From Lachnospiraceae bacterium (GTDB lineage: Bacteria; Bacillota; Clostridia; Lachnospirales; Lachnospiraceae), in the NCBI GenBank assembly GCA_016282915.1, contig JAEELW010000082.1, positions 1 through 64,000 on the forward strand: a stretch of DNA of 64,000 nt, read 5' to 3'. Shown piece after piece: positions 1-64,000 of the stretch (its first letter is position 1; each line of letters begins with the position of its first letter). The position numbers and the translations under genes were made by a program. The notes beneath the pieces are model-generated. The model had not been told where the DNA came from, searched no databases, and worked only from the letters and a program-made list of their open reading frames with translations.

Positions 1-196
1 ATGGATGGCGGATCAAGTGCACGAGTGCAGGGATGCACGCCGTGCACGGCCCGGGAGACGAAAGTATCCTGCCCCGAATGCGTAATAAAAGCCAGCCGAA
101 TGCAGAAGCGGAGTCAATGGCCCTGCACGGTAGCCGCTGAACCCGATCGCTTACCGCGGCTGTCCGTACAGGGACAGATGACGGAGCGCCGCCACA

Positions 197-994
197 CTAC
201 ATACGCCGCACACTGGCTCTCCAGGCCCAGCCGCAGAGATAAAAGAAGCTGCGGAAGGGATTCAGTTTTTCCTGCTTCCGGTAAAGCCGCCAGATGCGCT
301 GCACGGCTTTGAACTTGTTGGAGGAAAGGGAATGGGCCGGCCTGCGGTAGACTACGAGGCGTGCGTCGAGACCGCGTGCCGTCACGCCGCTGCGGAGGAT
401 CTGCCACCAGCAGGCGGTATCTTCGCTCTCCACATCCGGCATATGCACGATGCGCCGCCCCAGTTTTTTCAGATCCAGCAGGACCGTGGAGGTGAAGATC
501 ACCGTACGGCTCAGCGCATGGGCGTAATCCAGGGAGGAGGGCGCATGCACCACCTTCCCGGTGCCTTTGGCGTTCTCGTCGCCGAATTCGTAGGAAGTAA
601 AAACAAAGGACGCATCCTGCTTCTTCATGAAGCGGAGCGTCCGTTTCAGTTTCTCCTCAAGCCACAGGTCGTCCGCATCCAGAAAGGCTAGATAACGCCC
701 TTTGGCCGTGTCGATCCCGGCATTTCTCGCATTGGCCGCACCATGCTTTCCTTCGTTGACCAGGGTGCGTATGCGTGTATCTTCCGCCGCCAGCTCTTTC
801 ATGAGCGCGGCGCTGCCGTCCGTGCTGGCATCTTCCACCAGCAGCAGTTCAAAATTCTTATAGCTCTGGGCGAGCACGCTTTCAACCGTGCGGCGCAGAT
901 ATTTCTCCGCATTGTGCACGGGGATCACGATGCTGACCAGCTCGTCCTGCGGTGCGGGAGCGGCCGGCTGCTGTTTCGCCTTTGTTCCCATCAA
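197..994 (-). CDS. Family 2 glycosyltransferase
   Basis: Predicted GT-A fold glycosyltransferase that moves a sugar from a nucleotide-sugar donor during cell-surface polysaccharide assembly. The N-terminal third has the GT2 signature ([10 protein letters not shown] at about residues 21-30) and the metal-binding DADD at residues 106-109. The last 30 residues are basic and aromatic, which suggests membrane association. Its start overlaps the stop of the GDP-fucose synthase gene by 4 bp (ATGA), so the two are translationally coupled and probably work in one polysaccharide pathway. The acceptor and donor cannot be read from the sequence; a fucosyl donor is a guess from the neighbour. At 265 residues it is a normal length for a short GT2. 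Confidence 0.88.
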
Positions 995-1950
995 CGGGCT
1001 CCCATGCGCGCGTTGTCGATATTTTCGCGAAACCAGTCGTAAGCCAGCTTCACGCCTTCTTCAAGCTCGATCTTGTGCCGGAAGCCCATGGCATGGAGCT
1101 TGCTCACATCGCAGAGCTTGCGGGGCGTGCCGTCGGGCATGCTGCTGTTCCAGACGATCTCGCCTTCATAGCCCACGGTCTTTTTCACCAGCTCGGCCAG
1201 CTCGCGTATCGTCAGTTCTTTTCCGGTTCCGATATTGACATGCTCTTCACCGTCGTAATTTTCCAAAAGGAATACGCAGGCGTCCGCCATATCGTCCACA
1301 TACAGGAACTCGCGGAGCGGTGAACCCGTGCCCCAGAGCTCCACGGAAGGTGCTCCCGAGATCTTGGCCTCGTGGAATTTCCGGATCATGGCCGGCAGAA
1401 CGTGGGAACCCTGCAGCTCATAATTGTCCCGGGGGCCGTACAGATTGGTGGGCATGCAGCTGATGAAATCGTCGCCGTACTGGCGCTTGTAAAACTTGCA
1501 CATCTCCAGACCGGAGATCTTGGCGATGGCATAAGCTTCATTCGTTTCTTCCAGGGGCCCCGTGAGCAGTGCGCTCTCGGGTATGGGCTGGGGCGCCATC
1601 CGCGGATAGATGCAGCTGCTGCCCAGGAAGAGCAGCTTCTTTACCCCGTACTGATGGCAGCAGTGGATCACGTTACACTGGATCTGCATGTTATAATAAG
1701 CAAATTCCGCCGGCGCCGTGTTGTTGGCATTGATGCCGCCCACCTTGGCCGCCGCCAGGACCACCACATCCGGCTTCTCGGAAGCAAAGAATTTCCGTAC
1801 CGCTGCCTGCTCCGTCAGATCCATCTCCGCATGTGTGCGTCCGATGATGTTTGTATACCCGTGACGTTCCAGGGAACGTACGATCGCACTCCCGACCAGC
1901 CCGCGATGCCCTGCGACGTATACTTTATCATTTTTTTCCGCTTTCGCCAT
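991..1950 (-). CDS. fcl: GDP-L-fucose synthase
   Basis: Extended short-chain dehydrogenase that converts GDP-4-keto-6-deoxymannose to GDP-L-fucose by epimerisation and NADPH reduction in the cytoplasm. The Rossmann motif GHRGLVG lies at residues 14-20 and the catalytic Tyr and Lys at 140 and 144 (YAIAK). Family hallmarks such as AAAKVGGI and the LGSSCIYP segment are present. The length of 319 fits the family. An AAGGAGG ribosome site lies 10 bases before the ATG. The usual partner, GDP-mannose 4,6-dehydratase, is not in the window. It is translationally coupled to the downstream glycosyltransferase. Confidence 0.93.
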
Positions 1951-1965
1951 CTTTGATAAACCTCC

Positions 1966-1994
1966 TTGCGTTTTCAGCGACTAACCGATATAAT
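1966..1994 (+). promoter_or_regulatory. Sigma-A-type promoter abutting a start codon
   Basis: A perfect TATAAT at 1989-1994 is preceded, after exactly 17 bp, by TTGCGT at 1966-1971. Transcription would start about 6-8 bases downstream, at or next to the ATG at 2001. That leaves no room for a ribosome site. The same TTGCGT/17/TATAAT arrangement occurs upstream of the HPr gene in this window. Confidence 0.6.
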
Positions 1995-2000
1995 ATCTCT

Positions 2001-2477
2001 ATGCGTTATCTGAATGAATTATTTCACAACCCCATCCTTATGTCCGCCGTTTCTGCCTGGTTTGTGGCGCAGATCCTGAAAACCATACTCCATACTGCCC
2101 TCACCAGGAGTTTTAATGCCGAGCGTCTGATCGGCACCGGCGGTATGCCCAGTTCCCATTCCGCTACCGTTACCGGTCTGGCCACTGCGGTATTTCTCAA
2201 ATGCGGACCGGGTTCCGTGGAATTTGCCCTTGCCGGCGCCCTGGCGATCATCGTGATGTATGATGCTCTGGGGATAAGGCGTCAGGCAGGTAAACATGCC
2301 CAGGTACTGAACGAAATGATGGACACCATGGAAAAGATGGAACAGGTGGACTGGAATACCCTTTCCCCGGATGACCGTCTGAAAGAGTTTCTGGGACATA
2401 CGCCCCTTCAGGTCGCCGCCGGCGTCATCGTCGGTGTCCTGATGGCGATCCTTATGTGTGTGAAGGTGTTCCGTTAA
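2001..2477 (+). CDS. Divergent PAP2-family (DUF212) membrane protein
   Basis: Small integral membrane protein of 158 residues in the acid phosphatase/vanadium haloperoxidase-related DUF212 family; its cellular role is not established. The GTGGMPSSHSATVTG segment (about residues 40-54) keeps the PAP2-like SxxxH phosphate-binding residues, and ALGIRRQAGKHA is a second conserved block. There are about four hydrophobic segments. The ATG at 2001 matches the usual start of the family; the reading frame is open further upstream but holds no family sequence there. There is no Shine-Dalgarno sequence, and the TATAAT sits 6 bases before the ATG. It converges with the downstream rfbD, overlapping it by 26 bp. 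Confidence 0.85.
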   Translation: MRYLNELFHNPILMSAVSAWFVAQILKTILHTALTRSFNAERLIGTGGMPSSHSATVTGLATAVFLKCGPGSVEFALAGALAIIVMYDALGIRRQAGKHAQVLNEMMDTMEKMEQVDWNTLSPDDRLKEFLGHTPLQVAAGVIVGVLMAILMCVKVFR

Positions 2478-3315
2478 GATATTCCGCGATCGCGTCTTTC
2501 CAGTCTTTAAAACGAAATCCCGTATTCAGACGGAACATCCGTTTTTCCAGCGCAGAATAGGAAGGCCTGTCTGCCGATGCCGGAAAACGCTTTTTGTATT
2601 CCTGTGAAGAAATACGCTCCACCTTTGTGTCCAGTCCTTTCAGGCGAAAGATCTCTTCTGCAAAATCCGCCCAGCTGCAGATACCCTCGCAAGTACCGTG
2701 GTAGATCCCGTATTCCTCCGTCGGGAGCAGGGTGAGGATCGCCCTTGCCAGCTCCATCGCCGAAGTGGGATTTCCCAGCTGGTCATCCACGATGCCGATG
2801 GAATCGTGTTTTTCCGCCAGCGCGAGCATGGTGCGGACGAAGTTCTTTCCTTCCCCGTACAGCCAGGCCGTACGCACGATGAACCAGCGTTCCGCAAACT
2901 GCTGCACAAAGATCTCCCCGGCCAGCTTGCTGCGTCCGTAGGCACTGCGGGGCGCCGGCGTATCGTACTCCGTGCAGGGCACGGTCCCGTTTCCCGGGAA
3001 GACATAATCGGTGGAGATATGAACGAGCTTCGCGCCGTATTTGCGCGAAGCGATCGCAAGATTCCTGGGTCCGATGGCGTTGATCCGGAAAGCCCCGTCC
3101 TCATCGGCTTCACAGCCGTCCACATTGGTGGCCGCGGCACAGTTAACGATCACATCCGGCTTCTGCTGCGCGACATAGGCCTGCACGGCATCCAGCTTTG
3201 TGATGTCCAGATCCTGCACATCCGTTCCCAGATATTCGTATTCATCATTGTTTTCCGTGAGCGCCAAAAGCGCCCTGCCCAGCTGTCCGTTGCAGCCGGT
3301 CACCATCATACGCAT
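2452..3315 (-). CDS. rfbD: dTDP-4-dehydrorhamnose reductase
   Basis: NAD(P)H-dependent reductase for the last step of dTDP-L-rhamnose synthesis, the activated sugar for cell-wall and capsule polysaccharides. The N-terminal nucleotide-binding motif GCNGQLG lies at residues 7-13, and the catalytic Tyr/Lys pair at 126 and 130 (YGRSK). HISTDYVFPG is another family block. The length of 287 is normal. It starts 4 bases after the leuA stop on the same strand, so it is probably cotranscribed with HPr and leuA. The other rhamnose genes (rfbA, rfbB, rfbC) are not in the window, which is unusual for this pathway. Its 3' end overlaps the oppositely oriented DUF212 gene. Confidence 0.92.
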   Translation of the reverse strand: MRMMVTGCNGQLGRALLALTENNDEYEYLGTDVQDLDITKLDAVQAYVAQQKPDVIVNCAAATNVDGCEADEDGAFRINAIGPRNLAIASRKYGAKLVHISTDYVFPGNGTVPCTEYDTPAPRSAYGRSKLAGEIFVQQFAERWFIVRTAWLYGEGKNFVRTMLALAEKHDSIGIVDDQLGNPTSAMELARAILTLLPTEEYGIYHGTCEGICSWADFAEEIFRLKGLDTKVERISSQEYKKRFPASADRPSYSALEKRMFRLNTGFRFKDWKDAIAEYLNGTPSHT

Positions 3316-3319
3316 GCTC

Positions 3320-4996
3320 TCAGTCCCCCAGATGCAGGCGGTTCAGCGCGGAAAAGATGGCACGCACAGAAGCCCTGGTGATATTGGAACTCACGCCCAC
3401 GCCATAAGTCACGTCGCCGCTGTCCTCGTTCAGCAGATGGATATAGGCAGCCGCCTGGGAATTGGCGCCGCTCTGCAGAGCGTGCTCCTCGTAGTCCAGG
3501 ATGCGGATCTTGATGCCAAAGGTCTCGCGCAGACCGCGCTGTACCGCATCCAGAGGACCGTTGCCCACGGCGTCAAAGGTCTTTTCCACGTCATGATCCG
3601 TATAAGTCACATGCACGCCGGTATCGAAATCCGATTCCGTCTCTCCGGACAGATCGTCCACACGGAGCTTGCGGAAATGGATGGGCTCGTTCTTTTTGAG
3701 ATATTCCTCGCGGAATTTATCCATCACGGTCTCGGGCGAGACTTCACCCTGCTTCTCGGAAAGCGCCTGGATCACATCCGCAAATTCCCTCTGCATGGGC
3801 TTGGGAAGCTTGAAGCCGAAGTAGCTTTCCATGACAAAGGCTACGCCGCCCTTGCCGGACTGGGAATTGATACGCACGATGGGTTCGTATTCCCGTCCGA
3901 TATCCGCCGGGTCGATGGTAAGATAAGGTACCTGCCAGATCTCGCTGCCCCGGGACTGCATCGCATGCACGCCCTTGTTGATCGCATCCTGGTGAGAACC
4001 GGAAAATGCGGTAAACACCAGCTTGCCGGCATAAGGATGGCGGGGATGGATGGGGATCTTGCAGCAGCGCTCGTAAAGCTCGATGGCTTCGTTCACATTA
4101 TCCAGCGCCAGGCCGCAGTCGATGCCCTGCGAGAACATATTATAGGCAAGATTCACGATATCCACGTTTCCGGTACGTTCACCGTTTCCGAAGAGTGTCC
4201 CCTCGATACGGTCCGCACCCGCAAGCAGGGAAAGCTCCGCAGCCGCCACGCCCGTCCCCCGGTCATTGTGGGGATGCACGCTCAACACGACCGCGTCACG
4301 CTTGTGCAGATGCTTGCTCATATATTCGATACGGTCCGCAAAAACATTGGGTGTGGTCATCTCCACCGTGCTGGGCAGGTTGATGATCATGGGATGCTCC
4401 GGATCGGGATCCCACAGATCGATCACCGCATTGCACACCTCCAGTGCATAATCCAGTTCCGTTCCGGTAAAGCTTTCGGGAGAGTACTCCAGCGTAAGCT
4501 CACCGTCATATTCCTTCCGGTGATCCATCACCATGCGCGTTCCCTTCAGGGCGATCTCCTTCACCTCTTCGCGGCTCGCGTTGAACACCACATCCCGCTG
4601 CAGCGTGGAAGTGGAATTGTAGATATGCATGATGGCGGATTTTGTTCCCTGTATCGCCTCAAAACTGCGGATGATCTGCTCCTCACGGCACTGTGCCAGC
4701 ACCTGTACCTTCACATCATCCGGGATCATCTTCCGATCCACAAGCTGTCTCAGGAAATCATATTCGATCTGGCTCGCTGCGGGAAATCCCACTTCGATCT
4801 CGTGAAAGCCCAGCTTCACCAGATAATTGAAAAATTCGATCTTTTCCGAAACGATCATCGGATCGATCAGGGCCTGGTTTCCGTCTCTCAGGTCCACACT
4901 GCACCAGACCGGTGCTTTTTCGATCTCCCTGTCCGGCCAGGTCCGTTCAGGATAACGGTCCACCGGCACACGCTGATAACGCTTGTAGTTTAACAT
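3320..4996 (-). CDS. leuA: 2-isopropylmalate synthase
   Basis: Condenses acetyl-CoA with 2-oxoisovalerate, the first committed step of leucine synthesis. The protein has 558 residues: an N-terminal HMGL-type TIM barrel with the catalytic DLRDGNQALIDPM block near residue 36 and the metal-binding VHPHND segment, then a C-terminal allosteric domain (last ~130 residues) that in this family binds leucine. The sequence resembles the longer LeuA2-type enzymes. It follows the HPr gene by 16 bp. No T-box or leader peptide is evident in the short gap, so any leucine control would act from the promoter upstream of HPr or on the enzyme itself. Confidence 0.94.
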   Translation of the reverse strand: MLNYKRYQRVPVDRYPERTWPDREIEKAPVWCSVDLRDGNQALIDPMIVSEKIEFFNYLVKLGFHEIEVGFPAASQIEYDFLRQLVDRKMIPDDVKVQVLAQCREEQIIRSFEAIQGTKSAIMHIYNSTSTLQRDVVFNASREEVKEIALKGTRMVMDHRKEYDGELTLEYSPESFTGTELDYALEVCNAVIDLWDPDPEHPMIINLPSTVEMTTPNVFADRIEYMSKHLHKRDAVVLSVHPHNDRGTGVAAAELSLLAGADRIEGTLFGNGERTGNVDIVNLAYNMFSQGIDCGLALDNVNEAIELYERCCKIPIHPRHPYAGKLVFTAFSGSHQDAINKGVHAMQSRGSEIWQVPYLTIDPADIGREYEPIVRINSQSGKGGVAFVMESYFGFKLPKPMQREFADVIQALSEKQGEVSPETVMDKFREEYLKKNEPIHFRKLRVDDLSGETESDFDTGVHVTYTDHDVEKTFDAVGNGPLDAVQRGLRETFGIKIRILDYEEHALQSGANSQAAAYIHLLNEDSGDVTYGVGVSSNITRASVRAIFSALNRLHLGD

Positions 4997-5012
4997 TGCC
5001 TTGTCCTCTTTT

Positions 5013-5282
5013 TCAGCTTTCTTCTCCCAGTCCGCTTTCTACAGCCTTAACCAGGCATTCCAGTGCTTCTTCTTCGTCTTCGCCTTCGCAGATAAATTCC
5101 ACTTCATCCCCGCATTTCACGCAGGCCCCCAGCACACTCAGCACGCTCTTTGCATTGGCGATATTATCCCTGAAGCTGAAGGTAGTCGAAGAGCGAAACT
5201 TCATTGCTTCCTTGCACAGATTGCCCGCAGGACGCAGATGCAGACCGGTCGGATTTTTGATGGTTACCCTCTGTCGTACCAT
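5013..5282 (-). CDS. ptsH: HPr family phosphocarrier protein
   Basis: Small phosphocarrier of 89 residues. The PEP-phosphorylated His15 is present in GLHLRPAG (canonical GLHARPA, here with Leu at 16), followed by Arg17. Ser46, the target of HPr kinase in Firmicutes, is present in the AKS segment (residues 44-46). It could therefore act in sugar uptake by the PTS and in catabolite control, or be a Crh-like paralogue; with His15 present, HPr is the better reading. GGAGG precedes the ATG by 7 bases. It is not next to ptsI but upstream of leuA, an unusual location that leaves the symbol somewhat uncertain. Confidence 0.8.
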   Translation of the reverse strand: MVRQRVTIKNPTGLHLRPAGNLCKEAMKFRSSTTFSFRDNIANAKSVLSVLGACVKCGDEVEFICEGEDEEEALECLVKAVESGLGEES

Positions 5283-5392
5283 AACATAACCTCCGTTCCA
5301 TTACATAGTTTTGAACCCCTAACCCCAATAATTCCTTAAAACCGTATTCATATATTCCCGGACGCGATCCTCATGCACGTCTAAGAAAGTTT

Positions 5393-5421
5393 ATTATAGC
5401 ATTTCTATCATAAATACGCAA
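5393..5421 (-). promoter_or_regulatory. Promoter for the HPr-leuA-rfbD transcript
   Basis: On the minus strand, TTGCGT (5416-5421) and TATAAT (5393-5398) are separated by 17 bp. This would give a 5' leader of about 100 nt before the HPr start. It sits directly after the glmM stop, so HPr-leuA-rfbD can be transcribed apart from cdaA-glmM. Confidence 0.6.
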
Positions 5422-5424
5422 GTT

Positions 5425-6774
5425 TCAGAGCACCGTCCTCGTGATCAGCGCCGCAAGCTTCTTTGCCTCCTCGCTGATCTCGGCCTGATTCTTGCCTTCG
5501 ATCATCACACGTACCAGCGGCTCGGTCCCGGAAGGACGGATGAGCACGCGTCCCTCTCCCGCAAAACGCTCTTCCAGAGCGGCAATGGCGCCTGCGATCT
5601 CGGGATAATCCATATAGCTTTCCTTTTTGTGGTTCGGCACCTTGGCATTGACCAGGGCCTGCGGCAGCACCTCCATGATGGATGCCAGTTCGGAAAGCTT
5701 CTTTCCGGTATTCTTCATCACCTCCAGCAGGTGAAGCGCGGAAAGCAGGCCGTCACCGGTGGTATTTTCATCCAGGAAGATGATATGGCCGGACTGTTCA
5801 CCGCCCAGATTGGCACCGATCTCCCGCATACGTTCCAGCACATAGCGGTCACCCACGCGGGTCTGCTCGATATTGATGCCATGCTCCTTTGCCATCAGCG
5901 TAAAGCCCAGGTTGCTCATCACCGTAACGATGATGCGGTTGTCCTTCAGGCTCCCGTTCTCTTTCATATAATTGCCGATGATGGCCATGATCTGGTCGCC
6001 GTCTACCAGGTGACCGTTCTCATCCACGGCCAGACAGCGGTCGGCATCGCCGTCAAAGGCAAGGCCCAGATCGGCTTTTTCATAGACCACCCTGCCCTGC
6101 AGTTCCTCCATATGCGTGGATCCGCAGTTGGCATTGATGTTCACGCCGTCCGGATTGTTGTGGATGGGGATCACGGTGGCGCCCAGCCTGCGCAGGGCCT
6201 CTACGGAAGTATAATGGGATGCGCCTTCCGCACAGTCCACCACCACTTTCAGATCTTTCAGTTCCACGGGAACCGCGTTTACCGAATGATTGATATAGTC
6301 CTCACGTGCCTCCATCCGGTACTGTATCCGTCCGATGCGGCTGCCTGTGACAAACTCCACGCCCTGCATGCCCTTACGGATATAGGCTTCGATCTCGTCC
6401 TCCAGCGCATCCGGCAGCTTGTAGCCGTCGCCGTCAAAAAACTTGATCCCGTTAAACTCCACGGGATTGTGGGATGCCGAGATCACAACCCCCGCATCCA
6501 CACGGTATCTCTTCGTCAGATAAGCCACCGCCGGCGTGGGAACAACGCCCACATATACCGCATTGGCACCCACCGAGCACACGCCGGCCATCAGTGCATG
6601 TGCCAGCATATCTCCGGAGATCCTGGTATCACAGCCCACCATGATCGTAGGTTTGTGATCCTTTTCGCGCGTGAGCACGGTAGCGCCCGCCTGTCCCAGC
6701 TGCATCGCCAGAAGCGGTGAGAGCTCGTCATTTGCCACACCCCTCACTCCGTCTGTTCCGAACAATCTGCCCAT
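5425..6774 (-). CDS. glmM: Phosphoglucosamine mutase
   Basis: Interconverts glucosamine-6-phosphate and glucosamine-1-phosphate on the path to UDP-GlcNAc and peptidoglycan. The start MGRLFGTDGVRG and the phosphoserine loop ISASHNP (active Ser101) are typical, as are the metal-binding DGDADR block and the C-terminal phosphate-binding RPSGTEPLVRV. At 449 residues it is the standard length. It is downstream of cdaA and cdaR in the order conserved across Firmicutes, where GlmM is known to bind and down-regulate CdaA. The gap to cdaR is 15 bp, so one operon is expected. Confidence 0.96.
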   Translation of the reverse strand: MGRLFGTDGVRGVANDELSPLLAMQLGQAGATVLTREKDHKPTIMVGCDTRISGDMLAHALMAGVCSVGANAVYVGVVPTPAVAYLTKRYRVDAGVVISASHNPVEFNGIKFFDGDGYKLPDALEDEIEAYIRKGMQGVEFVTGSRIGRIQYRMEAREDYINHSVNAVPVELKDLKVVVDCAEGASHYTSVEALRRLGATVIPIHNNPDGVNINANCGSTHMEELQGRVVYEKADLGLAFDGDADRCLAVDENGHLVDGDQIMAIIGNYMKENGSLKDNRIIVTVMSNLGFTLMAKEHGINIEQTRVGDRYVLERMREIGANLGGEQSGHIIFLDENTTGDGLLSALHLLEVMKNTGKKLSELASIMEVLPQALVNAKVPNHKKESYMDYPEIAGAIAALEERFAGEGRVLIRPSGTEPLVRVMIEGKNQAEISEEAKKLAALITRTVL

Positions 6775-6789
6775 TTCTTTCCGCTCCTT

Positions 6790-8109
6790 TTACAGATCCG
6801 TGATCTTTGTCAATCTTACATCCACATAATACTTCTCTGTGGTCTCCACTCCGTCAGGCAGTCCCAAATCCACCTCGATCTGGAAGATTCCGTCCTCCGC
6901 TTCCCTGTTATGGGATTCGAGGAACTCACCCACATCGATGCTGCCCTTGATCTTTTTACCGTCCACAGTCTTGATATCCTTATCCACGCCACGGACCTTT
7001 ACCACAAGATTTACAAGCCTGCGCCCGCCGTCGCCGCCCTCACCGTCGGTAAGAAGCAGCACTTCGCCGTCAAAACCGTCCGGCAGATTGCTGAGCATCA
7101 GGTTGCGGATCGGCACGCTGATCTCCTTCTCGATCAGCTTTTCGATGGTCACGGACACGTTTACCGTTCCGTCAAAATCGGATTCGTCATCCAGCACCAG
7201 ACGGATGCCGTCCGGCAGGTATTCCTTCAGATTCAGCGTTCTGGTCAGGGACTCGCTTTCTCCTTCCACCGAGATCTCGGCCGAAGGCACCGTCACCTGG
7301 GAGATACCGTTCAGTATGCTGCTGCGTCCGCAGATCGTCACTTCCCTGCGGTCCGCCACCGGTCCGGCCGAAACCTTATAACCTTCGGCGGGCTTTCCGG
7401 AAATATTATAGTTCACACCGACGGTTTTATACGGCAGTATCTCTACCCCGACGTTGATCGAAGAGATATTGGTCTTCAGGTTATCGTGTTTTACGATATT
7501 CCCGTTTTTGTCATACAGATTGATATCCGCGCTGGTGCTCAGATCGTTGGTCCGTCCGGCGATACTGACGCTGCATTCGGCCTTGGCGATGGTGTTCACC
7601 ACCGATTCCGGACCGCTCACCCGTACCGAGTTCTGGTTCTGCGTGATATTTCCGACTACATAACCCTCTGCGGGCTCCCCCGTAGGCGCTATGTTGACCG
7701 TCATCGGGATCTCTTTCAGATTTTCCACAGACAGCTCCAGCTGATCCCTGCTCTGCCAGATACTGTCCAGCTGGTCGTTACTCTTGTTTGTATAAACCTT
7801 GATCTTTACATTATTCAGATAGGACAGTTCTTCCATATCCGCAACGGCCCGGATATTTTCATAGCTCAGTGTCTCCAGTATGGAACGGGGGCCGCGGATC
7901 TCCACGTCGATGACGTTCGTATTGTTGATCACCTCGTATACTTTTCCCTTTTCGGTCAGTTTATCCCCGTTTAAAAGCTCGACCCGCACCCCGCTGTAGG
8001 AGGTGGAACCGATAGGATCCGCGTAATTCACCACGATCAGCCACAGAACGAAGGCGATCAGCAGTGAAAGCAGCTTAAGACCGATATTACTGGTCAGCCT
8101 TTTCAGCAT
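6790..8109 (-). CDS. cdaR: CdaR, YbbR-domain regulator of the c-di-AMP cyclase
   Basis: Membrane-anchored extracytoplasmic protein that in other Firmicutes binds and regulates the diadenylate cyclase CdaA. One N-terminal transmembrane helix (about residues 8-27, KLLSLLIAFVLWLIVV) is followed by roughly four YbbR-like beta repeats of about 85-95 residues. The start at 8109 is chosen because AAAGGAGG lies 8 bases upstream; the frame is open for nine more codons without a better site. The gene begins inside the last codons of cdaA (23-bp overlap), which shows coupling. The total length is 439 residues. Confidence 0.9.
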   Translation of the reverse strand: MLKRLTSNIGLKLLSLLIAFVLWLIVVNYADPIGSTSYSGVRVELLNGDKLTEKGKVYEVINNTNVIDVEIRGPRSILETLSYENIRAVADMEELSYLNNVKIKVYTNKSNDQLDSIWQSRDQLELSVENLKEIPMTVNIAPTGEPAEGYVVGNITQNQNSVRVSGPESVVNTIAKAECSVSIAGRTNDLSTSADINLYDKNGNIVKHDNLKTNISSINVGVEILPYKTVGVNYNISGKPAEGYKVSAGPVADRREVTICGRSSILNGISQVTVPSAEISVEGESESLTRTLNLKEYLPDGIRLVLDDESDFDGTVNVSVTIEKLIEKEISVPIRNLMLSNLPDGFDGEVLLLTDGEGGDGGRRLVNLVVKVRGVDKDIKTVDGKKIKGSIDVGEFLESHNREAEDGIFQIEVDLGLPDGVETTEKYYVDVRLTKITDL

Positions 8110-8986
8110 CGGTATTGCCTCCTTTCTGTCCGCCAAACCAGGGCTTACGTTTTTTCTTTACTTCCTCCTGCGGCTTGTCCTGTACCAGCTCCAGCTTCTC
8201 CCGCAGACCTTCCTGGGTCAGCGCGCTGTAAAGCTTGCCTTCGTAAGCCACACTCACCTTTCCGTTTTCTTCCGAAACGATCACGGTCATGGAATCCGTA
8301 GCCTCGGAAATACCCACGCCCGCGCGGTGTCTTGTTCCCAGAGCCTTGCTCAGGTTCCGGTTGTCGGAAAGGGGAAGATAACAGGTCGCCGCCACGATAC
8401 GGTCGCCGCGGAAGATCACGGCCCCGTCATGCAGCGGTGTATTATGTTCAAAAATATTGATCAGCAGCTGGGAAGACACGGTGGCATCGATGGCGATCCC
8501 CGTTTTTTCATATTCCATCAGTGTTTCATTGCGTTCCAGCACCATCAGCGCACCGGTCTTCACCCGCCCCATGGCAAAGGAAGCCTTGACGATCTCGTCA
8601 ATGGTATGATCGGAATAACGTCCGTGGGTACGCGTACTGTCACTGTTCATCAATGAAAAAAAGATATTTTTCTGACCCAGCTGTTCCATAGCCCTGCGCA
8701 GCTCGGGCTGCAATACCACCACAATACCCAGCAGCAGCATGGACAGACCGTGCTCGGCGAGCCAGAGGATTGTAGACATATTAAAGATAGCCGCGAGCAG
8801 CAGGATACCAAGGATCACGATCATCCCTTTTAAAAGGGACCACGCCTTGGTCTTGCGCACCCAGCCCATGATCGCATACACCATAAAAGAAATGATCAGG
8901 ATCTCGACTATGTCGGTGATCCGGATCCTCGGCATACGAATGGCGGAAATATACTCTTGTACAAAACTGAGCACTTTATTTATCAT
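8087..8986 (-). CDS. cdaA: Diadenylate cyclase CdaA
   Basis: Membrane enzyme making cyclic di-AMP from two ATP, a nucleotide that controls potassium uptake, osmolyte balance and cell-wall homeostasis. Three N-terminal transmembrane helices (about residues 24-95) are followed by the DAC domain with the catalytic DGA at 187-189 and RHR at 219-221. The C-terminal tail is Lys/Glu rich. The length of 299 is slightly longer than typical CdaA. It overlaps the upstream membrane protein gene by 11 bp and the downstream cdaR by 23 bp, so translation is likely coupled through the block. Confidence 0.95.
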   Translation of the reverse strand: MINKVLSFVQEYISAIRMPRIRITDIVEILIISFMVYAIMGWVRKTKAWSLLKGMIVILGILLLAAIFNMSTILWLAEHGLSMLLLGIVVVLQPELRRAMEQLGQKNIFFSLMNSDSTRTHGRYSDHTIDEIVKASFAMGRVKTGALMVLERNETLMEYEKTGIAIDATVSSQLLINIFEHNTPLHDGAVIFRGDRIVAATCYLPLSDNRNLSKALGTRHRAGVGISEATDSMTVIVSEENGKVSVAYEGKLYSALTQEGLREKLELVQDKPQEEVKKKRKPWFGGQKGGNTDAEKADQ

Positions 8987-10040
8987 GACCCATTCCGTTA
9001 CCTGTTGCTCCCTTGCGGCGTCTCAGCCGGTATTCCGGTACATCGCCCTTTTCCGTATCTTCCTCCTGCGGCTTTACGGCTTTTACCACCGCTTCGGTCA
9101 GGGGTTTTTCCCTTCCCTTGATCTTCTTCACCTTGCGGTCGGCCAGAGACACCGTGTTCTTCGGAACCGCTTTCACATAGTAATAATACTCATCATCCTC
9201 AAACTGTACCTTCTCGGTACGGCTGTAATCCACATTAAAGACAAAGAACTGCAGCACTTCCGCCACCACCAGCGCCAGAAGGCTTCCGACGATCAGCCCG
9301 CCGATGCCGATATTGGTCACAAAACGCAGATCCCCGACCAGCACAACGACGATGTCGATCAGCATTCCGGTGATCATGGCGATGGTCCAGCAATGATCCA
9401 CCGGCAGCCGCCGGATCAGGTATACGCACAGTATCGTGATCGCAAAAGCCACGATGAGCACCTGCATCTCGCGGTTATTCATCATCGCATCGATAAGGAT
9501 ACGAAATTTCTCCAGCATAAATATGGGATCCGATTCCTGTGCCATGAGTCCGCTGCGGTTCAGCGAGATATAATGCAGCAGATGATAGGTCACCACGCCG
9601 CAGCCTACCGAGACCACGGAGGTGGGAACGCCGACAAGTCCCGCACAGATCGGTATCACATAAGGGATCTTCAGCATAAAGCACAGCGGTGTCATGATGA
9701 GCAGTATCGTATCTTTCGGCGAAAAGCGGAAATACATCAGAAACATGATCATGAAGAGCACGCCGGTAAATGCTACTGCCTCAAGCGACAGCGTATAAAG
9801 ATGCAGAAGGATCATCAATACGCTCAGCACCACGATAAAGTTGATCGGGAAAAAGGAGCAGAGCAGTGCCAGCACCAGTACCACGGGTACGGAACGGACC
9901 ACCGCCGAATAACCGATGCCGCGATTGATCATCAAGAACGTGATAAACGCCAGTAAAAACTTTAAGGCGGGTTTGCACAGGTTTTCGAACCTGCTGTAAA
10001 AACTCTTGATCGTTTCTCGTATTGTTAACAGTTGCGTCAT
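8976..10040 (-). CDS. Polytopic membrane protein of unknown function
   Basis: Protein of 354 residues with about eight to ten hydrophobic helices across residues 25-240, then a cytoplasmic, charged C-terminal tail (KVKKIKGREKPL, later RLRRRKGA). I do not recognise a named family. The gene overlaps the start of cdaA and follows another small membrane protein by 10 bp, so a role near cell-envelope or c-di-AMP homeostasis is plausible by location only. It has no signal peptide, transporter motif or catalytic motif that I can see. Confidence 0.7.
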   Translation of the reverse strand: MTQLLTIRETIKSFYSRFENLCKPALKFLLAFITFLMINRGIGYSAVVRSVPVVLVLALLCSFFPINFIVVLSVLMILLHLYTLSLEAVAFTGVLFMIMFLMYFRFSPKDTILLIMTPLCFMLKIPYVIPICAGLVGVPTSVVSVGCGVVTYHLLHYISLNRSGLMAQESDPIFMLEKFRILIDAMMNNREMQVLIVAFAITILCVYLIRRLPVDHCWTIAMITGMLIDIVVVLVGDLRFVTNIGIGGLIVGSLLALVVAEVLQFFVFNVDYSRTEKVQFEDDEYYYYVKAVPKNTVSLADRKVKKIKGREKPLTEAVVKAVKPQEEDTEKGDVPEYRLRRRKGATGNGMGHDK

Positions 10041-10050
10041 TTCCTTTTCC

Positions 10051-10479
10051 TTACGGCCTTACACGCTCAGCCGTCTGCTGTGCGCCTGCCATTTCCTTTC
10101 GATACATTGATCCCAGGCGGCGAAGATTATTGTAATACACGCGCAGATTCCTCCGGGCTCTGCGATAACGTACCACATACACCACATAGGTCACGGCGGC
10201 GTAAATGATGATCAGCAGGACGTAACGGTAAAGGATGTCCTTTCCGAACGCCCACAGATCCATCTCATAGATATTCTCCATGAATTTTTCAAGATCATAA
10301 GCCAGATAGACTCCAAGGAGCACAACATAAGTGATCGTGCCATAGATCACGGATTTAATGATCTCTTTCGCGATGTAGTCGCCGCGAAAGTACGTGCCTA
10401 TCGCCATGCTCTTTTTGCCTTCGCCCGTCTCAAATGCCGCCAGACGGGTCATCAGTTTGATCCTTGATTCGTTCAGCAT
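10051..10479 (-). CDS. Small two-helix membrane protein
   Basis: Protein of 142 residues. A cytoplasmic start (MLNESRIKLMTRLAAFETGE) leads to two transmembrane helices at about residues 45-60 and 82-103, then a basic tail (RYRRARRNLRV). The start at 10479 lies 2 bases after the yvyF stop; the frame is open further upstream but inside yvyF. No function is recognisable. Its place between yvyF and another membrane protein suggests one transcript with the cdaA block. Confidence 0.65.
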   Translation of the reverse strand: MLNESRIKLMTRLAAFETGEGKKSMAIGTYFRGDYIAKEIIKSVIYGTITYVVLLGVYLAYDLEKFMENIYEMDLWAFGKDILYRYVLLIIIYAAVTYVVYVVRYRRARRNLRVYYNNLRRLGSMYRKEMAGAQQTAERVRP

Positions 10480-10480
10480 A

Positions 10481-10885
10481 TCACTTCTTAAAAGTATACA
10501 TCTTGGGCCCGCTGTCCCTCTTATCGGCAGCCTGGGACGCTTCCGACTGACGTCCCGCCGCACTGAAGGTATTGGCCTGTTCCTTCTTGCACTTTTCGCA
10601 GTATCGTCCGGTCACGATCGTCTTGCCGCAGCTCTCGCAGCTGAGCTTCAAAGGCGAATCCGTCGAGAAAACGAGTCTCTCCTCCCGGATCCACTGCTCC
10701 ACCTGACGCTGATCCACACCGCAGGCTTCCACGATCTGGTTCATCGTAGCCGTTCTGTTTGTCCGGACAAATTCCTTCACTTCCTGAAATTTCTTTTCCG
10801 CCTCGTCACGACAGACCGGGCAGATGGGAGGACCGGCAACGTAATTAAACATCTTCCCGCATTTTTTGCAATTCCGGATATTCAT
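10481..10885 (-). CDS. yvyF: YvyF-like flagellar-region zinc-ribbon protein
   Basis: Protein of 134 residues matching the TIGR03826/YvyF type found beside comFC and flgM in Bacillus. It carries two CxxC zinc ribbons, one at the N terminus (CKKCGKMF, with ICPVC) and one near the C terminus (CESCGKTI, with CEKC). Between them is a helix-turn-helix-like segment (QIVEACGVDQRQVEQWIREE), so DNA or RNA binding is plausible. It follows comFC by 20 bp, as in the comF locus. flgM, the expected next gene, is absent and is replaced by a membrane protein. Confidence 0.82.
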   Translation of the reverse strand: MNIRNCKKCGKMFNYVAGPPICPVCRDEAEKKFQEVKEFVRTNRTATMNQIVEACGVDQRQVEQWIREERLVFSTDSPLKLSCESCGKTIVTGRYCEKCKKEQANTFSAAGRQSEASQAADKRDSGPKMYTFKK

Positions 10886-10905
10886 GCTGTCTTCCTCCTG
10901 CTTGC

Positions 10906-11625
10906 TTATAGTGTAATACCAACAGCCAGTGTCACAAAAAAAACATTCTTCACCCCGGCGCCCTTCAGCTCCGCCGCAGCGGCATCGATCGTAGCCCCGG
11001 TGGTGTAGATATCGTCAACGAGCACAACTTTATCTAATTTTACAACATCTTGCGTACAAAGAAAAGCGTTTTTTATGTTTATTTGACGCTCCCGATCCCC
11101 CAGCAGCTTCATTGGACGCGTATTCCGGACTCTTTTCAGCAGTTTTTTCCTGACAGGCAGCTTAAGAGCCTCCCCCATCACTTCTGCCAGCGCCTCCGCC
11201 TGATTGTAGCCCCTCCGTCTCTCCCTGGCGGCATACATCGGCACCGGGATCAGGGCCTGCACCCCCCACTGCTTCAGCTGCGGCCCGAAACGTCTGGCCA
11301 GTTCCCTGCCGAAAAAACGTGCATATTCCCTGCGCCCGTTATATTTCATGCGATACAATGCCAACCGCACAAAGGGATATTCATAAAGTGCCAGACCCCT
11401 GTCATAAACATGACGGTGCCTGGCACAGCTTACACAGTATTCCTCCTCATCCGCACGAAGAGGTGCGCCGCATTTCATACAGCGCGGATCCCGGACATAA
11501 TGCAGTTTCTTCCGGCACTCCGGGCAGATCCCGCTCTTTACATCAGCGATACGCAGCACCGTATCGCAGATCGCGCAGCGCCTCGGATATAACAGATCGT
11601 ACAGAAATTCATGGATGCGCCCCAT
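10906..11625 (-). CDS. comFC: ComF family phosphoribosyltransferase-like protein
   Basis: Protein of 239 residues with the ComFC/GntX layout: an N-terminal zinc ribbon with CxxC pairs (CAICD, CPEC, CMKCG, CVSC, about residues 16-70) and a C-terminal phosphoribosyltransferase fold with the PRPP loop VVLVDDIYTTGAT near residue 205. In naturally competent Gram-positives it helps handle incoming single-stranded DNA. The start at 11625 is set by a GGGAGGAAGG ribosome site; the longer frame upstream runs into recD2. comFA is not adjacent; its place is taken by recD2, a different helicase. Confidence 0.9.
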   Translation of the reverse strand: MGRIHEFLYDLLYPRRCAICDTVLRIADVKSGICPECRKKLHYVRDPRCMKCGAPLRADEEEYCVSCARHRHVYDRGLALYEYPFVRLALYRMKYNGRREYARFFGRELARRFGPQLKQWGVQALIPVPMYAARERRRGYNQAEALAEVMGEALKLPVRKKLLKRVRNTRPMKLLGDRERQINIKNAFLCTQDVVKLDKVVLVDDIYTTGATIDAAAAELKGAGVKNVFFVTLAVGITL

Positions 11626-11647
11626 CTGCCTTCCTCCCGTCACCTGA

Positions 11648-13891
11648 TCAGCCTGCGGAGTCCTCTTCTTCCGGTACAGCGAACCGCGTACCGGCAGCCT
11701 CTCTGATCCTCTCCTCCAGAGAGGTATAACGGTGCTGCACATGGGCGTTTTCGATCATCTGCTGAACGGTGCTCCGCAGTCCCAGGATGATGACGCAGCG
11801 CTTCGCCCTGGTCACCGCCGTATAAAGGAGGTTGCGGCTCATCAGCATACGCGGCCCCGAAAGCAGCGGCAGGATCACCAGCGGATACTCACTTCCCTGC
11901 GCCTTATGTATGGTCACCGCATAAGCCGGCTCCAGCTCTTCCAGAAGCTGGAAGGGATAATAGACCGCCCGGTGATCGTCAAATTCCACCTTCATCAGCT
12001 TCAGATAGGAATTGATCTCGCGCACCACGCCCGTGTCCCCGTTAAAAACCCCGCGGCCGCTATCCACGACCACGCCGTATTTTCCCTCGATCTCCCATTC
12101 CAGCTGGTAATCGTTTTTGATCTGCATCACCCGGTCACCCTCGCGGAAGAGCAGATCGCCGAAGCGCACCTCCTGACGGTCCTTCGCCGGCGGATTGAGT
12201 CTTTCCTGCAGAAGCGCGTTCAGCGCTTCCACGCCGAGATTTCCGCGGCGCATCGGCGTAAGCACCTGGATGTCCGACTGCGACAGGCCCAGCCGCCGCG
12301 GCAGCACATCCCGGATCAGCTCTACGATATAATGGCAGATCACCTCGCTGCTGTCCTTCTCCAGCAGAAAGAAATCCTCGTATTTCACGGAAAGATCGGG
12401 GATCTCGCCCCGGTTGATACAGTGTGCGTAACTGACGATATGGCTCTCGCCCGCCTGGCGGAAGACCTTTTTCAGACGCACCACGGGAAAGGCCTCGCTG
12501 TTCATGATATCGCGCAGCACCTGCCCCGGTCCCACGCTGGGAAGCTGGTCCACATCACCGACCAGGATCAGGCGCGCTCCGTTGGGGACCGCCGCCAGCA
12601 GCGCCCTCAGCAGGTGTATATCCACCATGCTCACCTCGTCCACGATCACGCAGTCAAGATCCAGCGGTTCGTCCTCGCCTTTCCCGAAGCGGAAAACGCC
12701 GCCCCTGTCCTCGTCCGGCCCGATCTCCAGCAGACGGTGCAGCGTCTGCGCTTCATATCCGCAGGTCTCCTGTATGCGTTTGGCCGCGCGCCCCGTTGGC
12801 GCCGCCAGCGCAAAGCTGCTGCCCTCGGCCTCCAGTCTCTTCAATATCTCGTTGATCGTGGTCGTTTTCCCCGTACCCGGACCGCCGGAAAGGATCAGCA
12901 CGCCGCTGTCTGCGGAGAGCCGCACCGCTTCCTTCTGCAGCGTATCCAGCTCGATCCCGCCCCCGGCTTCCGTTGCCGGCTCCGCCGCGGAACGCGAAGG
13001 GTGAAACGCTTCTTTCAGCTCCAGAAGGCGCTGTGCGCAATAGCTTTCCGCACGGAAATAGCTGTTCAGATAAACCCGCTCGCCGTCCTCCGCGCGCAGG
13101 ATACGCAGCCGGTGATCGATGGCCAGGGCCGGCAGCTGTTCTTTCACCAAATCCGCCTCCAGCCCGAGCATATCGGCCGTCACCCGGCACAGCTCCTCCG
13201 AAGGATAATAGCAGTGCCCTTCCTGCGCCAGCTGACCCAGGTTATACTCCAGTGCGCAGCGGATACGGTATTCCGAATCCCTCGCGATACCTGCTTTCTG
13301 CGCGATGGCATCCGCCCGCTTAAAACCCACAGCCGGCACATCCTCGGCCAGGCGGTAGGGATTGTTCCGGAAAACATTATAAAGCTCGTCCCCGTAGATC
13401 GCGCAGATCTTATCGGCCAGCGCCTGACTGATCCCATACTGCTGCAAAAAAAGCAGCGCCGCACGCTGCTCGCGCTTCTCCACCAGCTGGTCCGTGATCT
13501 CGCGGGCCATACGCTCCGATACGCCTTTGACCTCCGCCAGCCGCTCCGGTTCCTCCTCCATGATACGGAAGGTATCCTCCCCGAAGCGGTCCACGATGCG
13601 CGTGGCCAGTTTTTCTCCCAGCCCCCGGATCGCGCCGCTGCCCAGATAGCGGATCACCGAAATACGGTCCACCGGCGGCACGGAACGGATCGAGGAAAAC
13701 TTCAGCTGCCGTCCGTACACGGCATGCTCCACATACTCTCCCTCCAGCTCCACCGTTTCCCCGGCGTCATAGCCTTTGGCCATACCGACACAGGTCTCGC
13801 TCCCTCCTGCGGTCACGAGACTCATAACGGTATATCCGTTTTCTTCATTCTGATAGCTGATCCGGTCGATATAACCTTTAAGAATCTCCAT
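11648..13891 (-). CDS. recD2: RecD2-type ATP-dependent DNA helicase
   Basis: SF1B 5'-3' DNA helicase of 747 residues that acts without RecBC, in DNA repair and replication-fork maintenance. The N-terminal OB-like region is followed by helix-hairpin-helix segments (residues about 80-200), then the helicase core with Walker A GGPGTGKTTT near residue 335, Walker B VDEVSM, and the C-terminal UvrD-like motif AVTIHKAQGSEYPLVI. The start at 13891 (MEILKGYIDR) fits the family; the longer frame enters the upstream flgJ-like gene. It overlaps that gene by 14 bp. Confidence 0.94.
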   Translation of the reverse strand: MEILKGYIDRISYQNEENGYTVMSLVTAGGSETCVGMAKGYDAGETVELEGEYVEHAVYGRQLKFSSIRSVPPVDRISVIRYLGSGAIRGLGEKLATRIVDRFGEDTFRIMEEEPERLAEVKGVSERMAREITDQLVEKREQRAALLFLQQYGISQALADKICAIYGDELYNVFRNNPYRLAEDVPAVGFKRADAIAQKAGIARDSEYRIRCALEYNLGQLAQEGHCYYPSEELCRVTADMLGLEADLVKEQLPALAIDHRLRILRAEDGERVYLNSYFRAESYCAQRLLELKEAFHPSRSAAEPATEAGGGIELDTLQKEAVRLSADSGVLILSGGPGTGKTTTINEILKRLEAEGSSFALAAPTGRAAKRIQETCGYEAQTLHRLLEIGPDEDRGGVFRFGKGEDEPLDLDCVIVDEVSMVDIHLLRALLAAVPNGARLILVGDVDQLPSVGPGQVLRDIMNSEAFPVVRLKKVFRQAGESHIVSYAHCINRGEIPDLSVKYEDFFLLEKDSSEVICHYIVELIRDVLPRRLGLSQSDIQVLTPMRRGNLGVEALNALLQERLNPPAKDRQEVRFGDLLFREGDRVMQIKNDYQLEWEIEGKYGVVVDSGRGVFNGDTGVVREINSYLKLMKVEFDDHRAVYYPFQLLEELEPAYAVTIHKAQGSEYPLVILPLLSGPRMLMSRNLLYTAVTRAKRCVIILGLRSTVQQMIENAHVQHRYTSLEERIREAAGTRFAVPEEEDSAG

Positions 13892-14318
13892 CTTCCACGG
13901 AATTGCCGGCAGCCGCCGCAGGGTTGCCCTGCTGCTCCTGCTTCTCAAGCACCTCGGCCAGGCTCAGACCCTGGGCATTGTGCTTCATCTGTTCAAACAT
14001 CTGCATTGCGAGGCTGTTGGACCCCATGGACTGCTCCGTGAGCTGGCGCGCCGTATGGCTGATGGCGCCGTCCATGAAATAGTCCAGCTGGATATTGCTC
14101 TTATCCTCTTCCGAAGAAAACACCTCGGAACTCTTTTTCATTTCCTTGATGACCTGCTCCCAGAGATAACTCTCAAACTCCTTGCAGGCATCCATCATCT
14201 CCTCTTCGCTCTGCGCCTTCTTTGCATTTTCGCTGAGCTTCGCGCTGTTCTGCGCGGAAGCGAGGGAGGAAGCGTAGCTTGTCACGTCTTTTATGTTGTT
14301 CATATTGGATATATCCAT
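13878..14318 (-). CDS. FlgJ-type rod-binding protein
   Basis: Protein of 146 residues matching the rod-binding (N-terminal) half of FlgJ, which helps cap and assemble the flagellar rod; the muramidase half of enterobacterial FlgJ is absent, as is common in Firmicutes. The block FESYLWEQVIKEMKKS followed by a Met/Gly-rich segment is diagnostic. GAGGAGG precedes the ATG at 14318. It is separated from the two rod genes by 0.7 kb of non-coding repeats, although these genes are normally close together. Confidence 0.85.
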   Translation of the reverse strand: MDISNMNNIKDVTSYASSLASAQNSAKLSENAKKAQSEEEMMDACKEFESYLWEQVIKEMKKSSEVFSSEEDKSNIQLDYFMDGAISHTARQLTEQSMGSNSLAMQMFEQMKHNAQGLSLAEVLEKQEQQGNPAAAAGNSVEDGDS

Positions 14319-15027
14319 GATCTTTCCTCCTCTCATGTGAAAAAAGCATTCCGTCCGCTTATGATTATTGCAGCCGTTGTTACGGCATATAAACGCAGGT
14401 TCCGATTCCATCGTTTATGATTATTACAGCCGTTGTCACGGCATATTAGCGCAGGTTCCGATTCCGTCGCTTTGCAGCTTCAGGGAAACTGCCCGACTCT
14501 TTCTTCTCTTTCCGGAACCGCGCCATATTCGGCATCCCTGCCTCAGATGGCGCTCGATCGGCCTTCCGGGCCGCTCGTTCCTGCTGCTCTCTGCAGTTTC
14601 CGAAGCTGCATAAGCTCCTCCATAGTCACCTGCTTCTTCATATGCCGTGACTTCCGGCGGAAGCTTTATCTGCTTATGCGTAGGGAACGATATCTGCTCT
14701 ATGCCTCTGATTACTTGTATTCCGGACGTCGGACATGCATTCCATCGCTTATGATTATTACAGCCGTTGTCACGGCATATAAACGCAGGTTCCGATTCCG
14801 TCGCTTTGCAGCTTCAGGGAAACTGCCCGACTCTTTCTTTTCTTTCCGGAACCGCGCCATATTCGGCATCCCTGCCTCAGATGGCGCTCGATCGGCCTTC
14901 CGGGCCGCTCGTTCCTGCTGCTCTCTGCAGTTTCCGAAGCTGCATAAGCTCCTCCATAGTCACCTGCTTCTTTATATGCCGTGACTTCCGGCTGGAGTTT
15001 AGCATCCACGCAATCAGCTCAAGCAGC
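14319..15027. repeat. Non-coding stretch with a 254-bp direct repeat
   Basis: No gene is visible in these 709 bases. Positions 14405-14658 and 14739-14992 are copies of one 254-bp sequence with no gaps and, by my count, five mismatches (about 98% identity), offset by 334 bp. A third, partial copy of about 55-60 bp lies at 14359-14413. Each copy contains short hairpins, GCCGT-loop-ACGGC near its left end and CGGCC-loop-GGCCG in its middle. Small open frames inside the copies differ between copies and have no ribosome site. The block interrupts the flagellar rod gene cluster. Confidence 0.85.
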
Positions 15028-15843
15028 TTACTGCTTGAGCTGATTGGCCTGCTGCATCATGGTGTCGGTGGTGGTGATCACGCGCGAGTTGGCCTCGTAG
15101 GCGCGCTGCGCCACGATCAGGTTCACCATCTCGTCGGCCAGCTGCACATTGGAGCCTTCGAGATAACCCTGCACCACGCGGCTCTTTTCCAGATTGTTGT
15201 TGGTCGCCTCGTTCAGCGGCGCGCCGCTTGCGTCGCTCTCCAGATAAAGGGAGCCGTCCAGCTTTTCCAGGCCCGCGGGGTTATTGAACTGCCATACCCC
15301 GAGACGGATTCCGAGGGAAGCAGGATTGTTCTGTGCATCGGGATAAAAGAGCTCGCCGTCGCCGGAGATGGTGATGCGGCTGGTGGTATAATCGCCTTTC
15401 AGCTCGATGGGGTTGCCCTTCGTATCCAGCACGCCGTTCCCGTCCGAATCCGTCAGCTCCAGGCCCTTCGTGGTAATGGCCCAGTGGAAATCCCCGTTTC
15501 TCGTATAACCCGTGGTCCCGTCGGCGCGCTTTACCCCAAAGAGGCCTTTGCCGCCGATGGCAAAAGAGGATTCACTTTCCGATGCAAGGAAGGCGCCCTG
15601 CCGGAAGATCGTCGTAATGGAAGATGCACGCACACCCAGACCCACCTGGGAATCGATGGGCTTGGTCTCCCCGTTGGCGCTGGTAGTCTTTGTCTGCAGC
15701 TCCTGATAGAGCAGCGACTTGAATTCATTCTGACTGGTCTTGTAACCCGTCGTATTTACATTGGCGATATTGTTCGAAATGGTATCCACAGCCGTCTGCT
15801 GTGCCAGCATTCCGGTAGCGCCGGACCATAAGGATCGTACCAT
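15028..15843 (-). CDS. Flagellar hook-basal body rod protein (FlgG/FlhP-like)
   Basis: Structural protein of the flagellar rod, exported through the flagellar type III apparatus. The 271-residue protein opens with the family block MVRSLWSGATGMLAQQ and NIANVNTTGYK (residues 28-38), and ends with the Flg_bbr_C block RAYEANSRVITTTDTMMQQANQLKQ, which forms the coiled-coil core. It lies 24 bp after a paralogous gene. The pair downstream of mbl matches the Bacillus subtilis order mbl-flhO-flhP, which makes this the FlhP equivalent. Confidence 0.92.
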   Translation of the reverse strand: MVRSLWSGATGMLAQQTAVDTISNNIANVNTTGYKTSQNEFKSLLYQELQTKTTSANGETKPIDSQVGLGVRASSITTIFRQGAFLASESESSFAIGGKGLFGVKRADGTTGYTRNGDFHWAITTKGLELTDSDGNGVLDTKGNPIELKGDYTTSRITISGDGELFYPDAQNNPASLGIRLGVWQFNNPAGLEKLDGSLYLESDASGAPLNEATNNNLEKSRVVQGYLEGSNVQLADEMVNLIVAQRAYEANSRVITTTDTMMQQANQLKQ

Positions 15844-15867
15844 GTCATCTTCCTCCTTCCGCTATGC

Positions 15868-16656
15868 TTACTGCAGCCTGCCCAGCTGCGTTGCCGTCCC
15901 CAGTGAAGTATCGTAAGTCTGGATCACCTTCTGGTTCGCCTCATACTGACGGGAGACGCTGATCATCTCCACCATCTCGTGCACGACGCTCACATTGGAG
16001 GTCTCCAGATAACCCTGAAAGATCTTGCCTTCCGCTTCGATGGTCTCGGCTCCGTCCACAGGGTAGTAGTAGTTTTCGCCGTAATGCTCCAGATAGTTAT
16101 AATCTTCAAAATCCGTCAGCGCCAGCTGCGTCACGGTCTTGCCGTCCTGGTAGATATAGCCTTCCTGATCCACCTTCACTTCCGTCAGCGGATCCAGCTT
16201 GATCCGCTGGGTAGCGCCGCCGCGCCCGCGCCCGAGCACGTAATCGCCGTCCGTCGTGATCAGATAACCGTCCTTCGTGAGCTGGAAATTGCCGTCGCGG
16301 GTATAAAAGGTCGAGGTCTCTCCCGCCTTGTTGGTAAACTCCACGGTAAAGAAGCCCTTGCCGCCTATGGCCAGATCCATGGGAACGTCCGTGACCTGGA
16401 AGGAACCTTCCGACCAGTCCACATAACTCTCGCCGATCTTTACGCCGGGATTGGCGCTTCCTATTCTGTTTGCAAAAGGATGACCGACCGAATCGTCTTT
16501 GATCTTGTCCACCAGCACGGTCTCAAAGGTCTGGCTCGTCAGACCTTCTTTTTTAAATCCGGTGGTATCGGCATTGGCCAGATTGTTGGCCAGATTGTCC
16601 ATTCGTTTCTGTTCCTGGACCATGCCGGTATATGCTACATACAGACCTTTCAGCAT
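15868..16656 (-). CDS. Flagellar hook-basal body rod protein (FlgG/FlhO-like)
   Basis: Rod protein paralogous to the downstream gene, 262 residues. The N-terminal MLKGLYVAYTGMVQEQKRMD and NLANADTTGFKKEG blocks and the C-terminal VSRQYEANQKVIQTYDTSLG block are the standard flagellar rod/hook signatures. The start at 16656 (MLKGL) fits the family; a few codons upstream are open but atypical. By analogy with mbl-flhO-flhP in Bacillus it is the FlhO equivalent. FlgF/FlgG assignment from sequence alone is uncertain. Confidence 0.9.
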   Translation of the reverse strand: MLKGLYVAYTGMVQEQKRMDNLANNLANADTTGFKKEGLTSQTFETVLVDKIKDDSVGHPFANRIGSANPGVKIGESYVDWSEGSFQVTDVPMDLAIGGKGFFTVEFTNKAGETSTFYTRDGNFQLTKDGYLITTDGDYVLGRGRGGATQRIKLDPLTEVKVDQEGYIYQDGKTVTQLALTDFEDYNYLEHYGENYYYPVDGAETIEAEGKIFQGYLETSNVSVVHEMVEMISVSRQYEANQKVIQTYDTSLGTATQLGRLQ

Positions 16657-16740
16657 ATGATGCCCTCCCAAATACAGCTACTCTTCGGCATCCATGCCTC
16701 TCTGGAGCATATATCGGCAGGAAACGGAAAAACTTTAGTA

Positions 16741-17736
16741 TCAGGCTTCCTCGTCGTAACCTGCCAGGAATTCGATATAACGGCCCGTCCCGATGGCCAC
16801 ACAGGTCATGGGCTCATCCGCCGTCATGGTATTGATATGGGTACGCTCCTCGATCAGCTCTTCCAGCCCCCGGAGCATGGCTCCGCCGCCGGTCAGCACG
16901 ATGCCGCGGTCCACGATATCGCCGGCCAGCTCGGGCGGCGTCTTTTCCAGCACGGCACAGATCGTATCCAGGATCTGTGAAGTGGTCTCCTTCAGGGCTT
17001 CCTGGGTCTCGTCCGAGGAAACGCGTATCGTTTCGGGCAGACCCGTTACGAGGTTCCGGCCCTTTACATCCATGTAATCCACTTCGGAACGCTTGTAGGC
17101 CGTCCCGATATTGATCTTGATATCTTCTGCCGTGCGGTCGCCCACCAGCAGATTGTATTTCTTTCTCATGTAACGGACGATGGCTTCGTCGAAATCGTCC
17201 CCGGCGATCTTGATGGAAGCGCTCTCCACCGTACCGCCCAGACTGATCACGGCCACGTCCGTCGTGCCGCCGCCGATATCCACGATCATGTTGCCCTGCG
17301 GCTTCGCGATATCGATCCCGGCTCCGATGGCTGCCGCAATAGGCTCTTCGATGATCGCCACCTTACCGGCTCCTGCCTGGTAGGTCGCGTCTTCCACGGC
17401 CTTTTTCTCCACCTCGGTAACGCCGCTGGGCACGCAGACCGCGATGCGCGGCTTACGGAAGGCCTTTTTCCCCATGGCCTTGGTCAGGAAATACTTCATC
17501 ATCTGCTCGGTCACGGTATAGTTGCTGATAACGCCCTGACGCAGCGGACGCACCGCTACGATATTGCCCGGCGTACGCCCGATCATCAGACGTGCATCTT
17601 CGCCGATAGCCTTGATCTTATTGGTATCGCGGTCAAAAGCAACCACCGAGGGCTCCTTCAGCACCACGCCTTTTCCTTTGATATAGACCAGGATACTCGC
17701 CGTACCCAGGTCGATCCCGATATCCGTATTTGCCAT
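16741..17736 (-). CDS. mreB: MreB/Mbl-type actin homologue
   Basis: Actin-like ATPase that organises lateral cell-wall synthesis beneath the membrane of rod-shaped cells. The 331-residue protein starts with the phosphate-1 motif DIGIDLGTASILVYIKGKG and carries the phosphate-2 block IVDIGGGTTDVAVISLGG and the adenosine loop VLTGGGAMLRGL. Position next to two flagellar rod genes points to the Mbl paralogue rather than the mreBCD copy. An AAAGGGG ribosome site is 10 bases upstream. Confidence 0.94.
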   Translation of the reverse strand: MANTDIGIDLGTASILVYIKGKGVVLKEPSVVAFDRDTNKIKAIGEDARLMIGRTPGNIVAVRPLRQGVISNYTVTEQMMKYFLTKAMGKKAFRKPRIAVCVPSGVTEVEKKAVEDATYQAGAGKVAIIEEPIAAAIGAGIDIAKPQGNMIVDIGGGTTDVAVISLGGTVESASIKIAGDDFDEAIVRYMRKKYNLLVGDRTAEDIKINIGTAYKRSEVDYMDVKGRNLVTGLPETIRVSSDETQEALKETTSQILDTICAVLEKTPPELAGDIVDRGIVLTGGGAMLRGLEELIEERTHINTMTADEPMTCVAIGTGRYIEFLAGYDEEA

Positions 17737-17831
17737 TTATAGAAAACCCCTTTCAAAAACAGGTAAAAACAAGCCCAAACAAACGATCCCCCCATCCGGC
17801 ACCCCGGGGGGGCGGTCAGACGGCAAAAAAT

Positions 17832-17860
17832 ATTATAGCGTATCTGTCAATATTTGGAAA
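17832..17860 (-). promoter_or_regulatory. Probable promoter of the mbl-rod gene operon
   Basis: On the minus strand TTTCCA (17855-17860) and TATAAT (17832-17837) are spaced by 17 bp, giving a leader of about 90 nt with a GC-rich hairpin-prone run near 17800-17820. The -10 box is perfect and the -35 is weak. Confidence 0.45.
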
Positions 17861-17955
17861 GTACCTGTTTTCACAAAAATTCGCATTACATAAGTTCTGC
17901 TTTTTGGGAACTGTTCATAAATCGCCGGCTCCGGCCGCCGCCCGCTCCGCAGGGA

Positions 17956-20817
17956 TCATTCCGTTCTCTTCAGCATCTTCCTCAGGAACTGCCCCGTATA
18001 GGATTCCCGGATCCCTGCCACCTCCTCCGGGGTGCCTTTTGCAATGACCGTTCCGCCGCCGTCTCCGCCTTCCGGCCCCATATCGATGATGTAATCCGCA
18101 TTTTTGATCACATCCAGGTTGTGCTCGATGACCACCACGGAATTGCCCCCGTCCGTCAGCTTCTGCAGGATCATGATCAGCTTGTTCACATCTTCAAAAT
18201 GCAGTCCGGTCGTGGGCTCGTCCAGGATATAGATGGTGCGGCCCGTGGAACGGCGGGACAGCTCGGTGGCCAGCTTGATCCGCTGCGCCTCGCCTCCCGA
18301 AAGCTCCGTGGACGGCTGACCCAGACGGATATATCCCAGGCCCACATCGTAAAGTGTCTGGATCTTCTGGCGTATGGCCTGCACCGGCGCAAAGAATTCC
18401 AGCGCCTCCTCCACCGTCATCTCCAGCACTTCCGAAATGCTCTTTCCTTTATAACGGATATCCAGGGTCTCGCGGTTGTAACGTTTCCCTCCGCAGACCT
18501 CACAGGGCACGTATACATCCGGAAGAAAATGCATCTCGATCTTGACGATGCCGTCTCCGGAACAGGCTTCGCAGCGTCCGCCCTTTACGTTAAAGGAAAA
18601 ACGTCCCTTCTTGTAGCCCCGGGCTTTTGCATCCTGGGTCGCGGCAAAAAGGTCGCGGATCAGATCGAACACCCCGGTATAGGTGGCGGGATTGGACCGC
18701 GGCGTGCGGCCGATGGGCGACTGGTCGATGGCGATGACCTTGTCCAGCGCTTCCATTCCCGTGATCTTTTTATGTTTCCCCGGCACGGTAAAAGCACGGT
18801 TCAGCTTTCTCGCCAGGACCTTGTAGAGCACCTCGTTGATCAGGGAGGATTTGCCCGACCCCGATACGCCGGTCACGCAGGTAAATATCCCCAGGGGGAT
18901 ATCCACGTCGATATTTTTTAGATTGTTTTCCGCAGCTCCTTTGATCTTTAAAAAGCCGCACGGCTTACGCCGCGTTTCGGGAAGCGCGATCTTTTTCTTA
19001 CCGCTTAAGTACTGCCCGGTGATGGAGCGTTTTTCCTTAATGATATCCTCAACGCTGCCGCAGGCGACGATCTCGCCGCCGTGCTCGCCGGCCAGCGGAC
19101 CCACATCCACCAGATAATCGGCCTCGCGCATCGTATCCTCGTCATGCTCCACAACGATCAGCGTATTCCCCAGGCTCTGCAGACCGCGCAGCGCCCCGAG
19201 GAGCTTTTCGTTGTCGCGCTGATGCAGGCCGATGGAAGGTTCGTCCAGGATATAGCAAACTCCCACGAGCCCGGAGCCGATCTGGGTAGCCAGACGGATA
19301 CGCTGGGCTTCCCCGCCGGAGAGGGTACTGGTCGCCCGGGACAGGGATAGATAATCCAGTCCCACTTCCACCAGGAAGCCCACACGCGCGCGGATCTCCC
19401 TGATCACCTGATCGGCGATGCGGTGCTGCTGCTCGGTCAGCTGCATCCCTTCCAGAAAGTCCTTCAGCGAACCGATGGAGATCGAGGTGATCTCATAGAT
19501 ATTCTTATCGGCAACCGTTACCGCAAGGGATTCCTTTTTCAGGCGCATGCCGTGGCATTCCTCACAGGGAGAGATGCTCATGAACCTCTCGTACTCCGAT
19601 TTACTGTATTCCGAACCCGTCTCACGGTAACGGCGCTCCACGTTTTTGATCAGGCCTTCAAAGGCAATGGGATAGACGCCGTAGCCCCGCTGGCCCTGAT
19701 AGTGGACATTTACCTCCACATCCGTTCCGTTGATGAGGATATCGCGGATCTTCTCATCCAGATCCGCCCAAGGCGTATCCAGGCTGAAATGGAATTTCTT
19801 TGCCATCGCCGTGAGCAGCGCGTTGGAAAAGCTGCCTTCCTGTCCCGAGCTCTGCCAGCCGATCACCGCGATACAGCCGTCGTTGATGGATCTGGTAGGA
19901 TCGGGGATCATGGAGCTTTCGGTAAATTCCATCCTTATGCCCAGACCCGCACAGTGCGGGCAGGCGCCGAAGGGATTGTTGAAGGAAAAGCTGCGGGGTT
20001 CGATCTCGTCAATGGACACGCCGCAGTCCGGACAGGAAAAGCTCTGGCTGAAATTCATGCGCGCCCCGCCGATCACATCCACCACGAGCAGGCCGTCCGT
20101 CAGTTCCAGCACATTTTCCACGGAATCCGCCAGGCGCTTCTCGATCCCAGCCTTTACCACCAGGCGATCCACCACCACTTCGATCGTGTGCTTGACGTTT
20201 TTATCCAGCTCGATATCTTCCTCCAGCTCGTACATGCTGCCGTCGATCTCGGCGCGGACATAGCCGCTTTTTTTCATGCGTTCCAGGACCTTTTCGTGAC
20301 GTCCTTTCTTGCCTCGCACCACCGGCGCCAGCAGCTGGATCTTTGTCCCTTCCTCCATCGCCATCACGGCGTCCACCATCTGATCCACGGTCTGGCGCTC
20401 GATGGGGCGGCCGCATTCCGGGCAGTGCGGGATCCCGGCCCGCGCGTAGAGCAGGCGGAAATAATCATAGATCTCTGTCACCGTTCCCACCGTGGAACGG
20501 GGATTCTTGTTCGTCGATTTCTGATCGATGGAAATGGCGGGACTTAAGCCCTCGATCTTGTCCACGTCCGGTTTTTCCATCTGGCCAAGGAACTGTCTTG
20601 CATACGAAGAAAGCGACTCCATATACCGCCGCTGTCCCTCCGCGTAGATGGTATCAAAAGCCAGCGAGGACTTTCCCGATCCGGAAAGTCCCGTAAATAC
20701 CACAAATTTATTTCTCGGGATCGTCAGATCCACATTTTTCAGATTGTGCTCCCTGGCACCCGTGATCCGTATGCACTCCGAAGCCGGAAGCATCTTCAAT
20801 GTTTTCTTTGCAGGCAT
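17956..20817 (-). CDS. uvrA: UvrABC excinuclease subunit A
   Basis: DNA-damage recognition ATPase of nucleotide excision repair. The 953-residue protein has two ABC ATPase modules: the first Walker A is GLSGSGKSS near residues 43-51 and the second GVSGSGKSS near residue 656. ABC signatures (LSGGEAQRI) occur in both halves. Zinc modules are seen as CPECGRP and as CEACSGDG with CEVCGG. The length is standard. No uvrB is adjacent. It stands apart from mbl by 219 bp. Confidence 0.97.
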
Positions 20818-20911
20818 GTTCTGTTTTTCCTCTTTTATCGTTCCTGTTTTCCTTCGTGATCCGCGTATTCTCTTTTTCCCAAACGGGATCCCGAATGTTT
20901 TTTCTGCGTTA

Positions 20912-21298
20912 TCAGTCGATCAGCTCTTTTTCCCGATTTACGGCAACAGGCGGCCAGCCGTTCTCCCTTCCGCGTCGTACCACTGTTCCGGGGTCCTCCT
21001 CCGTGTGGTAGGTGGCCACGCCCTGTGCAAAAGTCACCAGCTCGATCCCGTACTGATCGGCGATGGCCTGCGCATCTTCTTCGGTGGAAACCACGGCAAA
21101 CAGCTCCTCGCCGGCAACGATGCTGCTGTCGTTCTCTATCATAGCCGGATATGCATTTTCACTCACAGCCTTATCCTCTTCCTTCTCCTGTACAGGCGTT
21201 GTCTCTGCTTCGTTTCCGCTGCCCTTACTCCCGCTTTCACAGGCAGCCAGCAAAACAGCCAGAAGCATACATACTGCCATTACTCTGCATTTTTTCAT
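20912..21298 (-). CDS. Lipoprotein resembling a subtilase prodomain
   Basis: Protein of 128 residues with a lipoprotein signal ([13 protein letters not shown], lipobox LAAC), a low-complexity acidic linker of about 40 residues, and a compact C-terminal domain. In that domain [23 protein letters not shown] aligns by eye with the prodomain of the subtilisin-like protease encoded just upstream (EEEAKTIAEAYNAELIGYAQGVA). I9-type prodomains are chaperones and inhibitors of their proteases, so this may be a membrane-anchored inhibitor or folding helper. That function is inference. GGAGGG lies 9 bases before the chosen ATG. Confidence 0.75.
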
Positions 21299-21343
21299 CT
21301 TCAGTGTCCCTCCGATCATAAGCGCAGCGAAACCATCATAACA

Positions 21344-21371
21344 GAAACCGGCGGCAAATGCCACCGGTTTC
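21344..21371 (-). terminator. Hairpin between subtilase and lipoprotein genes
   Basis: GAAACCGG and CCGGTTTC flank an inner GGC/GCC pair, giving a stem of about 11 bp with two bulges. The minus-strand sequence after it is only moderately T-rich, so it may attenuate rather than fully stop transcription from the protease gene. Confidence 0.45.
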
Positions 21372-21400
21372 CGTATCATTTCCTGCTGTTTTGCAACCGC

Positions 21401-24229
21401 CTACCTTAAGTATACCATAAAGGAAAACTTCTTGTTGCTGCCGTCCAGAAGCTTCACCGTGATCTTGGCACTGCCTTTCCTGGGCACATCCGTATTTGCG
21501 GCAACCAGCTCGAACTTCATAAAGCTTACGAGTCTCTCACCACTGGAATTTCTATAATTTGCCAGGATAATCTGGTTGCTGCTATTAACGTGCGGTCCGA
21601 GAGGTTTTACTCCTATCAGATTTGGATTACTGCTCTTTACCTCTACATCCGTGGGAGAAAGCGTCAGGGTATCGACCGCTACATATATTTCCATGCTGCC
21701 AACCCATTCACCGTCACCATCATTTATCCATAGATCACCCGCATTGACCTCAAGGTTCTTTCTTACAGAAGACGTAGAAGTACCGCATAAGGCCATAAGG
21801 GTCGGGCATTTATGTACAAAAAGCGGGATCGTATCGCTGAGTCCGGTACCGTCCGTAGTAGTCGCCGTAACATATAGAATATCCTGATACCTTATATCCG
21901 ATGCTTTACGCACGTTGTTCCATTTTGTTTTGTTGATGCTCACCTTGCCCTTGCTGCTGATCGTTACCGCTTTCGACGCTTTTAAAGCTGCCGTAAGGGC
22001 AACGTCATCATTAACGGAATAATCCCATACCAGCTTCTTGTTGCTGGGTTTTCCGTATGCGGACCCGATGACCGGCGAGAGCTTTTTGCTCTTTCCGAGA
22101 GCGATGGAGCCGCCGTATGTCCCGCCTTCCGGATGCACGACCAGCGAAGAGGCCGGTACGATCACTTTCACACTGATCGAAGACTTGGAGCCGTCGCTGC
22201 CTTTGAAGTTGATCTTTGCGCTGCCGGCCTTCAGAGCACGTACCGTAGTGCTTGTTCCCTCTGTCGCGGAAAGCTGCAGCACCTTGGCGTTGGAGACGCT
22301 CCAGGTGCCGGGAAGAGAAGCGTTCAGAACTAACGTGCTGTCATCATAAGTAGTCTTCGGTACGTTGACATTGAAAAGCTGTCCCTTTCCGTTAACAACT
22401 CTTCCGTAAACATCCGCTATGATAACACCGCTGGCATCATCCTTATTCTTCGCCGCTTCATTCTGCGGATTCACTGCCGGCGCCTCAAAAACATAGGTCT
22501 CTACTTCGCCCAATTCACCGTTCGCTGTGACCGCCAGCGTCTTCACCGTCACGCTGTCCGCACCTTCCGCCGGTACAAGCTCCACGCTGCCGGTATACAG
22601 ATTGCCGTTAATGATCGCGCCGTCCATCAGGGCGGGATCGCTTCCGTCCGTCGTATACAGAGCGTAAGCTCCTTCGCCCGCCTCTTCGAGTTCTATGCTG
22701 AAGCTCTGCTTGTCCTCGCTCTGGGATGCCTTTGCTTTTGCACCGCCTGCGGAAAACAGCTTGCCGACATTAACGATCTTGCCGATCTGCTTGGAACCGG
22801 CTTTCGTTCCTTTATCCTGCAGGATCTTGCGCATCCGCGTAGGACCCACCGCTCCGTACTGGCTCACATAAAGCGCTACCACGCCGGACACTACGGGGCA
22901 GGCCATGGACGTCCCGTTCATCAGGCCGTATTCACCCTTGTTATCCACCGATCTGCTCTTATCATTTCCTCTGGGATTATAGCAGCTCATGATGACCGAG
23001 CCGGGAGCTGCCACATCCACCCAGCTGCCGTAGTTGGAAAAACGGCTGCGGGTTCCCGCGATGTTCACGGAGCCTACCGAGATCGTATCACGGAAAGCTG
23101 CGGGATAATGCTTCATGCCCGCATTCTCATTTCCTGCAGCCGCAATGACACAGCAGCCCGTCGCGGCCAGCTGGGACACCGTGAGATCCTCGGATGCGCT
23201 GTAACCGGCACCGCCGAGGCTCATATTCACAACCTTTATACCCCGCTCGATACAGATATTCAGGGCTCGGATCTCATCTGCAGTTGCGCAGCTTTCTGAG
23301 CTTCCGAATACATTCAGGGAAAGGATCTTTACCTTCGGTGCCACGCCGGCTCCGCCGATGCCGTTATTGGCAGAAGCAGCAATGATGCCCGCCACATGAG
23401 TCGCATGACTGTCGGTATAGGCGGCAGGATTGATATTATTCACCTTCACCTGGGTCACACGGCCTTTCAGATCCGGGTGATCCGGATTCACGCCGTCATC
23501 GATCACGGCCACTGTGACATCCGGGCTGCCCATGGTGGTCGCCCAGGCATTGTAAGTGCCGATGGTCTCATGGTACCACTGATAATACGGTGACGAAGGA
23601 TCCTTGATATAGAGATCGGGATTGTTCAGCATAGCCGGAGCGGTAACACTTCCCAATACCCAGTCCTGCCAGGTCGCTTCCGGAGCTTTGTCGGTACCAT
23701 TACCGTCCTCCACAGCGTTCTCCAGCTCGTATTCTTCACTTACGATCACATCCTCAATATCCGGATCCACACGGTGAACAAGATAGTTGGGCTCGACCAC
23801 AGGCAGACGATAGTTCTCATCCTGCGCTACGCTCAGGGCATCCGCCACGCTCATCGATTCGGGAAGACGCAGCTCTGCCACTCCCTGGGCATAGCCGATC
23901 AGCTCCGCATTATACGCCTCAGCGATCGTTTTGGCCTCTTCCTCATCATCGGCCAGGCAGATCACACTGCCCTCGACATAATCCACGCCGGGAGTCATGC
24001 CGTTTAAGCTCTCCAGCGCCTCATTCTCCTTCAGGAAAGCCTTCATTTCCAGCTCTTCTGCATCGGGAACGTAGCTGTCCGGCATCCCCGTCAGACCATA
24101 GGGAAGAACCTCCGCTTCCGCCTCTGTGGCATCATCCTCCGCCCGTACCAGCAGTACGCCTTCGGGAGCCAGAGAGGTAAATGTCATCACGGCAGTCGTC
24201 AGCATCGCTAAAACTTTTCTGCGCTTCAT
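21401..24229 (-). CDS. Secreted subtilisin-family serine protease, multidomain
   Basis: Exported S8 protease of 942 residues. A signal peptide (about 1-30) is followed by an I9-like prodomain (about 75-165) and the catalytic domain (about 215-495) with the triad Asp244 (VAVIDDG), His275 (SHATHVAG) and Ser441 (NGTSMACP). The tail has a chitobiase/hexosaminidase C-terminal-like segment (ALYTTDGSDPALMDG, about 525-600), then Big-like beta repeats up to the end. There is no sortase motif or transmembrane anchor, so it is released or held by its beta domains. The substrate is unknown. The downstream lipoprotein looks like a second copy of the prodomain. Confidence 0.92.
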   Translation of the reverse strand: MKRRKVLAMLTTAVMTFTSLAPEGVLLVRAEDDATEAEAEVLPYGLTGMPDSYVPDAEELEMKAFLKENEALESLNGMTPGVDYVEGSVICLADDEEEAKTIAEAYNAELIGYAQGVAELRLPESMSVADALSVAQDENYRLPVVEPNYLVHRVDPDIEDVIVSEEYELENAVEDGNGTDKAPEATWQDWVLGSVTAPAMLNNPDLYIKDPSSPYYQWYHETIGTYNAWATTMGSPDVTVAVIDDGVNPDHPDLKGRVTQVKVNNINPAAYTDSHATHVAGIIAASANNGIGGAGVAPKVKILSLNVFGSSESCATADEIRALNICIERGIKVVNMSLGGAGYSASEDLTVSQLAATGCCVIAAAGNENAGMKHYPAAFRDTISVGSVNIAGTRSRFSNYGSWVDVAAPGSVIMSCYNPRGNDKSRSVDNKGEYGLMNGTSMACPVVSGVVALYVSQYGAVGPTRMRKILQDKGTKAGSKQIGKIVNVGKLFSAGGAKAKASQSEDKQSFSIELEEAGEGAYALYTTDGSDPALMDGAIINGNLYTGSVELVPAEGADSVTVKTLAVTANGELGEVETYVFEAPAVNPQNEAAKNKDDASGVIIADVYGRVVNGKGQLFNVNVPKTTYDDSTLVLNASLPGTWSVSNAKVLQLSATEGTSTTVRALKAGSAKINFKGSDGSKSSISVKVIVPASSLVVHPEGGTYGGSIALGKSKKLSPVIGSAYGKPSNKKLVWDYSVNDDVALTAALKASKAVTISSKGKVSINKTKWNNVRKASDIRYQDILYVTATTTDGTGLSDTIPLFVHKCPTLMALCGTSTSSVRKNLEVNAGDLWINDGDGEWVGSMEIYVAVDTLTLSPTDVEVKSSNPNLIGVKPLGPHVNSSNQIILANYRNSSGERLVSFMKFELVAANTDVPRKGSAKITVKLLDGSNKKFSFMVYLR

Positions 24230-24277
24230 TTTTTCCTCCTTACTAATAATACAGATTGTGATAGGGAATCAGAATAT

Positions 24278-24306
24278 ATTATACCGCAGGATCAATGAAT
24301 ACACAA
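24278..24306 (-). promoter_or_regulatory. Probable subtilase promoter
   Basis: On the minus strand TTGTGT (24301-24306) is 17 bp from a perfect TATAAT (24278-24283), about 50 bases before the start codon. Confidence 0.45.
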
Positions 24307-24338
24307 TAGAAAAAATACAGTCCATATACAATATAAAT

Positions 24339-24363
24339 AAAAGACCCGGAATCCGGGTCTTTT
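24339..24363 (-). terminator. Rho-independent terminator of the Cys-rich lipoprotein gene
   Basis: AAAAGACCCGGA and its inverted copy TCCGGGTCTTTT make a 12-bp near-perfect stem with a T-rich tail on the minus strand, 40 bases past the lipoprotein stop. Confidence 0.8.
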
Positions 24364-24403
24364 ACACAGACAGCCTTCCGGCCGCCATATCCGTTCATTT
24401 GAT

Positions 24404-25153
24404 CTATTCTGTACCGCAGACAGCACAGTACGTGCGGGTATAAGGCGTCTGGATCTCTTCATCCCATGCCTCGCGGGTGACCGTTTTTTTCGTGGTAGAA
24501 TGATAACCGCCACAGCCGCCGCTGTGGTAATGTGCCTGCGCCTCGGACTGGCTTCCCCAGGTAATACCGCAGTCGCAGACCCAGACCGTTTCCGTTTTAT
24601 ACTCAGCGTCATGATGGATGATCTCTGTGGTATAATTCGTTTCCGTGATCCATACATGGTCCCCGTATTTTCCGTTGTCCTGCGTATAGCTGTCCCCGCA
24701 GGAGCAGGTATAGGTATCCACGCCGCTGTGACGGCAGTCCTGACCGGGCGTACTGCTGGTCACGGTATAGCTGTGAACGTGTGCCGGCTTCGGCGTGGGG
24801 GTCGGCTTTTCATTCTTAGCCTCCTTCGGTGTCGGAGTCGGCTTTGCATCTTCAATCTCTTCCGTCAGGCCTTCCGCGACAGAACCTTCGGCTGCATCCG
24901 TCGTGGAGACTCCCGTAGAAGACGCTGTGGTCCCATCATCTCCGTCGGCAGGAACATCTGCCTCGGATCCGTTTCCGCTGTCCGAATCGCCTCCGGAACC
25001 TTCCCCGGAAGAAGATGCCTTTGTCGGCGTCGCCGTGGCTTTGCTGCCCGCAGCTTTTTCCTTATCGGAACCGCAGGCGGTGAGCAGTGAAAAAACGAGA
25101 ATAAATGATAATATAATGGAAAACTTCTTTCTGTACCCTCGTCCGTTCCTCAT
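24404..25153 (-). CDS. Cys-rich surface lipoprotein of unknown function
   Basis: Protein of 249 residues with a lipoprotein signal (ILSFILVFSLLTAC, lipobox LTAC), a long Ser/Gly/Asp/Thr linker, and a Pro-Thr-rich stretch (KPTPTPK twice) that would span the wall. The C-terminal half is Cys- and His-rich, with CSCG, CDCG and CAVCG pairs spaced by HVWITE-like sequences, a pattern seen in clostridial surface proteins and possibly metal-binding. GGGAGG lies 8 bases before the ATG. It is transcribed divergently from the ECF sigma gene, so it may be a target of that sigma factor (inference). Confidence 0.72.
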   Translation of the reverse strand: MRNGRGYRKKFSIILSFILVFSLLTACGSDKEKAAGSKATATPTKASSSGEGSGGDSDSGNGSEADVPADGDDGTTASSTGVSTTDAAEGSVAEGLTEEIEDAKPTPTPKEAKNEKPTPTPKPAHVHSYTVTSSTPGQDCRHSGVDTYTCSCGDSYTQDNGKYGDHVWITETNYTTEIIHHDAEYKTETVWVCDCGITWGSQSEAQAHYHSGGCGGYHSTTKKTVTREAWDEEIQTPYTRTYCAVCGTE

Positions 25154-25230
25154 TAGTGTAACCTCCCATTCTGTATCTCATAAGACCGCATTCCCGGGCC
25201 TGTCTCTTTTTCTCTTATCCTTTGTAATCT

Positions 25231-25280
25231 ATTATAATACCACAAACGATTTCCGTATACAAGCATTTTTGTATATACAA
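25231..25280 (-). promoter_or_regulatory. Lipoprotein promoter with overlapping inverted repeat
   Basis: A perfect minus-strand TATAAT lies at 25231-25236. No -35 box matches well; instead an inverted repeat TATACAA/TTGTATA (25256-25262 and 25269-25275) covers the -35 region, and a further TATACAA follows at 25274-25280. This looks like an operator, repressing or activating. Confidence 0.45.
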
Positions 25281-25361
25281 CTCCGTCTCTCACCCCCCCG
25301 GACAGATCCCCGAAAAAATATTCGCAAAATTTAAAACCATTTCCCTTCCCGGGGAGTATTA

Positions 25362-25378
25362 TATACAAAGACGTCTTT
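25362..25378. promoter_or_regulatory. TATACAA copy and 12-bp palindrome before the sigma gene
   Basis: Another TATACAA (25362-25368) runs into a perfect palindrome AAAGACGTCTTT (25367-25378), about 30 bases upstream of the sigma factor start. It could be a regulatory site; nothing in the sequence says for which protein. Confidence 0.3.
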
Positions 25379-25406
25379 TGAAACAAACGGAAGCGGAGAG
25401 CATGAA

Positions 25407-25934
25407 ATGACAGCGGATATAAAGGAAATATGCAGAAAATACGGCGACCGCTTATATGCGGCGGCGTTCAATATCTGCCGCCGGCAGGAAGACGCGGAGG
25501 ACGCCGTACAGGAAAGCCTGCTCCGTCTGTATCGCAGCGATACGGACTTTGAATCCGAGGAACACCTCAAAGCATGGCTTTTCCGCGTTACGGTCAATGT
25601 CGCAAAAAGCACCTGCCGTTCTTTCTGGAACAGGAACCGGACATCTTATGAAGAATACATGGACAACCTCAATTTTGAGGAACCGTCTGACAGAACACTG
25701 ATGGATGCCGTCCTGAGACTGCCGGAAAAATACCGTATCGTCGTACATCTTTACTACTACGAAGGGTACCGTACAAGAGAGATCGCACAGATCCTCGGGC
25801 TTTCCGAAAACACCGTTAAGACCAGGCTGTCAAACAGCCGTAAGATACTGAAAAAAGAACTGGAGGGATGGGAAGATGAACCGGAACAGAAAACAATATC
25901 AAAGGAGTTTCCAAGTACTGCATCTCTCCGATGA
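25407..25934 (+). CDS. ECF-type RNA polymerase sigma factor
   Basis: Protein of 175 residues with sigma-70 region 2 (AFNICRRQEDAEDAVQESLLRLY, about 20-42, including the -10 recognition helix) and region 4 (YEGYRTREIAQILGLSENTVKTRLSNSRKIL, about 118-148) as the helix-turn-helix that reads the -35. It directs transcription of a stimulus-specific regulon, normally including itself. The overlapping downstream gene encodes a single-pass membrane protein, the usual arrangement for a sigma and its anti-sigma factor. The signal is unknown. Confidence 0.93.
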   Translation: MTADIKEICRKYGDRLYAAAFNICRRQEDAEDAVQESLLRLYRSDTDFESEEHLKAWLFRVTVNVAKSTCRSFWNRNRTSYEEYMDNLNFEEPSDRTLMDAVLRLPEKYRIVVHLYYYEGYRTREIAQILGLSENTVKTRLSNSRKILKKELEGWEDEPEQKTISKEFPSTASLR

Positions 25935-26529
25935 TTTTCCGGAGCGCCTTGAAGCAAGGCTCTCGGAAGAAAGGGAGGGAAAGAAAATGAACAATTCCGC
26001 AATTCACGGCTTCGGCCGTATCGCAGCAGCCATCGCCATCTGTGCCGTCACTCTCGGCGTGGGAGGGATCTGTTACGCCGCCGATGTGGGCGGGATCCGC
26101 ACAAAGATCGATCTCTGGATAAACGGAGAGAAGACCGAAGTGGAAGTCGAAGCTGTAGATAACTATTATTCCTGGACCGATGAGAACGGTCAGGGACACG
26201 GCTTCAGCGGTGTAAACATGGACGGTAACGGGAACGAGATCCCCATGAGCCTGGATGAACTCGCTGAGTTAACGAACAACGACTGCACCCTGCTTCCCGC
26301 GAACGGCCGCATCATGCTTTACTACAAGAATCTGAGTGAGGATGTAACGGATCTGATCTCGGCCGACGGAAGGCTGCGGGTACATATCTCCGATCCGCAG
26401 AATCCCAACACCTACTTTGATTTCAGCGAGATCTCCCCGGACGGTGAATACAGCATGTCAAACTCCGATGCTCCCATGGGCGATGCCGCCTACATCGAGA
26501 TCGACGCCGGCAGTCTGAGCGCGGAATAA
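25876..26529 (+). CDS. Putative membrane anti-sigma factor
   Basis: Protein of 217 residues that starts 59 bp inside the sigma gene. The N-terminal part is short and charged (ends near residue 45), one transmembrane helix follows (IAAAIAICAVTLGVGGICYA, about 51-70), and the remaining ~145 residues are outside the cell, acidic and beta-rich, without recognisable domain. No zinc-binding HxxxCxxC motif is present, so it is not a classical ZAS anti-sigma factor. The assignment rests on gene order and topology. A GGAGGG ribosome site is close upstream. Confidence 0.65.
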   Translation: MNRNRKQYQRSFQVLHLSDDFPERLEARLSEEREGKKMNNSAIHGFGRIAAAIAICAVTLGVGGICYAADVGGIRTKIDLWINGEKTEVEVEAVDNYYSWTDENGQGHGFSGVNMDGNGNEIPMSLDELAELTNNDCTLLPANGRIMLYYKNLSEDVTDLISADGRLRVHISDPQNPNTYFDFSEISPDGEYSMSNSDAPMGDAAYIEIDAGSLSAE

Positions 26530-26568
26530 GCTCCGGCACTGTAACAGCCAAAACACAGCATTCCACTG

Positions 26569-26604
26569 AAAAGCCGCCTGCCGGAATCCCGGCAGACGGC
26601 TTTC
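26569..26604. terminator. Bidirectional terminator
   Basis: AAAAGCCG-C-CTGCCGG and CCGGCAG-A-CGGCTTT form a 14-bp stem with one mismatch and a 4-base loop, flanked by A and T runs. It can end the sigma/anti-sigma transcript and, on the other strand, the xylanase transcript. Confidence 0.8.
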
Positions 26605-26704
26605 TTTATCTTCCTAAATTTTCCCCGGGCCGGTGCAATGCCCCGGTCCTGTAATACGGCATATCGCAGCCTTAACCGTGATACGGCTCCGTGTCCCTTC
26701 CGTT

Positions 26705-27907
26705 TCAGCTCTCCAGCTTCACTGTCAGCGGCTCTTCATCCGTAAGCACTGCCGCCGCCTTCAGGCCTTCCGCGCTCAGCTCGTATTCTCCCTTGAACGC
26801 TTCCACTTCCGCCACGCCTTCGGCATCCGTCGTAACCGTGGTATCCGTCCGCCACTCTTCCTTTATGAGCTTTTTCAGCATCTCATAGGAAGGCTTTCTG
26901 GAAAAGTCCTTTCGTACAAAGCCGCTGGGTGCTCCCAGCCATGCCCCGTCCTTGAAATCCCAGGTCGTGATCGCCTGAACGAGCGGATGGGCAAAAAGGA
27001 TACGGTACATCTCTTCCATTTCCCTTGCCTGTCTCTCCTCGCCTTCCGGGGTGGTGGGCCAGTCCGGCACCTGCCAGTCGTTCAGGTCCTCGATATAAGC
27101 CGGCATCAGATCGCCGGAGATCAGCGTATTCTCCGTGAAATGGATCGGCAGTCCGAAGGAGGAAAAGCGTTCAAGCACTTCTTCCAATTTTTCCTTTCCC
27201 CAGTATCCCTGGTGCTGGTGCGACTGTATCCCGATGGCGCTGATCGGAACGCCCGCGTTCAGGCAGCCGTCGATCAGGATCTCATAATTGATGCTCGTAT
27301 TGAAATCGTTGAGCAGGAGCACCGCATCCGGATTACATTCATGGGCTTTTGCAAAGACCTCGCGGATCAGGCCGACTCTGCCTTTTTCCTTGCAGATCCT
27401 TGTGATGGCGTTGTCATATTTATCAAAGATGGGCATGATGACCACTTCGTTGATCACATCCCACATATCGATCACGCCCTTAAAGCCGCACACTTCCCTC
27501 TCGATACGCTCCAGCTGCTTTTTCATGATCGTCGCGTTGTCGTACTTCATCAGCCAGTCGGCGCATACGGTATGCCAGCACAGGGGATGTCCCTTCACCT
27601 TCACATTCTTTCCCTGAAGGTACTGCGCCGTTTTCATCAGCATTTCCGTCGCGGGTTTCCCTTCCTCGCGTTCAAACATGCCCCAGTAGACCGGCAGGGT
27701 GCCGTAATTGAAAAGCTCCAGCCAGCTGTCCGTAAGTCCTTTAAGCTCCTCTTTTCCCATTACATAAGGAGTAAAATCAAACGCACCGCAGCCGAACAAG
27801 AACTCATGATTCGTCTGTTTCAGCCCTATCGTCTTCCCTGCAAGGGGCTTTCCCTGCGGATCGGTAAAACGGAGCTGCTTTTTTACTTTTCTGTGTGAAT
27901 AATCCAT
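26705..27907 (-). CDS. GH10 endo-1,4-beta-xylanase, cytoplasmic
   Basis: Glycoside hydrolase of 400 residues that cleaves beta-1,4-xylose linkages. The acid/base Glu is 154 (WDVINE) and the nucleophile Glu 259 (HFTEN, where most GH10 enzymes have TELD). Other GH10 blocks are KGHPLCWH and ITTWDF. A short N-terminal beta segment and a C-terminal beta domain of about 50 residues frame the barrel. There is no signal peptide, so it probably acts on imported xylo-oligosaccharides. The start at 27907 is preferred over an upstream in-frame ATG because the conserved sequence begins here. Confidence 0.9.
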   Translation of the reverse strand: MDYSHRKVKKQLRFTDPQGKPLAGKTIGLKQTNHEFLFGCGAFDFTPYVMGKEELKGLTDSWLELFNYGTLPVYWGMFEREEGKPATEMLMKTAQYLQGKNVKVKGHPLCWHTVCADWLMKYDNATIMKKQLERIEREVCGFKGVIDMWDVINEVVIMPIFDKYDNAITRICKEKGRVGLIREVFAKAHECNPDAVLLLNDFNTSINYEILIDGCLNAGVPISAIGIQSHQHQGYWGKEKLEEVLERFSSFGLPIHFTENTLISGDLMPAYIEDLNDWQVPDWPTTPEGEERQAREMEEMYRILFAHPLVQAITTWDFKDGAWLGAPSGFVRKDFSRKPSYEMLKKLIKEEWRTDTTVTTDAEGVAEVEAFKGEYELSAEGLKAAAVLTDEEPLTVKLES

Positions 27908-27949
27908 AAGACCTCCCGGATCGATGATCTGTGTTTTCGAGCTTCGCTT

Positions 27950-27979
27950 ATCGTACTTTATTTTCCCCGCAGCTGTCAA
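27950..27979 (-). promoter_or_regulatory. Probable xylanase promoter
   Basis: On the minus strand a perfect TTGACA (27974-27979) is 18 bp from TACGAT (27950-27955), about 40 bases before the start codon. Confidence 0.5.
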
Positions 27980-28085
27980 GCGAATGCTCTTTGATCCTTT
28001 CCTCCGGCATAACCATAACCGCCCATATCCGAAAAACTGTTCTGATGATAAGTTGCCATAAGAAAAACGGGCCCGTTGACTTCTA

Positions 28086-28658
28086 TCATAACAAAATACC
28101 TTCCATCATTTCATCAAATCTTTCCCTGAGGAAGCGGCGTCTGTCGGCGGCTTCGGGAAATCTGTCCTTTGCCTCTTTCCTCAGTTCTCCCATACGGTCA
28201 TTGATCTCACCGATGTTTTCCGGCAGTATCTCACCCAGACGGTCACGGACAAACTGTGCGACATAAGGGCTTTTCCCCCCGCTGGATACGGCACATACAA
28301 GGTCGTTTTTCCGGAAGATCGCCGGAAAGATAAAGCTGCACAGTTCCGGATCATCAACGACATTGACCGGGATCTTTCTTTTCTTTGCAAGCTCACTGAT
28401 ATGCCGGTTCAGTTCTCTGTCGTCTGTCGCGGATATGACCATCGCATAATCTTCGTCATCCATCATTTCATCACAAAAAGGAGCCCCGATAAAACGATCG
28501 CTCATTTCCACCGCTTCCGCCCCGGCATCTACAGCGACAAGACATATCTTCGCTCCGAAAGAACGAAGGATGCGGATCTTTTCCGTCCCTTCCCTTCCTC
28601 CGCCGATCACCAGCACCGGCACTTCCTTCAACTCTGTCATCATCGGAAAATAAGCCAT
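28086..28658 (-). CDS. Precorrin-2 dehydrogenase / siroheme ferrochelatase (Met8-type)
   Basis: Protein of 190 residues catalysing the last steps of siroheme synthesis: NAD-dependent oxidation of precorrin-2 to sirohydrochlorin and insertion of ferrous iron. The NAD site VLVIGGGREGTEK is near residues 15-27; VNVVDDPELCSFIFPAIF contains the catalytic Asp region shared with CysG, and SSGGKSP follows. It lacks the methyltransferase half of CysG, as usual in Firmicutes. It overlaps the ABC ATPase stop by a few bases and ends an operon with a siroheme-dependent sulfite reductase. Confidence 0.9.
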   Translation of the reverse strand: MAYFPMMTELKEVPVLVIGGGREGTEKIRILRSFGAKICLVAVDAGAEAVEMSDRFIGAPFCDEMMDDEDYAMVISATDDRELNRHISELAKKRKIPVNVVDDPELCSFIFPAIFRKNDLVCAVSSGGKSPYVAQFVRDRLGEILPENIGEINDRMGELRKEAKDRFPEAADRRRFLRERFDEMMEGILL

Positions 28659-28660
28659 AT

Positions 28661-29422
28661 TCACCTCTTCATCACAAACGGATATAATGATCCGCTGTCC
28701 TCACTGGGTTTGAGCACCACACCGAAATTCCTTCTGAGAAGATCCTCTTCTCCTGAGAGCCCGGCAGCTGTCATACCGGAATGCAGCACCCCATCCTCCA
28801 TCAGAAAGATACGGTCACTGTATGCAAAACTCTGCTCGAGGTCGTGACATACCATAACGATCCCTTTTCCCGCTTTCTTCAGCTCCTGCAGGATAGCGAA
28901 AAAATCTTCCCGGTACATATGATCCAGAAAACTCGTCGGCTCATCCAGAAGGATCATGGAACTGTTCTGTGCGATCACGAGGGCAAGATATGCCCTCTGC
29001 CGTTCCCCACCGGACAGCTGTCCCAGGTTTTTCTCCTCCAGCGCTTTCATCCCGGTGATCATCAGCGCCTTCTCGACACAGGCGCGATCCTCTTCTGTCG
29101 GTCTTCGGAAACTTCCGTGATAAGGATACCTTCCATGCTCCGCAAGAGTCCGGACATCCATATTGGCACTTTTAAGGATCTGCGGCAGGTATGCCACTTT
29201 TCTCGCTCTTTCCATCGGACGGAGTTCGGCGCATTCCTTTCCGTCGATCTTTACGGAACCCGAATACATTTTCTGCCCGGACAGCGCCTTCAGAAGCGTG
29301 CTCTTCCCGCTACCGTTCCTTCCGATCACGGCCGATATCTTCCCCTCTTCAAACAGCGCGCTTTCTGCGCGGAATACCGCCTTATCGTCGTATCGGATCG
29401 TCAGATCATGCACTTCTATCAT
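28661..29422 (-). CDS. FecE-type iron/chelate ABC transporter ATPase
   Basis: Cytoplasmic ATPase of a type II (BtuCD/FecCD) importer, 253 residues. Walker A GRNGSGKST (about 34-42), Q-loop YLPQI, signature LSGGERQRAYLALVIAQ and Walker B MILLDEPTSFLD are all intact. The start at 29422 overlaps the permease stop by 4 bp (ATGA); a longer open frame upstream lies in the permease in another frame and is not coding. The substrate class is iron-siderophore, heme or corrinoid by family; the linked genes point to iron or a tetrapyrrole. Confidence 0.93.
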   Translation of the reverse strand: MIEVHDLTIRYDDKAVFRAESALFEEGKISAVIGRNGSGKSTLLKALSGQKMYSGSVKIDGKECAELRPMERARKVAYLPQILKSANMDVRTLAEHGRYPYHGSFRRPTEEDRACVEKALMITGMKALEEKNLGQLSGGERQRAYLALVIAQNSSMILLDEPTSFLDHMYREDFFAILQELKKAGKGIVMVCHDLEQSFAYSDRIFLMEDGVLHSGMTAAGLSGEEDLLRRNFGVVLKPSEDSGSLYPFVMKR

Positions 29423-30438
29423 CGTATTCCCAACCTCTTTTTCTTTACCGCGAGCATCCAAACCAGAAACGGTGCACCGATCATGCTCAGAAACAGACCG
29501 CAGGGCAGCTCGTAGGGGAATACCAGTATCCTTCCCAGAGTATCGCAGATCAGGAGAAACGCCGCTCCCAGAAGGATACAGGATACGATCCCGCCCCGGC
29601 TCTTTCCGTGATGAAAAATGCGCACTACATTCGGGACGATCAGCCCCAGAAAACCTACGATACCACACATACTTACCGCTGCTCCGGACAGCATGGCCGC
29701 ACATACGATATGACAGATCCGCTGTCTTCTCACGTTCAGTCCGAGTCCCGAAGCGACTTCGTCTCCCAGAAGCATCAGATCCAGCGACGGCGCCGTCAAT
29801 ACCGCAAATACAAGACCTGCCGCTATGAGCGGCACAGCAAAATACACGGATGAGATATTCAGCGACGCAAAACCGCCGATCTGAAACGCCACCCGGTCCG
29901 CCACGGTTTCGGGCTTCAGGGAGATGATGACATCGACCAGGGAAAGACACAGAGCCGAGACCGCCACGCCGGAGAGCACAACGGACGACTTGGACATCCC
30001 GGTCCAGGCTGTGAGCAGATACAGGAAAGCCGTCACAAGAAGCGCTCCGAGAAAAGCGGCAATACACTTGCCGCCATAACGGTATGGAAAGAACCAGGCG
30101 TAAAGAAGAACAAAAAGGCCTGCGCCGTTATTGATCCCCAGGATCCCGGGCGAAGCTAGCGTGTTGTCCAGATCTTTCTGGAGCAGATAGCCGGACACCG
30201 AAAGAGCCGCCCCGGCTGCGGAGGCGGCAAGTACCCTCGGTATCCTCAATTGGAAAACGATCACTTTTTTTACGCGGTCACCGTATCCGAACAGAGCCGA
30301 AAGTATCTCTCCGGGGGATATCGAACCGTTCCCGGCAAACAATGCCCATGATACCGCTCCCACCAGGATCAGCGAAAGCAGCAGCTTTGTTTTATGATCC
30401 TTCTTCATCCGAAAAAATAAGTCTGTAGGCTTCCTCAT
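29419..30438 (-). CDS. FecCD-type ABC transporter permease
   Basis: Integral membrane permease of about 340 residues with roughly ten helices, characteristic of BtuC/FecCD proteins; the segment CGIVGFLGLIVPNVVRIF and the preceding GLNVRRQR coupling region are family hallmarks. A single permease suggests a homodimer. The start is uncertain: GTG at 30447, ATG at 30438 (with GGGGTG upstream) or ATG at 30408 are all possible, all overlapping the end of the binding-protein gene. It is translationally coupled to the ATPase. Confidence 0.9.
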   Translation of the reverse strand: MRKPTDLFFRMKKDHKTKLLLSLILVGAVSWALFAGNGSISPGEILSALFGYGDRVKKVIVFQLRIPRVLAASAAGAALSVSGYLLQKDLDNTLASPGILGINNGAGLFVLLYAWFFPYRYGGKCIAAFLGALLVTAFLYLLTAWTGMSKSSVVLSGVAVSALCLSLVDVIISLKPETVADRVAFQIGGFASLNISSVYFAVPLIAAGLVFAVLTAPSLDLMLLGDEVASGLGLNVRRQRICHIVCAAMLSGAAVSMCGIVGFLGLIVPNVVRIFHHGKSRGGIVSCILLGAAFLLICDTLGRILVFPYELPCGLFLSMIGAPFLVWMLAVKKKRLGIR

Positions 30439-31327
30439 ACGCTTCACCCCAGCGGTCGTTCGGTTTCAGCCCGAAGAGATCCTTGGAAAGAAGCATATAC
30501 TTACCGTTCTTTACTGCCGAAAGGGTATTCCACGCCGGATCGGAAACAAAGATCTCTTCAAAACCGGCTATAGCCTTGGCTTCATCCCCTCTCGGGACAA
30601 CAAAGATATAGTCCGGATCGGCACTCAGGATCGCCTCCATCGACAGCTCATTAAATGCGCTCTCGTCGGCAGCAATATTTTCAAGTCCCAGATCATTAAA
30701 GATCTCGCTTGCAAAATAGTCATTTTTTTCCGCTTTGCTCTTGGTCGCGGAAATATGGAGCAGCAGGTAGGTCTTTCCTTTTCCCCCTTCTCCGGCTTTT
30801 TCCCTGACCTGCGCAATGCGCTCCTTTACCTCCGAGACATTTTTCTCATAGAGATCCTTTCTCCCGGTGGCATCCGTAAACTCCGTCATGACTTCCTCAT
30901 AATCGGCAAAGCTGTCGATATTCGTATAGCTTACGGGGATCCCGATCTCCGAGGCTGCCTCTCCCAGAGCCTTCTGTGCCGGGTCCGTGGAAAAAACGAT
31001 CAGCCGGTCCGGATCCAGGGCGGTGACCGCTTCCAGGCTCACATGATCCATATCGCCCAGGAACTGCACGTCTCTGTTCAGGCCTTCGATCTCTGCTGCA
31101 TCATCGGAGGTAGCTACAAGGCTTCCTCCGGCAAGAACCCACAACTCGGCATTTGATTTCGACAAAGCTATAACGCGTTCCTCCGTTCCGACAGAGGACG
31201 GCCGGTTTCCGCCGCCGTCTCCGGCTGCGGGAGCACTGCCGCAGCCGGAAAAGAGCGCTACCGCCAAAAGAACGGATACTGCAAAGGATAATGACCTAAG
31301 CCTCATATGCTTTCCATATTGCTTCAT
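30392..31327 (-). CDS. Iron/chelate ABC transporter substrate-binding lipoprotein
   Basis: Lipoprotein of 311 residues in the FecB/BtuF (helical backbone) class. The signal peptide ends in a lipobox (ALFSGC) near residue 28. ERVIALSKSNAELWVLAGG and a later DYIFVVPRGDEA segment are typical. AAGGAG lies 7 bases before the ATG at 31327, inside the last codons of the sulfite-reductase gene, so the two are coupled. Binding residues do not reveal the ligand. Confidence 0.9.
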   Translation of the reverse strand: MKQYGKHMRLRSLSFAVSVLLAVALFSGCGSAPAAGDGGGNRPSSVGTEERVIALSKSNAELWVLAGGSLVATSDDAAEIEGLNRDVQFLGDMDHVSLEAVTALDPDRLIVFSTDPAQKALGEAASEIGIPVSYTNIDSFADYEEVMTEFTDATGRKDLYEKNVSEVKERIAQVREKAGEGGKGKTYLLLHISATKSKAEKNDYFASEIFNDLGLENIAADESAFNELSMEAILSADPDYIFVVPRGDEAKAIAGFEEIFVSDPAWNTLSAVKNGKYMLLSKDLFGLKPNDRWGEAYEEAYRLIFSDEEGS

Positions 31328-32156
31328 CAAACTTCTCCTTTCCCACACGGTCTATCGTAAATTTAAAGCGCTCTCCCGGCTTCGCATTCTCTTCAAAAAA
31401 GCGTAAAGCAGCATCGCATATGCGGAAAAGCGCTTCCTTATCTTCCACAAAAGGAATGATCGCTTCACCTTTGTTGATCTTATTTCCGAAGAGACCGCCA
31501 AAACTGATCATATAGCCGGGAACGGTCTCATATGCATCCGTCGGGCAGCTGAGCGCGCATCTCCCGCAATAATTACACTTTTCCTGATCGATCTCCACTA
31601 CACCGTTCGCGATCCGTATCGCAGCTTCCCGGCAGACTTTTTCGCAGACGCCGCAGCTGATACAGTCCTCTTTCTTCCAGGCGACCTTTACCCCTCCCTT
31701 TATCCCGAGATCGTTTTCTTCCGCTTTCAGACAGTTGTTCTGACAGCCTGTGATCCCGAATTTGAACTTATGGGGCAGTTCCTTCCCGAAATACCTGTCG
31801 TTCAGTTCCTGCGCCAGTTCCTCCGTTTCAATGCAGCCGTTCGGACACACGGCAGAGCCCTGACAGGCCGTGATCGTACGGACTCTGGGTCCGCACACTC
31901 CGGGCTTTGCGCCGCCTTCCGCAAGCGCTGCCTTTACCTCATCGATATCCTGCAGCCGGATAAAGGGGATCTCGATCCCCTGCCTGGAGGTAAGATGTAT
32001 GTATCCGTGCCCGTATTTTTCGGCAACTTTCGTGATCGCCGCAAGCTGGGCAGCGCTTACCTGACCGCCCACGACAGACAGCCGCAGGGAAAAATGATCC
32101 TTCTGTTTCTGTCTCATAAAACCGCCTTTTTTCAGTGTTGCATAATTCGTCTCCAT
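31296..32156 (-). CDS. Siroheme-type sulfite reductase-like iron-sulfur protein
   Basis: Protein of 286 residues. The N-terminal half has the nitrite/sulfite reductase half-domain (HLTSRQGIEIPFI) and the siroheme/4Fe-4S cysteines in ACQGSAVCPNGC and CQNNC. A ferredoxin domain with two 4Fe-4S motifs (CISCGVCEKVC and CNYCGRCALSC) follows at about residues 178-225. This is the compact anaerobic form found in clostridia and methanogens; it could reduce sulfite to sulfide, or another small oxyanion. A GAGAGG ribosome site supports the first ATG. It heads the operon with an iron importer and siroheme synthase. Confidence 0.88.
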   Translation of the reverse strand: METNYATLKKGGFMRQKQKDHFSLRLSVVGGQVSAAQLAAITKVAEKYGHGYIHLTSRQGIEIPFIRLQDIDEVKAALAEGGAKPGVCGPRVRTITACQGSAVCPNGCIETEELAQELNDRYFGKELPHKFKFGITGCQNNCLKAEENDLGIKGGVKVAWKKEDCISCGVCEKVCREAAIRIANGVVEIDQEKCNYCGRCALSCPTDAYETVPGYMISFGGLFGNKINKGEAIIPFVEDKEALFRICDAALRFFEENAKPGERFKFTIDRVGKEKFDEAIWKAYEA

Positions 32157-32238
32157 AACACCTCTCCCTTATCTTCTTCACATACAGCTCACGGATCCCG
32201 TCTTCTGTCTCCCGGGGCCTTTTCCGAAAACCGGCATT

Positions 32239-32282
32239 AAAAAACGGCCGTTTCCATAAAAGTAATAGGAAAACGGCCGTTT
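32239..32282 (-). terminator. Terminator of the LysR gene
   Basis: Two copies of a self-complementary AAACGGCCGTTT block face each other as an inverted repeat (stem of about 14 bp, one bulge, 12-base loop). On the minus strand a run of six T follows. It separates lysR from the sulfite reductase operon. Confidence 0.75.
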
Positions 32283-32338
32283 GGGAATTCTTTCCTTTCT
32301 ATTGCCGGCGATAAATATATTTTATCGCGGACCGGCGC

Positions 32339-33262
32339 TCAGTCTTTTTCATTCTCTTCCAGCTCCCGGTATTTCAGGAGTTCTTCGATATATGCCTCGC
32401 CATATGCCGACAGGATGCTTCCCTTTCTGGTGATGTATCCGATCGTAAGCGGATCCTCCTCCTTTAGTTTGACCGTCACCAGGCCCTCAAGGATGGCATT
32501 TTCCCCGGACAGCATTCCGGAGCCTATGGCGTAACCGCTCAGTTTTGCTATGATCTCCATGGTCGTAGCCCTGTCATCGGTTTTGATCATCTTGTCAAAG
32601 GAATAATCCGCCATGGCTTCTTCTGTCAGGTAAAAGTTGCTGTCGCTGCTCTGGTCAAAGGACACGCAGGGAAACTCCCTCATTTCTTCTATGGAGACCT
32701 CTTTTCTTTTTGCATATATGTGATCCTTCCAGACATATACATGGGTATCCCTCTTCATGAGAGGCGTGAATTCCAGGGAATAATCACGGAACAGCTTCTT
32801 GATCACCGACTCATTGGAGCCGGAAAAAGAAACGATCCCCACCTCGCTCCGAAGGCTTCTCACATCATCCAGGACCTCCGTGGTCTTGGTCTCGTGGATC
32901 GAGAAAAGGTATTTTTCCGGCTGCATTTTACGGATCACCTCGGTGAATGCTCTGCTGGCAAAGTTGTAGTGCTGTGCGGAAACCGAAAAGCGTTCCTTAT
33001 CGCTGTCCTTCGACAGATATCTGTCCTCAAGGATCTCATACTGTCCGACGGCTTTCTTCGCATAGCTGATAAAATCCCGTCCTTCCTCCGTCAGGCTGAT
33101 CCCTTTGTTTGTTCTTTCAAAGATCAGTATTCCGAGTTCTTCCTCCAGTTCCCGTATGCTGGCCGACAGAGCCGGCTGCGAAACATACAGTTTTGTGGAC
33201 GCCTCTCTCATGGAAGACGAAGACGCCACCTCCAGCACGTATTTAAGCTGATTGATATTCAT
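32339..33262 (-). CDS. LysR family transcriptional regulator
   Basis: Protein of 307 residues with an N-terminal winged helix-turn-helix (MNINQLKYVLEVASSSSMREASTKLYVSQPALSASIRELEEELG, residues 1-44) and a C-terminal effector-binding domain. The effector is not predictable. It lies upstream of the sulfite reductase operon on the same strand, rather than in the divergent orientation typical of LysR targets, but with only 182 bp between. Control of that operon, like CysB or CysL in sulfur metabolism, is a reasonable inference. Divergently, 301 bp away, is the propeller receptor gene. Confidence 0.9.
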   Translation of the reverse strand: MNINQLKYVLEVASSSSMREASTKLYVSQPALSASIRELEEELGILIFERTNKGISLTEEGRDFISYAKKAVGQYEILEDRYLSKDSDKERFSVSAQHYNFASRAFTEVIRKMQPEKYLFSIHETKTTEVLDDVRSLRSEVGIVSFSGSNESVIKKLFRDYSLEFTPLMKRDTHVYVWKDHIYAKRKEVSIEEMREFPCVSFDQSSDSNFYLTEEAMADYSFDKMIKTDDRATTMEIIAKLSGYAIGSGMLSGENAILEGLVTVKLKEEDPLTIGYITRKGSILSAYGEAYIEELLKYRELEENEKD

Positions 33263-33563
33263 ACGGATACTCCTTTACACGCCTGCGCGAGACCGCGCCC
33301 GTCATGCTCCGGATTTTCCCTTTGATGTCTTCCGTTTTCTGCGCCTGGCGCATGACCCTGTATCAGGCACTAATTCTACTATACCGTCCGCCCAAACACA
33401 AGAGACCCTCCCGACAGCCCTGTCAGAACCTGTCAGATACCGCAAACTATGGTTTTACACTTTACTCCGGCAATGCTATAATATACGGTACGATCCGAAA
33501 GCGTACTGAAAAGTCTATATTGCCTTCGGAATATCCTTCATGGCATGGGAGGAGATCGATACT
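33263..33563 (+). promoter_or_regulatory. Divergent intergenic region with a strong promoter and tandem repeat
   Basis: No gene is seen in these 301 bases. On the plus strand TTTACA (33454-33459) and TATAAT (33477-33482) have a 17-bp spacer and should drive the propeller-HD-GYP gene. Just upstream, two tandem 10-mers CCTGTCAGA[A/T] (33419-33438) sit at about -50 to -70 and may be an activator site. GGAGGAG at 33548-33554 is the ribosome site for the ATG at 33564. Confidence 0.65.
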
Positions 33564-36500
33564 ATGACGAATTGGAAGACCTGGAAGATCATACTTTTTA
33601 CCGCGACCTGCATCTGCCTGAACATAGGCGGAAAACTTCTGTCCACCTGGCTGGATCTGCCGGTCTGGGCAGATTCCTTCGGCACCGCGCTCTGCGCTTA
33701 TGCCGCCGGCCCATGGTGCGGCGCGATGGTCGGTCTGAGCGGAAATCTTTCCTACGCCATGGTCAACCGGCTTTCCAGCGCTTATTCCCTGACAAGCATC
33801 GCGCTGGCCCTCATTGTGGGCTATGCGGCACGCAAAAACTGGTTTGACCGCTTTTACGGCTTTATGAAAGCCACTTCTCTGGTCATCTTCACGGCGCTGC
33901 TCGTATCCGTCCCGATCAACATGCTGTTTTACAGCGGCCATACCGGCAACCGCTGGGGTGACGGCATTGTCGACTACTTTCTCGACAAGGAATGGCCGCC
34001 TGTCCTCTGCAGCATCCTCGGCCAGCTGGCGATCGAATTTGCCGACAAGCTGCTGACCATCGCTCTCATATATGTGCTGATCCTCATCCGCCGCAACAGC
34101 CGCGGCACGGGAGAAGCGGAAAGCCCGGAAAAGCCGGGCCGGACAGCGGCAAAAGCCCTGCTCCTCTTTCTGTGTTCCGGACTCCTGTTCTCCCTGCCCG
34201 CAAGGGCGGAAGATGATGAAAAGCCCGAGACAACGGATTATAACGATTATGTGCAGACCGTATACAGCAGCAACAACGGCCTGCCCTGCGGCGAAGCCAA
34301 CGACATCGTGCAGACCAACGACGGCGTCCTCTGGATCGGCACCTACGCCGGCCTGTACCGTTATAACGGCCGCGAATTCCACTGGGTGGATGATTATGAA
34401 TCCGTCCGAAACGTCAACTGCCTTTATGTTGATGAAGAAGGACGCCTGTGGATCGGCACGAACGACAACGGCCTGTCCATCGTGATCCGCGAAAAGGTTG
34501 TAAACGTACTTGACGAATCCAACGGCCTTCCCTCCGATTCTGTACTGTCCATCATCCGGGCTTCGGACGGCTATTACTACGTCGGCACCACAGGAAGCAT
34601 GCAGATGCTCATGATGAACAACGGCCTGAAGGCCGCAAGCACCCTGCCGGAAGTGAATTACGCCGACAGTCTCAGTGCTGATGATGAAGGACACGTGGCC
34701 GCGGTCACTTCGGACGGCCGGCTTTTCCTTCTGGAAAGGGGCAATATCCTCTGTTCGCTTCAGCTGCCTGACGCCGAGGAGCTGTACAACTGCTGTGCTT
34801 TTGCGCCGGACGGAACGCTGATGGTCGGCTCTTCCACGAGCAATATCTATCACTACACCATCTCCGGCGATAAGCTGGAGCTGCTCGATGTGCAGAACTG
34901 CGACGATGTGAACTACATCAATAACCTGAACTATTTAAACGACGGAACCCTGTTCATCTCCACCGACAGCGGCGTTTCCTATATCGATGCGGCGGGTTAT
35001 CACCGCGTCAACACAAACGATTTCAACAACTCGATCGACAATATGCTCTATGACTATCAGGGCAATCTCTGGTTTACTTCCTCAAGACTCGGCCTCCTCC
35101 GTATGGCCAAGTCCCCCTTTAAGGACATTTACGGTTCCATCGGCATGGACCGTCAGGTCGTGAACGCCATCGTCTTCTGGAGAGACTGCTACTACATCGG
35201 CACCGATAACGGACTGGATGTGGTAGACAAAGCCTGCACCCGGCGGATCGAAAACTCCCTGACCGGAAACCTGGCAGGCAGGCGTATCCGCTGCATGTAC
35301 GTCGACAGCAGGAATCATCTGTGGGTGTGCACTTACGGAAACGGCCTGATGGAATTTGCCCAAAACGGCGAGTCCTGGGCGTACAATGCGGAAAACGGCA
35401 GCTTCGGAAACCGCTCCCGTATCGTGACCGAGCTTTCGGACGGAACGATCCTGGCCGCCGGTGATACCGGGATCAGCTATATCCGGGATCACAGGATCGA
35501 GCGGACCATCCGTCACGAAGACGGCCTGATCAATTCCATGATCCTTACCCTGACCGAGCGCAGCGACGGAACGATCCTGGCAGGCTCGAACGGCGACGGT
35601 ATCGCCGTTCTGAAAGACGGCAAAGTGGAAAAAACGCTGACCCGCGACGACGGACTCTCCAGCGGCGTCATCCTGCGGACAGTAAAAGACCCGAAATCCG
35701 AAGGCGTGTTCATCGTGACCAGCAACAGTCTGTGCTATCTCAAGCCGGACGGTTCGATACGCGTACTGGAGAATTTCCCTTATTTCAATAATTATGACAT
35801 CTGGGTCAAAGATGAGGATACGCTTTTCGTCATGTCCAGCGCGGGCATCTACGTAGTGGAACGTGACGAACTGGTAGCCGGCGGCGACATGGCCTGGGAA
35901 CTGCTGGATGCCAGAAGAGGACTGGGAACCTCGCTTACCGCAAACTCCTGGAATTATTACAACGGAAACGGGGAGCTGTTCCTTTCCTGCGATACCGGCG
36001 TATATATCATAGACGTTGAGAAATACAACAGCGATGTCCGTTCCTACCGTATGCAGCTGGCTTCCGTCCGGCTGGACGGCGTGCTGCAGCCTCCCGCCCG
36101 CATGGGCGCCATTACGGTAGGACAGGGCGTCAACCGCGTAGAGCTGAGCCCGGAGATCCTGAATTATACCATTCAGGAACCCAACGTCGGCTACTTTCTC
36201 GACGGCTTCGATTCACAGTGGACGATCCTTCCCCAGAGCAGCCTGAACACGATCATCTATGTCAATCTTCCCGCAGGCAGCTATACCTTCCACCTGGCCA
36301 TCGTGGACAGTGCGGGAACACAGGTCCTGGAGGAACGCAAGTTTGAGCTGGTCAAAGAAGGCGAGCTTTATGAGCAGCCCGGCTTCCTCTTCTACATGCT
36401 GCTGCTCCTCTCTCTCGCCCTCATCTGGTTTACCTGGCTCGTGGTACAGAGACAGCTGAACCAGCAGCAGATCAAACTGAACATGGCCAACGAGACCGTC

Positions 36501-37463
36501 ATGGCGATCGCGAACGCGGTCGATGCCAAGGACGTGCGCACGCACCAGCATTCCACGCGCGTGGCGCAGTATTCGGTACTGATCGCCGAGGAGATGAAAT
36601 GCTTCAAATGGTGGGAGCGCAGAAAAATGCTCTCCAACCTGGGAAAAGCCGCCCAGATGCACGACATCGGAAAGATCGCCGTCCCGGACAGCGTGCTGAA
36701 CAAGGTCGGACGGCTGACCGATGAGGAATATGCGATCATGAAGTCCCATGTGGTACGCGGCGCCGAGATCCTGAAGGATTTCACCCTGGTAGAGCATGTT
36801 GTGGACGGAACGCGTTTCCACCATGAGCGCTACGACGGAAAGGGCTATCCCGACGGCTTAAAGGGAGAGGAGATCCCTCTGTTCGGCCGTATCATCAGCG
36901 TTGCGGATACCTTCGATGCAATGACCTCCAACCGTGTCTACCGTCATCATATGGACACCGATTACGTAATGAACGAAATGAAGCGCGGGCGCGGAACACA
37001 GTTCGATCCCGACGCTCTGGACGCCTTTCTGCGGCTGGTCGATAAGGGCGTGATCGATCTGGACGAACTGTACGCGCAGAAACGTGCCGAGATCGACAAC
37101 GCCGAGCATGAGGCTGCGGAAGAACTGAAGCGCCGCGCCGAGGAAGACAGGAAGATCCAGGAAGCACAGATGAAGAGCGAAGGAAAAGAGGAAAAAGAGG
37201 CTTCCCCTGATCAGAAACAGGCAGAAGAAAACAAGGCTTCCTCCGATAAGAATCAGGAAGATAAAAAAGAGACTCCTTCCGATAAGAAACGGGCAGAGGA
37301 AAAAGAGGCTTCCTCCGATAAGAAGCTGGAAGATAAAAAAGAGACTTCTTCCGATAAAGAGCAGAACGAAAAAAAGGAATCCTCCTCCGATAAAGAACAG
37401 AAGACGGAAAAAGAGACTTCTTCCGATAAAGAGCAGGATGAAAAAAAGGGGGCGAAGGCATGA
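33564..37463 (+). CDS. Membrane receptor: ECF-S-like domain, beta-propeller, Y_Y_Y domain and HD-GYP
   Basis: Protein of 1299 residues. Residues about 1-185 form a hydrophobic, multi-helix domain like an ECF-transporter S component. A signal-peptide-like helix with an AxA site (LLLFLCSGLLFSLPARA) ends near 216. Residues about 222-810 are two-component-regulator propeller repeats (LWIGTYAGL, LWIGTNDNGL). A Y_Y_Y domain follows (about 823-930), then a transmembrane helix (about 941-962). The HD-GYP phosphodiesterase domain (about 973-1160) has His1033-Asp1034 and GYP 1094-1096 intact, so it probably degrades c-di-GMP. The last 120 residues are a Lys/Glu/Ser repeat tail. It overlaps the next gene by 4 bp. 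Confidence 0.88.
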   Translation: MTNWKTWKIILFTATCICLNIGGKLLSTWLDLPVWADSFGTALCAYAAGPWCGAMVGLSGNLSYAMVNRLSSAYSLTSIALALIVGYAARKNWFDRFYGFMKATSLVIFTALLVSVPINMLFYSGHTGNRWGDGIVDYFLDKEWPPVLCSILGQLAIEFADKLLTIALIYVLILIRRNSRGTGEAESPEKPGRTAAKALLLFLCSGLLFSLPARAEDDEKPETTDYNDYVQTVYSSNNGLPCGEANDIVQTNDGVLWIGTYAGLYRYNGREFHWVDDYESVRNVNCLYVDEEGRLWIGTNDNGLSIVIREKVVNVLDESNGLPSDSVLSIIRASDGYYYVGTTGSMQMLMMNNGLKAASTLPEVNYADSLSADDEGHVAAVTSDGRLFLLERGNILCSLQLPDAEELYNCCAFAPDGTLMVGSSTSNIYHYTISGDKLELLDVQNCDDVNYINNLNYLNDGTLFISTDSGVSYIDAAGYHRVNTNDFNNSIDNMLYDYQGNLWFTSSRLGLLRMAKSPFKDIYGSIGMDRQVVNAIVFWRDCYYIGTDNGLDVVDKACTRRIENSLTGNLAGRRIRCMYVDSRNHLWVCTYGNGLMEFAQNGESWAYNAENGSFGNRSRIVTELSDGTILAAGDTGISYIRDHRIERTIRHEDGLINSMILTLTERSDGTILAGSNGDGIAVLKDGKVEKTLTRDDGLSSGVILRTVKDPKSEGVFIVTSNSLCYLKPDGSIRVLENFPYFNNYDIWVKDEDTLFVMSSAGIYVVERDELVAGGDMAWELLDARRGLGTSLTANSWNYYNGNGELFLSCDTGVYIIDVEKYNSDVRSYRMQLASVRLDGVLQPPARMGAITVGQGVNRVELSPEILNYTIQEPNVGYFLDGFDSQWTILPQSSLNTIIYVNLPAGSYTFHLAIVDSAGTQVLEERKFELVKEGELYEQPGFLFYMLLLLSLALIWFTWLVVQRQLNQQQIKLNMANETVMAIANAVDAKDVRTHQHSTRVAQYSVLIAEEMKCFKWWERRKMLSNLGKAAQMHDIGKIAVPDSVLNKVGRLTDEEYAIMKSHVVRGAEILKDFTLVEHVVDGTRFHHERYDGKGYPDGLKGEEIPLFGRIISVADTFDAMTSNRVYRHHMDTDYVMNEMKRGRGTQFDPDALDAFLRLVDKGVIDLDELYAQKRAEIDNAEHEAAEELKRRAEEDRKIQEAQMKSEGKEEKEASPDQKQAEENKASSDKNQEDKKETPSDKKRAEEKEASSDKKLEDKKETSSDKEQNEKKESSSDKEQKTEKETSSDKEQDEKKGAKA
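37195..37448 (+). repeat. Degenerate tandem repeat encoding a charged tail
   Basis: About seven imperfect units of 36-45 bp encode SSDK-x-Q-x-x-KKE[TS]-like peptides of 12-15 residues at the C-terminus of the HD-GYP receptor. The stretch is A/G rich on the plus strand and likely disordered as protein. Unit number could vary among strains. Confidence 0.7.
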
Positions 37464-38656
37464 AAAGGGTATATATCACAACGGCGCTGACCTGTCTTGT
37501 CTTACTGGCTGCTTTCCTCGGCATCTTCCGGATCCTGAACCTTTCCGGCGGAAGGGATCATCTGAAGATCGGTTTCATCTATGATAACGATGAAAGCACG
37601 CCCTATACCTACAACTTCTCTCTTGCAAAGGATGCGGTGGAGAAAAAATACGGCGAACGTGTAGAGATCCTGAGCTGCAGCAACGTTCTGGATGAAGAGA
37701 TGGAAGAGCCGCTCCGGGAGCTGGCCGACAAAGGCTGCGATATCATATTCTTTAACGGCTACAGCGAACTGGTGATGAAGCTGGCGCCCGAATATCCCGG
37801 GATTCAGTTCTGCCAGACCTCCTACATGGATATGAGCGGCGTGACGGTACCGGAAAATTACCATACTTTTAAGGGAGAAGCCTATCAGGGCCGCTATGTG
37901 AGCGGGATCGCCGCGGGCATGAAGATCAAAGAAATGATCTCGAACGGGATCATCACGGAAGATCAGGCCAGAGTCGGCTTCGTGGCTGCCTTCCCCACCT
38001 CGGAAGTGATCTCCGGCTACACCGCCTTTCTGCTGGGCGTGCGTTCCGTGGTACCCTCAGCCGTGATGCATGTTTCCTACACGCATACCTGGAGCAGCTA
38101 CGCCCATGAAAAAAGCGCGGCACAGCAGCTGCTCGACGAGGGCTGCGTGATCATTTCCCAGCATACCGACACCATCGGTCCGGCCATCGCCTGTGAAGAA
38201 GCCAAAGCTTCCGGCAGGGAGATCTGTTTCGTCGGCTACAATCAGAGCATGTCGGAAGCCGCTCCCGGGACCTCGCTGGTCACCTCAAGGATCTGCTGGG
38301 AACCCTACGTCCTCTCGGCCGTGGATGCGCTTATGAGAGAGAAAAAGATCGAATCCGTCGTCAAAGGGAATATCCACGGAAACGATGTCTCCGCCGGCTT
38401 CGATAGAGGCTGGGTGGAAATGATCGATCTGAACCAGCAGCTCGCGGCCCCCGGTACGCAGGAAGCTATGGACAAAGCAATAAAGCAGTTCAAGCGCGGC
38501 AAAAACGATTTTGTGTTCAAAGGCGATTATACCGGCGTCGATCCCGACGATCCTTCCCGGACCCTGGATCTGCGAAGCGGCTATATCGAAAATGAAAACA
38601 CGTCCTACCCGCTCTTCCACTATTATCTTTCGGATATCCTGTTTATCGAGGAATAA
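37460..38656 (+). CDS. Membrane-anchored BMP/PnrA-like solute-binding protein
   Basis: Protein of 398 residues in the basic membrane protein (PnrA-like) periplasmic-binding family, whose known members bind nucleosides. The N-terminal hydrophobic helix (TTALTCLVLLAAFLGIF) has no lipobox, so the protein is probably held by an uncleaved anchor. Family blocks include FFNGYSELVMKLAPEYP, YQGRYVSGIAAGM and IISQHTDT. No ABC permease or ATPase is near. The ATGA overlap with the HD-GYP receptor gene argues that it feeds a ligand signal to that receptor instead of a transporter; this is inference. Confidence 0.82.
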   Translation: MKRVYITTALTCLVLLAAFLGIFRILNLSGGRDHLKIGFIYDNDESTPYTYNFSLAKDAVEKKYGERVEILSCSNVLDEEMEEPLRELADKGCDIIFFNGYSELVMKLAPEYPGIQFCQTSYMDMSGVTVPENYHTFKGEAYQGRYVSGIAAGMKIKEMISNGIITEDQARVGFVAAFPTSEVISGYTAFLLGVRSVVPSAVMHVSYTHTWSSYAHEKSAAQQLLDEGCVIISQHTDTIGPAIACEEAKASGREICFVGYNQSMSEAAPGTSLVTSRICWEPYVLSAVDALMREKKIESVVKGNIHGNDVSAGFDRGWVEMIDLNQQLAAPGTQEAMDKAIKQFKRGKNDFVFKGDYTGVDPDDPSRTLDLRSGYIENENTSYPLFHYYLSDILFIEE

Positions 38657-38668
38657 AAGTCTGGGATG

Positions 38669-38703
38669 AAAAAAAGGACCGCGGCTCATGCGGTCCTTTT
38701 TTT
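38669..38703. terminator. Strong bidirectional terminator
   Basis: A perfect 14-bp inverted repeat (AAAAAAAGGACCGC and its complement) with a 7-base loop ends both the receptor/BMP transcript and the convergent synthetase-like gene. Confidence 0.9.
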
Positions 38704-38738
38704 ATGGGAAATCCCTTCCCTGTTCGTTTTCTCCGCTT

Positions 38739-40718
38739 TCAGTTTTCCCCTTTTGCGGCAAACTGCCATTCCGGCTTTTTAAAGAAGTCTACCCTGGGCT
38801 CCAGGAACTTCAGCTCATGCGCGGAAAGGTCAGGTATGTACGCGGTGAGCGGCTCGAGGATATGATCCCAGCTCCACAGCTCTTCCCCGACGTTCAGATA
38901 ATCCCGGAACATCTCGCAGCCGTCCGGTGCGACCGGATGCAGCAGCACAGCCATCACCTTGCAGGAATACCAGCTGTCGATCAGAAGCTGCTTCCACGCG
39001 TCAAGGTCGTTGTTCTTGTCCGCTTCACGGCTTCCCGCCGCCCAGTTCTTGTTGATCTCGCGGATATACTCATCCAGTACATAGGAGATCCTGTGGAACT
39101 CATGGTTGTACATATGCCTTTCATATTCATAGGCCTTGGCTTCCGCAAATTCCCTTATGGCCGGCGTGACCTCTCCTTCGGGGATCTTTCCGTTAAAGAG
39201 GTTCTGGGTCGTATAGAAGCAGGAACGGATCAGGCGGTTATAGACGTTCGTCAGGAGGTTTCCTTCCTTGACCACGATATCCGCGCCCGTTCTTTCCTCC
39301 TCAGGCATATATACCTGCGGCTTGAAGCCCGTCGACTTGTTCGAAAGACCGAGCGAGATGAAATGCATCCGCAGCTGCTCCGCCGAATAGTGATCCAGCA
39401 GCTCGTCTGCCATGGGAGGCTTGATCTCCGAGCTGGAGCTGGCCTTGGTGTCCATGAACAGGATGTGGCGGTTCGGTATGATGTGGGGGATCTTAATGTT
39501 CCCGAGCGTCTTGAACATCCCTATCTCGGCGATCCCGTAAAAGTAGATATTATCTTCCCCGATAAACTGATACACCTGAGCGTCGTCGTCGTTCCACCAC
39601 TTCTGCCATTCGTCGTCCGGCCTGCCCTGACGCTTAAACAGCGTGCGCGTAAAGGAAATGGGCGCCCATAAGGATTCCGGCCATACCCAGAAGGTCAGAT
39701 CCTTTGTCTCTTCGGTGTCGGGAACGGGCACGCCCCATTCACAGTTACCCGTAAGACGGAAAGGAACCAGGGTCTTTCCGGCCGTATAATGGATGTTTCT
39801 GCTCTCCAGGATCCTGCGTGCGGCGTCCCTGTCCTCCAGGGACTTAAAGCGCAGCAGCAGTGACTTTCTCTTTTCCTCATCCACGAGCTCGTGCTCGGGG
39901 AACTCCTTTAAGAACGCATCGACGTCGATCTCTTCCAGATATTTTTTCGGGATATGGACACAGGGATGCTCGAGGAACTCATCGATGACCGTAAGGGAAT
40001 ACTTCCGGGTATTTGATTCCTTCTTAAGCTCTTCGACATATTCCTTCATGAAATCGATATCGTCTTCCAGCCTGTAATACCAGTTAGTCACATTCCGGAA
40101 GGAAGGCTTTTTGCCGCTCAGCACCGAGACCGGATCGATCAGCTCATTGGGCATATACTGGTGTCCGAGAGAACACTCATCCGCATAAGCCTTATCCGAC
40201 TGACAGCCTGCGATGGGACATTTCCCGACGACCTGACGGCCGTTCAGGAATACGCCCAGTTCATCGTCGTAGAACTGGGGGGTGGACAGCATCTCAAGCC
40301 CGCCCTTTTCCATCAGTCCGTTAAATACCTCGGCGGATACTTTTTTGTGCATCTCACAGCAGTCGTCCAATCCCGAAGCCCCAAAGATATCCAGGCTGAT
40401 CCCGAATTTATCAAGGGTTTCCTTCTGCTTGTCATGATTGGCCCGTACATAATCCTGTATCGATCTGTCGTAACCTTCCTCGGTCAGTTTGCGGTGGCTC
40501 TCCAGCGCAGGCGAACCGTAGCAGTCCGTGCCGGATACGAAGAGGACGTTTTCCTTACCGATCCGGTCTCTCATAAATCTGGCAAACACATCCGCGTGTA
40601 CGAACATCCCGCCGACGTGTCCGAAATGCAGTTCCTTATTGCCGTAAGGCATACCGCCCGTGATCAGTGCTCTCTTCGGAAACACCGGTCTTTCATCAGG
40701 TCTGATCCGCTTAACCAT
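38739..40718 (-). CDS. Divergent methionyl-tRNA synthetase-like class I protein
   Basis: Protein of 659 residues with the class I synthetase fold. The HIGH motif is HFGH at 31-34, and the N-terminal segment ALITGGMPYGNKELHFGH is MetRS-like. A zinc-type insert is seen (CPIAGC, then ADEC). The second motif is strikingly degenerate: where MetRS has KMSKS, this has KASSS starting at Lys425, so the usual second lysine is Ser. The C-terminal helical anticodon-binding-like domain is present, but no C-terminal tRNA-binding domain. It may be a paralogue with altered activity or a true but divergent MetRS; the sequence cannot decide. Confidence 0.75.
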   Translation of the reverse strand: MVKRIRPDERPVFPKRALITGGMPYGNKELHFGHVGGMFVHADVFARFMRDRIGKENVLFVSGTDCYGSPALESHRKLTEEGYDRSIQDYVRANHDKQKETLDKFGISLDIFGASGLDDCCEMHKKVSAEVFNGLMEKGGLEMLSTPQFYDDELGVFLNGRQVVGKCPIAGCQSDKAYADECSLGHQYMPNELIDPVSVLSGKKPSFRNVTNWYYRLEDDIDFMKEYVEELKKESNTRKYSLTVIDEFLEHPCVHIPKKYLEEIDVDAFLKEFPEHELVDEEKRKSLLLRFKSLEDRDAARRILESRNIHYTAGKTLVPFRLTGNCEWGVPVPDTEETKDLTFWVWPESLWAPISFTRTLFKRQGRPDDEWQKWWNDDDAQVYQFIGEDNIYFYGIAEIGMFKTLGNIKIPHIIPNRHILFMDTKASSSSEIKPPMADELLDHYSAEQLRMHFISLGLSNKSTGFKPQVYMPEEERTGADIVVKEGNLLTNVYNRLIRSCFYTTQNLFNGKIPEGEVTPAIREFAEAKAYEYERHMYNHEFHRISYVLDEYIREINKNWAAGSREADKNNDLDAWKQLLIDSWYSCKVMAVLLHPVAPDGCEMFRDYLNVGEELWSWDHILEPLTAYIPDLSAHELKFLEPRVDFFKKPEWQFAAKGEN

Positions 40719-40762
40719 AGTCTTTTATCCTCATCCTGTTTTGATTTTTCATTATCTTTCGG

Positions 40763-40791
40763 ATTATAGCGCTAATCTCCGCTTTTTTCAA
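40763..40791 (-). promoter_or_regulatory. Promoter of the synthetase-like gene
   Basis: On the minus strand TTGAAA (40786-40791) is 17 bp from TATAAT (40763-40768), about 45 bases before the start. The -35 overlaps the end of the diacylglycerol kinase gene. Confidence 0.65.
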
Positions 40792-41609
40792 GGATTCCGT
40801 AATATTGCCCTGTATTCCGTCACGTTAAGGACGGTCTCCCCGTCGATCTGGGCCGCGCAGGGACGCGAAAACTTCACGGAGATCTCTTTTCCGCGGAAGA
40901 CGCTCACGAGCTTCGTTTTCCGCACATGCTCGCCCTTGAATATAGACGGGAACGCCATCAGCGCCTTCAGTTTGGAACGGCAATGGTAGACGACGACGGT
41001 GAGCTTATCCGATCTCCTGTCCTGCTCCGGCGCCATGTTCATCCCGCCGCCGTAAAAACGTCCCTTCATGGTCGGCGCGATCCATACATGATCGAATTCG
41101 TGTGTCTCCCCGTCCACGGTGATTACCGCATGACAGGGCTTGAAATGAAAGAGCAGGCCCTTGATCGCGATGCCCGAATAGTCGATCTCCTTCTGCGGCG
41201 ACTCCTCCTTGATCCGGTCCGCCACCTCACAGCAGTACCCGTCGATCCCGAAGCCCATATTGTTGATGAAGAGTTTCTCCATCCCATTGACATACACGGT
41301 AGGAAGATTTTTCAGATAATCGTTGATCGGGACCTCTTCTCCGGGAGTTCTTCCGATATCCGTAAGAAAGTCATTCCCGGTCCCGCTGCCGTAAAACCAG
41401 ACCTTGTTTTTCAGCTCAAAGCCCTTTACGGCATTGATGAAATAGTTCAGGGTCCCGTCTCCGCCGACGAGCACCAGCTCGTCCTCCGGCGCGAGTCCCT
41501 TCAGATACTCCACGTAATCCAGTCCGACGGCGTCGACCGGCGTCACATCGGGACCGAAGTCGGGCTTTATCCCGTTATTCGCAAGTGAATTATAAAGATA
41601 GTATTTCAT
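40788..41609 (-). CDS. Diacylglycerol/lipid kinase family protein
   Basis: Protein of 273 residues with the DagK catalytic glycine-rich loop VLVGGDGTLNYFINAV (about 47-62) and a later GSGTGNDF block, both nucleotide-binding hallmarks of the YegS/DgkB family. It would phosphorylate diacylglycerol or a related lipid in phospholipid turnover. AGGAGGGG precedes the ATG at 41609. The downstream half is a beta-rich domain as usual. It follows the YhhN gene closely, suggesting a shared lipid-related role. Confidence 0.85.
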   Translation of the reverse strand: MKYYLYNSLANNGIKPDFGPDVTPVDAVGLDYVEYLKGLAPEDELVLVGGDGTLNYFINAVKGFELKNKVWFYGSGTGNDFLTDIGRTPGEEVPINDYLKNLPTVYVNGMEKLFINNMGFGIDGYCCEVADRIKEESPQKEIDYSGIAIKGLLFHFKPCHAVITVDGETHEFDHVWIAPTMKGRFYGGGMNMAPEQDRRSDKLTVVVYHCRSKLKALMAFPSIFKGEHVRKTKLVSVFRGKEISVKFSRPCAAQIDGETVLNVTEYRAILRNP

Positions 41610-41633
41610 GTAACCCCTCCTTTTCCGCATTTA

Positions 41634-42278
41634 TCATAAGAGACCGATGATGATCAGCAGTTCTCCCAGCGAATAGGTCAGCATGACCCAGAAATGGGTC
41701 TTCAGGCGTCCGTCCTTTTTGAAGCGTACAAAAAACAGCGTCGAATCGGAAATGAAAAACAGCACGGCCCCGATACAGGTGATGAGCGTGGCGGCGGCCG
41801 GCCGGCTGATCATACGGAAGATCGCGAAACAGTTCATGCTGCCGTTGATCAGAAGATACAGAAACATCGGATAAAACAGCGCCTTCGGAAGATGCGGCTT
41901 CAGTTTCGAGAAGATATAGGCCACCGTCCCCGTAAAAAGCAGAGCCAGCAGCACGATCACCACTGGATCCAGCAGGGAAAAAACGATGTCCCTGCAATAG
42001 CCGAGGACGAAAAAGATATGACTGATCATAAAAGCTATGCCGCCGGCCGTAAACCATTTTACGCCCGCGGGCATCAGGAGCACGTCACCGAGCCAGCTGA
42101 AAAAAAGAGCCAGAAGGATCGCCGTAAGCACCGTCCCCGCCGCAAAATAATAAAAGCCGAACAGCGACGCCAGAAGAAAAGGCTTTGTCAGATTCCTGAG
42201 CTTCTTATCCTGCTTCAGGGAACCGTACAGATGGATCGCCGTAGATATGATGAATACCGCCAGAAAACATACTGCCAT
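41634..42278 (-). CDS. YhhN/lysoplasmalogenase-family membrane protein
   Basis: Protein of 214 residues with about seven or eight transmembrane helices. The family block FFSWLGDVLLMP (about residues 58-69) and the later SDSTLFFVRF match YhhN/TMEM86 proteins, which hydrolyse lysoplasmalogens in animals; the role in bacteria is not settled. Plasmalogens are common in anaerobic clostridia, which makes the activity plausible. It lies 24 bp before the lipid kinase gene on the same strand. Confidence 0.82.
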   Translation of the reverse strand: MAVCFLAVFIISTAIHLYGSLKQDKKLRNLTKPFLLASLFGFYYFAAGTVLTAILLALFFSWLGDVLLMPAGVKWFTAGGIAFMISHIFFVLGYCRDIVFSLLDPVVIVLLALLFTGTVAYIFSKLKPHLPKALFYPMFLYLLINGSMNCFAIFRMISRPAAATLITCIGAVLFFISDSTLFFVRFKKDGRLKTHFWVMLTYSLGELLIIIGLL

Positions 42279-42370
42279 TCCGTATCTTCCTTTCCCGCGT
42301 TTGCAGAAAGCGCAGATCCCGTTATGACCTGATCCTTTAAACGATTATGTGCCCGTGCTACAGGTTTTGG

Positions 42371-42402
42371 GCCGTAATCGCGCAGCGAGTGCGCGATTCG
42401 GC
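42371..42402. other. Long perfect hairpin in a divergent intergenic region
   Basis: GCCG-T-AATCGCGCA, loop GCGAG, TGCGCGATT-CGGC: a 13-bp stem with a single bulged base. No T run follows, and no transcript ends here, so it is not a normal terminator. It is possibly a dispersed repeat unit or a structured RNA element. Confidence 0.6.
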
Positions 42403-42455
42403 TATCAACAGTAATACAATTTTACCATATCTCCCTGCGCTTGTCCCCTGTGTTC

Positions 42456-42483
42456 TTGATTTTCCGCGAGAAATCCATATACT
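42456..42483 (+). promoter_or_regulatory. Possible promoter of the HAAS/DUF3887-like gene
   Basis: TTGATT (42456-42461) and TATACT (42478-42483) with a 16-bp spacer, about 25-30 bases upstream of the start codon. Confidence 0.4.
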
Positions 42484-42514
42484 GATACTGAATACCTCTG
42501 AACGGAGTAGAAAC

Positions 42515-43162
42515 ATGAACGCAAAACGCTATGTCAGATATATCGTAAAAGAACTGAAATGCAGCAGCCGGCGGCGCAGGGAGGTCCGAAAGGAGCTGCT
42601 GGCAAAGGTCACTTCACAGAGCGGTGAAACGCTTTCCTATGATGAACTTCGTAAAGAGATCGGCGAGATCTACGATGTGATCAACGAATACAACGACGGG
42701 ATGTCCGCCGGGGAGAAAAAGAAGTACAAGACCGAGCATACGATACGCGTCCTGATCCCCGTGCTCCTCTTTATCTCCATCCTTATCGGCGGGATCATCT
42801 TTATCCTCCCGCACAAAAGCGATATCTCTTCCGGCAGATACTTCACGGAAAGCGCCCTTACCGAGCGTCTGCAAAAGGATATCACACTTCTCAACAAGGA
42901 AGATTACGAAGCGCTGCGGGCCGGTTCCACGGAAGCGATGAAAGCCATTTTAGTGGACGGGCTGATGGCCTCGATCCGGCAGAAGACCGGCAGCGACTGG
43001 GGCGCTTTTGTTTCCACCGGAGAGCCGCAGTGCAGCGATGTGCTGCAGTACGGAAAGCACCTTGCCGAATGCGAGGTCACCGTCTCCTATGAAAACAGGG
43101 ACGTGCTCTTCCGTATCACCTATGACTCCGAGATGAAGCTCACGGCTCTGTATGTGCGGTAG
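42515..43162 (+). CDS. HAAS-like / DUF3887-like single-pass membrane protein
   Basis: Protein of 215 residues. The N-terminal 70 residues (YVRYIVKELKCSSRRRREVRKELL, then YDELRKEIGEIYDVINEYN) resemble the HAAS/DUF1700 helical signalling domain. One transmembrane helix follows (VLIPVLLFISILIGGIIFIL, about 78-97). The extracellular part (NKEDYEALRAGSTEAMKAILVDGLMASIRQKTG) resembles DUF3887. Such proteins are often sensors tied to PadR or sigma regulators, but none is adjacent. The start at 42515 is chosen over an open upstream frame because of a GGAG site and family match. Confidence 0.65.
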   Translation: MNAKRYVRYIVKELKCSSRRRREVRKELLAKVTSQSGETLSYDELRKEIGEIYDVINEYNDGMSAGEKKKYKTEHTIRVLIPVLLFISILIGGIIFILPHKSDISSGRYFTESALTERLQKDITLLNKEDYEALRAGSTEAMKAILVDGLMASIRQKTGSDWGAFVSTGEPQCSDVLQYGKHLAECEVTVSYENRDVLFRITYDSEMKLTALYVR

Positions 43163-43225
43163 AGCTCCTGCTTTCACAGGCCCGCTGTCTGCATCCGCAG
43201 CCTGCGATACGGCTGTTTCGGAATC

Positions 43226-45673
43226 CTATTCCGTCTGTCCGCCGTTCTCCTGACCATTCCGGATGATGAATCTCACCCTGTGCTTCGCCAGGTATTTCTC
43301 CGCACTGGCTTCGTCCTTTACGAACACGCCCTTGTAATGTCCCGAGAGCACTTCTTTGATCTCCTTCAGTTTTTCCGCCGACTCGTTGATCACCAGTACC
43401 GGCGGACGCTCACTTTCGGGGATGCCCGCCGCCTCCTCTTTCTTTTTTTTCTGTGCTTCAAACTGCTCCCTGCTCACGATCAGCCTTTTATCGATATACT
43501 TTATAAGCAGGTTCTCCAGATCCACATACATAACGGGTTTTGACAGATAATCCGTAAACCCTTCTTTGATATAGCTTTCCCTGGCCCCCATGATCGCATC
43601 CGCCGTAAGCGCGATGATGGGAGTGTCATCTGCGATATGCTCCCTCCGCAGGGTCTCCAGTGTCTGTGTGCCCGACATTCCCGGCATCATCTGATCCAGA
43701 AAGATCACATCAAAACGTTCTTTCCGGGCCGCTTCGATACACATGGTCCCGGACAGGGCGAGCTTTGTCTTTATCCCGGTATCGCGCATCATCTCACTGA
43801 TCACTTCCAGGTTCATCTCGTTGTCATCCACGATCAGGACCCTGGCCTCCGGCGCCAGCAGCTTCGGCCGGAAAGCGTCTCTCTGCATCTGCGCGTTTTT
43901 CAGCCTCTCCGTGTAATCACCGATGGGCGTGGGATCCGCGACCTCCTGAACCATTTCCGCAATAAACACGGAACCCTTTCCGTATTCGCTCTCCACCCGT
44001 ATGCTGCCGCCCATCATCTCCGCAAGCTGTCTGGTGATGTTCAGCCCCAGCCCGGTTCCCTCCACGTTCCGGTTTCTGGTCTCATCCAGCCTCTGGAAGG
44101 AAGAAAAAAGCTTCTCCATGTCTTCCTCACGTATCCCGATACCGCTGTCCGACACCTTTACCACCAGCCTGCCGCTCTCTTTCTCAAAGCGGATATCGAT
44201 CACGATACCCCCCTTTTCCGTGTATTTGATCGCATTGTTTATGAGATTCAGTATGACCTGCCTTATCCGGATCTCATCGCCGTGCATCACGGTGGGTGTA
44301 TCGGGATCGACATTCATCTCATAAGTCAGGCCCTTGTCATCCGCCTTATTCATGGTCATGTTCACGATATCGTTCAGTACCGAAGCCAGATCATATTCCA
44401 CGGGGATCAGTTCCATTCTGCCCGACTCGATCCTGCTCAGATCCAGGATATCGTTGATGATGGACAGGAGCGTGCGTCCGGCACTGTGGATATTGCTCGC
44501 AAACTTCCGGATCTTTTCGTCCTCCGTATCGCGCAGTATCATCTCGTCCATGCCAAGGATCGCGTTCATGGGAGTGCGAATCTCATGGGACATATTGGCC
44601 AGGAAATTGCTCTTGGCTTTGTTTGCATGATCTGCCGCATCCTTTTCGAGCTTCAGCATCCGGGTCTCGTATTCCTGGCGCTGTTCCTCTGCCTTCAGCT
44701 CCTCCATGCGACGGGTATATCCCCGTTCGTTTCTGTATGATACGATATAGAATACAGTGATCATAAACAGGATCCCGACACAGATAAGGATCGTCACGGC
44801 CAGCTGGCTCCGGAATTCCGCATAGAGCTCGTCATTGCCCACCACCATCACGACATACCAGCGGTTACTGATGCTGTTGACATATACGGTGCTGCTCTGT
44901 CCCTCCAGCTCAAAGGAAAACTGTCCGCTGCCCACAGCTCTCACAGAGCTCAGAAAGGCTTCTCCTTCCGCATTGGTATTGATAAAGCTTCCCTTCTTTT
45001 CCCTGTTGCGGTGTGCTATGATAAGACCGTTTTCATCCACGACAAAGCCGTAGCCCTTTCCGTTCAGAGTCAGTTCGTCCATCATGGACTGTATCCCCTT
45101 CAGCTGCACATCCAGCGACAGCACATTCTGTTTGTCCGGCAGGAGCCGGCTTACGGAAATGATCAGATTGCCGGTCTGTGCATCGACATAGGGTGCTGTA
45201 AAAACCACTTCTCCGTTCGCCGCCTTTGCGATCGTATACCAGTCACGGCTCTTCGGATCGTAATCCTCCGGAGGATCCCAGTTGAGTCCGTCCATATATT
45301 TGCTCATGACAAGCCCGTAGATCCCCGTATAGTCCTCATCAAACTGCTCGGAGATATTTTCCGTTTCTTCTACGAGGAACTCATGGATCCTGGCAGGCGT
45401 GGAACCGCTGATCAGCATGTGGTGCACCGAGTCGGCCGTGACATGCAGCACGTTTTCGGCAGTATTCAGATGACTGTCGATGAGAGAAGAAACGTTCAGG
45501 ATGCGGTCCTCGATCACGGCTCTTGAATTGGATACGGCGACGTTATACATGAGCCTGGAGGTATATATGACCATCACCCCCGTAAAAAGAAACACCAGTA
45601 TCAGCGGGATGAGCATGCTGTGTTTTCTGTATCCTTTTCCGGCAGCTCCTCCGTTTTCATGTTTTATCTTCAT
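43226..45673 (-). CDS. Hybrid sensor histidine kinase with extracellular dCache-like domain
   Basis: Protein of 815 residues: TM helix (about 20-42), extracellular double-Cache-like sensor (about 45-285), second TM helix, HisKA with MSHEIRTPMNAILGMDE, HATPase (NLINNAIKYTEKGG, DSGIGI, GTGLGLNI), then a receiver domain (VLIVDDNEMNLEVI, phospho-Asp in FLDQMMPGMSG, Lys in LSKPV). After a linker, the last 45 residues (VLVINESAEKLKEIKEVLSGHY) look like the first part of a second, truncated receiver. It is the last gene of the signalling operon, 24 bp after the DUF3798 gene, and probably responds to a small ligand. Confidence 0.92.
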   Translation of the reverse strand: MKIKHENGGAAGKGYRKHSMLIPLILVFLFTGVMVIYTSRLMYNVAVSNSRAVIEDRILNVSSLIDSHLNTAENVLHVTADSVHHMLISGSTPARIHEFLVEETENISEQFDEDYTGIYGLVMSKYMDGLNWDPPEDYDPKSRDWYTIAKAANGEVVFTAPYVDAQTGNLIISVSRLLPDKQNVLSLDVQLKGIQSMMDELTLNGKGYGFVVDENGLIIAHRNREKKGSFINTNAEGEAFLSSVRAVGSGQFSFELEGQSSTVYVNSISNRWYVVMVVGNDELYAEFRSQLAVTILICVGILFMITVFYIVSYRNERGYTRRMEELKAEEQRQEYETRMLKLEKDAADHANKAKSNFLANMSHEIRTPMNAILGMDEMILRDTEDEKIRKFASNIHSAGRTLLSIINDILDLSRIESGRMELIPVEYDLASVLNDIVNMTMNKADDKGLTYEMNVDPDTPTVMHGDEIRIRQVILNLINNAIKYTEKGGIVIDIRFEKESGRLVVKVSDSGIGIREEDMEKLFSSFQRLDETRNRNVEGTGLGLNITRQLAEMMGGSIRVESEYGKGSVFIAEMVQEVADPTPIGDYTERLKNAQMQRDAFRPKLLAPEARVLIVDDNEMNLEVISEMMRDTGIKTKLALSGTMCIEAARKERFDVIFLDQMMPGMSGTQTLETLRREHIADDTPIIALTADAIMGARESYIKEGFTDYLSKPVMYVDLENLLIKYIDKRLIVSREQFEAQKKKKEEAAGIPESERPPVLVINESAEKLKEIKEVLSGHYKGVFVKDEASAEKYLAKHRVRFIIRNGQENGGQTE

Positions 45674-45697
45674 GCCTTTGCCTCTCCTGTATCCCCT

Positions 45698-46987
45698 TCA
45701 TTCCATGGAGAAATATCTCTCCGGGACCTCCACCTTGGTGGTTCCCATATAATAGCCGGGATCTCCGAAGATATAGGTATCCTGATAGATCAGGATCGTA
45801 TTTTCCAGACGCTCACCGCTTGCCGTATCCGTATAGCACGAACCGTTCCACTCGGCCTTCGGTGAAAATATACCGTATGCCCTGGACAGATCCTCGATAT
45901 TACTGATACTGCTCTGCCCCAGAATGACGTTTCTCGCATGCTCGGCCAGTCCGGCCGAGACCGTATAGCCGTAGGAATAGGTCCAGGTTCCGAACCTTCC
46001 CGCGCCGCCGCCGGCCACGATGGCCTTTTCCACACGCTCATTGATCTTTTCAAAATCGCCCTGCTCGCCGGCCAGATCCAGGTCCAGTGCTCCCGGATAG
46101 CCCATGAGCGGCGAAGGCAGATCCGCCTCGATAAAATACCCGCCATGCTTAAGCAGCATGCGGATCAGCGGCTCGGTATGCGCGTCATTGGTACAGAAGA
46201 AAGCCGTTTTTTTCCCATAGCTCTCCACCCATTCGGGGACATGCTCCGTGATGAACTGCTGCGCTCCGGGAACCCCCACCTCAGTGGTGGGATCGGGAGC
46301 CGTTTCCATCACAAAATTCATGCCGAATTCTTCACAGGCAGCTTTCATGACGGAGACCTGCCGGGCTACCGTTTCATAGGAAAGGTGGCGCGGAAAAGAG
46401 ATGTGTACGAAATTCTCACAACCCAGCTCGTGCGCCGAACGTATCATCAGGTATCCGCGGGCAACAAAATCGCTGTTGACTACCAGATCCGCCACTTCTG
46501 CGATCTCGGAAAAATCCTCATAGGCTTCGCCGGCGATACAGAGGATGTCGGGACGTTTTTCCTTTATACGCCGGAAAGCCTCGGTCGTTCCGTCCACCGC
46601 CTGATTGACGATGACCGCTTTCATATCGGGATCATCCGCAAGATCCACGATGATCTGTATGGTGGTCTCCAGCTCTTCGGTAAAATTGTCCGGATATATG
46701 GCCAGAAGCACATTATCCTCACCGTAACGCGCCTGAAAAGCTTCTGCGCCGCGCCGGTCATCCTCCGACTGCGCGTAGGAGCCGGTCACAATGGCGATAT
46801 GGAAATCCCCTTCGTCTTTCTTCCCGTCGGAAGCAGCTTTCGTGGGTTCCGCTCCGCCCTCATCCGCTTTCGTCGCTGTCGGCTCTTTTACCGCCGCGGG
46901 CACGGGCGGATCCGCTTCCGTTCCGCAGGCACAGAGGCCTGCACACATCGCCAGCGTGAGAAACATACTCAGGATCTTCTTTTTCAT
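45698..46987 (-). CDS. DUF3798 periplasmic-binding lipoprotein
   Basis: Protein of about 429 residues with a lipoprotein signal (LTLAMCAGLCAC). The body has a type I periplasmic-binding fold and the characteristic DUF3798 blocks IYPDNFTEELETTIQIIVDLADDPDMKAVIVNQA, HISFPRHLSYE and TAFFCTNDAHTEPL. The ligand is unknown. It sits between two hybrid kinases with no ABC genes nearby, which suggests that it presents a ligand to one or both kinases. Two adjacent ATG codons are possible; the second leaves better spacing to AAGGAGG. Confidence 0.82.
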   Translation of the reverse strand: MKKKILSMFLTLAMCAGLCACGTEADPPVPAAVKEPTATKADEGGAEPTKAASDGKKDEGDFHIAIVTGSYAQSEDDRRGAEAFQARYGEDNVLLAIYPDNFTEELETTIQIIVDLADDPDMKAVIVNQAVDGTTEAFRRIKEKRPDILCIAGEAYEDFSEIAEVADLVVNSDFVARGYLMIRSAHELGCENFVHISFPRHLSYETVARQVSVMKAACEEFGMNFVMETAPDPTTEVGVPGAQQFITEHVPEWVESYGKKTAFFCTNDAHTEPLIRMLLKHGGYFIEADLPSPLMGYPGALDLDLAGEQGDFEKINERVEKAIVAGGGAGRFGTWTYSYGYTVSAGLAEHARNVILGQSSISNIEDLSRAYGIFSPKAEWNGSCYTDTASGERLENTILIYQDTYIFGDPGYYMGTTKVEVPERYFSME

Positions 46988-46996
46988 CATCCCTCC

Positions 46997-49618
46997 TTAT
47001 CCGTTCCCCGGCTCTTTTGCCGTAAACAGATCCTTCCGCACCAGCACATAATCAGCGTCATGCTTTGCCAGATAGCGCTGTGCCTTCTCCATATCCGTAA
47101 CAAAGGTCCCTTTGCAGAATCCCTCGGTCTTCTCTCTGATCGCCCTCAGAGCCTCGCTGTCGGGATCGATCACCAGCAGTCTTGTATCCGCTGCCTTTTC
47201 TTTCTTCTTCTCTGCCGATTCCGCGATCCTGCGGATGTCTTTCTCTGTAAGCAGCAGCTCCTTCGGCAGATGCTTTCTCAACGCCTTCTCCAGAGCCTCG
47301 GAACGTACCGGCTTGCTCAGATAATCATCAAAGCCCTTTTCCAGATAATACTCCCGGGCCCCGGCCACGGCGTCCGCCGTCAGAGCGATCACGGATACGC
47401 CGCGCATATCAAAACTCGCACGCATCCGCTTCAGCGTCGTTATCCCGTCCATCACCGGCATCATCTGATCCAGAAAGATGATGTCATAACGTTTCTTCTC
47501 CAGCCTCTCCAGAGCCGCAGTCCCCGAAGCCGCCGTATCCACGCGTATCCCGGTCCTCTCCATCAGCCCCGAGATCACCTCCAGGTTCATCTCGTTATCA
47601 TCCACCACCAGCGCCGAAGCATTGGGCGCGATCACCAGCGGCAGTTTCTCGCTCCCGTTTTCCTGCAGGGTGCGGATGCGCTTCGAGAAATCCCCGATCG
47701 GCGCGGGATCAACGATCTGCATGGGCATGTGGATCGTAAAGGTGGAGCCCTCTCCGTATACGCTCTCCACATCAATATGTCCGCCCATGAGCTTCACATA
47801 GTTCCCGGCGATGCTCAGGCCCAGTCCGGTACCCTCGATGTTCCGGTTCTTGGTCTCCTCCAGACGGTCAAAGGGCTGGAAGAGCTTTTCCCTGTCTTCC
47901 TCCCGGATCCCGATCCCCGTGTCCTTTACCGAGATCCGCAGCGTGGTCATTTCGCCCGCTTTCGCTTCCTTCGCATCCTCTCCGCTGCGTTCGAGATCCA
48001 TGAACACACAGACATTCCCCTCATTGGTATATTTGATGGCGTTGTTGATGATATTGAGCATCACCTGTCTCACCCGGATCTCGTCGCCGTGAAAACGCAC
48101 CGGGATATCCGGAGAGGCGCCGAAGGAAAAGAGTATCCCTTTGTCATCCGCCCTCCGCAGGGCGATATTGATCACATCATTGATGACCGAACAGAGCTCG
48201 TAATCCGCCATGACCAGCTCAGCCTTTCCGGATTCGATCTTGCTCAGGTCCAGGATATCGTTGATGATGGTCAGGAGCATATTGCCGGCCGAACGGATAT
48301 CGGAAGCATACTTCTTTATCCTGCTGTTCTCCCCCGCTTCCCGCAGGATCATCTCGTCCATTCCGAGGATCGCGTTCATGGGCGTCCGTATCTCATGGGA
48401 CATGTTCGCCAGGAAATTGGTCTTGGTCTCGCTGGCACGGACGGCTACGGCAGCTTCCTTCTGCGCTTCCCTCACCGCATAGAGCTGATGAATGATAGCC
48501 AGCGTGACGGTCCAGAACAGACCGGTGATCACAAAAGTCCCCGCATGCTTTTCGTCCACAGTCACCACCCGTATGATCTCGAACACGCAGGAGATCAGCA
48601 GCCCCGTCATGCCGATGAAGCTGATCCGGTAGGAGCGGTAAAAACCCTTGTGCAGGTCCCGGATCATCGCCACGACGGTACAGGCGAGAACGGTCCCCAT
48701 GGTGAACGCAAGAAACGGAAGCATCGTGAGAAAATCCAGGGTTCCGGAAAAATGCAGCAGACCGGCGCAGATCGTAACGTTTTCCAGCAGGAAGAGACAA
48801 AAAGAATACATCATCCGGTAACGGCGTTCCTGCAGGATATCCAGATAATAAATGAAGGGATAGGGGATCAGAAGCACCATCAGATAGGACATGGTCCCGT
48901 CGATATAATAGCGCCGGAACGCAAGCTGAAAGAGGTCGGAATCAAAGACCAGCCACAGGGTCACAAACAGTACGCCGATACCCATGGCCAGGATGGGGGA
49001 CTCCATCTTTCTCGAAAAACGGAGCAGAAGGCCGATCAGGATCGCGATGATCGAAATACAGAAGAGCGCAAACGTCAGGACAAAATTCACGATGTCCAGA
49101 CTGATGATCCTTTCGATGATCCCCAGGCTGCTCCCTATGTAGACCGGACGCAGATTGACCGTGTTGTTTTTATTTGCGAAAAAAACGAGCCGGATCGTCT
49201 TCCCGGCATCCCCGGGATTCAGGCCGACGAAGATATGCATACGTTTGAGCGAGCCGCCGATGATCGTATCCGCATAGCGGTCATAAGTCTTCCGGAGCTC
49301 CCCGTCGATATATACGGAGGTATTGCTGTCCGACAGGTAGCATACCCAGGTATCGTCATAGATCACCCCGGGAAGCTGCATCTCACATACAAACTCCTCC
49401 CCCGCCGCAAGCTCCACACTGCAGGGAAAAGAAAGAGGCCCGGCCCCGCCGGTACGCGTGAAAGCGTTCATCTCCTCACAGCGGTAGGTGATCTGGTCGG
49501 CATCCTTTCCCCGGAGGATATGCGCGAAAAAAAACACGGCGACAAAGATCAGGATTGCAAGAAATAAAAGGGTGATCACCGCGACCAGCAGTTTTTTTAT
49601 GCCCCCGTCCCTGTCCAT
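46997..49618 (-). CDS. Hybrid histidine kinase with 7TM-DISM-like sensor
   Basis: Protein of 873 residues. One N-terminal helix, an extracellular beta domain (about 40-175) and seven transmembrane helices (about 180-395) match the 7TMR-DISM receptor design. HisKA (MSHEIRTPMNAILGMDE), HATPase (NIINNAIKYTNEG, DTGIGI, GTGLGLSI) and a receiver (ALVVDDNEMNLEVI, FLDQMMPVMDG) follow. The last 60 residues (LLVIDPDSEALRAIREKTEG) again resemble a truncated receiver, as in the other kinase. It overlaps the stop of the GGDEF gene. The start is uncertain (ATG 49618, or TTG 49630 with a very close ribosome site). Confidence 0.92.
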   Translation of the reverse strand: MDRDGGIKKLLVAVITLLFLAILIFVAVFFFAHILRGKDADQITYRCEEMNAFTRTGGAGPLSFPCSVELAAGEEFVCEMQLPGVIYDDTWVCYLSDSNTSVYIDGELRKTYDRYADTIIGGSLKRMHIFVGLNPGDAGKTIRLVFFANKNNTVNLRPVYIGSSLGIIERIISLDIVNFVLTFALFCISIIAILIGLLLRFSRKMESPILAMGIGVLFVTLWLVFDSDLFQLAFRRYYIDGTMSYLMVLLIPYPFIYYLDILQERRYRMMYSFCLFLLENVTICAGLLHFSGTLDFLTMLPFLAFTMGTVLACTVVAMIRDLHKGFYRSYRISFIGMTGLLISCVFEIIRVVTVDEKHAGTFVITGLFWTVTLAIIHQLYAVREAQKEAAVAVRASETKTNFLANMSHEIRTPMNAILGMDEMILREAGENSRIKKYASDIRSAGNMLLTIINDILDLSKIESGKAELVMADYELCSVINDVINIALRRADDKGILFSFGASPDIPVRFHGDEIRVRQVMLNIINNAIKYTNEGNVCVFMDLERSGEDAKEAKAGEMTTLRISVKDTGIGIREEDREKLFQPFDRLEETKNRNIEGTGLGLSIAGNYVKLMGGHIDVESVYGEGSTFTIHMPMQIVDPAPIGDFSKRIRTLQENGSEKLPLVIAPNASALVVDDNEMNLEVISGLMERTGIRVDTAASGTAALERLEKKRYDIIFLDQMMPVMDGITTLKRMRASFDMRGVSVIALTADAVAGAREYYLEKGFDDYLSKPVRSEALEKALRKHLPKELLLTEKDIRRIAESAEKKKEKAADTRLLVIDPDSEALRAIREKTEGFCKGTFVTDMEKAQRYLAKHDADYVLVRKDLFTAKEPGNG

Positions 49619-49622
49619 CAGT

Positions 49623-50951
49623 TCAGCCAAGCACCTCCGTTACATGACCCAGCTCACAGCTCTCCGCACAGCCGCACTGCGTATAACGCTCCTGCACCTG
49701 TTCCGCAAGCGCCTCCGCAGCTTCCTTCGTTTTCCCCGGAAGCAGCAGGAAGAACTGTGACGCGCCGCTCTTAAAAATCACATCATCCCCGGCAAGAAGC
49801 CCGTCAAGGATCTCCCCAAGCGCCTCCGCAGCCTCTGCGCTCCCGGCACCGGCCGCCTTTTCCCTGAGGTCAAACAGAAGCTTTGCCGCGCTCTCTCCCG
49901 AGGCTTTCTGCCTGCGTTTCAGGAAGCGGTACACGCCTGCAAAGGCATCCTGTCCCAGCCGGAGTGCGGCTGCGCTCTCCCCTCTTTCATCCAGGATCTG
50001 CGAAAGCTTTGCCAGAGCTTTATCAAGGCTTTCCGTTTCCGCCTCCGAAAACAGCTCCTCACTGTAAAGCGCATATCCGTGCTTTCCGTTCTGCTTTACC
50101 CGGTAAAGTGCCTTATCCGCCAGCGGGAGCAGCAGCTCATAATCGCTTCCGTTTTCCGGCAGCTGCACGGCACCGACGGAGACTCCCACCGGGATGCCGA
50201 ACTCCTCTCCCATCATCTCTTTGCAGGCTGCGGACAGCTGCTCATTCAGGCAGAGGGTCAGCTGCGCCACATCCTCTTCCCGGCTGCGTTCCCTCAGAAA
50301 CGCGAGGAATTCGTCTCCTCCGATCCTGCACAGCACATCCTCCGACCCGGTATTCTTCCGCACCAGCTCCGCAAAGCTTCTGAGCACCCGGTCTCCCATA
50401 TCATGACCGTAAATGTCATTCACCAGTTTGAAGCTGTCCAGATCCAGTATGGTCAGCATCCCCCTTTCACTGCGGCAGAGGACGCTCAGTTTTTTCTGCG
50501 TTCCCGCTTTGTTCAGGAATCCAGTCAGTCTGTCCGTAACGGCTTCTTCACTGAGGTTCTCGATCGTCCTGCTGTTCTGTATGGTATTCTGTATGCGGCG
50601 GAGCAGTATGTCCCGGTTAAACGGCTTGCGGACATAATCGGATGCTCCCAGGGTCAGCCCCTTCGTCTCCGATTCACTGTCGTTTTCCCCGGTCAGAAAG
50701 ATGACCGGAACTTCCTTCTGTCCCCTGCCGGCTTCCGCTTCCCTGAGCTTTCGAAAAGTCTCAAAGCCGTTCATCTCCGGCATCAGGATATCCAGAAGGA
50801 TCAGATCCGGACGGTGCTTTTCCGTAAAAGCGAGCAGATCCTTTCCGGACCGCGCCGTAGCAACCCGGTATCCCGCTTCGCGGAGTATGTCCCCCGCATT
50901 CTGCAGGTTCATCACATCATCGTCTACCACCATGATCCAGGCGTTTGCCAT
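49623..50951 (-). CDS. Receiver-GGDEF diguanylate cyclase
   Basis: Response regulator of 442 residues. The receiver (about 1-125) has the DD pair (VVDDD), phospho-Asp in LLDILMPEMNG, Thr and Lys. The GGDEF domain has an intact GGDEF at 211-215, so it should make c-di-GMP. The upstream inhibitory RxxD site is GSED, so product inhibition is probably lost. The C-terminal 130 residues include VIFKSGASQFFLLLPGKT, which looks like a second GGDEF domain whose motif has decayed. Kinase output through the HPt gene could control its activity. Confidence 0.9.
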   Translation of the reverse strand: MANAWIMVVDDDVMNLQNAGDILREAGYRVATARSGKDLLAFTEKHRPDLILLDILMPEMNGFETFRKLREAEAGRGQKEVPVIFLTGENDSESETKGLTLGASDYVRKPFNRDILLRRIQNTIQNSRTIENLSEEAVTDRLTGFLNKAGTQKKLSVLCRSERGMLTILDLDSFKLVNDIYGHDMGDRVLRSFAELVRKNTGSEDVLCRIGGDEFLAFLRERSREEDVAQLTLCLNEQLSAACKEMMGEEFGIPVGVSVGAVQLPENGSDYELLLPLADKALYRVKQNGKHGYALYSEELFSEAETESLDKALAKLSQILDERGESAAALRLGQDAFAGVYRFLKRRQKASGESAAKLLFDLREKAAGAGSAEAAEALGEILDGLLAGDDVIFKSGASQFFLLLPGKTKEAAEALAEQVQERYTQCGCAESCELGHVTEVLG

Positions 50952-50982
50952 AGCTTTTCTCCCCTGTCCCGCACTCCGCCGG

Positions 50983-51582
50983 CTATTCGATCGCGGGAAT
51001 GATCCCGCGGATCAGTGCTGCAGCCTCGTCGTACATAAAATCCTTTATATTTTCCATCGCTTCCTTCAGTTTTTCTTTCTGGGTCAGGCGGAAGGGATAG
51101 CCCAGAAGCTTTCCCGTAAGCTCCGCAGACAGTTCGTCGTCAAAATCGTCCAGCGCCTCCAGAAGCTTTGCCGCCACTTCCCGCGCTTCTTCCGCCGTGA
51201 TCTCCCCCCTGATCTTTACGCTCTCCATCTCGCCGATGGGACGGATCGTTTCGATCAGCTGCGCATACATTTCAAGTGCCGGAGCGGTTTTTTCCTTCAT
51301 AAGAGCCACATCAAATCTCTTTGACGCGAGCTCCAGCTCCTCAAAGGCGTCTGCCAGCTCTGCCGCTCCGATCATCCTTGCGTTGCTCTTCAGCGAATGC
51401 ACCCGTATACAGAAAGCCTCGGTATCGGAAGTCGCCAGCATTTCTTCCACGGCTTTTCTGTTTTTTTCATATCCCTTAAAGAATCTCTGCAGGGCCGCGA
51501 TGTATCTTTCTTCGCTTCCCGTATAGCCGATCCCGTCCTTTGTCGATATTCCCTTTTCATCCAGCCAACTGATATCCGTCAT
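50983..51582 (-). CDS. HPt phosphotransfer protein
   Basis: Protein of 199 residues. A four-helix HPt domain covers about residues 20-110, with the phospho-accepting His in CIRVHSLKSNARMIGAAELAD. It would shuttle phosphate from the receiver of a hybrid kinase to the response regulators on both sides. The additional C-terminal half (about 110-199) is helical, acidic and not recognised. It lies between two response-regulator genes, 22 bp after one and 31 bp before the other. Confidence 0.88.
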   Translation of the reverse strand: MTDISWLDEKGISTKDGIGYTGSEERYIAALQRFFKGYEKNRKAVEEMLATSDTEAFCIRVHSLKSNARMIGAAELADAFEELELASKRFDVALMKEKTAPALEMYAQLIETIRPIGEMESVKIRGEITAEEAREVAAKLLEALDDFDDELSAELTGKLLGYPFRLTQKEKLKEAMENIKDFMYDEAAALIRGIIPAIE

Positions 51583-51604
51583 CGTCCAACCCCCGTTCTC
51601 CGGC

Positions 51605-52408
51605 TTATCCCAGCACTTCTATGATCTTGGCCACAAGTTCCGATTTCTTTGAAGGCTTCAGCACATAACCCTCCGGCTTGTATTCCACGAGCAGCTTCAC
51701 GACCGCATCCTTATCTGCCACTCCCGTCAGGAATATGACCGGTATCTCCGCGTATCCCGTATCCTGTTTTAACTGTTTCAGCACTTCCGGCCCGTCCATT
51801 TCCGGCATCAGATAATCCAGAAGGATCAGGTCAAAGCTGTATTTTTTAAGCGCCCTAAACGCCATCTCCCCGCTGTTTACGAGCGTCACCTCATAAAACT
51901 CCTTCAGCTGGTCCCGGATCACGATCAACTGCTCGGGATCATCATCGACTACCAGGATATGTCTGCGCCGGAAAGTGTCCGTATCGTTTGTATTGATGTA
52001 TTCCCGCAGCGAAAACTCTTTCTCTTCAAAATTCTTTTCGATCTCCTCAAGCCTCCGGTACAGCGTCAGCATGGAAACAGGCCGTGACAGAAAGAACATC
52101 TTTTTCAGGCCGGAATCCGACATGAACAGCTTCCGGTCCTCATCATTGGCCACCACTATGACCTCCGAAGAACCGAGGCGTGCGCTTTCCTTCAGGATAT
52201 CGTAGATCTTCACGCTGTCCGCACTTTCATTTCCGGTGCAGATGATGACTACATGGGGAAGCTCGCTCAATATGGTCTCGAGAAGCACGCTTTTTGCCGC
52301 GTCGCAGCGGATCGGCCTGTAGTCCCTGTCATCTTCCAGATGCGCGCAAATATCCCTGGCGATCCTCCGGTTTCTTCCCGTGACCAGGATCTTCAGCTTT
52401 TTATTCAT
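51605..52408 (-). CDS. Two-domain response regulator, first receiver degenerate
   Basis: Protein of 267 residues. The N-terminal 125 residues have a receiver fold (KILVTGRNRRIARDICAHLE) but lack the DD pair and the phospho-Asp position (CTGNES), so they are a pseudo-receiver. The C-terminal domain (about 147-267) is a complete receiver with VVDDD, phospho-Asp in LLDYLMPEMDG, Thr in FLTG and Lys in LKPSKK. There is no output domain, so it may act as a phosphate sink or by protein contact. The start overlaps the DUF3021 stop (ATGA) with AAGGAGG upstream. Confidence 0.87.
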   Translation of the reverse strand: MNKKLKILVTGRNRRIARDICAHLEDDRDYRPIRCDAAKSVLLETILSELPHVVIICTGNESADSVKIYDILKESARLGSSEVIVVANDEDRKLFMSDSGLKKMFFLSRPVSMLTLYRRLEEIEKNFEEKEFSLREYINTNDTDTFRRRHILVVDDDPEQLIVIRDQLKEFYEVTLVNSGEMAFRALKKYSFDLILLDYLMPEMDGPEVLKQLKQDTGYAEIPVIFLTGVADKDAVVKLLVEYKPEGYVLKPSKKSELVAKIIEVLG

Positions 52409-52896
52409 CCGACCTCCTTATATTCCAATGCCCGGTATTCATCCAGTTCCCGGTTGATCTCTTTGATCTGGGCTTTATAGGAAAGATAATTTGCCAGCCA
52501 TACGACGATATATCCGAGCGTCATAAAGAACATGATCAATAGATAATTGGGGAGATTTTCCAGTGTGAACCAGTGCAGCAAGACTCCCGTGACCGTGTAT
52601 CCGATCATGACCGCCAGATAATGTACCGCCGTGCACCTTACCAGGCTCCATTCCTCAATACTGTATACCGCAGATCCTCCCATGGCCAGCACTCCGAAAA
52701 ATGCGGATACGAGCGACTGTACGATAAATGCGGACAGCGGACTGCCCGTCGCCGCGATCAGCTCGTCACTCACGGAATGGAGCTTCCCGTCACCGGCACT
52801 GATGGTGCCTATGAGCGTTGCGAGCACCTGACACAATGTCACTCCCATCCCGAAGCCTATGATCGATAATATGATCACTCTGTTTCTGAACTTCAT
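52405..52896 (-). CDS. DUF3021 family membrane protein
   Basis: Protein of 163 residues with four transmembrane helices (starting MKFRNRVIILSIIGFGMGVTL) and a short charged C-terminal helix. DUF3021 genes are typically paired with LytTR-type regulators and are thought to restrain or sense for them, though the mechanism is not established. Here it directly follows the LytTR gene (19 bp) and overlaps the response-regulator gene by 4 bp. Confidence 0.88.
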   Translation of the reverse strand: MKFRNRVIILSIIGFGMGVTLCQVLATLIGTISAGDGKLHSVSDELIAATGSPLSAFIVQSLVSAFFGVLAMGGSAVYSIEEWSLVRCTAVHYLAVMIGYTVTGVLLHWFTLENLPNYLLIMFFMTLGYIVVWLANYLSYKAQIKEINRELDEYRALEYKEVG

Positions 52897-52915
52897 GCGA
52901 TACTCCTCCCGTCTA

Positions 52916-53377
52916 TCACGCCTTCAGCATTTTCTTGATGCCCTTGACACAGCTCCTGGATGCCCAGGATTTCACTCCGTTCTCAAATTCCACGCCGATG
53001 GTGCCCGCCATATTGATATCAAAACGCTTTACCTTGTATACATTGACGATCTCCGACTGGGAGATCCGGATAAAGCGGGAGGGACTGAGTTCCTCCTCAA
53101 GCGCGGAGATCGTCTTTCTGCAGACAAATACCGCCTCCTCCGTCTGGATCAGGATTTTTCTGCCCTCCGTATACACACGGACGATCTCCCTCTGGGATAC
53201 AAATTCAAGCCCTTCTTCCCCCGTCGCCGGGATACGCGGAAAATCATTTTCCGTCACATTCTCGATCGCATCGATGATGTTCTCGACCTGCCGGTTCTTT
53301 TCCCGTGTCAGGATCTTCACCAAAGGATCGATACGTTCCGCATCAATTTCTATTTCAATATCCACCATTGATCTCAT
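52916..53377 (-). CDS. LytTR-domain DNA-binding regulator
   Basis: Protein of 153 residues. The N-terminal 50 residues are an extra alpha/beta segment; residues about 50-153 form a LytTR domain (REIVRVYTEGRKILIQTEE, then FIRISQSEIVNVYKVK). There is no receiver domain, so activity must be set by its DUF3021 partner or by binding. It heads an eight-gene operon, with a probable binding site just upstream, so autoregulation of the whole signalling cluster is likely. Confidence 0.88.
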   Translation of the reverse strand: MRSMVDIEIEIDAERIDPLVKILTREKNRQVENIIDAIENVTENDFPRIPATGEEGLEFVSQREIVRVYTEGRKILIQTEEAVFVCRKTISALEEELSPSRFIRISQSEIVNVYKVKRFDINMAGTIGVEFENGVKSWASRSCVKGIKKMLKA

Positions 53378-53433
53378 CTGCTGCTCTCTTTTCCGCCGGC
53401 AGACTCACCGGCAAATGTAATATTGAATACTTA

Positions 53434-53439
53434 ATTATA
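53434..53439 (-). promoter_or_regulatory. Minus-strand -10 box of the LytTR operon
   Basis: A perfect TATAAT on the minus strand, about 57 bases before the LytTR start. No -35 box is apparent at the right distance, which fits a promoter that needs an activator. Confidence 0.5.
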
Positions 53440-53466
53440 CTAAAAAACGGCGGGATACATCTCTCA

Positions 53467-53502
53467 TCGTGTTTATTCCGTCGTTTTTCATGTTTATTCG
53501 GT
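53467..53502 (-). promoter_or_regulatory. Putative LytTR operator: two direct repeats 21 bp apart
   Basis: TCGTGTTTATTCCGT (53467-53481) and TCATGTTTATTCGGT (53488-53502) agree at 13 of 15 positions and are offset by exactly 21 bp, two helical turns. LytTR proteins are known to bind such paired direct repeats. The site lies 28 bp upstream of the -10 box. Confidence 0.65.
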
Positions 53503-53514
53503 TATTGACAGTCC

Positions 53515-53549
53515 AAAACAGCCCGCCGGCGTTTCCACCGACGGGCTGT
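53515..53549 (-). terminator. Terminator of the DUF4337-like gene
   Basis: ACAGCCCG and CGGGCTGT with an inner CGG/CCG pair form a hairpin followed on the minus strand by four T. It separates the DUF4337-like gene from the LytTR operator. Confidence 0.75.
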
Positions 53550-53574
53550 GTGACTCTTTAAAGTGCTTTGTGCT

Positions 53575-54342
53575 TTACTTCGATGCGAAGAAGCTTCCGA
53601 TATCGAAGCCGGTAGGCATCGGGATCGTGCACATATAGACCGTTGCCAGGACCAGGCCGATCACGCCGATGAACAGCACGGCCTTGCGGTTCGGGATCTT
53701 TTTGAAAACGCCGACGATACCGAGCATGAACAGTACCACCGAGTAGATCACGTTTACCAGATTGTAGGCGTCGCCGTTTGCGTTGTCTTTCTGTCCCTGT
53801 TCCAGCAGCTCCTGGGATTCCGCAAGCAGCTCATTGGCTGTCACAAAATACTGGTCAACCGTCCCTTCCACTTCAAAGGGGGACTCCATATCGTCTCCCA
53901 TATCATTGATAGCATTCAGAAGAATCTCGCTGCAGTTCTGTTCCGCATAAGAGCTGAGTTTTTCCTCGATCAGCGCGGCTTCCAGCTCGTCCCCGCGCGC
54001 TTTCGCCAGCTCCTTGTCAAAGGAATACTCCATCATGGTATTCCATGCCATCAGATCGGACAGATACATCTGTATCGCGGAATTATACTCCGAATTACCT
54101 TCCGCAGCCAGGTTGTTGCTCTTGGTATAATTGGTCGCCTGGTTGCCGCCGTGCAGCGAGCCGATCCAGGACGCCCAGGCCGTCAGCAGTGCCGTGATGC
54201 CAAGGAAAACAGCGACCAGCACTTCCACCGTATTCTCGCTCATGCCCTTTTTCTTCTTGCCGCCTTCTTCCTTCTTTTCGGCTTCCTTCACTTCCGCCTT
54301 TACTTCCTCTTTTAATTCTTCTGTTTTGGTCTCTTCCGACAT
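53575..54342 (-). CDS. DUF4337-like membrane protein
   Basis: Protein of 255 residues. The first 35 residues are Glu/Lys-rich (KEEVKAEVKEAEKKEEGG). A transmembrane helix follows (VEVLVAVFLGITALLTAWASWIG), then a soluble helical domain (about 60-185) and two C-terminal helices separated by KKIPNRKA. The pattern and the LTAWASW motif resemble DUF4337 proteins, whose function is unknown. The start at 54342 was chosen for its ribosome site; it does not overlap the ion-channel gene 106 bp upstream. Confidence 0.65.
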   Translation of the reverse strand: MSEETKTEELKEEVKAEVKEAEKKEEGGKKKKGMSENTVEVLVAVFLGITALLTAWASWIGSLHGGNQATNYTKSNNLAAEGNSEYNSAIQMYLSDLMAWNTMMEYSFDKELAKARGDELEAALIEEKLSSYAEQNCSEILLNAINDMGDDMESPFEVEGTVDQYFVTANELLAESQELLEQGQKDNANGDAYNLVNVIYSVVLFMLGIVGVFKKIPNRKAVLFIGVIGLVLATVYMCTIPMPTGFDIGSFFASK

Positions 54343-54448
54343 TCCCGTTCTCCTCCTTATATTTTTACTCTTTTTTATTTCCTTTTCCCTTTTTCCTTCA
54401 GACACGCTCCCATGAACTCAGGACCGCATTATGCTGTCTGACTTTGGA

Positions 54449-55270
54449 TCATTTTCCCTTTTTGGCCAGCATCTCTTCCAGCTTTGCGAGATGCTCTTTC
54501 ACGGCGTCGATCTCTGCCTTGATATCGGTCGTGCCGTTTTCCTCATGCTCTTCCTGACGGTTCATCTCGGCCACCTCGCTGATCGCGTTGACCACGATAC
54601 CGACCACCACGTTCATCATCACGAAGGCCGAGACCAGCACGAAGGGTACAAAATAGGCCCAGGCATAATCAAAGACTTCCATAACGGGACGGCTGATACC
54701 CATGGACCAGCTTTCCAGCGTCATCACCTGGAAGAGCGTATACATCGCCTTGGGTATATCACCGAACCAGTCCGGGAAGGCTTCGCCGAACTGGGTCACG
54801 CCGATGATCGAAAAGATATAATAGATGATGAGCAGCAGAAGCGCCGTCCAGGAGATCCCGGGGAGCGACTTGCCGATGGCTGCGATGATCACCTGCAGCG
54901 GCTTTAAGGAACTGATCATCTTGAACCCGCGCAGCCCCTTCAGAGAGCGGAACACGCGGAATACACGCAGTATCCTTATGGACGAGAGCACCGCGAGGCC
55001 CGAGAGCAGCGAGGTGATCACGATGATGAAATCAAACCAGTTCCAGGCGCTCTTGAAATAGCCGAAAAACTTATACGCCACCATCTTCAGCAACATCTCA
55101 GCGATAAAGATGCCCAGGCAGATATTATCGATGATCGAGAGCACATCGCCCGCCGAATTATTGACAGCCGGAAAAGTCTGCAGTCCCAGTATGATGGAAT
55201 TGATGATGATCACGATCAGGATCGTGTTCTGAAACAGTTTACCTTCAACAAATTTTTTAAGCTTTTCCAT
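54449..55270 (-). CDS. NaChBac-type voltage-gated ion channel
   Basis: Protein of 273 residues, the size of the bacterial sodium channel NaChBac. Six helices are visible: S1-S4 voltage sensor with regularly spaced arginines in S4 (RILRVFRVFRSLKGLRGFK), the pore helix and filter TLESW (Glu186), and S6. The C-terminal 40 residues are a coiled coil typical of the tetramer. TLESWS is the Na-selective filter type. It could respond to depolarisation linked to motility or osmotic change. The downstream DUF4337-like gene may be cotranscribed. Confidence 0.92.
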   Translation of the reverse strand: MEKLKKFVEGKLFQNTILIVIIINSIILGLQTFPAVNNSAGDVLSIIDNICLGIFIAEMLLKMVAYKFFGYFKSAWNWFDFIIVITSLLSGLAVLSSIRILRVFRVFRSLKGLRGFKMISSLKPLQVIIAAIGKSLPGISWTALLLLIIYYIFSIIGVTQFGEAFPDWFGDIPKAMYTLFQVMTLESWSMGISRPVMEVFDYAWAYFVPFVLVSAFVMMNVVVGIVVNAISEVAEMNRQEEHEENGTTDIKAEIDAVKEHLAKLEEMLAKKGK

Positions 55271-55343
55271 CTTTCCCCACCCTTATATGCATACCTTTCA
55301 GAAACTGAGCATACAGGCTTTTTATAGCATAAATACGGTACTT

Positions 55344-55372
55344 TTGTCAATTATACGGATCCATGTTATACT
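55344..55372 (+). promoter_or_regulatory. Promoter of the two-component system
   Basis: TTGTCA (55344-55349) and TATACT (55367-55372) with a 17-bp spacer, about 55 bases before the regulator start. Confidence 0.65.
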
Positions 55373-55430
55373 TAACATAAGTTAGACTATTTCAGCTGAA
55401 CATGAGGACCGGTGACAACAGGAGCGCGAC

Positions 55431-56135
55431 ATGAAAAACAGAGTTCTGATCGTTGAAGATGACAGTGAAATAAGGAAACTGCTGGCAGATTTCCTGAAAA
55501 GCCGCGGCTTTCCTGTAACGGAAGCCGCCGACGGCCGGGAAGCATCCGCCGTCCTGCTTTCGGAGCGCTTTGAGCTGATCCTGATGGACATGATGCTGCC
55601 CTATAAATCCGGAGATACGCTGATCAGCGAACTGCGCGAAAATACGGAGGATCCGGAGCGCAGCAGGACGCCGGTCATCGTGATCTCGGCAAAATCAAAG
55701 CTGGACACCCGTCTGGAAGTGCTGCGCATGGGTGCGGACGACTACATCATCAAACCTTTCGACCTCGAAGAGGTGCTGGTGCGCATCGAGGTGGTGCTGC
55801 GCCGCGTCTCGGAGCAGAACGCTTCCCCGGAGATCCTCACCGCCGGTCCCATCCTTCTGGATGAACATGATCATACGGTAAGCTGCAATGATATCCCCCT
55901 GAAACTCACCTCAAAGGAGCTGCAGCTTTTGCGCCTCTTTCTGAAAAACCCGAAAAAGACCTTCACCAAGGCCAATCTCTATGAATCCGTCTGGAATGAT
56001 GTCTACTATTATGAGGACAATACTATCAACGTCCACATCAGCAACCTGCGCAGCAAGCTGAAAAAAGCCTGCGGCGAGGATATGATCGAAACCGTCTGGG
56101 GCATCGGCTACCGGCTGAAGCCGGAAGGAGAATGA
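55431..56135 (+). CDS. OmpR-family response regulator
   Basis: Protein of 234 residues: receiver (about 1-125) with VEDDSEIR, phospho-Asp in LMDMMLPYKSG, Ser and Lys (IIKPF), and a winged-helix DNA-binding domain (about 140-234) with the VWGIGYRL end. AGGAGC precedes the ATG. It lies 1 base before a histidine kinase gene. The gene neighbourhood (ABC-2 transporter, S41 peptidase) matches peptide-antibiotic resistance regulators of the NsrR/LanR kind; this is a context-based guess. Confidence 0.93.
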   Translation: MKNRVLIVEDDSEIRKLLADFLKSRGFPVTEAADGREASAVLLSERFELILMDMMLPYKSGDTLISELRENTEDPERSRTPVIVISAKSKLDTRLEVLRMGADDYIIKPFDLEEVLVRIEVVLRRVSEQNASPEILTAGPILLDEHDHTVSCNDIPLKLTSKELQLLRLFLKNPKKTFTKANLYESVWNDVYYYEDNTINVHISNLRSKLKKACGEDMIETVWGIGYRLKPEGE

Positions 56136-56136
56136 T

Positions 56137-57051
56137 ATGGTGTTTCCCCTGATCCTCTGCCTGGGCCTGCTTCTGCTCCTGTGCCTGTATCTGCTCATAC
56201 GTCTCTTTCTGATCCGTTCCAACCTGCGCAATATGCGCCGTGAACTGGAGCATACCCGGGACCGGGATTACGACCGGCAGCTGCGCATCAGCTTAAACGA
56301 CAGCGAGCTGAACCGTCTGACCGAGGAGCTGAACCATAATCTGGATTACCAGAAAACACTGAAGCTTCAGGAAGAGGCCGCACGCAGGCAGCTGGAACGT
56401 TCCGTCTCCGATATCGCCCACGATCTGCGCACGCCCCTTACGGTCATCAAGGGCAATCTCCAGCTGCTCGAAAGCGAAGCCCTGAGCGCGGAAGGCCGGA
56501 AATGCCTGGATGTGAGCCGGCGCAAGGCCGAAAGCTTAAAGGGCATGGTGGACGAATTCTTTGAGCTCTCGGTGCTGGAAAGCGATACGCAGGAGGTATC
56601 GCTGAAAAAACTTGACCTCGTATCCTTCCTGGCGCAGTTCATCATCGATCACGAAAGCCTGATCCGCGAAAAAGGCCTGACCCCCGAGATCTCATTTCCC
56701 GAAAAGTCCGTCTTTGTAAACGCCAATGAGGATCTCTGCTCGCGTGTCTTTTCGAATCTCCTTGCAAATATCTGCAAATACGCAAGGGAAAGCTTCCGTC
56801 TCAGCCTTTCCGCGGAGGACGGAACGGTAACGCTCGCCAACCGCGTCTCCCCTTCCGACGAGATCGATACGGAACACATCTTTGACCGTGCCTACCGCGC
56901 CGACAAAGCCCGCCGGGAAGGCAGCGCGGGCCTGGGCCTCTATATCGCAAAACTCCTGATGGAAAAACAGAACGGCAGCATCAGCGCTGCCGTTTTGTCC
57001 GGAGAACTCGTCTTTCAGCTCCGTTTCACAGGGGCGGGATCCGAAGGCTGA
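56137..57051 (+). CDS. Short two-component sensor kinase
   Basis: Protein of 304 residues. A single N-terminal transmembrane helix (about 3-25) leads directly to a linker, HisKA with DIAHDLRTPLTVIKG and a compact HATPase (NLLANICKYA, GLGLYIAK). There is no extracellular sensor domain, as in the short kinases of lantibiotic-resistance systems, which sense through the membrane or through a partner transporter. The start (GGAAGGAG site, ATG 56137) is clear. It converges with the S41 peptidase gene, 4 bases away. Confidence 0.9.
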   Translation: MVFPLILCLGLLLLLCLYLLIRLFLIRSNLRNMRRELEHTRDRDYDRQLRISLNDSELNRLTEELNHNLDYQKTLKLQEEAARRQLERSVSDIAHDLRTPLTVIKGNLQLLESEALSAEGRKCLDVSRRKAESLKGMVDEFFELSVLESDTQEVSLKKLDLVSFLAQFIIDHESLIREKGLTPEISFPEKSVFVNANEDLCSRVFSNLLANICKYARESFRLSLSAEDGTVTLANRVSPSDEIDTEHIFDRAYRADKARREGSAGLGLYIAKLLMEKQNGSISAAVLSGELVFQLRFTGAGSEG

Positions 57052-57055
57052 TCCC

Positions 57056-58765
57056 TCATCGATAGTTTATCGCATACTCCAGTACGTAATCTTCACCTTC
57101 ATCAAAGATCTTTCCGAGCGCTTCTTCCGTAAAAGGAATGAAATGGTCTACGGGTACCCGGCTTTTATGATCCGGGAAGGTATCGATGATCGGTACCGAA
57201 TTCTCATCCAGATCCGGAACTGCGGAATAGCTCAGGCTGCCCGTGCCCACCGGTATGGAGCTCACCGCCTGGCAGGAGGAATTGCTGCCGGTAAAGCCCA
57301 TGACCGTCACATTGGGATACTGCGCCATCAGATACGTCATCATGTCTCCCGCGCTGACCGTCTCCGCATTGACCAGCACAATGATATCCCTGCCGGCCCA
57401 CAGGTTCTCTCCGGTATATGTCGTGGGTTCACCCTTTATATACTTCCCGTCCGCGCCGCGTTCGAAACGCACTTCCTTTTCGTTGATCCGCGCGTTATAC
57501 GAGATCACATGCTCTCCCTCCGGTGCAAAGAGCGCTGCCACCGCGCCTACCATGAAGGGACTGCCGCCGCTGTTCATACGCAGATCCATGATCAGCCGCT
57601 CTGCTCCGCATTCATTCAGCGCGTCCAGCATGACCCGCAGTTCCTTCGTCATCTCCGAATAATCGTCGCCGTTATAGCTCTCCATATCATACGCCATGGA
57701 ATCTATGCGGAACAGCGCCGTTTTCTCATCCACCATACGCCAGTCCAGGTTGGAGATGTTCATACCCTTATCCAGGGTTTCGATCGTATTCAGGAGCCGG
57801 GGCGAGTAAGGCCCCAGCGCCTTTGCCGTAACGGTACTCTCCTGTCCCTGATCATTGATAAAGCTGATCTCTACCGAGTCGCCGCCTGTTCCCGCCGCAT
57901 ATACCGGAAGATAGAATTCTTCATTTCTTCTGTCCGGAAAGGAACTCATATAGGCTTCGATCCGCGAATATGCCTCCTCTACCGGACGCCCGTTCCAGGC
58001 CGTGATGATGCTTCCGTTACGGAGACCGGCATTCTTAAGCTGCAGCCGGTCTTCCTCTGCTGTCTCGCTCATATAGTCCAGGGCAAATCCGTAATCCTCC
58101 CCCGGATTGCTGACGGTATAGGAATTCACGCAGCCCTCCACATTTACCGCTGCAAATCTGCCGTCGGACAGGCGCAGCATCGACAGACCGTAATCGTTTC
58201 CGTAGAGTCTTGCATAAAGCTCGTTATTCGCATCCTCATCCGCTACGCTGTATGAGACATGGCCGTCATAAAACTCCAGAGCAAACTTCGTCCAGCTCAC
58301 GTTGCAGAGATATTCATCCTGCTCTTTTTCCGCTTCCGCAAACTGCGGCCGGTATTTTTCATACAGCGCATCCCAGTCGATGCCTTTTTCTTCGGTGAGC
58401 ACATAATGCTCCTTCATGGTCGCGAAGGCTTCTTCAAAATCCTTCAGATACTGCGCCCTGTGATACATGGGGCTGATGCTCATATATACCAGCGATACGA
58501 GTACGCACACCACAGCCGCGCCCGATAAGAGATCCTTAAGCTTCTGCTTATCGGCAAACAGTTCGCCCATGATAAGGAGTGCTGCGATATATACCCCGAG
58601 ATTTCCGATATCCCAGCCGATGAAGGGCGCCAGCAGTATCGACAGGATCAGGGGCAGCAGATATACCAGCCGCCACAGCCGTGACGCAAGCTTCCGGGAT
58701 ATGGCCGGTATGAAAAATGTAAAGAGCGACAGTATCAGTATGATAACAGTAAGTGAGTAATCCAT
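57056..58765 (-). CDS. S41-family peptidase, NSR-like, membrane-anchored
   Basis: Protein of 569 residues. Three or four transmembrane helices at the N terminus (about 1-105) are followed by a tail-specific protease domain outside the cell. His169 in YDGHVSYS and Ser471 in TVSAGDM match the His/Ser dyad of the nisin-resistance protease NSR. The family cleaves C-terminal tails; nisin or a similar peptide may be the target. The start is set by an AAGGAG site; the longer frame runs into the REP-like repeats. It is downstream of the ABC transporter on the same strand. Confidence 0.85.
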   Translation of the reverse strand: MDYSLTVIILILSLFTFFIPAISRKLASRLWRLVYLLPLILSILLAPFIGWDIGNLGVYIAALLIMGELFADKQKLKDLLSGAAVVCVLVSLVYMSISPMYHRAQYLKDFEEAFATMKEHYVLTEEKGIDWDALYEKYRPQFAEAEKEQDEYLCNVSWTKFALEFYDGHVSYSVADEDANNELYARLYGNDYGLSMLRLSDGRFAAVNVEGCVNSYTVSNPGEDYGFALDYMSETAEEDRLQLKNAGLRNGSIITAWNGRPVEEAYSRIEAYMSSFPDRRNEEFYLPVYAAGTGGDSVEISFINDQGQESTVTAKALGPYSPRLLNTIETLDKGMNISNLDWRMVDEKTALFRIDSMAYDMESYNGDDYSEMTKELRVMLDALNECGAERLIMDLRMNSGGSPFMVGAVAALFAPEGEHVISYNARINEKEVRFERGADGKYIKGEPTTYTGENLWAGRDIIVLVNAETVSAGDMMTYLMAQYPNVTVMGFTGSNSSCQAVSSIPVGTGSLSYSAVPDLDENSVPIIDTFPDHKSRVPVDHFIPFTEEALGKIFDEGEDYVLEYAINYR

Positions 58766-59087
58766 TTTTTTCTCCTTTTCTGATCCTTGAGGACAAGGGG
58801 ACGATGAGGACAAGGGGACGGTCCTGTTGTCCTCATTAGCGAGGACGCGGGGACGGTTCTGTGAGGACGCGGGGACGGTTCTTCTGTCCTCACAAGACAA
58901 GGGGACCGTCCTGTTGTCCTGTTGCTTATGCCTCCCCCGGAAAAACCACCGGGTCCTTCTCCATGGCTTGGTTCTTTAATTTTGAGGACAAAAGGACCGT
59001 CCCCCTGTCTTCAGGTTCTTTATTTTTGAGGACAGAAGGACCGTCCCCCTGTCTTCAGAATCTTCCCCCTGTCCTCGTCCCATGGTT
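58766..59087. repeat. Cluster of REP-like palindromic repeats
   Basis: No gene is visible. At least six copies of a GAGGACAnnnGGACNGTCC-type unit occur, in both orientations: near 58789, 58806-58834 (a full hairpin GAGGACAA/TTGTCCTC), 58841, 58863, 58894, 58984 and 59029-59054. The last two are almost identical over 40 bases (ending GACCGTCCCCCTGTCTTCAG). Such repeats in Clostridia resemble REP elements moved by RAYT/Y1 transposases, but no transposase is in the window. They lie between the permease and peptidase genes of one probable operon and could fold in its mRNA. Confidence 0.8.
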
Positions 59088-59876
59088 TCAGTCCAGGTCG
59101 TCGCGCCGAAAGAATGCGTAGCCGGCGACAAGATAGACCGCGCTCATCACAAGTGAAACGATGACCGTACCTATGGCCAACCCGGGATCCGGCGCGCCTT
59201 CACAGACCGTATACTGAACGACGCCCCTGCCGGGTACCACATTATACAGGCTGAAATCCCCTACGTTCATAAGCTCGGTCAGATTGAATATCCCCAGCAT
59301 GTATCCGACCTTGTTCAGGATCACATCATTTAAGATGATGCAGCCCATCTCCGAAAGAAAGCCCAGGGTGATGACCACGCTCTGCTTCTTTACGATAAAG
59401 GCCAGCATCGAATAGAAAGACGCCATCCGCATAAAGGGAAAGAAGAACAGGGCGGTCCGTATGCAGATATCCGTGGCCTTTATCCTGTCTCCCCAGCCGT
59501 ATACGAGCGCGGTGACGATATACGGCGCAAACGCGAGCAGCGTCGCCACAACGGAGGTGAAAGCCACACAGATGAACACCCTTGCCGCATAGCTGCTCAG
59601 GCGCGAATGGCCGTTCATCAATTCGTAATTCAGATCCTTCTCGCCGAAATCCCCCGCACAGATCATTCCGCACATGATCCCTATGAGCATGATCTGGAAG
59701 ATCCAGGAAAGGCCGTTACCCTCGAGAAATAACGCTCCCGCACTCTTTTCGCCTTCCGATGTGGCCGTGACCAGAAGGCCCATCGCTGCGATCCCCACCG
59801 TCATGAGCAGTGTGATCCTCAGCAGTGACAGCTTACAGCGCAGCTGATATAATTGTGATGAAATGATCTTCTTCAT
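59088..59876 (-). CDS. ABC-2 type transporter permease (second)
   Basis: Protein of 262 residues with six predicted transmembrane helices; LRCKLSLLRITLLMTVGIAAM is the first. The conserved DLNYELMNGHSRLSSYAARV segment is shared in sequence and position with the other permease (TLNYEIMAGHGRSRIFLARM), so the pair forms a heterodimeric channel. It follows that permease by 9 bases. The pattern matches LanE/LanG-type proteins that export or clear peptide antibiotics from the membrane. Confidence 0.85.
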   Translation of the reverse strand: MKKIISSQLYQLRCKLSLLRITLLMTVGIAAMGLLVTATSEGEKSAGALFLEGNGLSWIFQIMLIGIMCGMICAGDFGEKDLNYELMNGHSRLSSYAARVFICVAFTSVVATLLAFAPYIVTALVYGWGDRIKATDICIRTALFFFPFMRMASFYSMLAFIVKKQSVVITLGFLSEMGCIILNDVILNKVGYMLGIFNLTELMNVGDFSLYNVVPGRGVVQYTVCEGAPDPGLAIGTVIVSLVMSAVYLVAGYAFFRRDDLD

Positions 59877-59885
59877 ACCGTCTCC

Positions 59886-60683
59886 TTAATCCCTGTCCCT
59901 CTTTTTGAAATCGATATATGCCACTGTTAGGTATATGGTCCCGAGTACCAGCGATGCGATGACCGTCGACCACAGGAGATACGGAGGGATCGCCGTTTCA
60001 TATACCGTTACTTTCTCTCCGTCGATCACATATTCCCTGCAATTACCGATATGGTGCAGCTCCGCGATATTGAGCATCCCCATAAACCAGGGCATTTCAT
60101 GATCCTTAAGATTCATAAGCCCCACGATCACTTCACGCAGCATGCTGCCCAGTTCAAATGCCAGAAAGGAAAAGCCGATCCCCTTGCCGGCGCTTCGGAA
60201 CAGGGAAGACATCATGATCGCAAAAGCCGATATCCGAAACATCGGAAGGAGCGAAAGCAGCACGCGGCAGACAACATCCTGTATGCTGACACCTTTATAC
60301 CAGCCGCCGATACAGCCAAAAAGCACAAGCGGATAGTAGTACAGCACAGCAAGTATGATCACGCCCCAGAACAGACCGCTGATCATTCTCGCAAGAAAGA
60401 TCCTGCTCCTTCCGTGTCCCGCCATGATCTCGTAATTCAGGGTCCTGTCACCCGCATCCCCATAAGACGGTATACAGCTTAAGGTCAACGAAGCAAAAAC
60501 CACGATAAAGAAGGCCTCCGATATGGCTTTAATGTAATACTCCGCTCCGTCCATATCCGTAAGCGAAGTGCCCAGGACCATACCGACCATCAGGACAGGC
60601 AAGCCGATCATGGCGATGATCGCGATGAAAACAGCCAGATTTTTTCTTGTAGAGTAGTTGATCGACCGGATAATGTTTATCAT
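59886..60683 (-). CDS. ABC-2 type transporter permease (first)
   Basis: Protein of 265 residues with six transmembrane helices. The cytoplasmic coupling block TLNYEIMAGHGRSRIFLARM is recognised in the paired permease. Its start overlaps the ATPase stop by 4 bp (ATGA). Together with the second permease and the ATPase it forms a three-gene unit of the lantibiotic-immunity or bacitracin-resistance kind; the substrate is unproven. Confidence 0.85.
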   Translation of the reverse strand: MINIIRSINYSTRKNLAVFIAIIAMIGLPVLMVGMVLGTSLTDMDGAEYYIKAISEAFFIVVFASLTLSCIPSYGDAGDRTLNYEIMAGHGRSRIFLARMISGLFWGVIILAVLYYYPLVLFGCIGGWYKGVSIQDVVCRVLLSLLPMFRISAFAIMMSSLFRSAGKGIGFSFLAFELGSMLREVIVGLMNLKDHEMPWFMGMLNIAELHHIGNCREYVIDGEKVTVYETAIPPYLLWSTVIASLVLGTIYLTVAYIDFKKRDRD

Positions 60684-61594
60684 ACGCCCTGCACCTTCTT
60701 CATATAATAGTCTTCCAGATTGGCCTCGTTCCGCGCCAGCACGGTAGGGATCGCTCCGCCTTCATAAAGAGCCTTCGAAATGTCCCGGATCCGTTCCAGC
60801 CCCTCATAGATCCGGATCCCGCCGCTCTCCATCACCTCCAGCTTTCCGATCCCGCATTCATTCGTCAGTATGGCGCTGGCCAGCTCATTATTGTCGGTAT
60901 CGATCTGATAATATTCGCTGCATTCCGCCTTAAGCTGCTCCGCGCTCAGTACATCCATGATCTTTCCGTGATTTATGAACACATAGTCCGTACATAAAAG
61001 GGATAGCTCGCTTAAGATGTGGGAGGAGATGACGATGGTCACCTTTTCCTCCTTATTGAGGTTTTTGAGGAGCTCCCGGATCTCCACGATACCTTGCGGA
61101 TCCAGTCCGTTGATCGGCTCGTCCAGCACCATCAGCTCCGGCTTCCCGAGGAGCGCGTTTGCGATCCCCAGCCTTTGCTTCATACCGAGAGAAAAATTCT
61201 TAAACTCCTTCTTTCCGGTATCTTCGAGCTTTACGATCCTCAGCACTTCATCGATCCTGCCTTTATCGGGTATGCCTTTCTGGAGACGCTGTTTTTCCAG
61301 ATTCTCCCTCGCGCTCAGCCCGTTCTTGGCATAGGGCGTCTCGATAATGAAGCTGGAACGCGTGCGCGCATGGTTCAGACCCTTTTCACCGCTCTCCCCG
61401 AAAAGCTGCAGTTCTCCCGCGCTGGGAAACACCAGGCCGCCCATGATCTTCATGATCGTGCTCTTGCCTGCGCCGTTCGGTCCGATCAGGCCCACGATGC
61501 TGCCCTTCCTGATCCGGAAGGAAACATCATCCAGTGCCAGCTGCTTTCCGTACTGCTTTGAGATATTCTTTACATCCGCTATGATCTCTGACAT
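60680..61594 (-). CDS. ABC transporter ATPase, LanF/BcrA-like
   Basis: ATPase of 304 residues with Walker A GPNGAGKST (about 38-46), signature FSLGMKQRLGIANALLG, Walker B LMVLDEPINGLDP and a switch His in SSHILSEL. The long C-terminal part (about 215-304) is typical of BcrA/LanF-type ATPases. The start at 61594 has a GAGGGAGAAGG site; an upstream in-frame ATG lacks one. A regulator-binding repeat and a -10 box lie about 45-85 bases upstream. Confidence 0.9.
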   Translation of the reverse strand: MSEIIADVKNISKQYGKQLALDDVSFRIRKGSIVGLIGPNGAGKSTIMKIMGGLVFPSAGELQLFGESGEKGLNHARTRSSFIIETPYAKNGLSARENLEKQRLQKGIPDKGRIDEVLRIVKLEDTGKKEFKNFSLGMKQRLGIANALLGKPELMVLDEPINGLDPQGIVEIRELLKNLNKEEKVTIVISSHILSELSLLCTDYVFINHGKIMDVLSAEQLKAECSEYYQIDTDNNELASAILTNECGIGKLEVMESGGIRIYEGLERIRDISKALYEGGAIPTVLARNEANLEDYYMKKVQGV

Positions 61595-61640
61595 ATCCTT
61601 CTCCCTCTGTAAATAGTGGTATCCTCTGATTGTGATCATA

Positions 61641-61678
61641 AGTATAAACGGAATTATTAAAGAAAATCTTAAGAAAAG
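61641..61678 (-). promoter_or_regulatory. ABC-operon promoter with OmpR-type direct repeats
   Basis: Minus-strand TATACT at 61641-61646. Where a -35 should be, there is a direct repeat TTAAAGAAAA (61657-61666) and TTAAGAAAAG (61669-61678), 12 bp apart on the plus strand, one helical turn. That is the usual form of an OmpR-family site, and the adjacent regulator at 55431 is the obvious candidate. Confidence 0.5.
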
Positions 61679-61709
61679 AAAAAACCGGAAAAGATCTCCC
61701 CCAAACAGA

Positions 61710-61735
61710 AAAACGCGGGAGTTTCCTCTCCCGCG
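61710..61735 (-). terminator. Terminator of the second HD-GYP gene
   Basis: CGCGGGAG and CTCCCGCG form a perfect 8-bp stem with a 6-base loop, followed on the minus strand by five T. Confidence 0.85.
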
Positions 61736-61816
61736 CCTCTTAGGAACCGATACAAAACAGCTTTACCTATTGCCTGTCCTTCAGCCCGTCTGCTTCATCA
61801 AAAAATCCTGACACAG

Positions 61817-63523
61817 TTACTGTTCCGAATTGTTTTTATAAAATTCTTCCAGCCTCGGTCTGGCCGCCTCATAGTAGGGCTTCAGACGCTCATCGAAATG
61901 CTTCCCCATCCCCTCCATGATGATGGCATCGGCCGCCTCGAAGGACATGCTCTCCTTGTAGACACGCTTGCTCACCAGCGCATCGTAGACATCCGCGATA
62001 GCCATGATCCGCGCTTCCAGCGGGATCTGTTCTCCCTTCAGACCATCGGGATAGCCTGAACCGTCCCAGCGCTCATGATGATAATGCGCGACGTTTTCCG
62101 CCAGCTTATGAAACACCTCATCATCCGTACCCTTCAGGATCTCGTGAACGATGCGCGCTCCTTCCGCTGCGTGCTTCTTCATGATCGCAAATTCCTCGTC
62201 CGTAAAACGTCCGGGTTTCCGGAGGACCGCATCATCAACGGCGATCTTGCCCAGATCGTGCATGGGTGCGGCTTTGATAAGGTTTCTGCAGAAATCCTCC
62301 GTGAGCTGGAAGGTGTCGCCTTTACGGATCTCATCGATCAGGATACGCACTCCCTCGCTGGTGCGGCGTATGTGACCTCCGGTGGAATTGTCCCGGCTTT
62401 CTACCATGGTCGCCATACTCATGACCAGGTTGTCATGCATCTGCACGATGCGGTCCGTCTTGGCCGCCACCTGCTCTTCCAGCTCGGAATTGTAGCTGTC
62501 CATCAGGCGGATATAGCGCTGGTTCTGGGTATCGTCCACGAGAAAGATCTGATAGCCTCTCCGGCGCCGCCCGTCATACAGATAATTCACATTTACTATG
62601 AACATCTGATCCCTGGAATCATCCTCTTTATCCCTGATCACAAAAAGATTCTTGACGGCACTTTCATCTTCCTCAAAATGCCCTAGCCAGTGGATCACGT
62701 TTGCTTTCAGTTCCGCTTCATCATTGATCGACTGGTCGATGGCGAGCTTTCCCAGTGCCGGGATGATCGTGCGCATCCTCTCGTTACTGCCGAGATAATG
62801 ATGCTTGAAATCCAGAGTCAGGAAGGCCGTATCCCCGGTCTCCACCATGGATTCGATGACCATGTCGCTCACATCGTAAAGAACCATGCGGTGTACGATC
62901 AGCAGATACATGATCTGGGCAATGATATAACTCAGGGGCACCAGCTCCACATCAATACCCGGAACATGCGCCAGCAGATAAGACGCGATCGCAAAGACCT
63001 GCGGTACGAAAAGGCGCTGCAGTATCCTTCTGGAAACCTGCCGCTTTTTTAAGTAACAGTAAAGAAGGATACAGACACCGACACCGAAATACAGCCCCAC
63101 CATAACATAGAACAGGCTGTGCAGGGGACCGTACTCCTTCGTGACCAGCAGACCTCCGGCCGTTTTCACGACCGTGATCTCACGGTAAAAGAAAGGATAA
63201 TGGCCGATGGAAAGAATTCCGACGAACATCAGCAGGTTCAGCGTAAAGCTGGCGGTACGTACCCACCGGCTCACCCGGATGCGGCAGAGGTTGAGCACGC
63301 ACATGGTGATAACCCATGGCAGCATACAGCCGGCAAAATAGATCAGCTTCTGCGCCGTAAGATACAGCTCCGCATTATTGAACATGGAGGCATAGAAAAA
63401 ATTGTTCAGCGGGATCAGCAGAAAGATGATCGTAATATTGACATCGTAATGCCTGTGCCACCAGAAAATATAGATCAGTGACAAAAGAAGCGATACGAGG
63501 AAACAGACGTTATAAAATACCAT
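61817..63523 (-). CDS. Membrane HD-GYP phosphodiesterase
   Basis: Protein of 568 residues. Seven hydrophobic helices (about 1-230) are followed by a PAS-like soluble segment (about 235-350), a coiled linker and an HD-GYP domain (about 370-555) with MHDLGKIAV, HHERWDGSGYPDG and the downstream IADVYDALVSKRVYK block intact, so c-di-GMP hydrolysis is likely. The N-terminal region resembles the histidine-kinase-type 7TM N-terminal sensors. It stands alone as a single gene with its own terminator; the ligand is unknown. Confidence 0.9.
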   Translation of the reverse strand: MVFYNVCFLVSLLLSLIYIFWWHRHYDVNITIIFLLIPLNNFFYASMFNNAELYLTAQKLIYFAGCMLPWVITMCVLNLCRIRVSRWVRTASFTLNLLMFVGILSIGHYPFFYREITVVKTAGGLLVTKEYGPLHSLFYVMVGLYFGVGVCILLYCYLKKRQVSRRILQRLFVPQVFAIASYLLAHVPGIDVELVPLSYIIAQIMYLLIVHRMVLYDVSDMVIESMVETGDTAFLTLDFKHHYLGSNERMRTIIPALGKLAIDQSINDEAELKANVIHWLGHFEEDESAVKNLFVIRDKEDDSRDQMFIVNVNYLYDGRRRRGYQIFLVDDTQNQRYIRLMDSYNSELEEQVAAKTDRIVQMHDNLVMSMATMVESRDNSTGGHIRRTSEGVRILIDEIRKGDTFQLTEDFCRNLIKAAPMHDLGKIAVDDAVLRKPGRFTDEEFAIMKKHAAEGARIVHEILKGTDDEVFHKLAENVAHYHHERWDGSGYPDGLKGEQIPLEARIMAIADVYDALVSKRVYKESMSFEAADAIIMEGMGKHFDERLKPYYEAARPRLEEFYKNNSEQ

Positions 63524-63547
63524 ACTTCACCGTCCTCGGGAAAATCC

Positions 63548-63580
63548 GGACCCGATCCCCGCGAAGCGGGATGCGGGTCC
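63548..63580 (-). terminator. Probable terminator of pta
   Basis: GGACCCG and CGGGTCC enclose an inner ATCCC/GGGAT pair, giving an imperfect stem of about 14 bp, with a weak T run on the minus strand. It lies about 95 bases past the pta stop codon. Confidence 0.5.
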
Positions 63581-63673
63581 GTCAATTATGAAAACTCTGT
63601 GTGTCACTCCCAAAAAAGCAGGGGGTACGGTCCGCTTCCGGAATCTCCGAAAAAGCCGATATCCTGTATGTAC

Positions 63674-64000
63674 TCAGGTCAGGGCCGCAGTGATGATCGC
63701 CATGGAGTAGACCTCCAATGCGTTACAGCCGCGGGACAGATCGTTGATCTGCGCGTTCAGTCCCAGAAGGATGGGACCGTAGGCTTCGAAATTACCCATG
63801 CGCTGTGCGATCTTGTAGCCCAGGTTTCCGGAGTTGATATCCGGGAAGATAAAGGTATTGGCATAGCCGGCCACCTTGCTGCCGGGTGCCTTCTGCCTCG
63901 CCACACGGGGCGATACGGCAGAGTCAAACTGGAACTCACCGTCGATCGGCACATCAGGGAACTCTTCCCTTGCCTTGGCGGCGGCGTTGCGCATCTTGTC
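63674..64000 (-). CDS. pta: Phosphate acetyltransferase, C-terminal part, cut by window edge
   Basis: The last 108 codons of a gene whose start lies beyond the right edge. FPDVPIDGEFQFDSAVSPRVA, GYANTFIFPDINSGNLGYKIAQRM and GPILLGLNAQINDLSRGC are hallmarks of Pta, which converts acetyl-CoA and phosphate to acetyl phosphate in fermentative acetate production. An ackA gene would be expected next on the left, but the HD-GYP gene is found instead. Confidence 0.93.
   Translation of the reverse strand, partial: DKMRNAAAKAREEFPDVPIDGEFQFDSAVSPRVARQKAPGSKVAGYANTFIFPDINSGNLGYKIAQRMGNFEAYGPILLGLNAQINDLSRGCNALEVYSMAIITAALT

Follow-up and report, generated by a model that had tools for sequence, protein, structure and literature searches.

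A DUF3798 binding lipoprotein as probable co-receptor of a Cache hybrid kinase in Lachnospiraceae

The genomic neighbourhoods of DUF3798 genes point to an ancestral role as binding protein of an ABC importer and to a derived role as co-receptor of a sensor kinase, one change in the tree apart. Judging from sequence comparisons, we consider it probable (roughly 0.7) that the binding protein of the importer was recruited in a single event to serve a Cache kinase as co-receptor, feeding an HPt/receiver relay with an optional diguanylate cyclase. This suggests that evolution, in some gut bacteria, on one occasion turned a transporter component into a receptor for signals. The kinase-linked and ABC-linked proteins form a natural pair (roughly 65-78% identical) with different partners, and it is therefore testable which surface residues set a permease or a receptor as partner.

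The eight-gene operon and its proteins

The operon lies at positions 43226-53377 of the window (the whole stretch of 64,000 nucleotides analysed), with all genes on the minus strand. The ORF coordinates agree with the earlier note, which had described eight genes on one strand with short gaps or overlaps. The gaps are 19 bp (LytTR-DUF3021), 22 bp (receiver protein-HPt), 31 bp (HPt-Rec-GGDEF), 6 bp (7TM kinase-DUF3798) and 24 bp (DUF3798-Cache kinase), and the overlaps 4 bp (DUF3021/receiver protein) and 8 bp (Rec-GGDEF/7TM kinase); the largest gap is thus 31 bp instead of the 63 bp given before. Terminator-like matches (15 vs. 10.4 in shuffles, sd 3.6) and promoter-like matches (15 vs. 9.6, sd 2.9) were not clearly over background, and all those on the minus strand of the cluster are located in ORFs.

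The operon is headed by genes for a LytTR DNA-binding regulator without receiver domain (52916..53377, 153 aa; Pfam 6.6e-20) and a DUF3021 membrane protein (52405..52896, 163 aa; Pfam 2.3e-24), a putative inhibitor of this regulator. LytTR-type direct repeats (ACCGAATAAACA / ACGGAATAAACA; 53470..53502, minus strand) with a 21-bp period (9-bp core, 12-bp spacer) precede them; they are 11/12 identical, none of 500 shuffles was equally good, and 100 shuffles of the window yielded none. Twelve LytTR upstream regions were hand-picked from loci with a LytTR match and cut at the start of the tblastn match, which in some perhaps lies inside the gene. A -10 element (TATAAT, 53434..53439, minus strand) was read by eye and its layout compared with that in the accessible part of PMC6193735. 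The repeats, the spacer and the position of TATAAT fit the layout of a LytTR regulatory system (LRS; 9-bp repeats, 12-bp spacer, ~10 bp upstream of -35), but the -35 hexamer predicted from the repeats (53457-53462, AGATGT) is off consensus, being unlike TTGACA. As in an LRS, a receiver-less LytTR gene is followed by one for a DUF3021 membrane protein, and the two genes are better read as a separate LRS at the operon promoter. A role of LytTR as output regulator of the phosphorelay was rejected, because it has no receiver domain and the LRS fits better.

Of the relay proteins, the first (51605..52408, 267 aa) is a two-part protein with a receiver in its C-terminal half (Response_reg, 1.1e-23), whose Asp198 recurs in at least 95% of the 24 rows aligned. 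The degenerate N-terminal half had no receiver match in Pfam, so that only the second part of its former description as a pseudo-receiver/receiver protein is backed by Pfam and the 'pseudo-receiver' remains a label given by eye; Pfam found no output domain. The HPt protein (50983..51582, 199 aa, with a C-terminal extension) scores under the Pfam cut-off (Hpt, 1.1e-4, 22.8 vs. 24.6 bits), and the earlier HPt label is kept since at least 95% of the 30 sequences aligned share His62. The accessory diguanylate cyclase (49623..50951, 442 aa) consists of Response_reg and GGDEF domains (Pfam) and an extra C-terminal region; its GGDEF motif is intact, and Asp54 is shared by at least 95% of nine aligned rows. 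Four PilZ matches were found in the window's genome.

Both kinases possess HisKA, HATPase_c and Response_reg domains, and in neither did Pfam find an Hpt domain; a free HPt is therefore expected. The parts of a multi-step phosphorelay (hybrid kinases, HPt His, receiver Asp) are all present, with the Hpt match under the Pfam cut-off. One kinase (46997..49630, 877 aa, TTG as start codon of the ORF) has a beta domain, membrane helices, one receiver and a short tail. The 7TM-DISM models of Pfam gave no match among seven homologs at E<=10. Nevertheless, the label 7TM-DISM that it had received is plausible, because in its AlphaFold model (mean pLDDT 73.9) a helix at the N-terminus is followed by a beta domain (51-167) and a bundle of helices (168-389), and the periplasmic domain of RetS (3jyb, E 1.3e-3) is among its weak fold matches. 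The other (43226..45673, 815 aa; dCache_1, 4.9e-16) is the constant genomic partner of DUF3798 in the clade described below.

Genomic partners and phylogeny of DUF3798

The DUF3798 protein of the window (45698..46990, 430 aa) matches PF12683, described in Pfam as a domain of unknown function, with E 6.9e-119 (396.7 bits vs. a gathering score of 24.6). A fold search with its predicted model (pLDDT 87.4) gave 3qi7 as best PDB match, followed by Leu/Ile/Val-, ribose- and AI-2-binding proteins, among others; among the papers of the library searched, none names 3QI7. The lipoprotein signal (Cys22) is present in at least 90% of aligned sequences. The protein is thus predicted to combine a type-I periplasmic binding fold with a lipid anchor, like solute-binding proteins (SBPs) of ABC importers. 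PF12683 is one of the SBP signatures given in the accessible text of a survey from 2022, where the double function of these proteins, in signalling as well as transport, is described as largely unexplored (PMC9602780).

Neighbourhoods were mapped by tblastn; one locus (L045), which carries long antisense ORFs, was missed by a longest-ORF caller. Among 392 genomes of the order, 36 had a DUF3798 match; in the 30 of these whose neighbourhoods were examined, an ABC cassette lies beside it in 26, a Cache kinase in two (the window and G400) and neither in two. In the phylum sample, an RbsA-type ABC ATPase adjoins DUF3798 in all 30 best-scoring loci, viewed ~1.5 kb to either side, with weaker copies and farther genes outside the view. 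Among the 80 loci closest to the window's DUF3798, a Cache kinase is present in 30, an ABC cassette in 47 and both in none, three loci being cut by a contig end; as these loci were chosen for their closeness to the window protein, the ratio 30:47 is not a census. For the divergent copies L072, L073, L074, L076 and L079, neither partner was recognised. With ABC cassettes as neighbours in 26/36 order-level genomes, 47/80 nearest loci and 30/30 best phylum loci, DUF3798 as a kinase accessory throughout the family was rejected, and the context in the window does not give the family a general role, as the earlier note had proposed.

The association with kinases is restricted to one clade. At 37 distinct loci, including the window (the duplicates L155 = L044 and L174 = L064 counted once each), DUF3798 adjoins an orthologous dCache hybrid kinase and in none the cognate ABC cassette; an SBP gene adjacent to a sensor kinase is thus conserved across species. 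The kinase is downstream of DUF3798 in most of these loci and upstream in five. Gene order differs among them, and the pair stays together where it lies apart from the other genes of the cluster (L043, L046), where it is divergent from the remaining genes (G014) or on another contig than the relay genes (G013). Of the 30 kinase loci in the closest set, 26 carry the HPt and 22 the receiver protein, the two being missed in the available stretch of four and eight loci, respectively, where several contigs are short; none of the 47 ABC loci has either. Altogether, HPt is found in the same cluster at 31/36 kinase loci besides the window. In a genus sample, 6/35 genomes had an HPt match at or above 50% identity (a threshold set after inspecting the list), exactly the six with DUF3798, as a raw count that ignores kinship.

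The other components are less constant. A 7TM sensor occurs in 17/30 kinase loci; at many of these its identity to the window's protein is only 21-26%, as against 63-76% for DUF3798. The Cache kinase being the constant partner, the suggestion that DUF3798 serves both kinases finds no support. The same applies to the cyclase as a core part: Rec-GGDEF is present in 8/36 kinase loci besides the window (9/37 with it), and c-di-GMP as core output was rejected despite the PilZ matches in the genome. The ABC neighbours were also considered as a guide to the ligand, and this was abandoned: the only metabolic gene standing out was an M20 dipeptidase gene after the cassette (one member scanned: TIGR01893, beta-Ala-His dipeptidase), present in too few loci (six: 5/47 close ABC loci and L050).

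In the tree, the 37 kinase-linked proteins form one clade among ABC-linked ones (bootstrap 100, SH-aLRT 98). A first tree (108 rows) had very long branches on several distant ABC rows; a second one (94 rows) was calculated without 12 distant ABC rows and two duplicates, and a single partner change was recovered in 100% of its 200 bootstrap trees. In the alignment, 136 positions are common to both groups, and positions 72, 133, 157, 160, 208 and 303 differ near-completely between them; these positions vary also among distant ABC-linked members, so that some differences may be ordinary divergence.

Furthermore, a match to the cognate permease with more than 30% identity or an E-value below 7e-10 was found in none of nine kinase-type genomes searched, including that of the window, where other permeases match weakly (25 and 27% identity); all three ABC control genomes possess it (75-100% identity). 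In these nine genomes, the importer of DUF3798 was thus found neither beside it nor elsewhere. Their completeness is 84-100%; most genomes of the analysis are metagenome bins, so that some absence perhaps reflects missing sequence. Two records hold both kinds of DUF3798 at separate loci (RUG12474, L156 and L196; RUI498, L184 and L183); importer loss is therefore not general in kinase-type genomes. For this one clade, the idea that DUF3798 presents a ligand to a kinase gains from the 37 Cache-kinase loci and the missing permease.

Proposed mechanism and alternatives

We propose that DUF3798 was ancestrally the substrate-binding lipoprotein of an RbsA-type ABC importer (with an ATPase, two BPD_transp_2 permeases and, in the nearest relatives, also DUF6672) and that once, in or near Lachnospiraceae, the gene or a copy of it left the importer operon and joined a dCache_1 hybrid kinase. 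The lipid-anchored protein outside the cell would close on a small-molecule ligand, dock on the Cache ectodomain and alter kinase output. Judging from the intact residues, the His of the kinase would hand phosphate to the receiver of the same protein, from where it would reach His62 of the free HPt and then Asp198 of the receiver protein; in the window's species, HPt would probably also pass it to Asp54 of the cyclase. The 7TM kinase may feed the same HPt. The LytTR regulator would bind the direct repeats at the promoter and so set the amount of sensor.

The Cache domain may keep a ligand motif of its own and could perhaps work without DUF3798. It has every residue of the dCache_1AA motif ([YFWL]x4[RK]xW[YFW] x13-17 [YFW] x~27-34 D), the last spacing being 25 instead of ~27-34 residues, and all 38 rows of linked sensors (36 distinct), as well as 8/8 paralogs without a DUF3798 gene within 20 kb, retain the motif positions 138, 143, 145, 146 and 188 apart from some aromatic replacements. 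Because most of this amino-acid-binding motif is kept, the kinase may respond to two ligands, binding one itself and perceiving the other by way of DUF3798. A more elaborate and rather speculative version is that an amino acid in the Cache pocket and a DUF3798-specific ligand, presented by the captured non-transport binding protein, are summed through the shared HPt, with the LytTR/DUF3021 switch deciding on production of the sensor and of at least one very large secreted surface protein.

Could DUF3798 instead still serve transport, together with a different ABC importer encoded at a distance in the same genome, and its adjacency to the kinase mean co-regulation only? SBP genes may sit apart from transporter genes, according to the accessible part of PMC9602780, the window's genome has the two weakly matching permeases, and unrelated ABC ATPases (25-39% identity, not counted as cognate cassette) lie in the flank of 4/30 kinase loci (L154, L197, L205, L211). 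But the cognate permease is missing in 9/9 genomes, the two groups of DUF3798 differ at near-fixed positions and are unmixed in the tree, and the adjacency to the Cache kinase outlasts rearrangement; we regard this possibility as very improbable. Hardly more probable is that the kinase senses an amino acid alone and that DUF3798, without docking, scavenges or buffers the same ligand. Conservation of the motif in linked sensors and in paralogs lacking a DUF3798 neighbour would agree with this, but the deviating last spacing speaks against it, and both the one-to-one adjacency over 37 loci and the group-specific residues would be left unexplained.

It is likewise unlikely, although less so, that the eight genes represent two or three neighbouring systems (LytTR/DUF3021, the 7TM relay and the DUF3798-Cache pair) that exchange no phosphate. 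The divergent pair in G014, the pair on another contig in G013 and the variable gene order are in line with such a division; against it stand the identical distribution of HPt and DUF3798 in the genus sample, the HPt in most kinase clusters and the architecture of both kinases, which calls for a free HPt. We thus favour the capture of the binding protein as a Cache-kinase co-receptor.

Comparison with known systems

Periplasmic binding proteins paired with hybrid kinases are known from TorT/TorS and LuxP/LuxQ. TorS is in fact the best NCBIfam match of both kinases of the operon, below its cut-off, but the match covers them from about residue 320 or 390 on and thus excludes the ectodomains (dCache_1 in our case).

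In the three-component system CuaD-CuaS-CuaR of Ruminiclostridium cellulolyticum, likewise a member of the Clostridia, a second SBP is encoded beside the sensor kinase and binds it; according to the text available, the ligand of CuaD (cellobiose) and the induced importer are known (PMC10384115). Here, in contrast, the SBP belongs to DUF3798, a search of the genome did not find its permease, and a hybrid kinase is combined with a free HPt. In Pseudomonas syringae (AatJ-AauS-AauR), the SBP of an ABC transporter also works with a two-component system, and the SBP locus encodes the importer, as far as the accessible part of the paper describes it (PMC7386598), whereas kinase-linked DUF3798 proteins form a separate clade with no importer adjoining. 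The promoter region resembles that of the LRS, for which the available part of PMC6193735 describes a receiver-less LytTR, a DUF3021 membrane protein and direct repeats of 9 bp, separated by a 12-bp spacer, ahead of the promoter. The window has such a gene pair and repeats with this spacing, next to a promoter whose predicted -35 is off consensus; what differs is that they stand at the start of a phosphorelay operon.

The gene cluster and the DUF3798 protein

All eight genes named in the earlier note (window 43226-53377) are found on one strand (minus), with short overlaps or gaps of at most 31 bp. Minus-strand promoter-like and terminator-like hits inside the cluster, which could have split it, all lie within ORFs, and their counts are not clearly above those in shuffled sequences. 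Pfam confirms most of the proposed domains, leaving the pseudo-receiver, HPt and 7TM-DISM assignments without full support: the N-terminal half of the receiver protein has no receiver match, the HPt protein scores 22.8 bits (cut-off 24.6), and the 7TM-DISM models match none of seven homologs at E≤10. The topology of the AlphaFold model of the 7TM kinase (mean pLDDT 73.9) fits 7TM-DISM, and the RetS periplasmic domain is among its weak fold matches. Both hybrid kinases (43226-49630) have similar C-terminal stretches of ~50-60 residues, which by eye resemble a truncated receiver. An additional region at the C-terminus of the Rec-GGDEF protein (49623-50951) matches GGDEF_2 weakly (4.8e-5, below cut-off) and looks like a second degenerate cyclase domain.

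The DUF3798 protein matches PF12683 with 396.7 bits. Among proteins of solved structure, sequence comparison gives it one clear relative, 3qi7 from C. difficile (deposited as a putative transcriptional regulator), which is also the best structural match of the predicted model (mean pLDDT 87.4), followed by type-I binding proteins (e.g., Leu/Ile/Val-, ribose- and AI-2-binding) and LacI-type regulators. PF12683 is listed among the signatures of solute-binding proteins (SBPs) in the accessible text of PMC9602780; DUF3798 is named in two papers, as far as accessible as an annotation only. Our search, which reached few subscription papers, found no literature connecting DUF3798 proteins with kinases or with an importer operon.

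Partners of DUF3798 genes

The earlier note associated DUF3798 with kinases, and for the family at large the neighbourhoods speak against this, as ABC genes prevail in the order sample and among the best-scoring loci of the phylum sample. DUF3798 matches are present in 36 of 392 order-level genomes (30 of the 36 were looked at; of the other six, three are below cut-off). A DUF3798 gene adjoins an RbsA-type ABC cassette in 26 of them and the Cache kinase in two (window, G400), and neither partner was recognised in two more (G107, G268). One such cassette (locus L052) has two ABC_tran matches, a BPD_transp_2 match in each permease, and DUF6672. In the phylum sample (matches in 68 of 398 genomes), an ABC ATPase adjoins DUF3798 in all of the 30 best-scoring loci, and none of these 30 has a kinase within ~1.5 kb. 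The ancestral role of DUF3798 is therefore most likely ABC import. In six loci (L201, at 7679-9193; L210, L213, L219, L221, L050) the ABC cassette with DUF3798 is followed by a gene for an M20 dipeptidase, which hints weakly that the ligand is peptide-like. Divergent extra copies of DUF3798 (L072, L073, L074, L076, L079) have no recognised partner gene; at L073:10012-12658 (G046:C32, a genome with five DUF3798 matches) two such genes stand in tandem, with no recognised ABC or kinase partner.

Among the 80 closest DUF3798 loci, taken from a scan of genome contigs (many of them ruminant Lachnospiraceae bins), the gene adjoins a Cache kinase in 30 (kinase-type), an ABC ATPase in 47 (ABC-type) and both in none; three are cut by a contig end. 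The kinase gene lies downstream of DUF3798 in 25 of the 30 and upstream in five. The kinase-type loci also carry HPt (26), receiver protein (22), DUF3021 (22), LytTR (20) and 7TM sensor (17) genes, each of which is absent from all 47 ABC-type loci. None of the 30 has a cognate permease, and other ABC ATPases (25-39% identity) occur farther off in four. With eight loci from whole genomes (L041, L043-L046, L064, L141, L142) and the window, less two duplicates, 37 distinct kinase-type loci were obtained. In a careful 94-row tree their DUF3798 proteins form one clade (bootstrap 100, SH-aLRT 98), and all of 200 bootstrap trees require a single change of partner. In a 108-row tree this clade is nested among the ABC-linked rows, and the ABC neighbours closest to it have an SH-aLRT of only 83-89. 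Most likely, a Cache hybrid kinase acquired the binding protein of an ABC importer in a single event; the proposal that DUF3798 presents a ligand to kinases is supported for one clade and is wrong for the family as a whole.

Whole-genome searches found cognate permease orthologs (75-100% identity) in three of three ABC-type control genomes and in none of nine kinase-type genomes, where hits reached at most 30% identity and E values no better than 7e-10. Two records (RUG12474, L156 and L196; RUI498, L184 and L183) hold both kinds of DUF3798 gene at separate loci, so importer loss is not general. Within the genus, six of 35 genomes contain HPt matches with ≥50% identity, and they are the same six that have DUF3798 (on different contigs in G013); this threshold was set after the list was seen, the next best match being 42%. 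By our own arithmetic, which ignores phylogeny, identical sets would arise in one of 1,623,160 random draws.

Binding protein and Cache sensor

The 37 kinase-linked rows and the 53 ABC-linked rows nearest to them agree at 136 positions, where one residue reaches ≥97% in each group. Across the full set of 103 rows, 52 positions are 97% conserved, including SFPRH (198-202), PDP (232-234), TN (267-268), PSP (292-294) and TW (335-336). Judged by position rather than coordinates, several of these motifs come after strands and may be part of the cleft lining. Near-complete group differences are Val72 to Phe/Tyr, Pro133 to Asp/Glu, His157 to Tyr/Phe, Leu160 to Phe, Met208 to Val/Tyr/Ile and Gly303 to Asp; 13 distant ABC-linked rows also vary at several group-specific positions, so some of these may be ordinary divergence. 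The pattern fits a kept pocket with a changed contact surface, and a changed ligand may alternatively account for it.

The dCache_1 sensor has the residues of the amino-acid motif given in the accessible text of PMC11237719 (Y138, R143, W145, Y146, Y162, D188), with a last spacing of 25 versus the published ~27-34. All 38 linked rows (36 distinct) and all eight unlinked Cache paralogs keep positions 138, 143, 145, 146 and 188, with Phe or Trp replacing Tyr in some rows. The kinase has therefore probably retained a small-molecule site of its own, with DUF3798 as a possible second input. Across 36 loci, the pairwise identities of DUF3798 proteins correlate with those of the Cache sensors (r = 0.62), a correlation that common descent by itself could produce. 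At L145:8736-18486 (G013:C77), a LytTR/receiver/HPt/7TM cluster is accompanied by a second Cache kinase (45% sensor identity) but by no DUF3798 gene within the 20 kb covered, possibly an SBP-free version of the system.

Phosphorelay and LytTR repeats

Phosphorelay residues are conserved at ≥95%: HPt His62 (30 aligned sequences), receiver protein Asp198 (24), and Asp54 and GGDEF of Rec-GGDEF (nine). Apart from the window, eight of the 36 kinase loci have the cyclase (for example L045, where it lies downstream of the Cache kinase), and four PilZ matches in the window's genome imply that c-di-GMP effectors probably exist there. Another HPt-like copy, at G025:C182:2846-3367 close to genes for LytTR and receiver proteins, contains an in-frame TGA and is probably decayed.

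Upstream of LytTR, at the operon promoter, are the direct repeats ACCGAATAAACA/ACGGAATAAACA with a 21-bp period, and TATAAT follows 10 + 6 + 17 bp past the second 9-bp core. A 21-bp repeat with at least 10 of 12 matches is present in nine of 12 LytTR upstream regions, although in three of these (L168, L194, L175) 20, 11 and 46 of 500 shuffles were equally good; L041, L172 and L155 reach only 8/12, no better than shuffles, and L041 has a copy of the pattern at three mismatches. The window's genome contains three copies of the pattern at ≤3 mismatches (backward control, none). Besides the promoter copy, one with one mismatch (G000:C40:9365-9397, L236:3365-3397), with CATAAT at a fitting distance, precedes L236:3500-9121, a gene for a 1873-aa secreted protein (CBM_X2 match just below cut-off) and possibly a second target of the LytTR regulator. 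The third (two mismatches, G000:C50:13223-13255) precedes the gene of a 565-aa secreted Big_2 protein (L237:7350-9047); it is a weaker candidate because a terminator-like hairpin, seen by eye, intervenes. Over 21 genomes, matches occur in five of nine kinase-type and one of 12 other genus members (control pattern, two hits in one genome). These occurrences predict a small putative LytTR regulon. On G514:C13, repeats with two mismatches apiece precede both the LytTR/DUF3021 genes and a separate kinase operon that runs divergently from DUF3798 (L141:10243-10275 and L141:17153-17185), as if the regulator tied together a split locus.

The promoter layout resembles that of the LytTR regulatory systems in the accessible text of PMC6193735, except for a poor hexamer at the -35 position. 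Kinases that depend on SBPs are already a known kind, with CuaD and AatJ as examples of the SBPs in the sources as far as accessible; this case is set apart by the DUF3798 family, the probable single partner switch, the relay through a free HPt and the putative LytTR regulatory system at its promoter.
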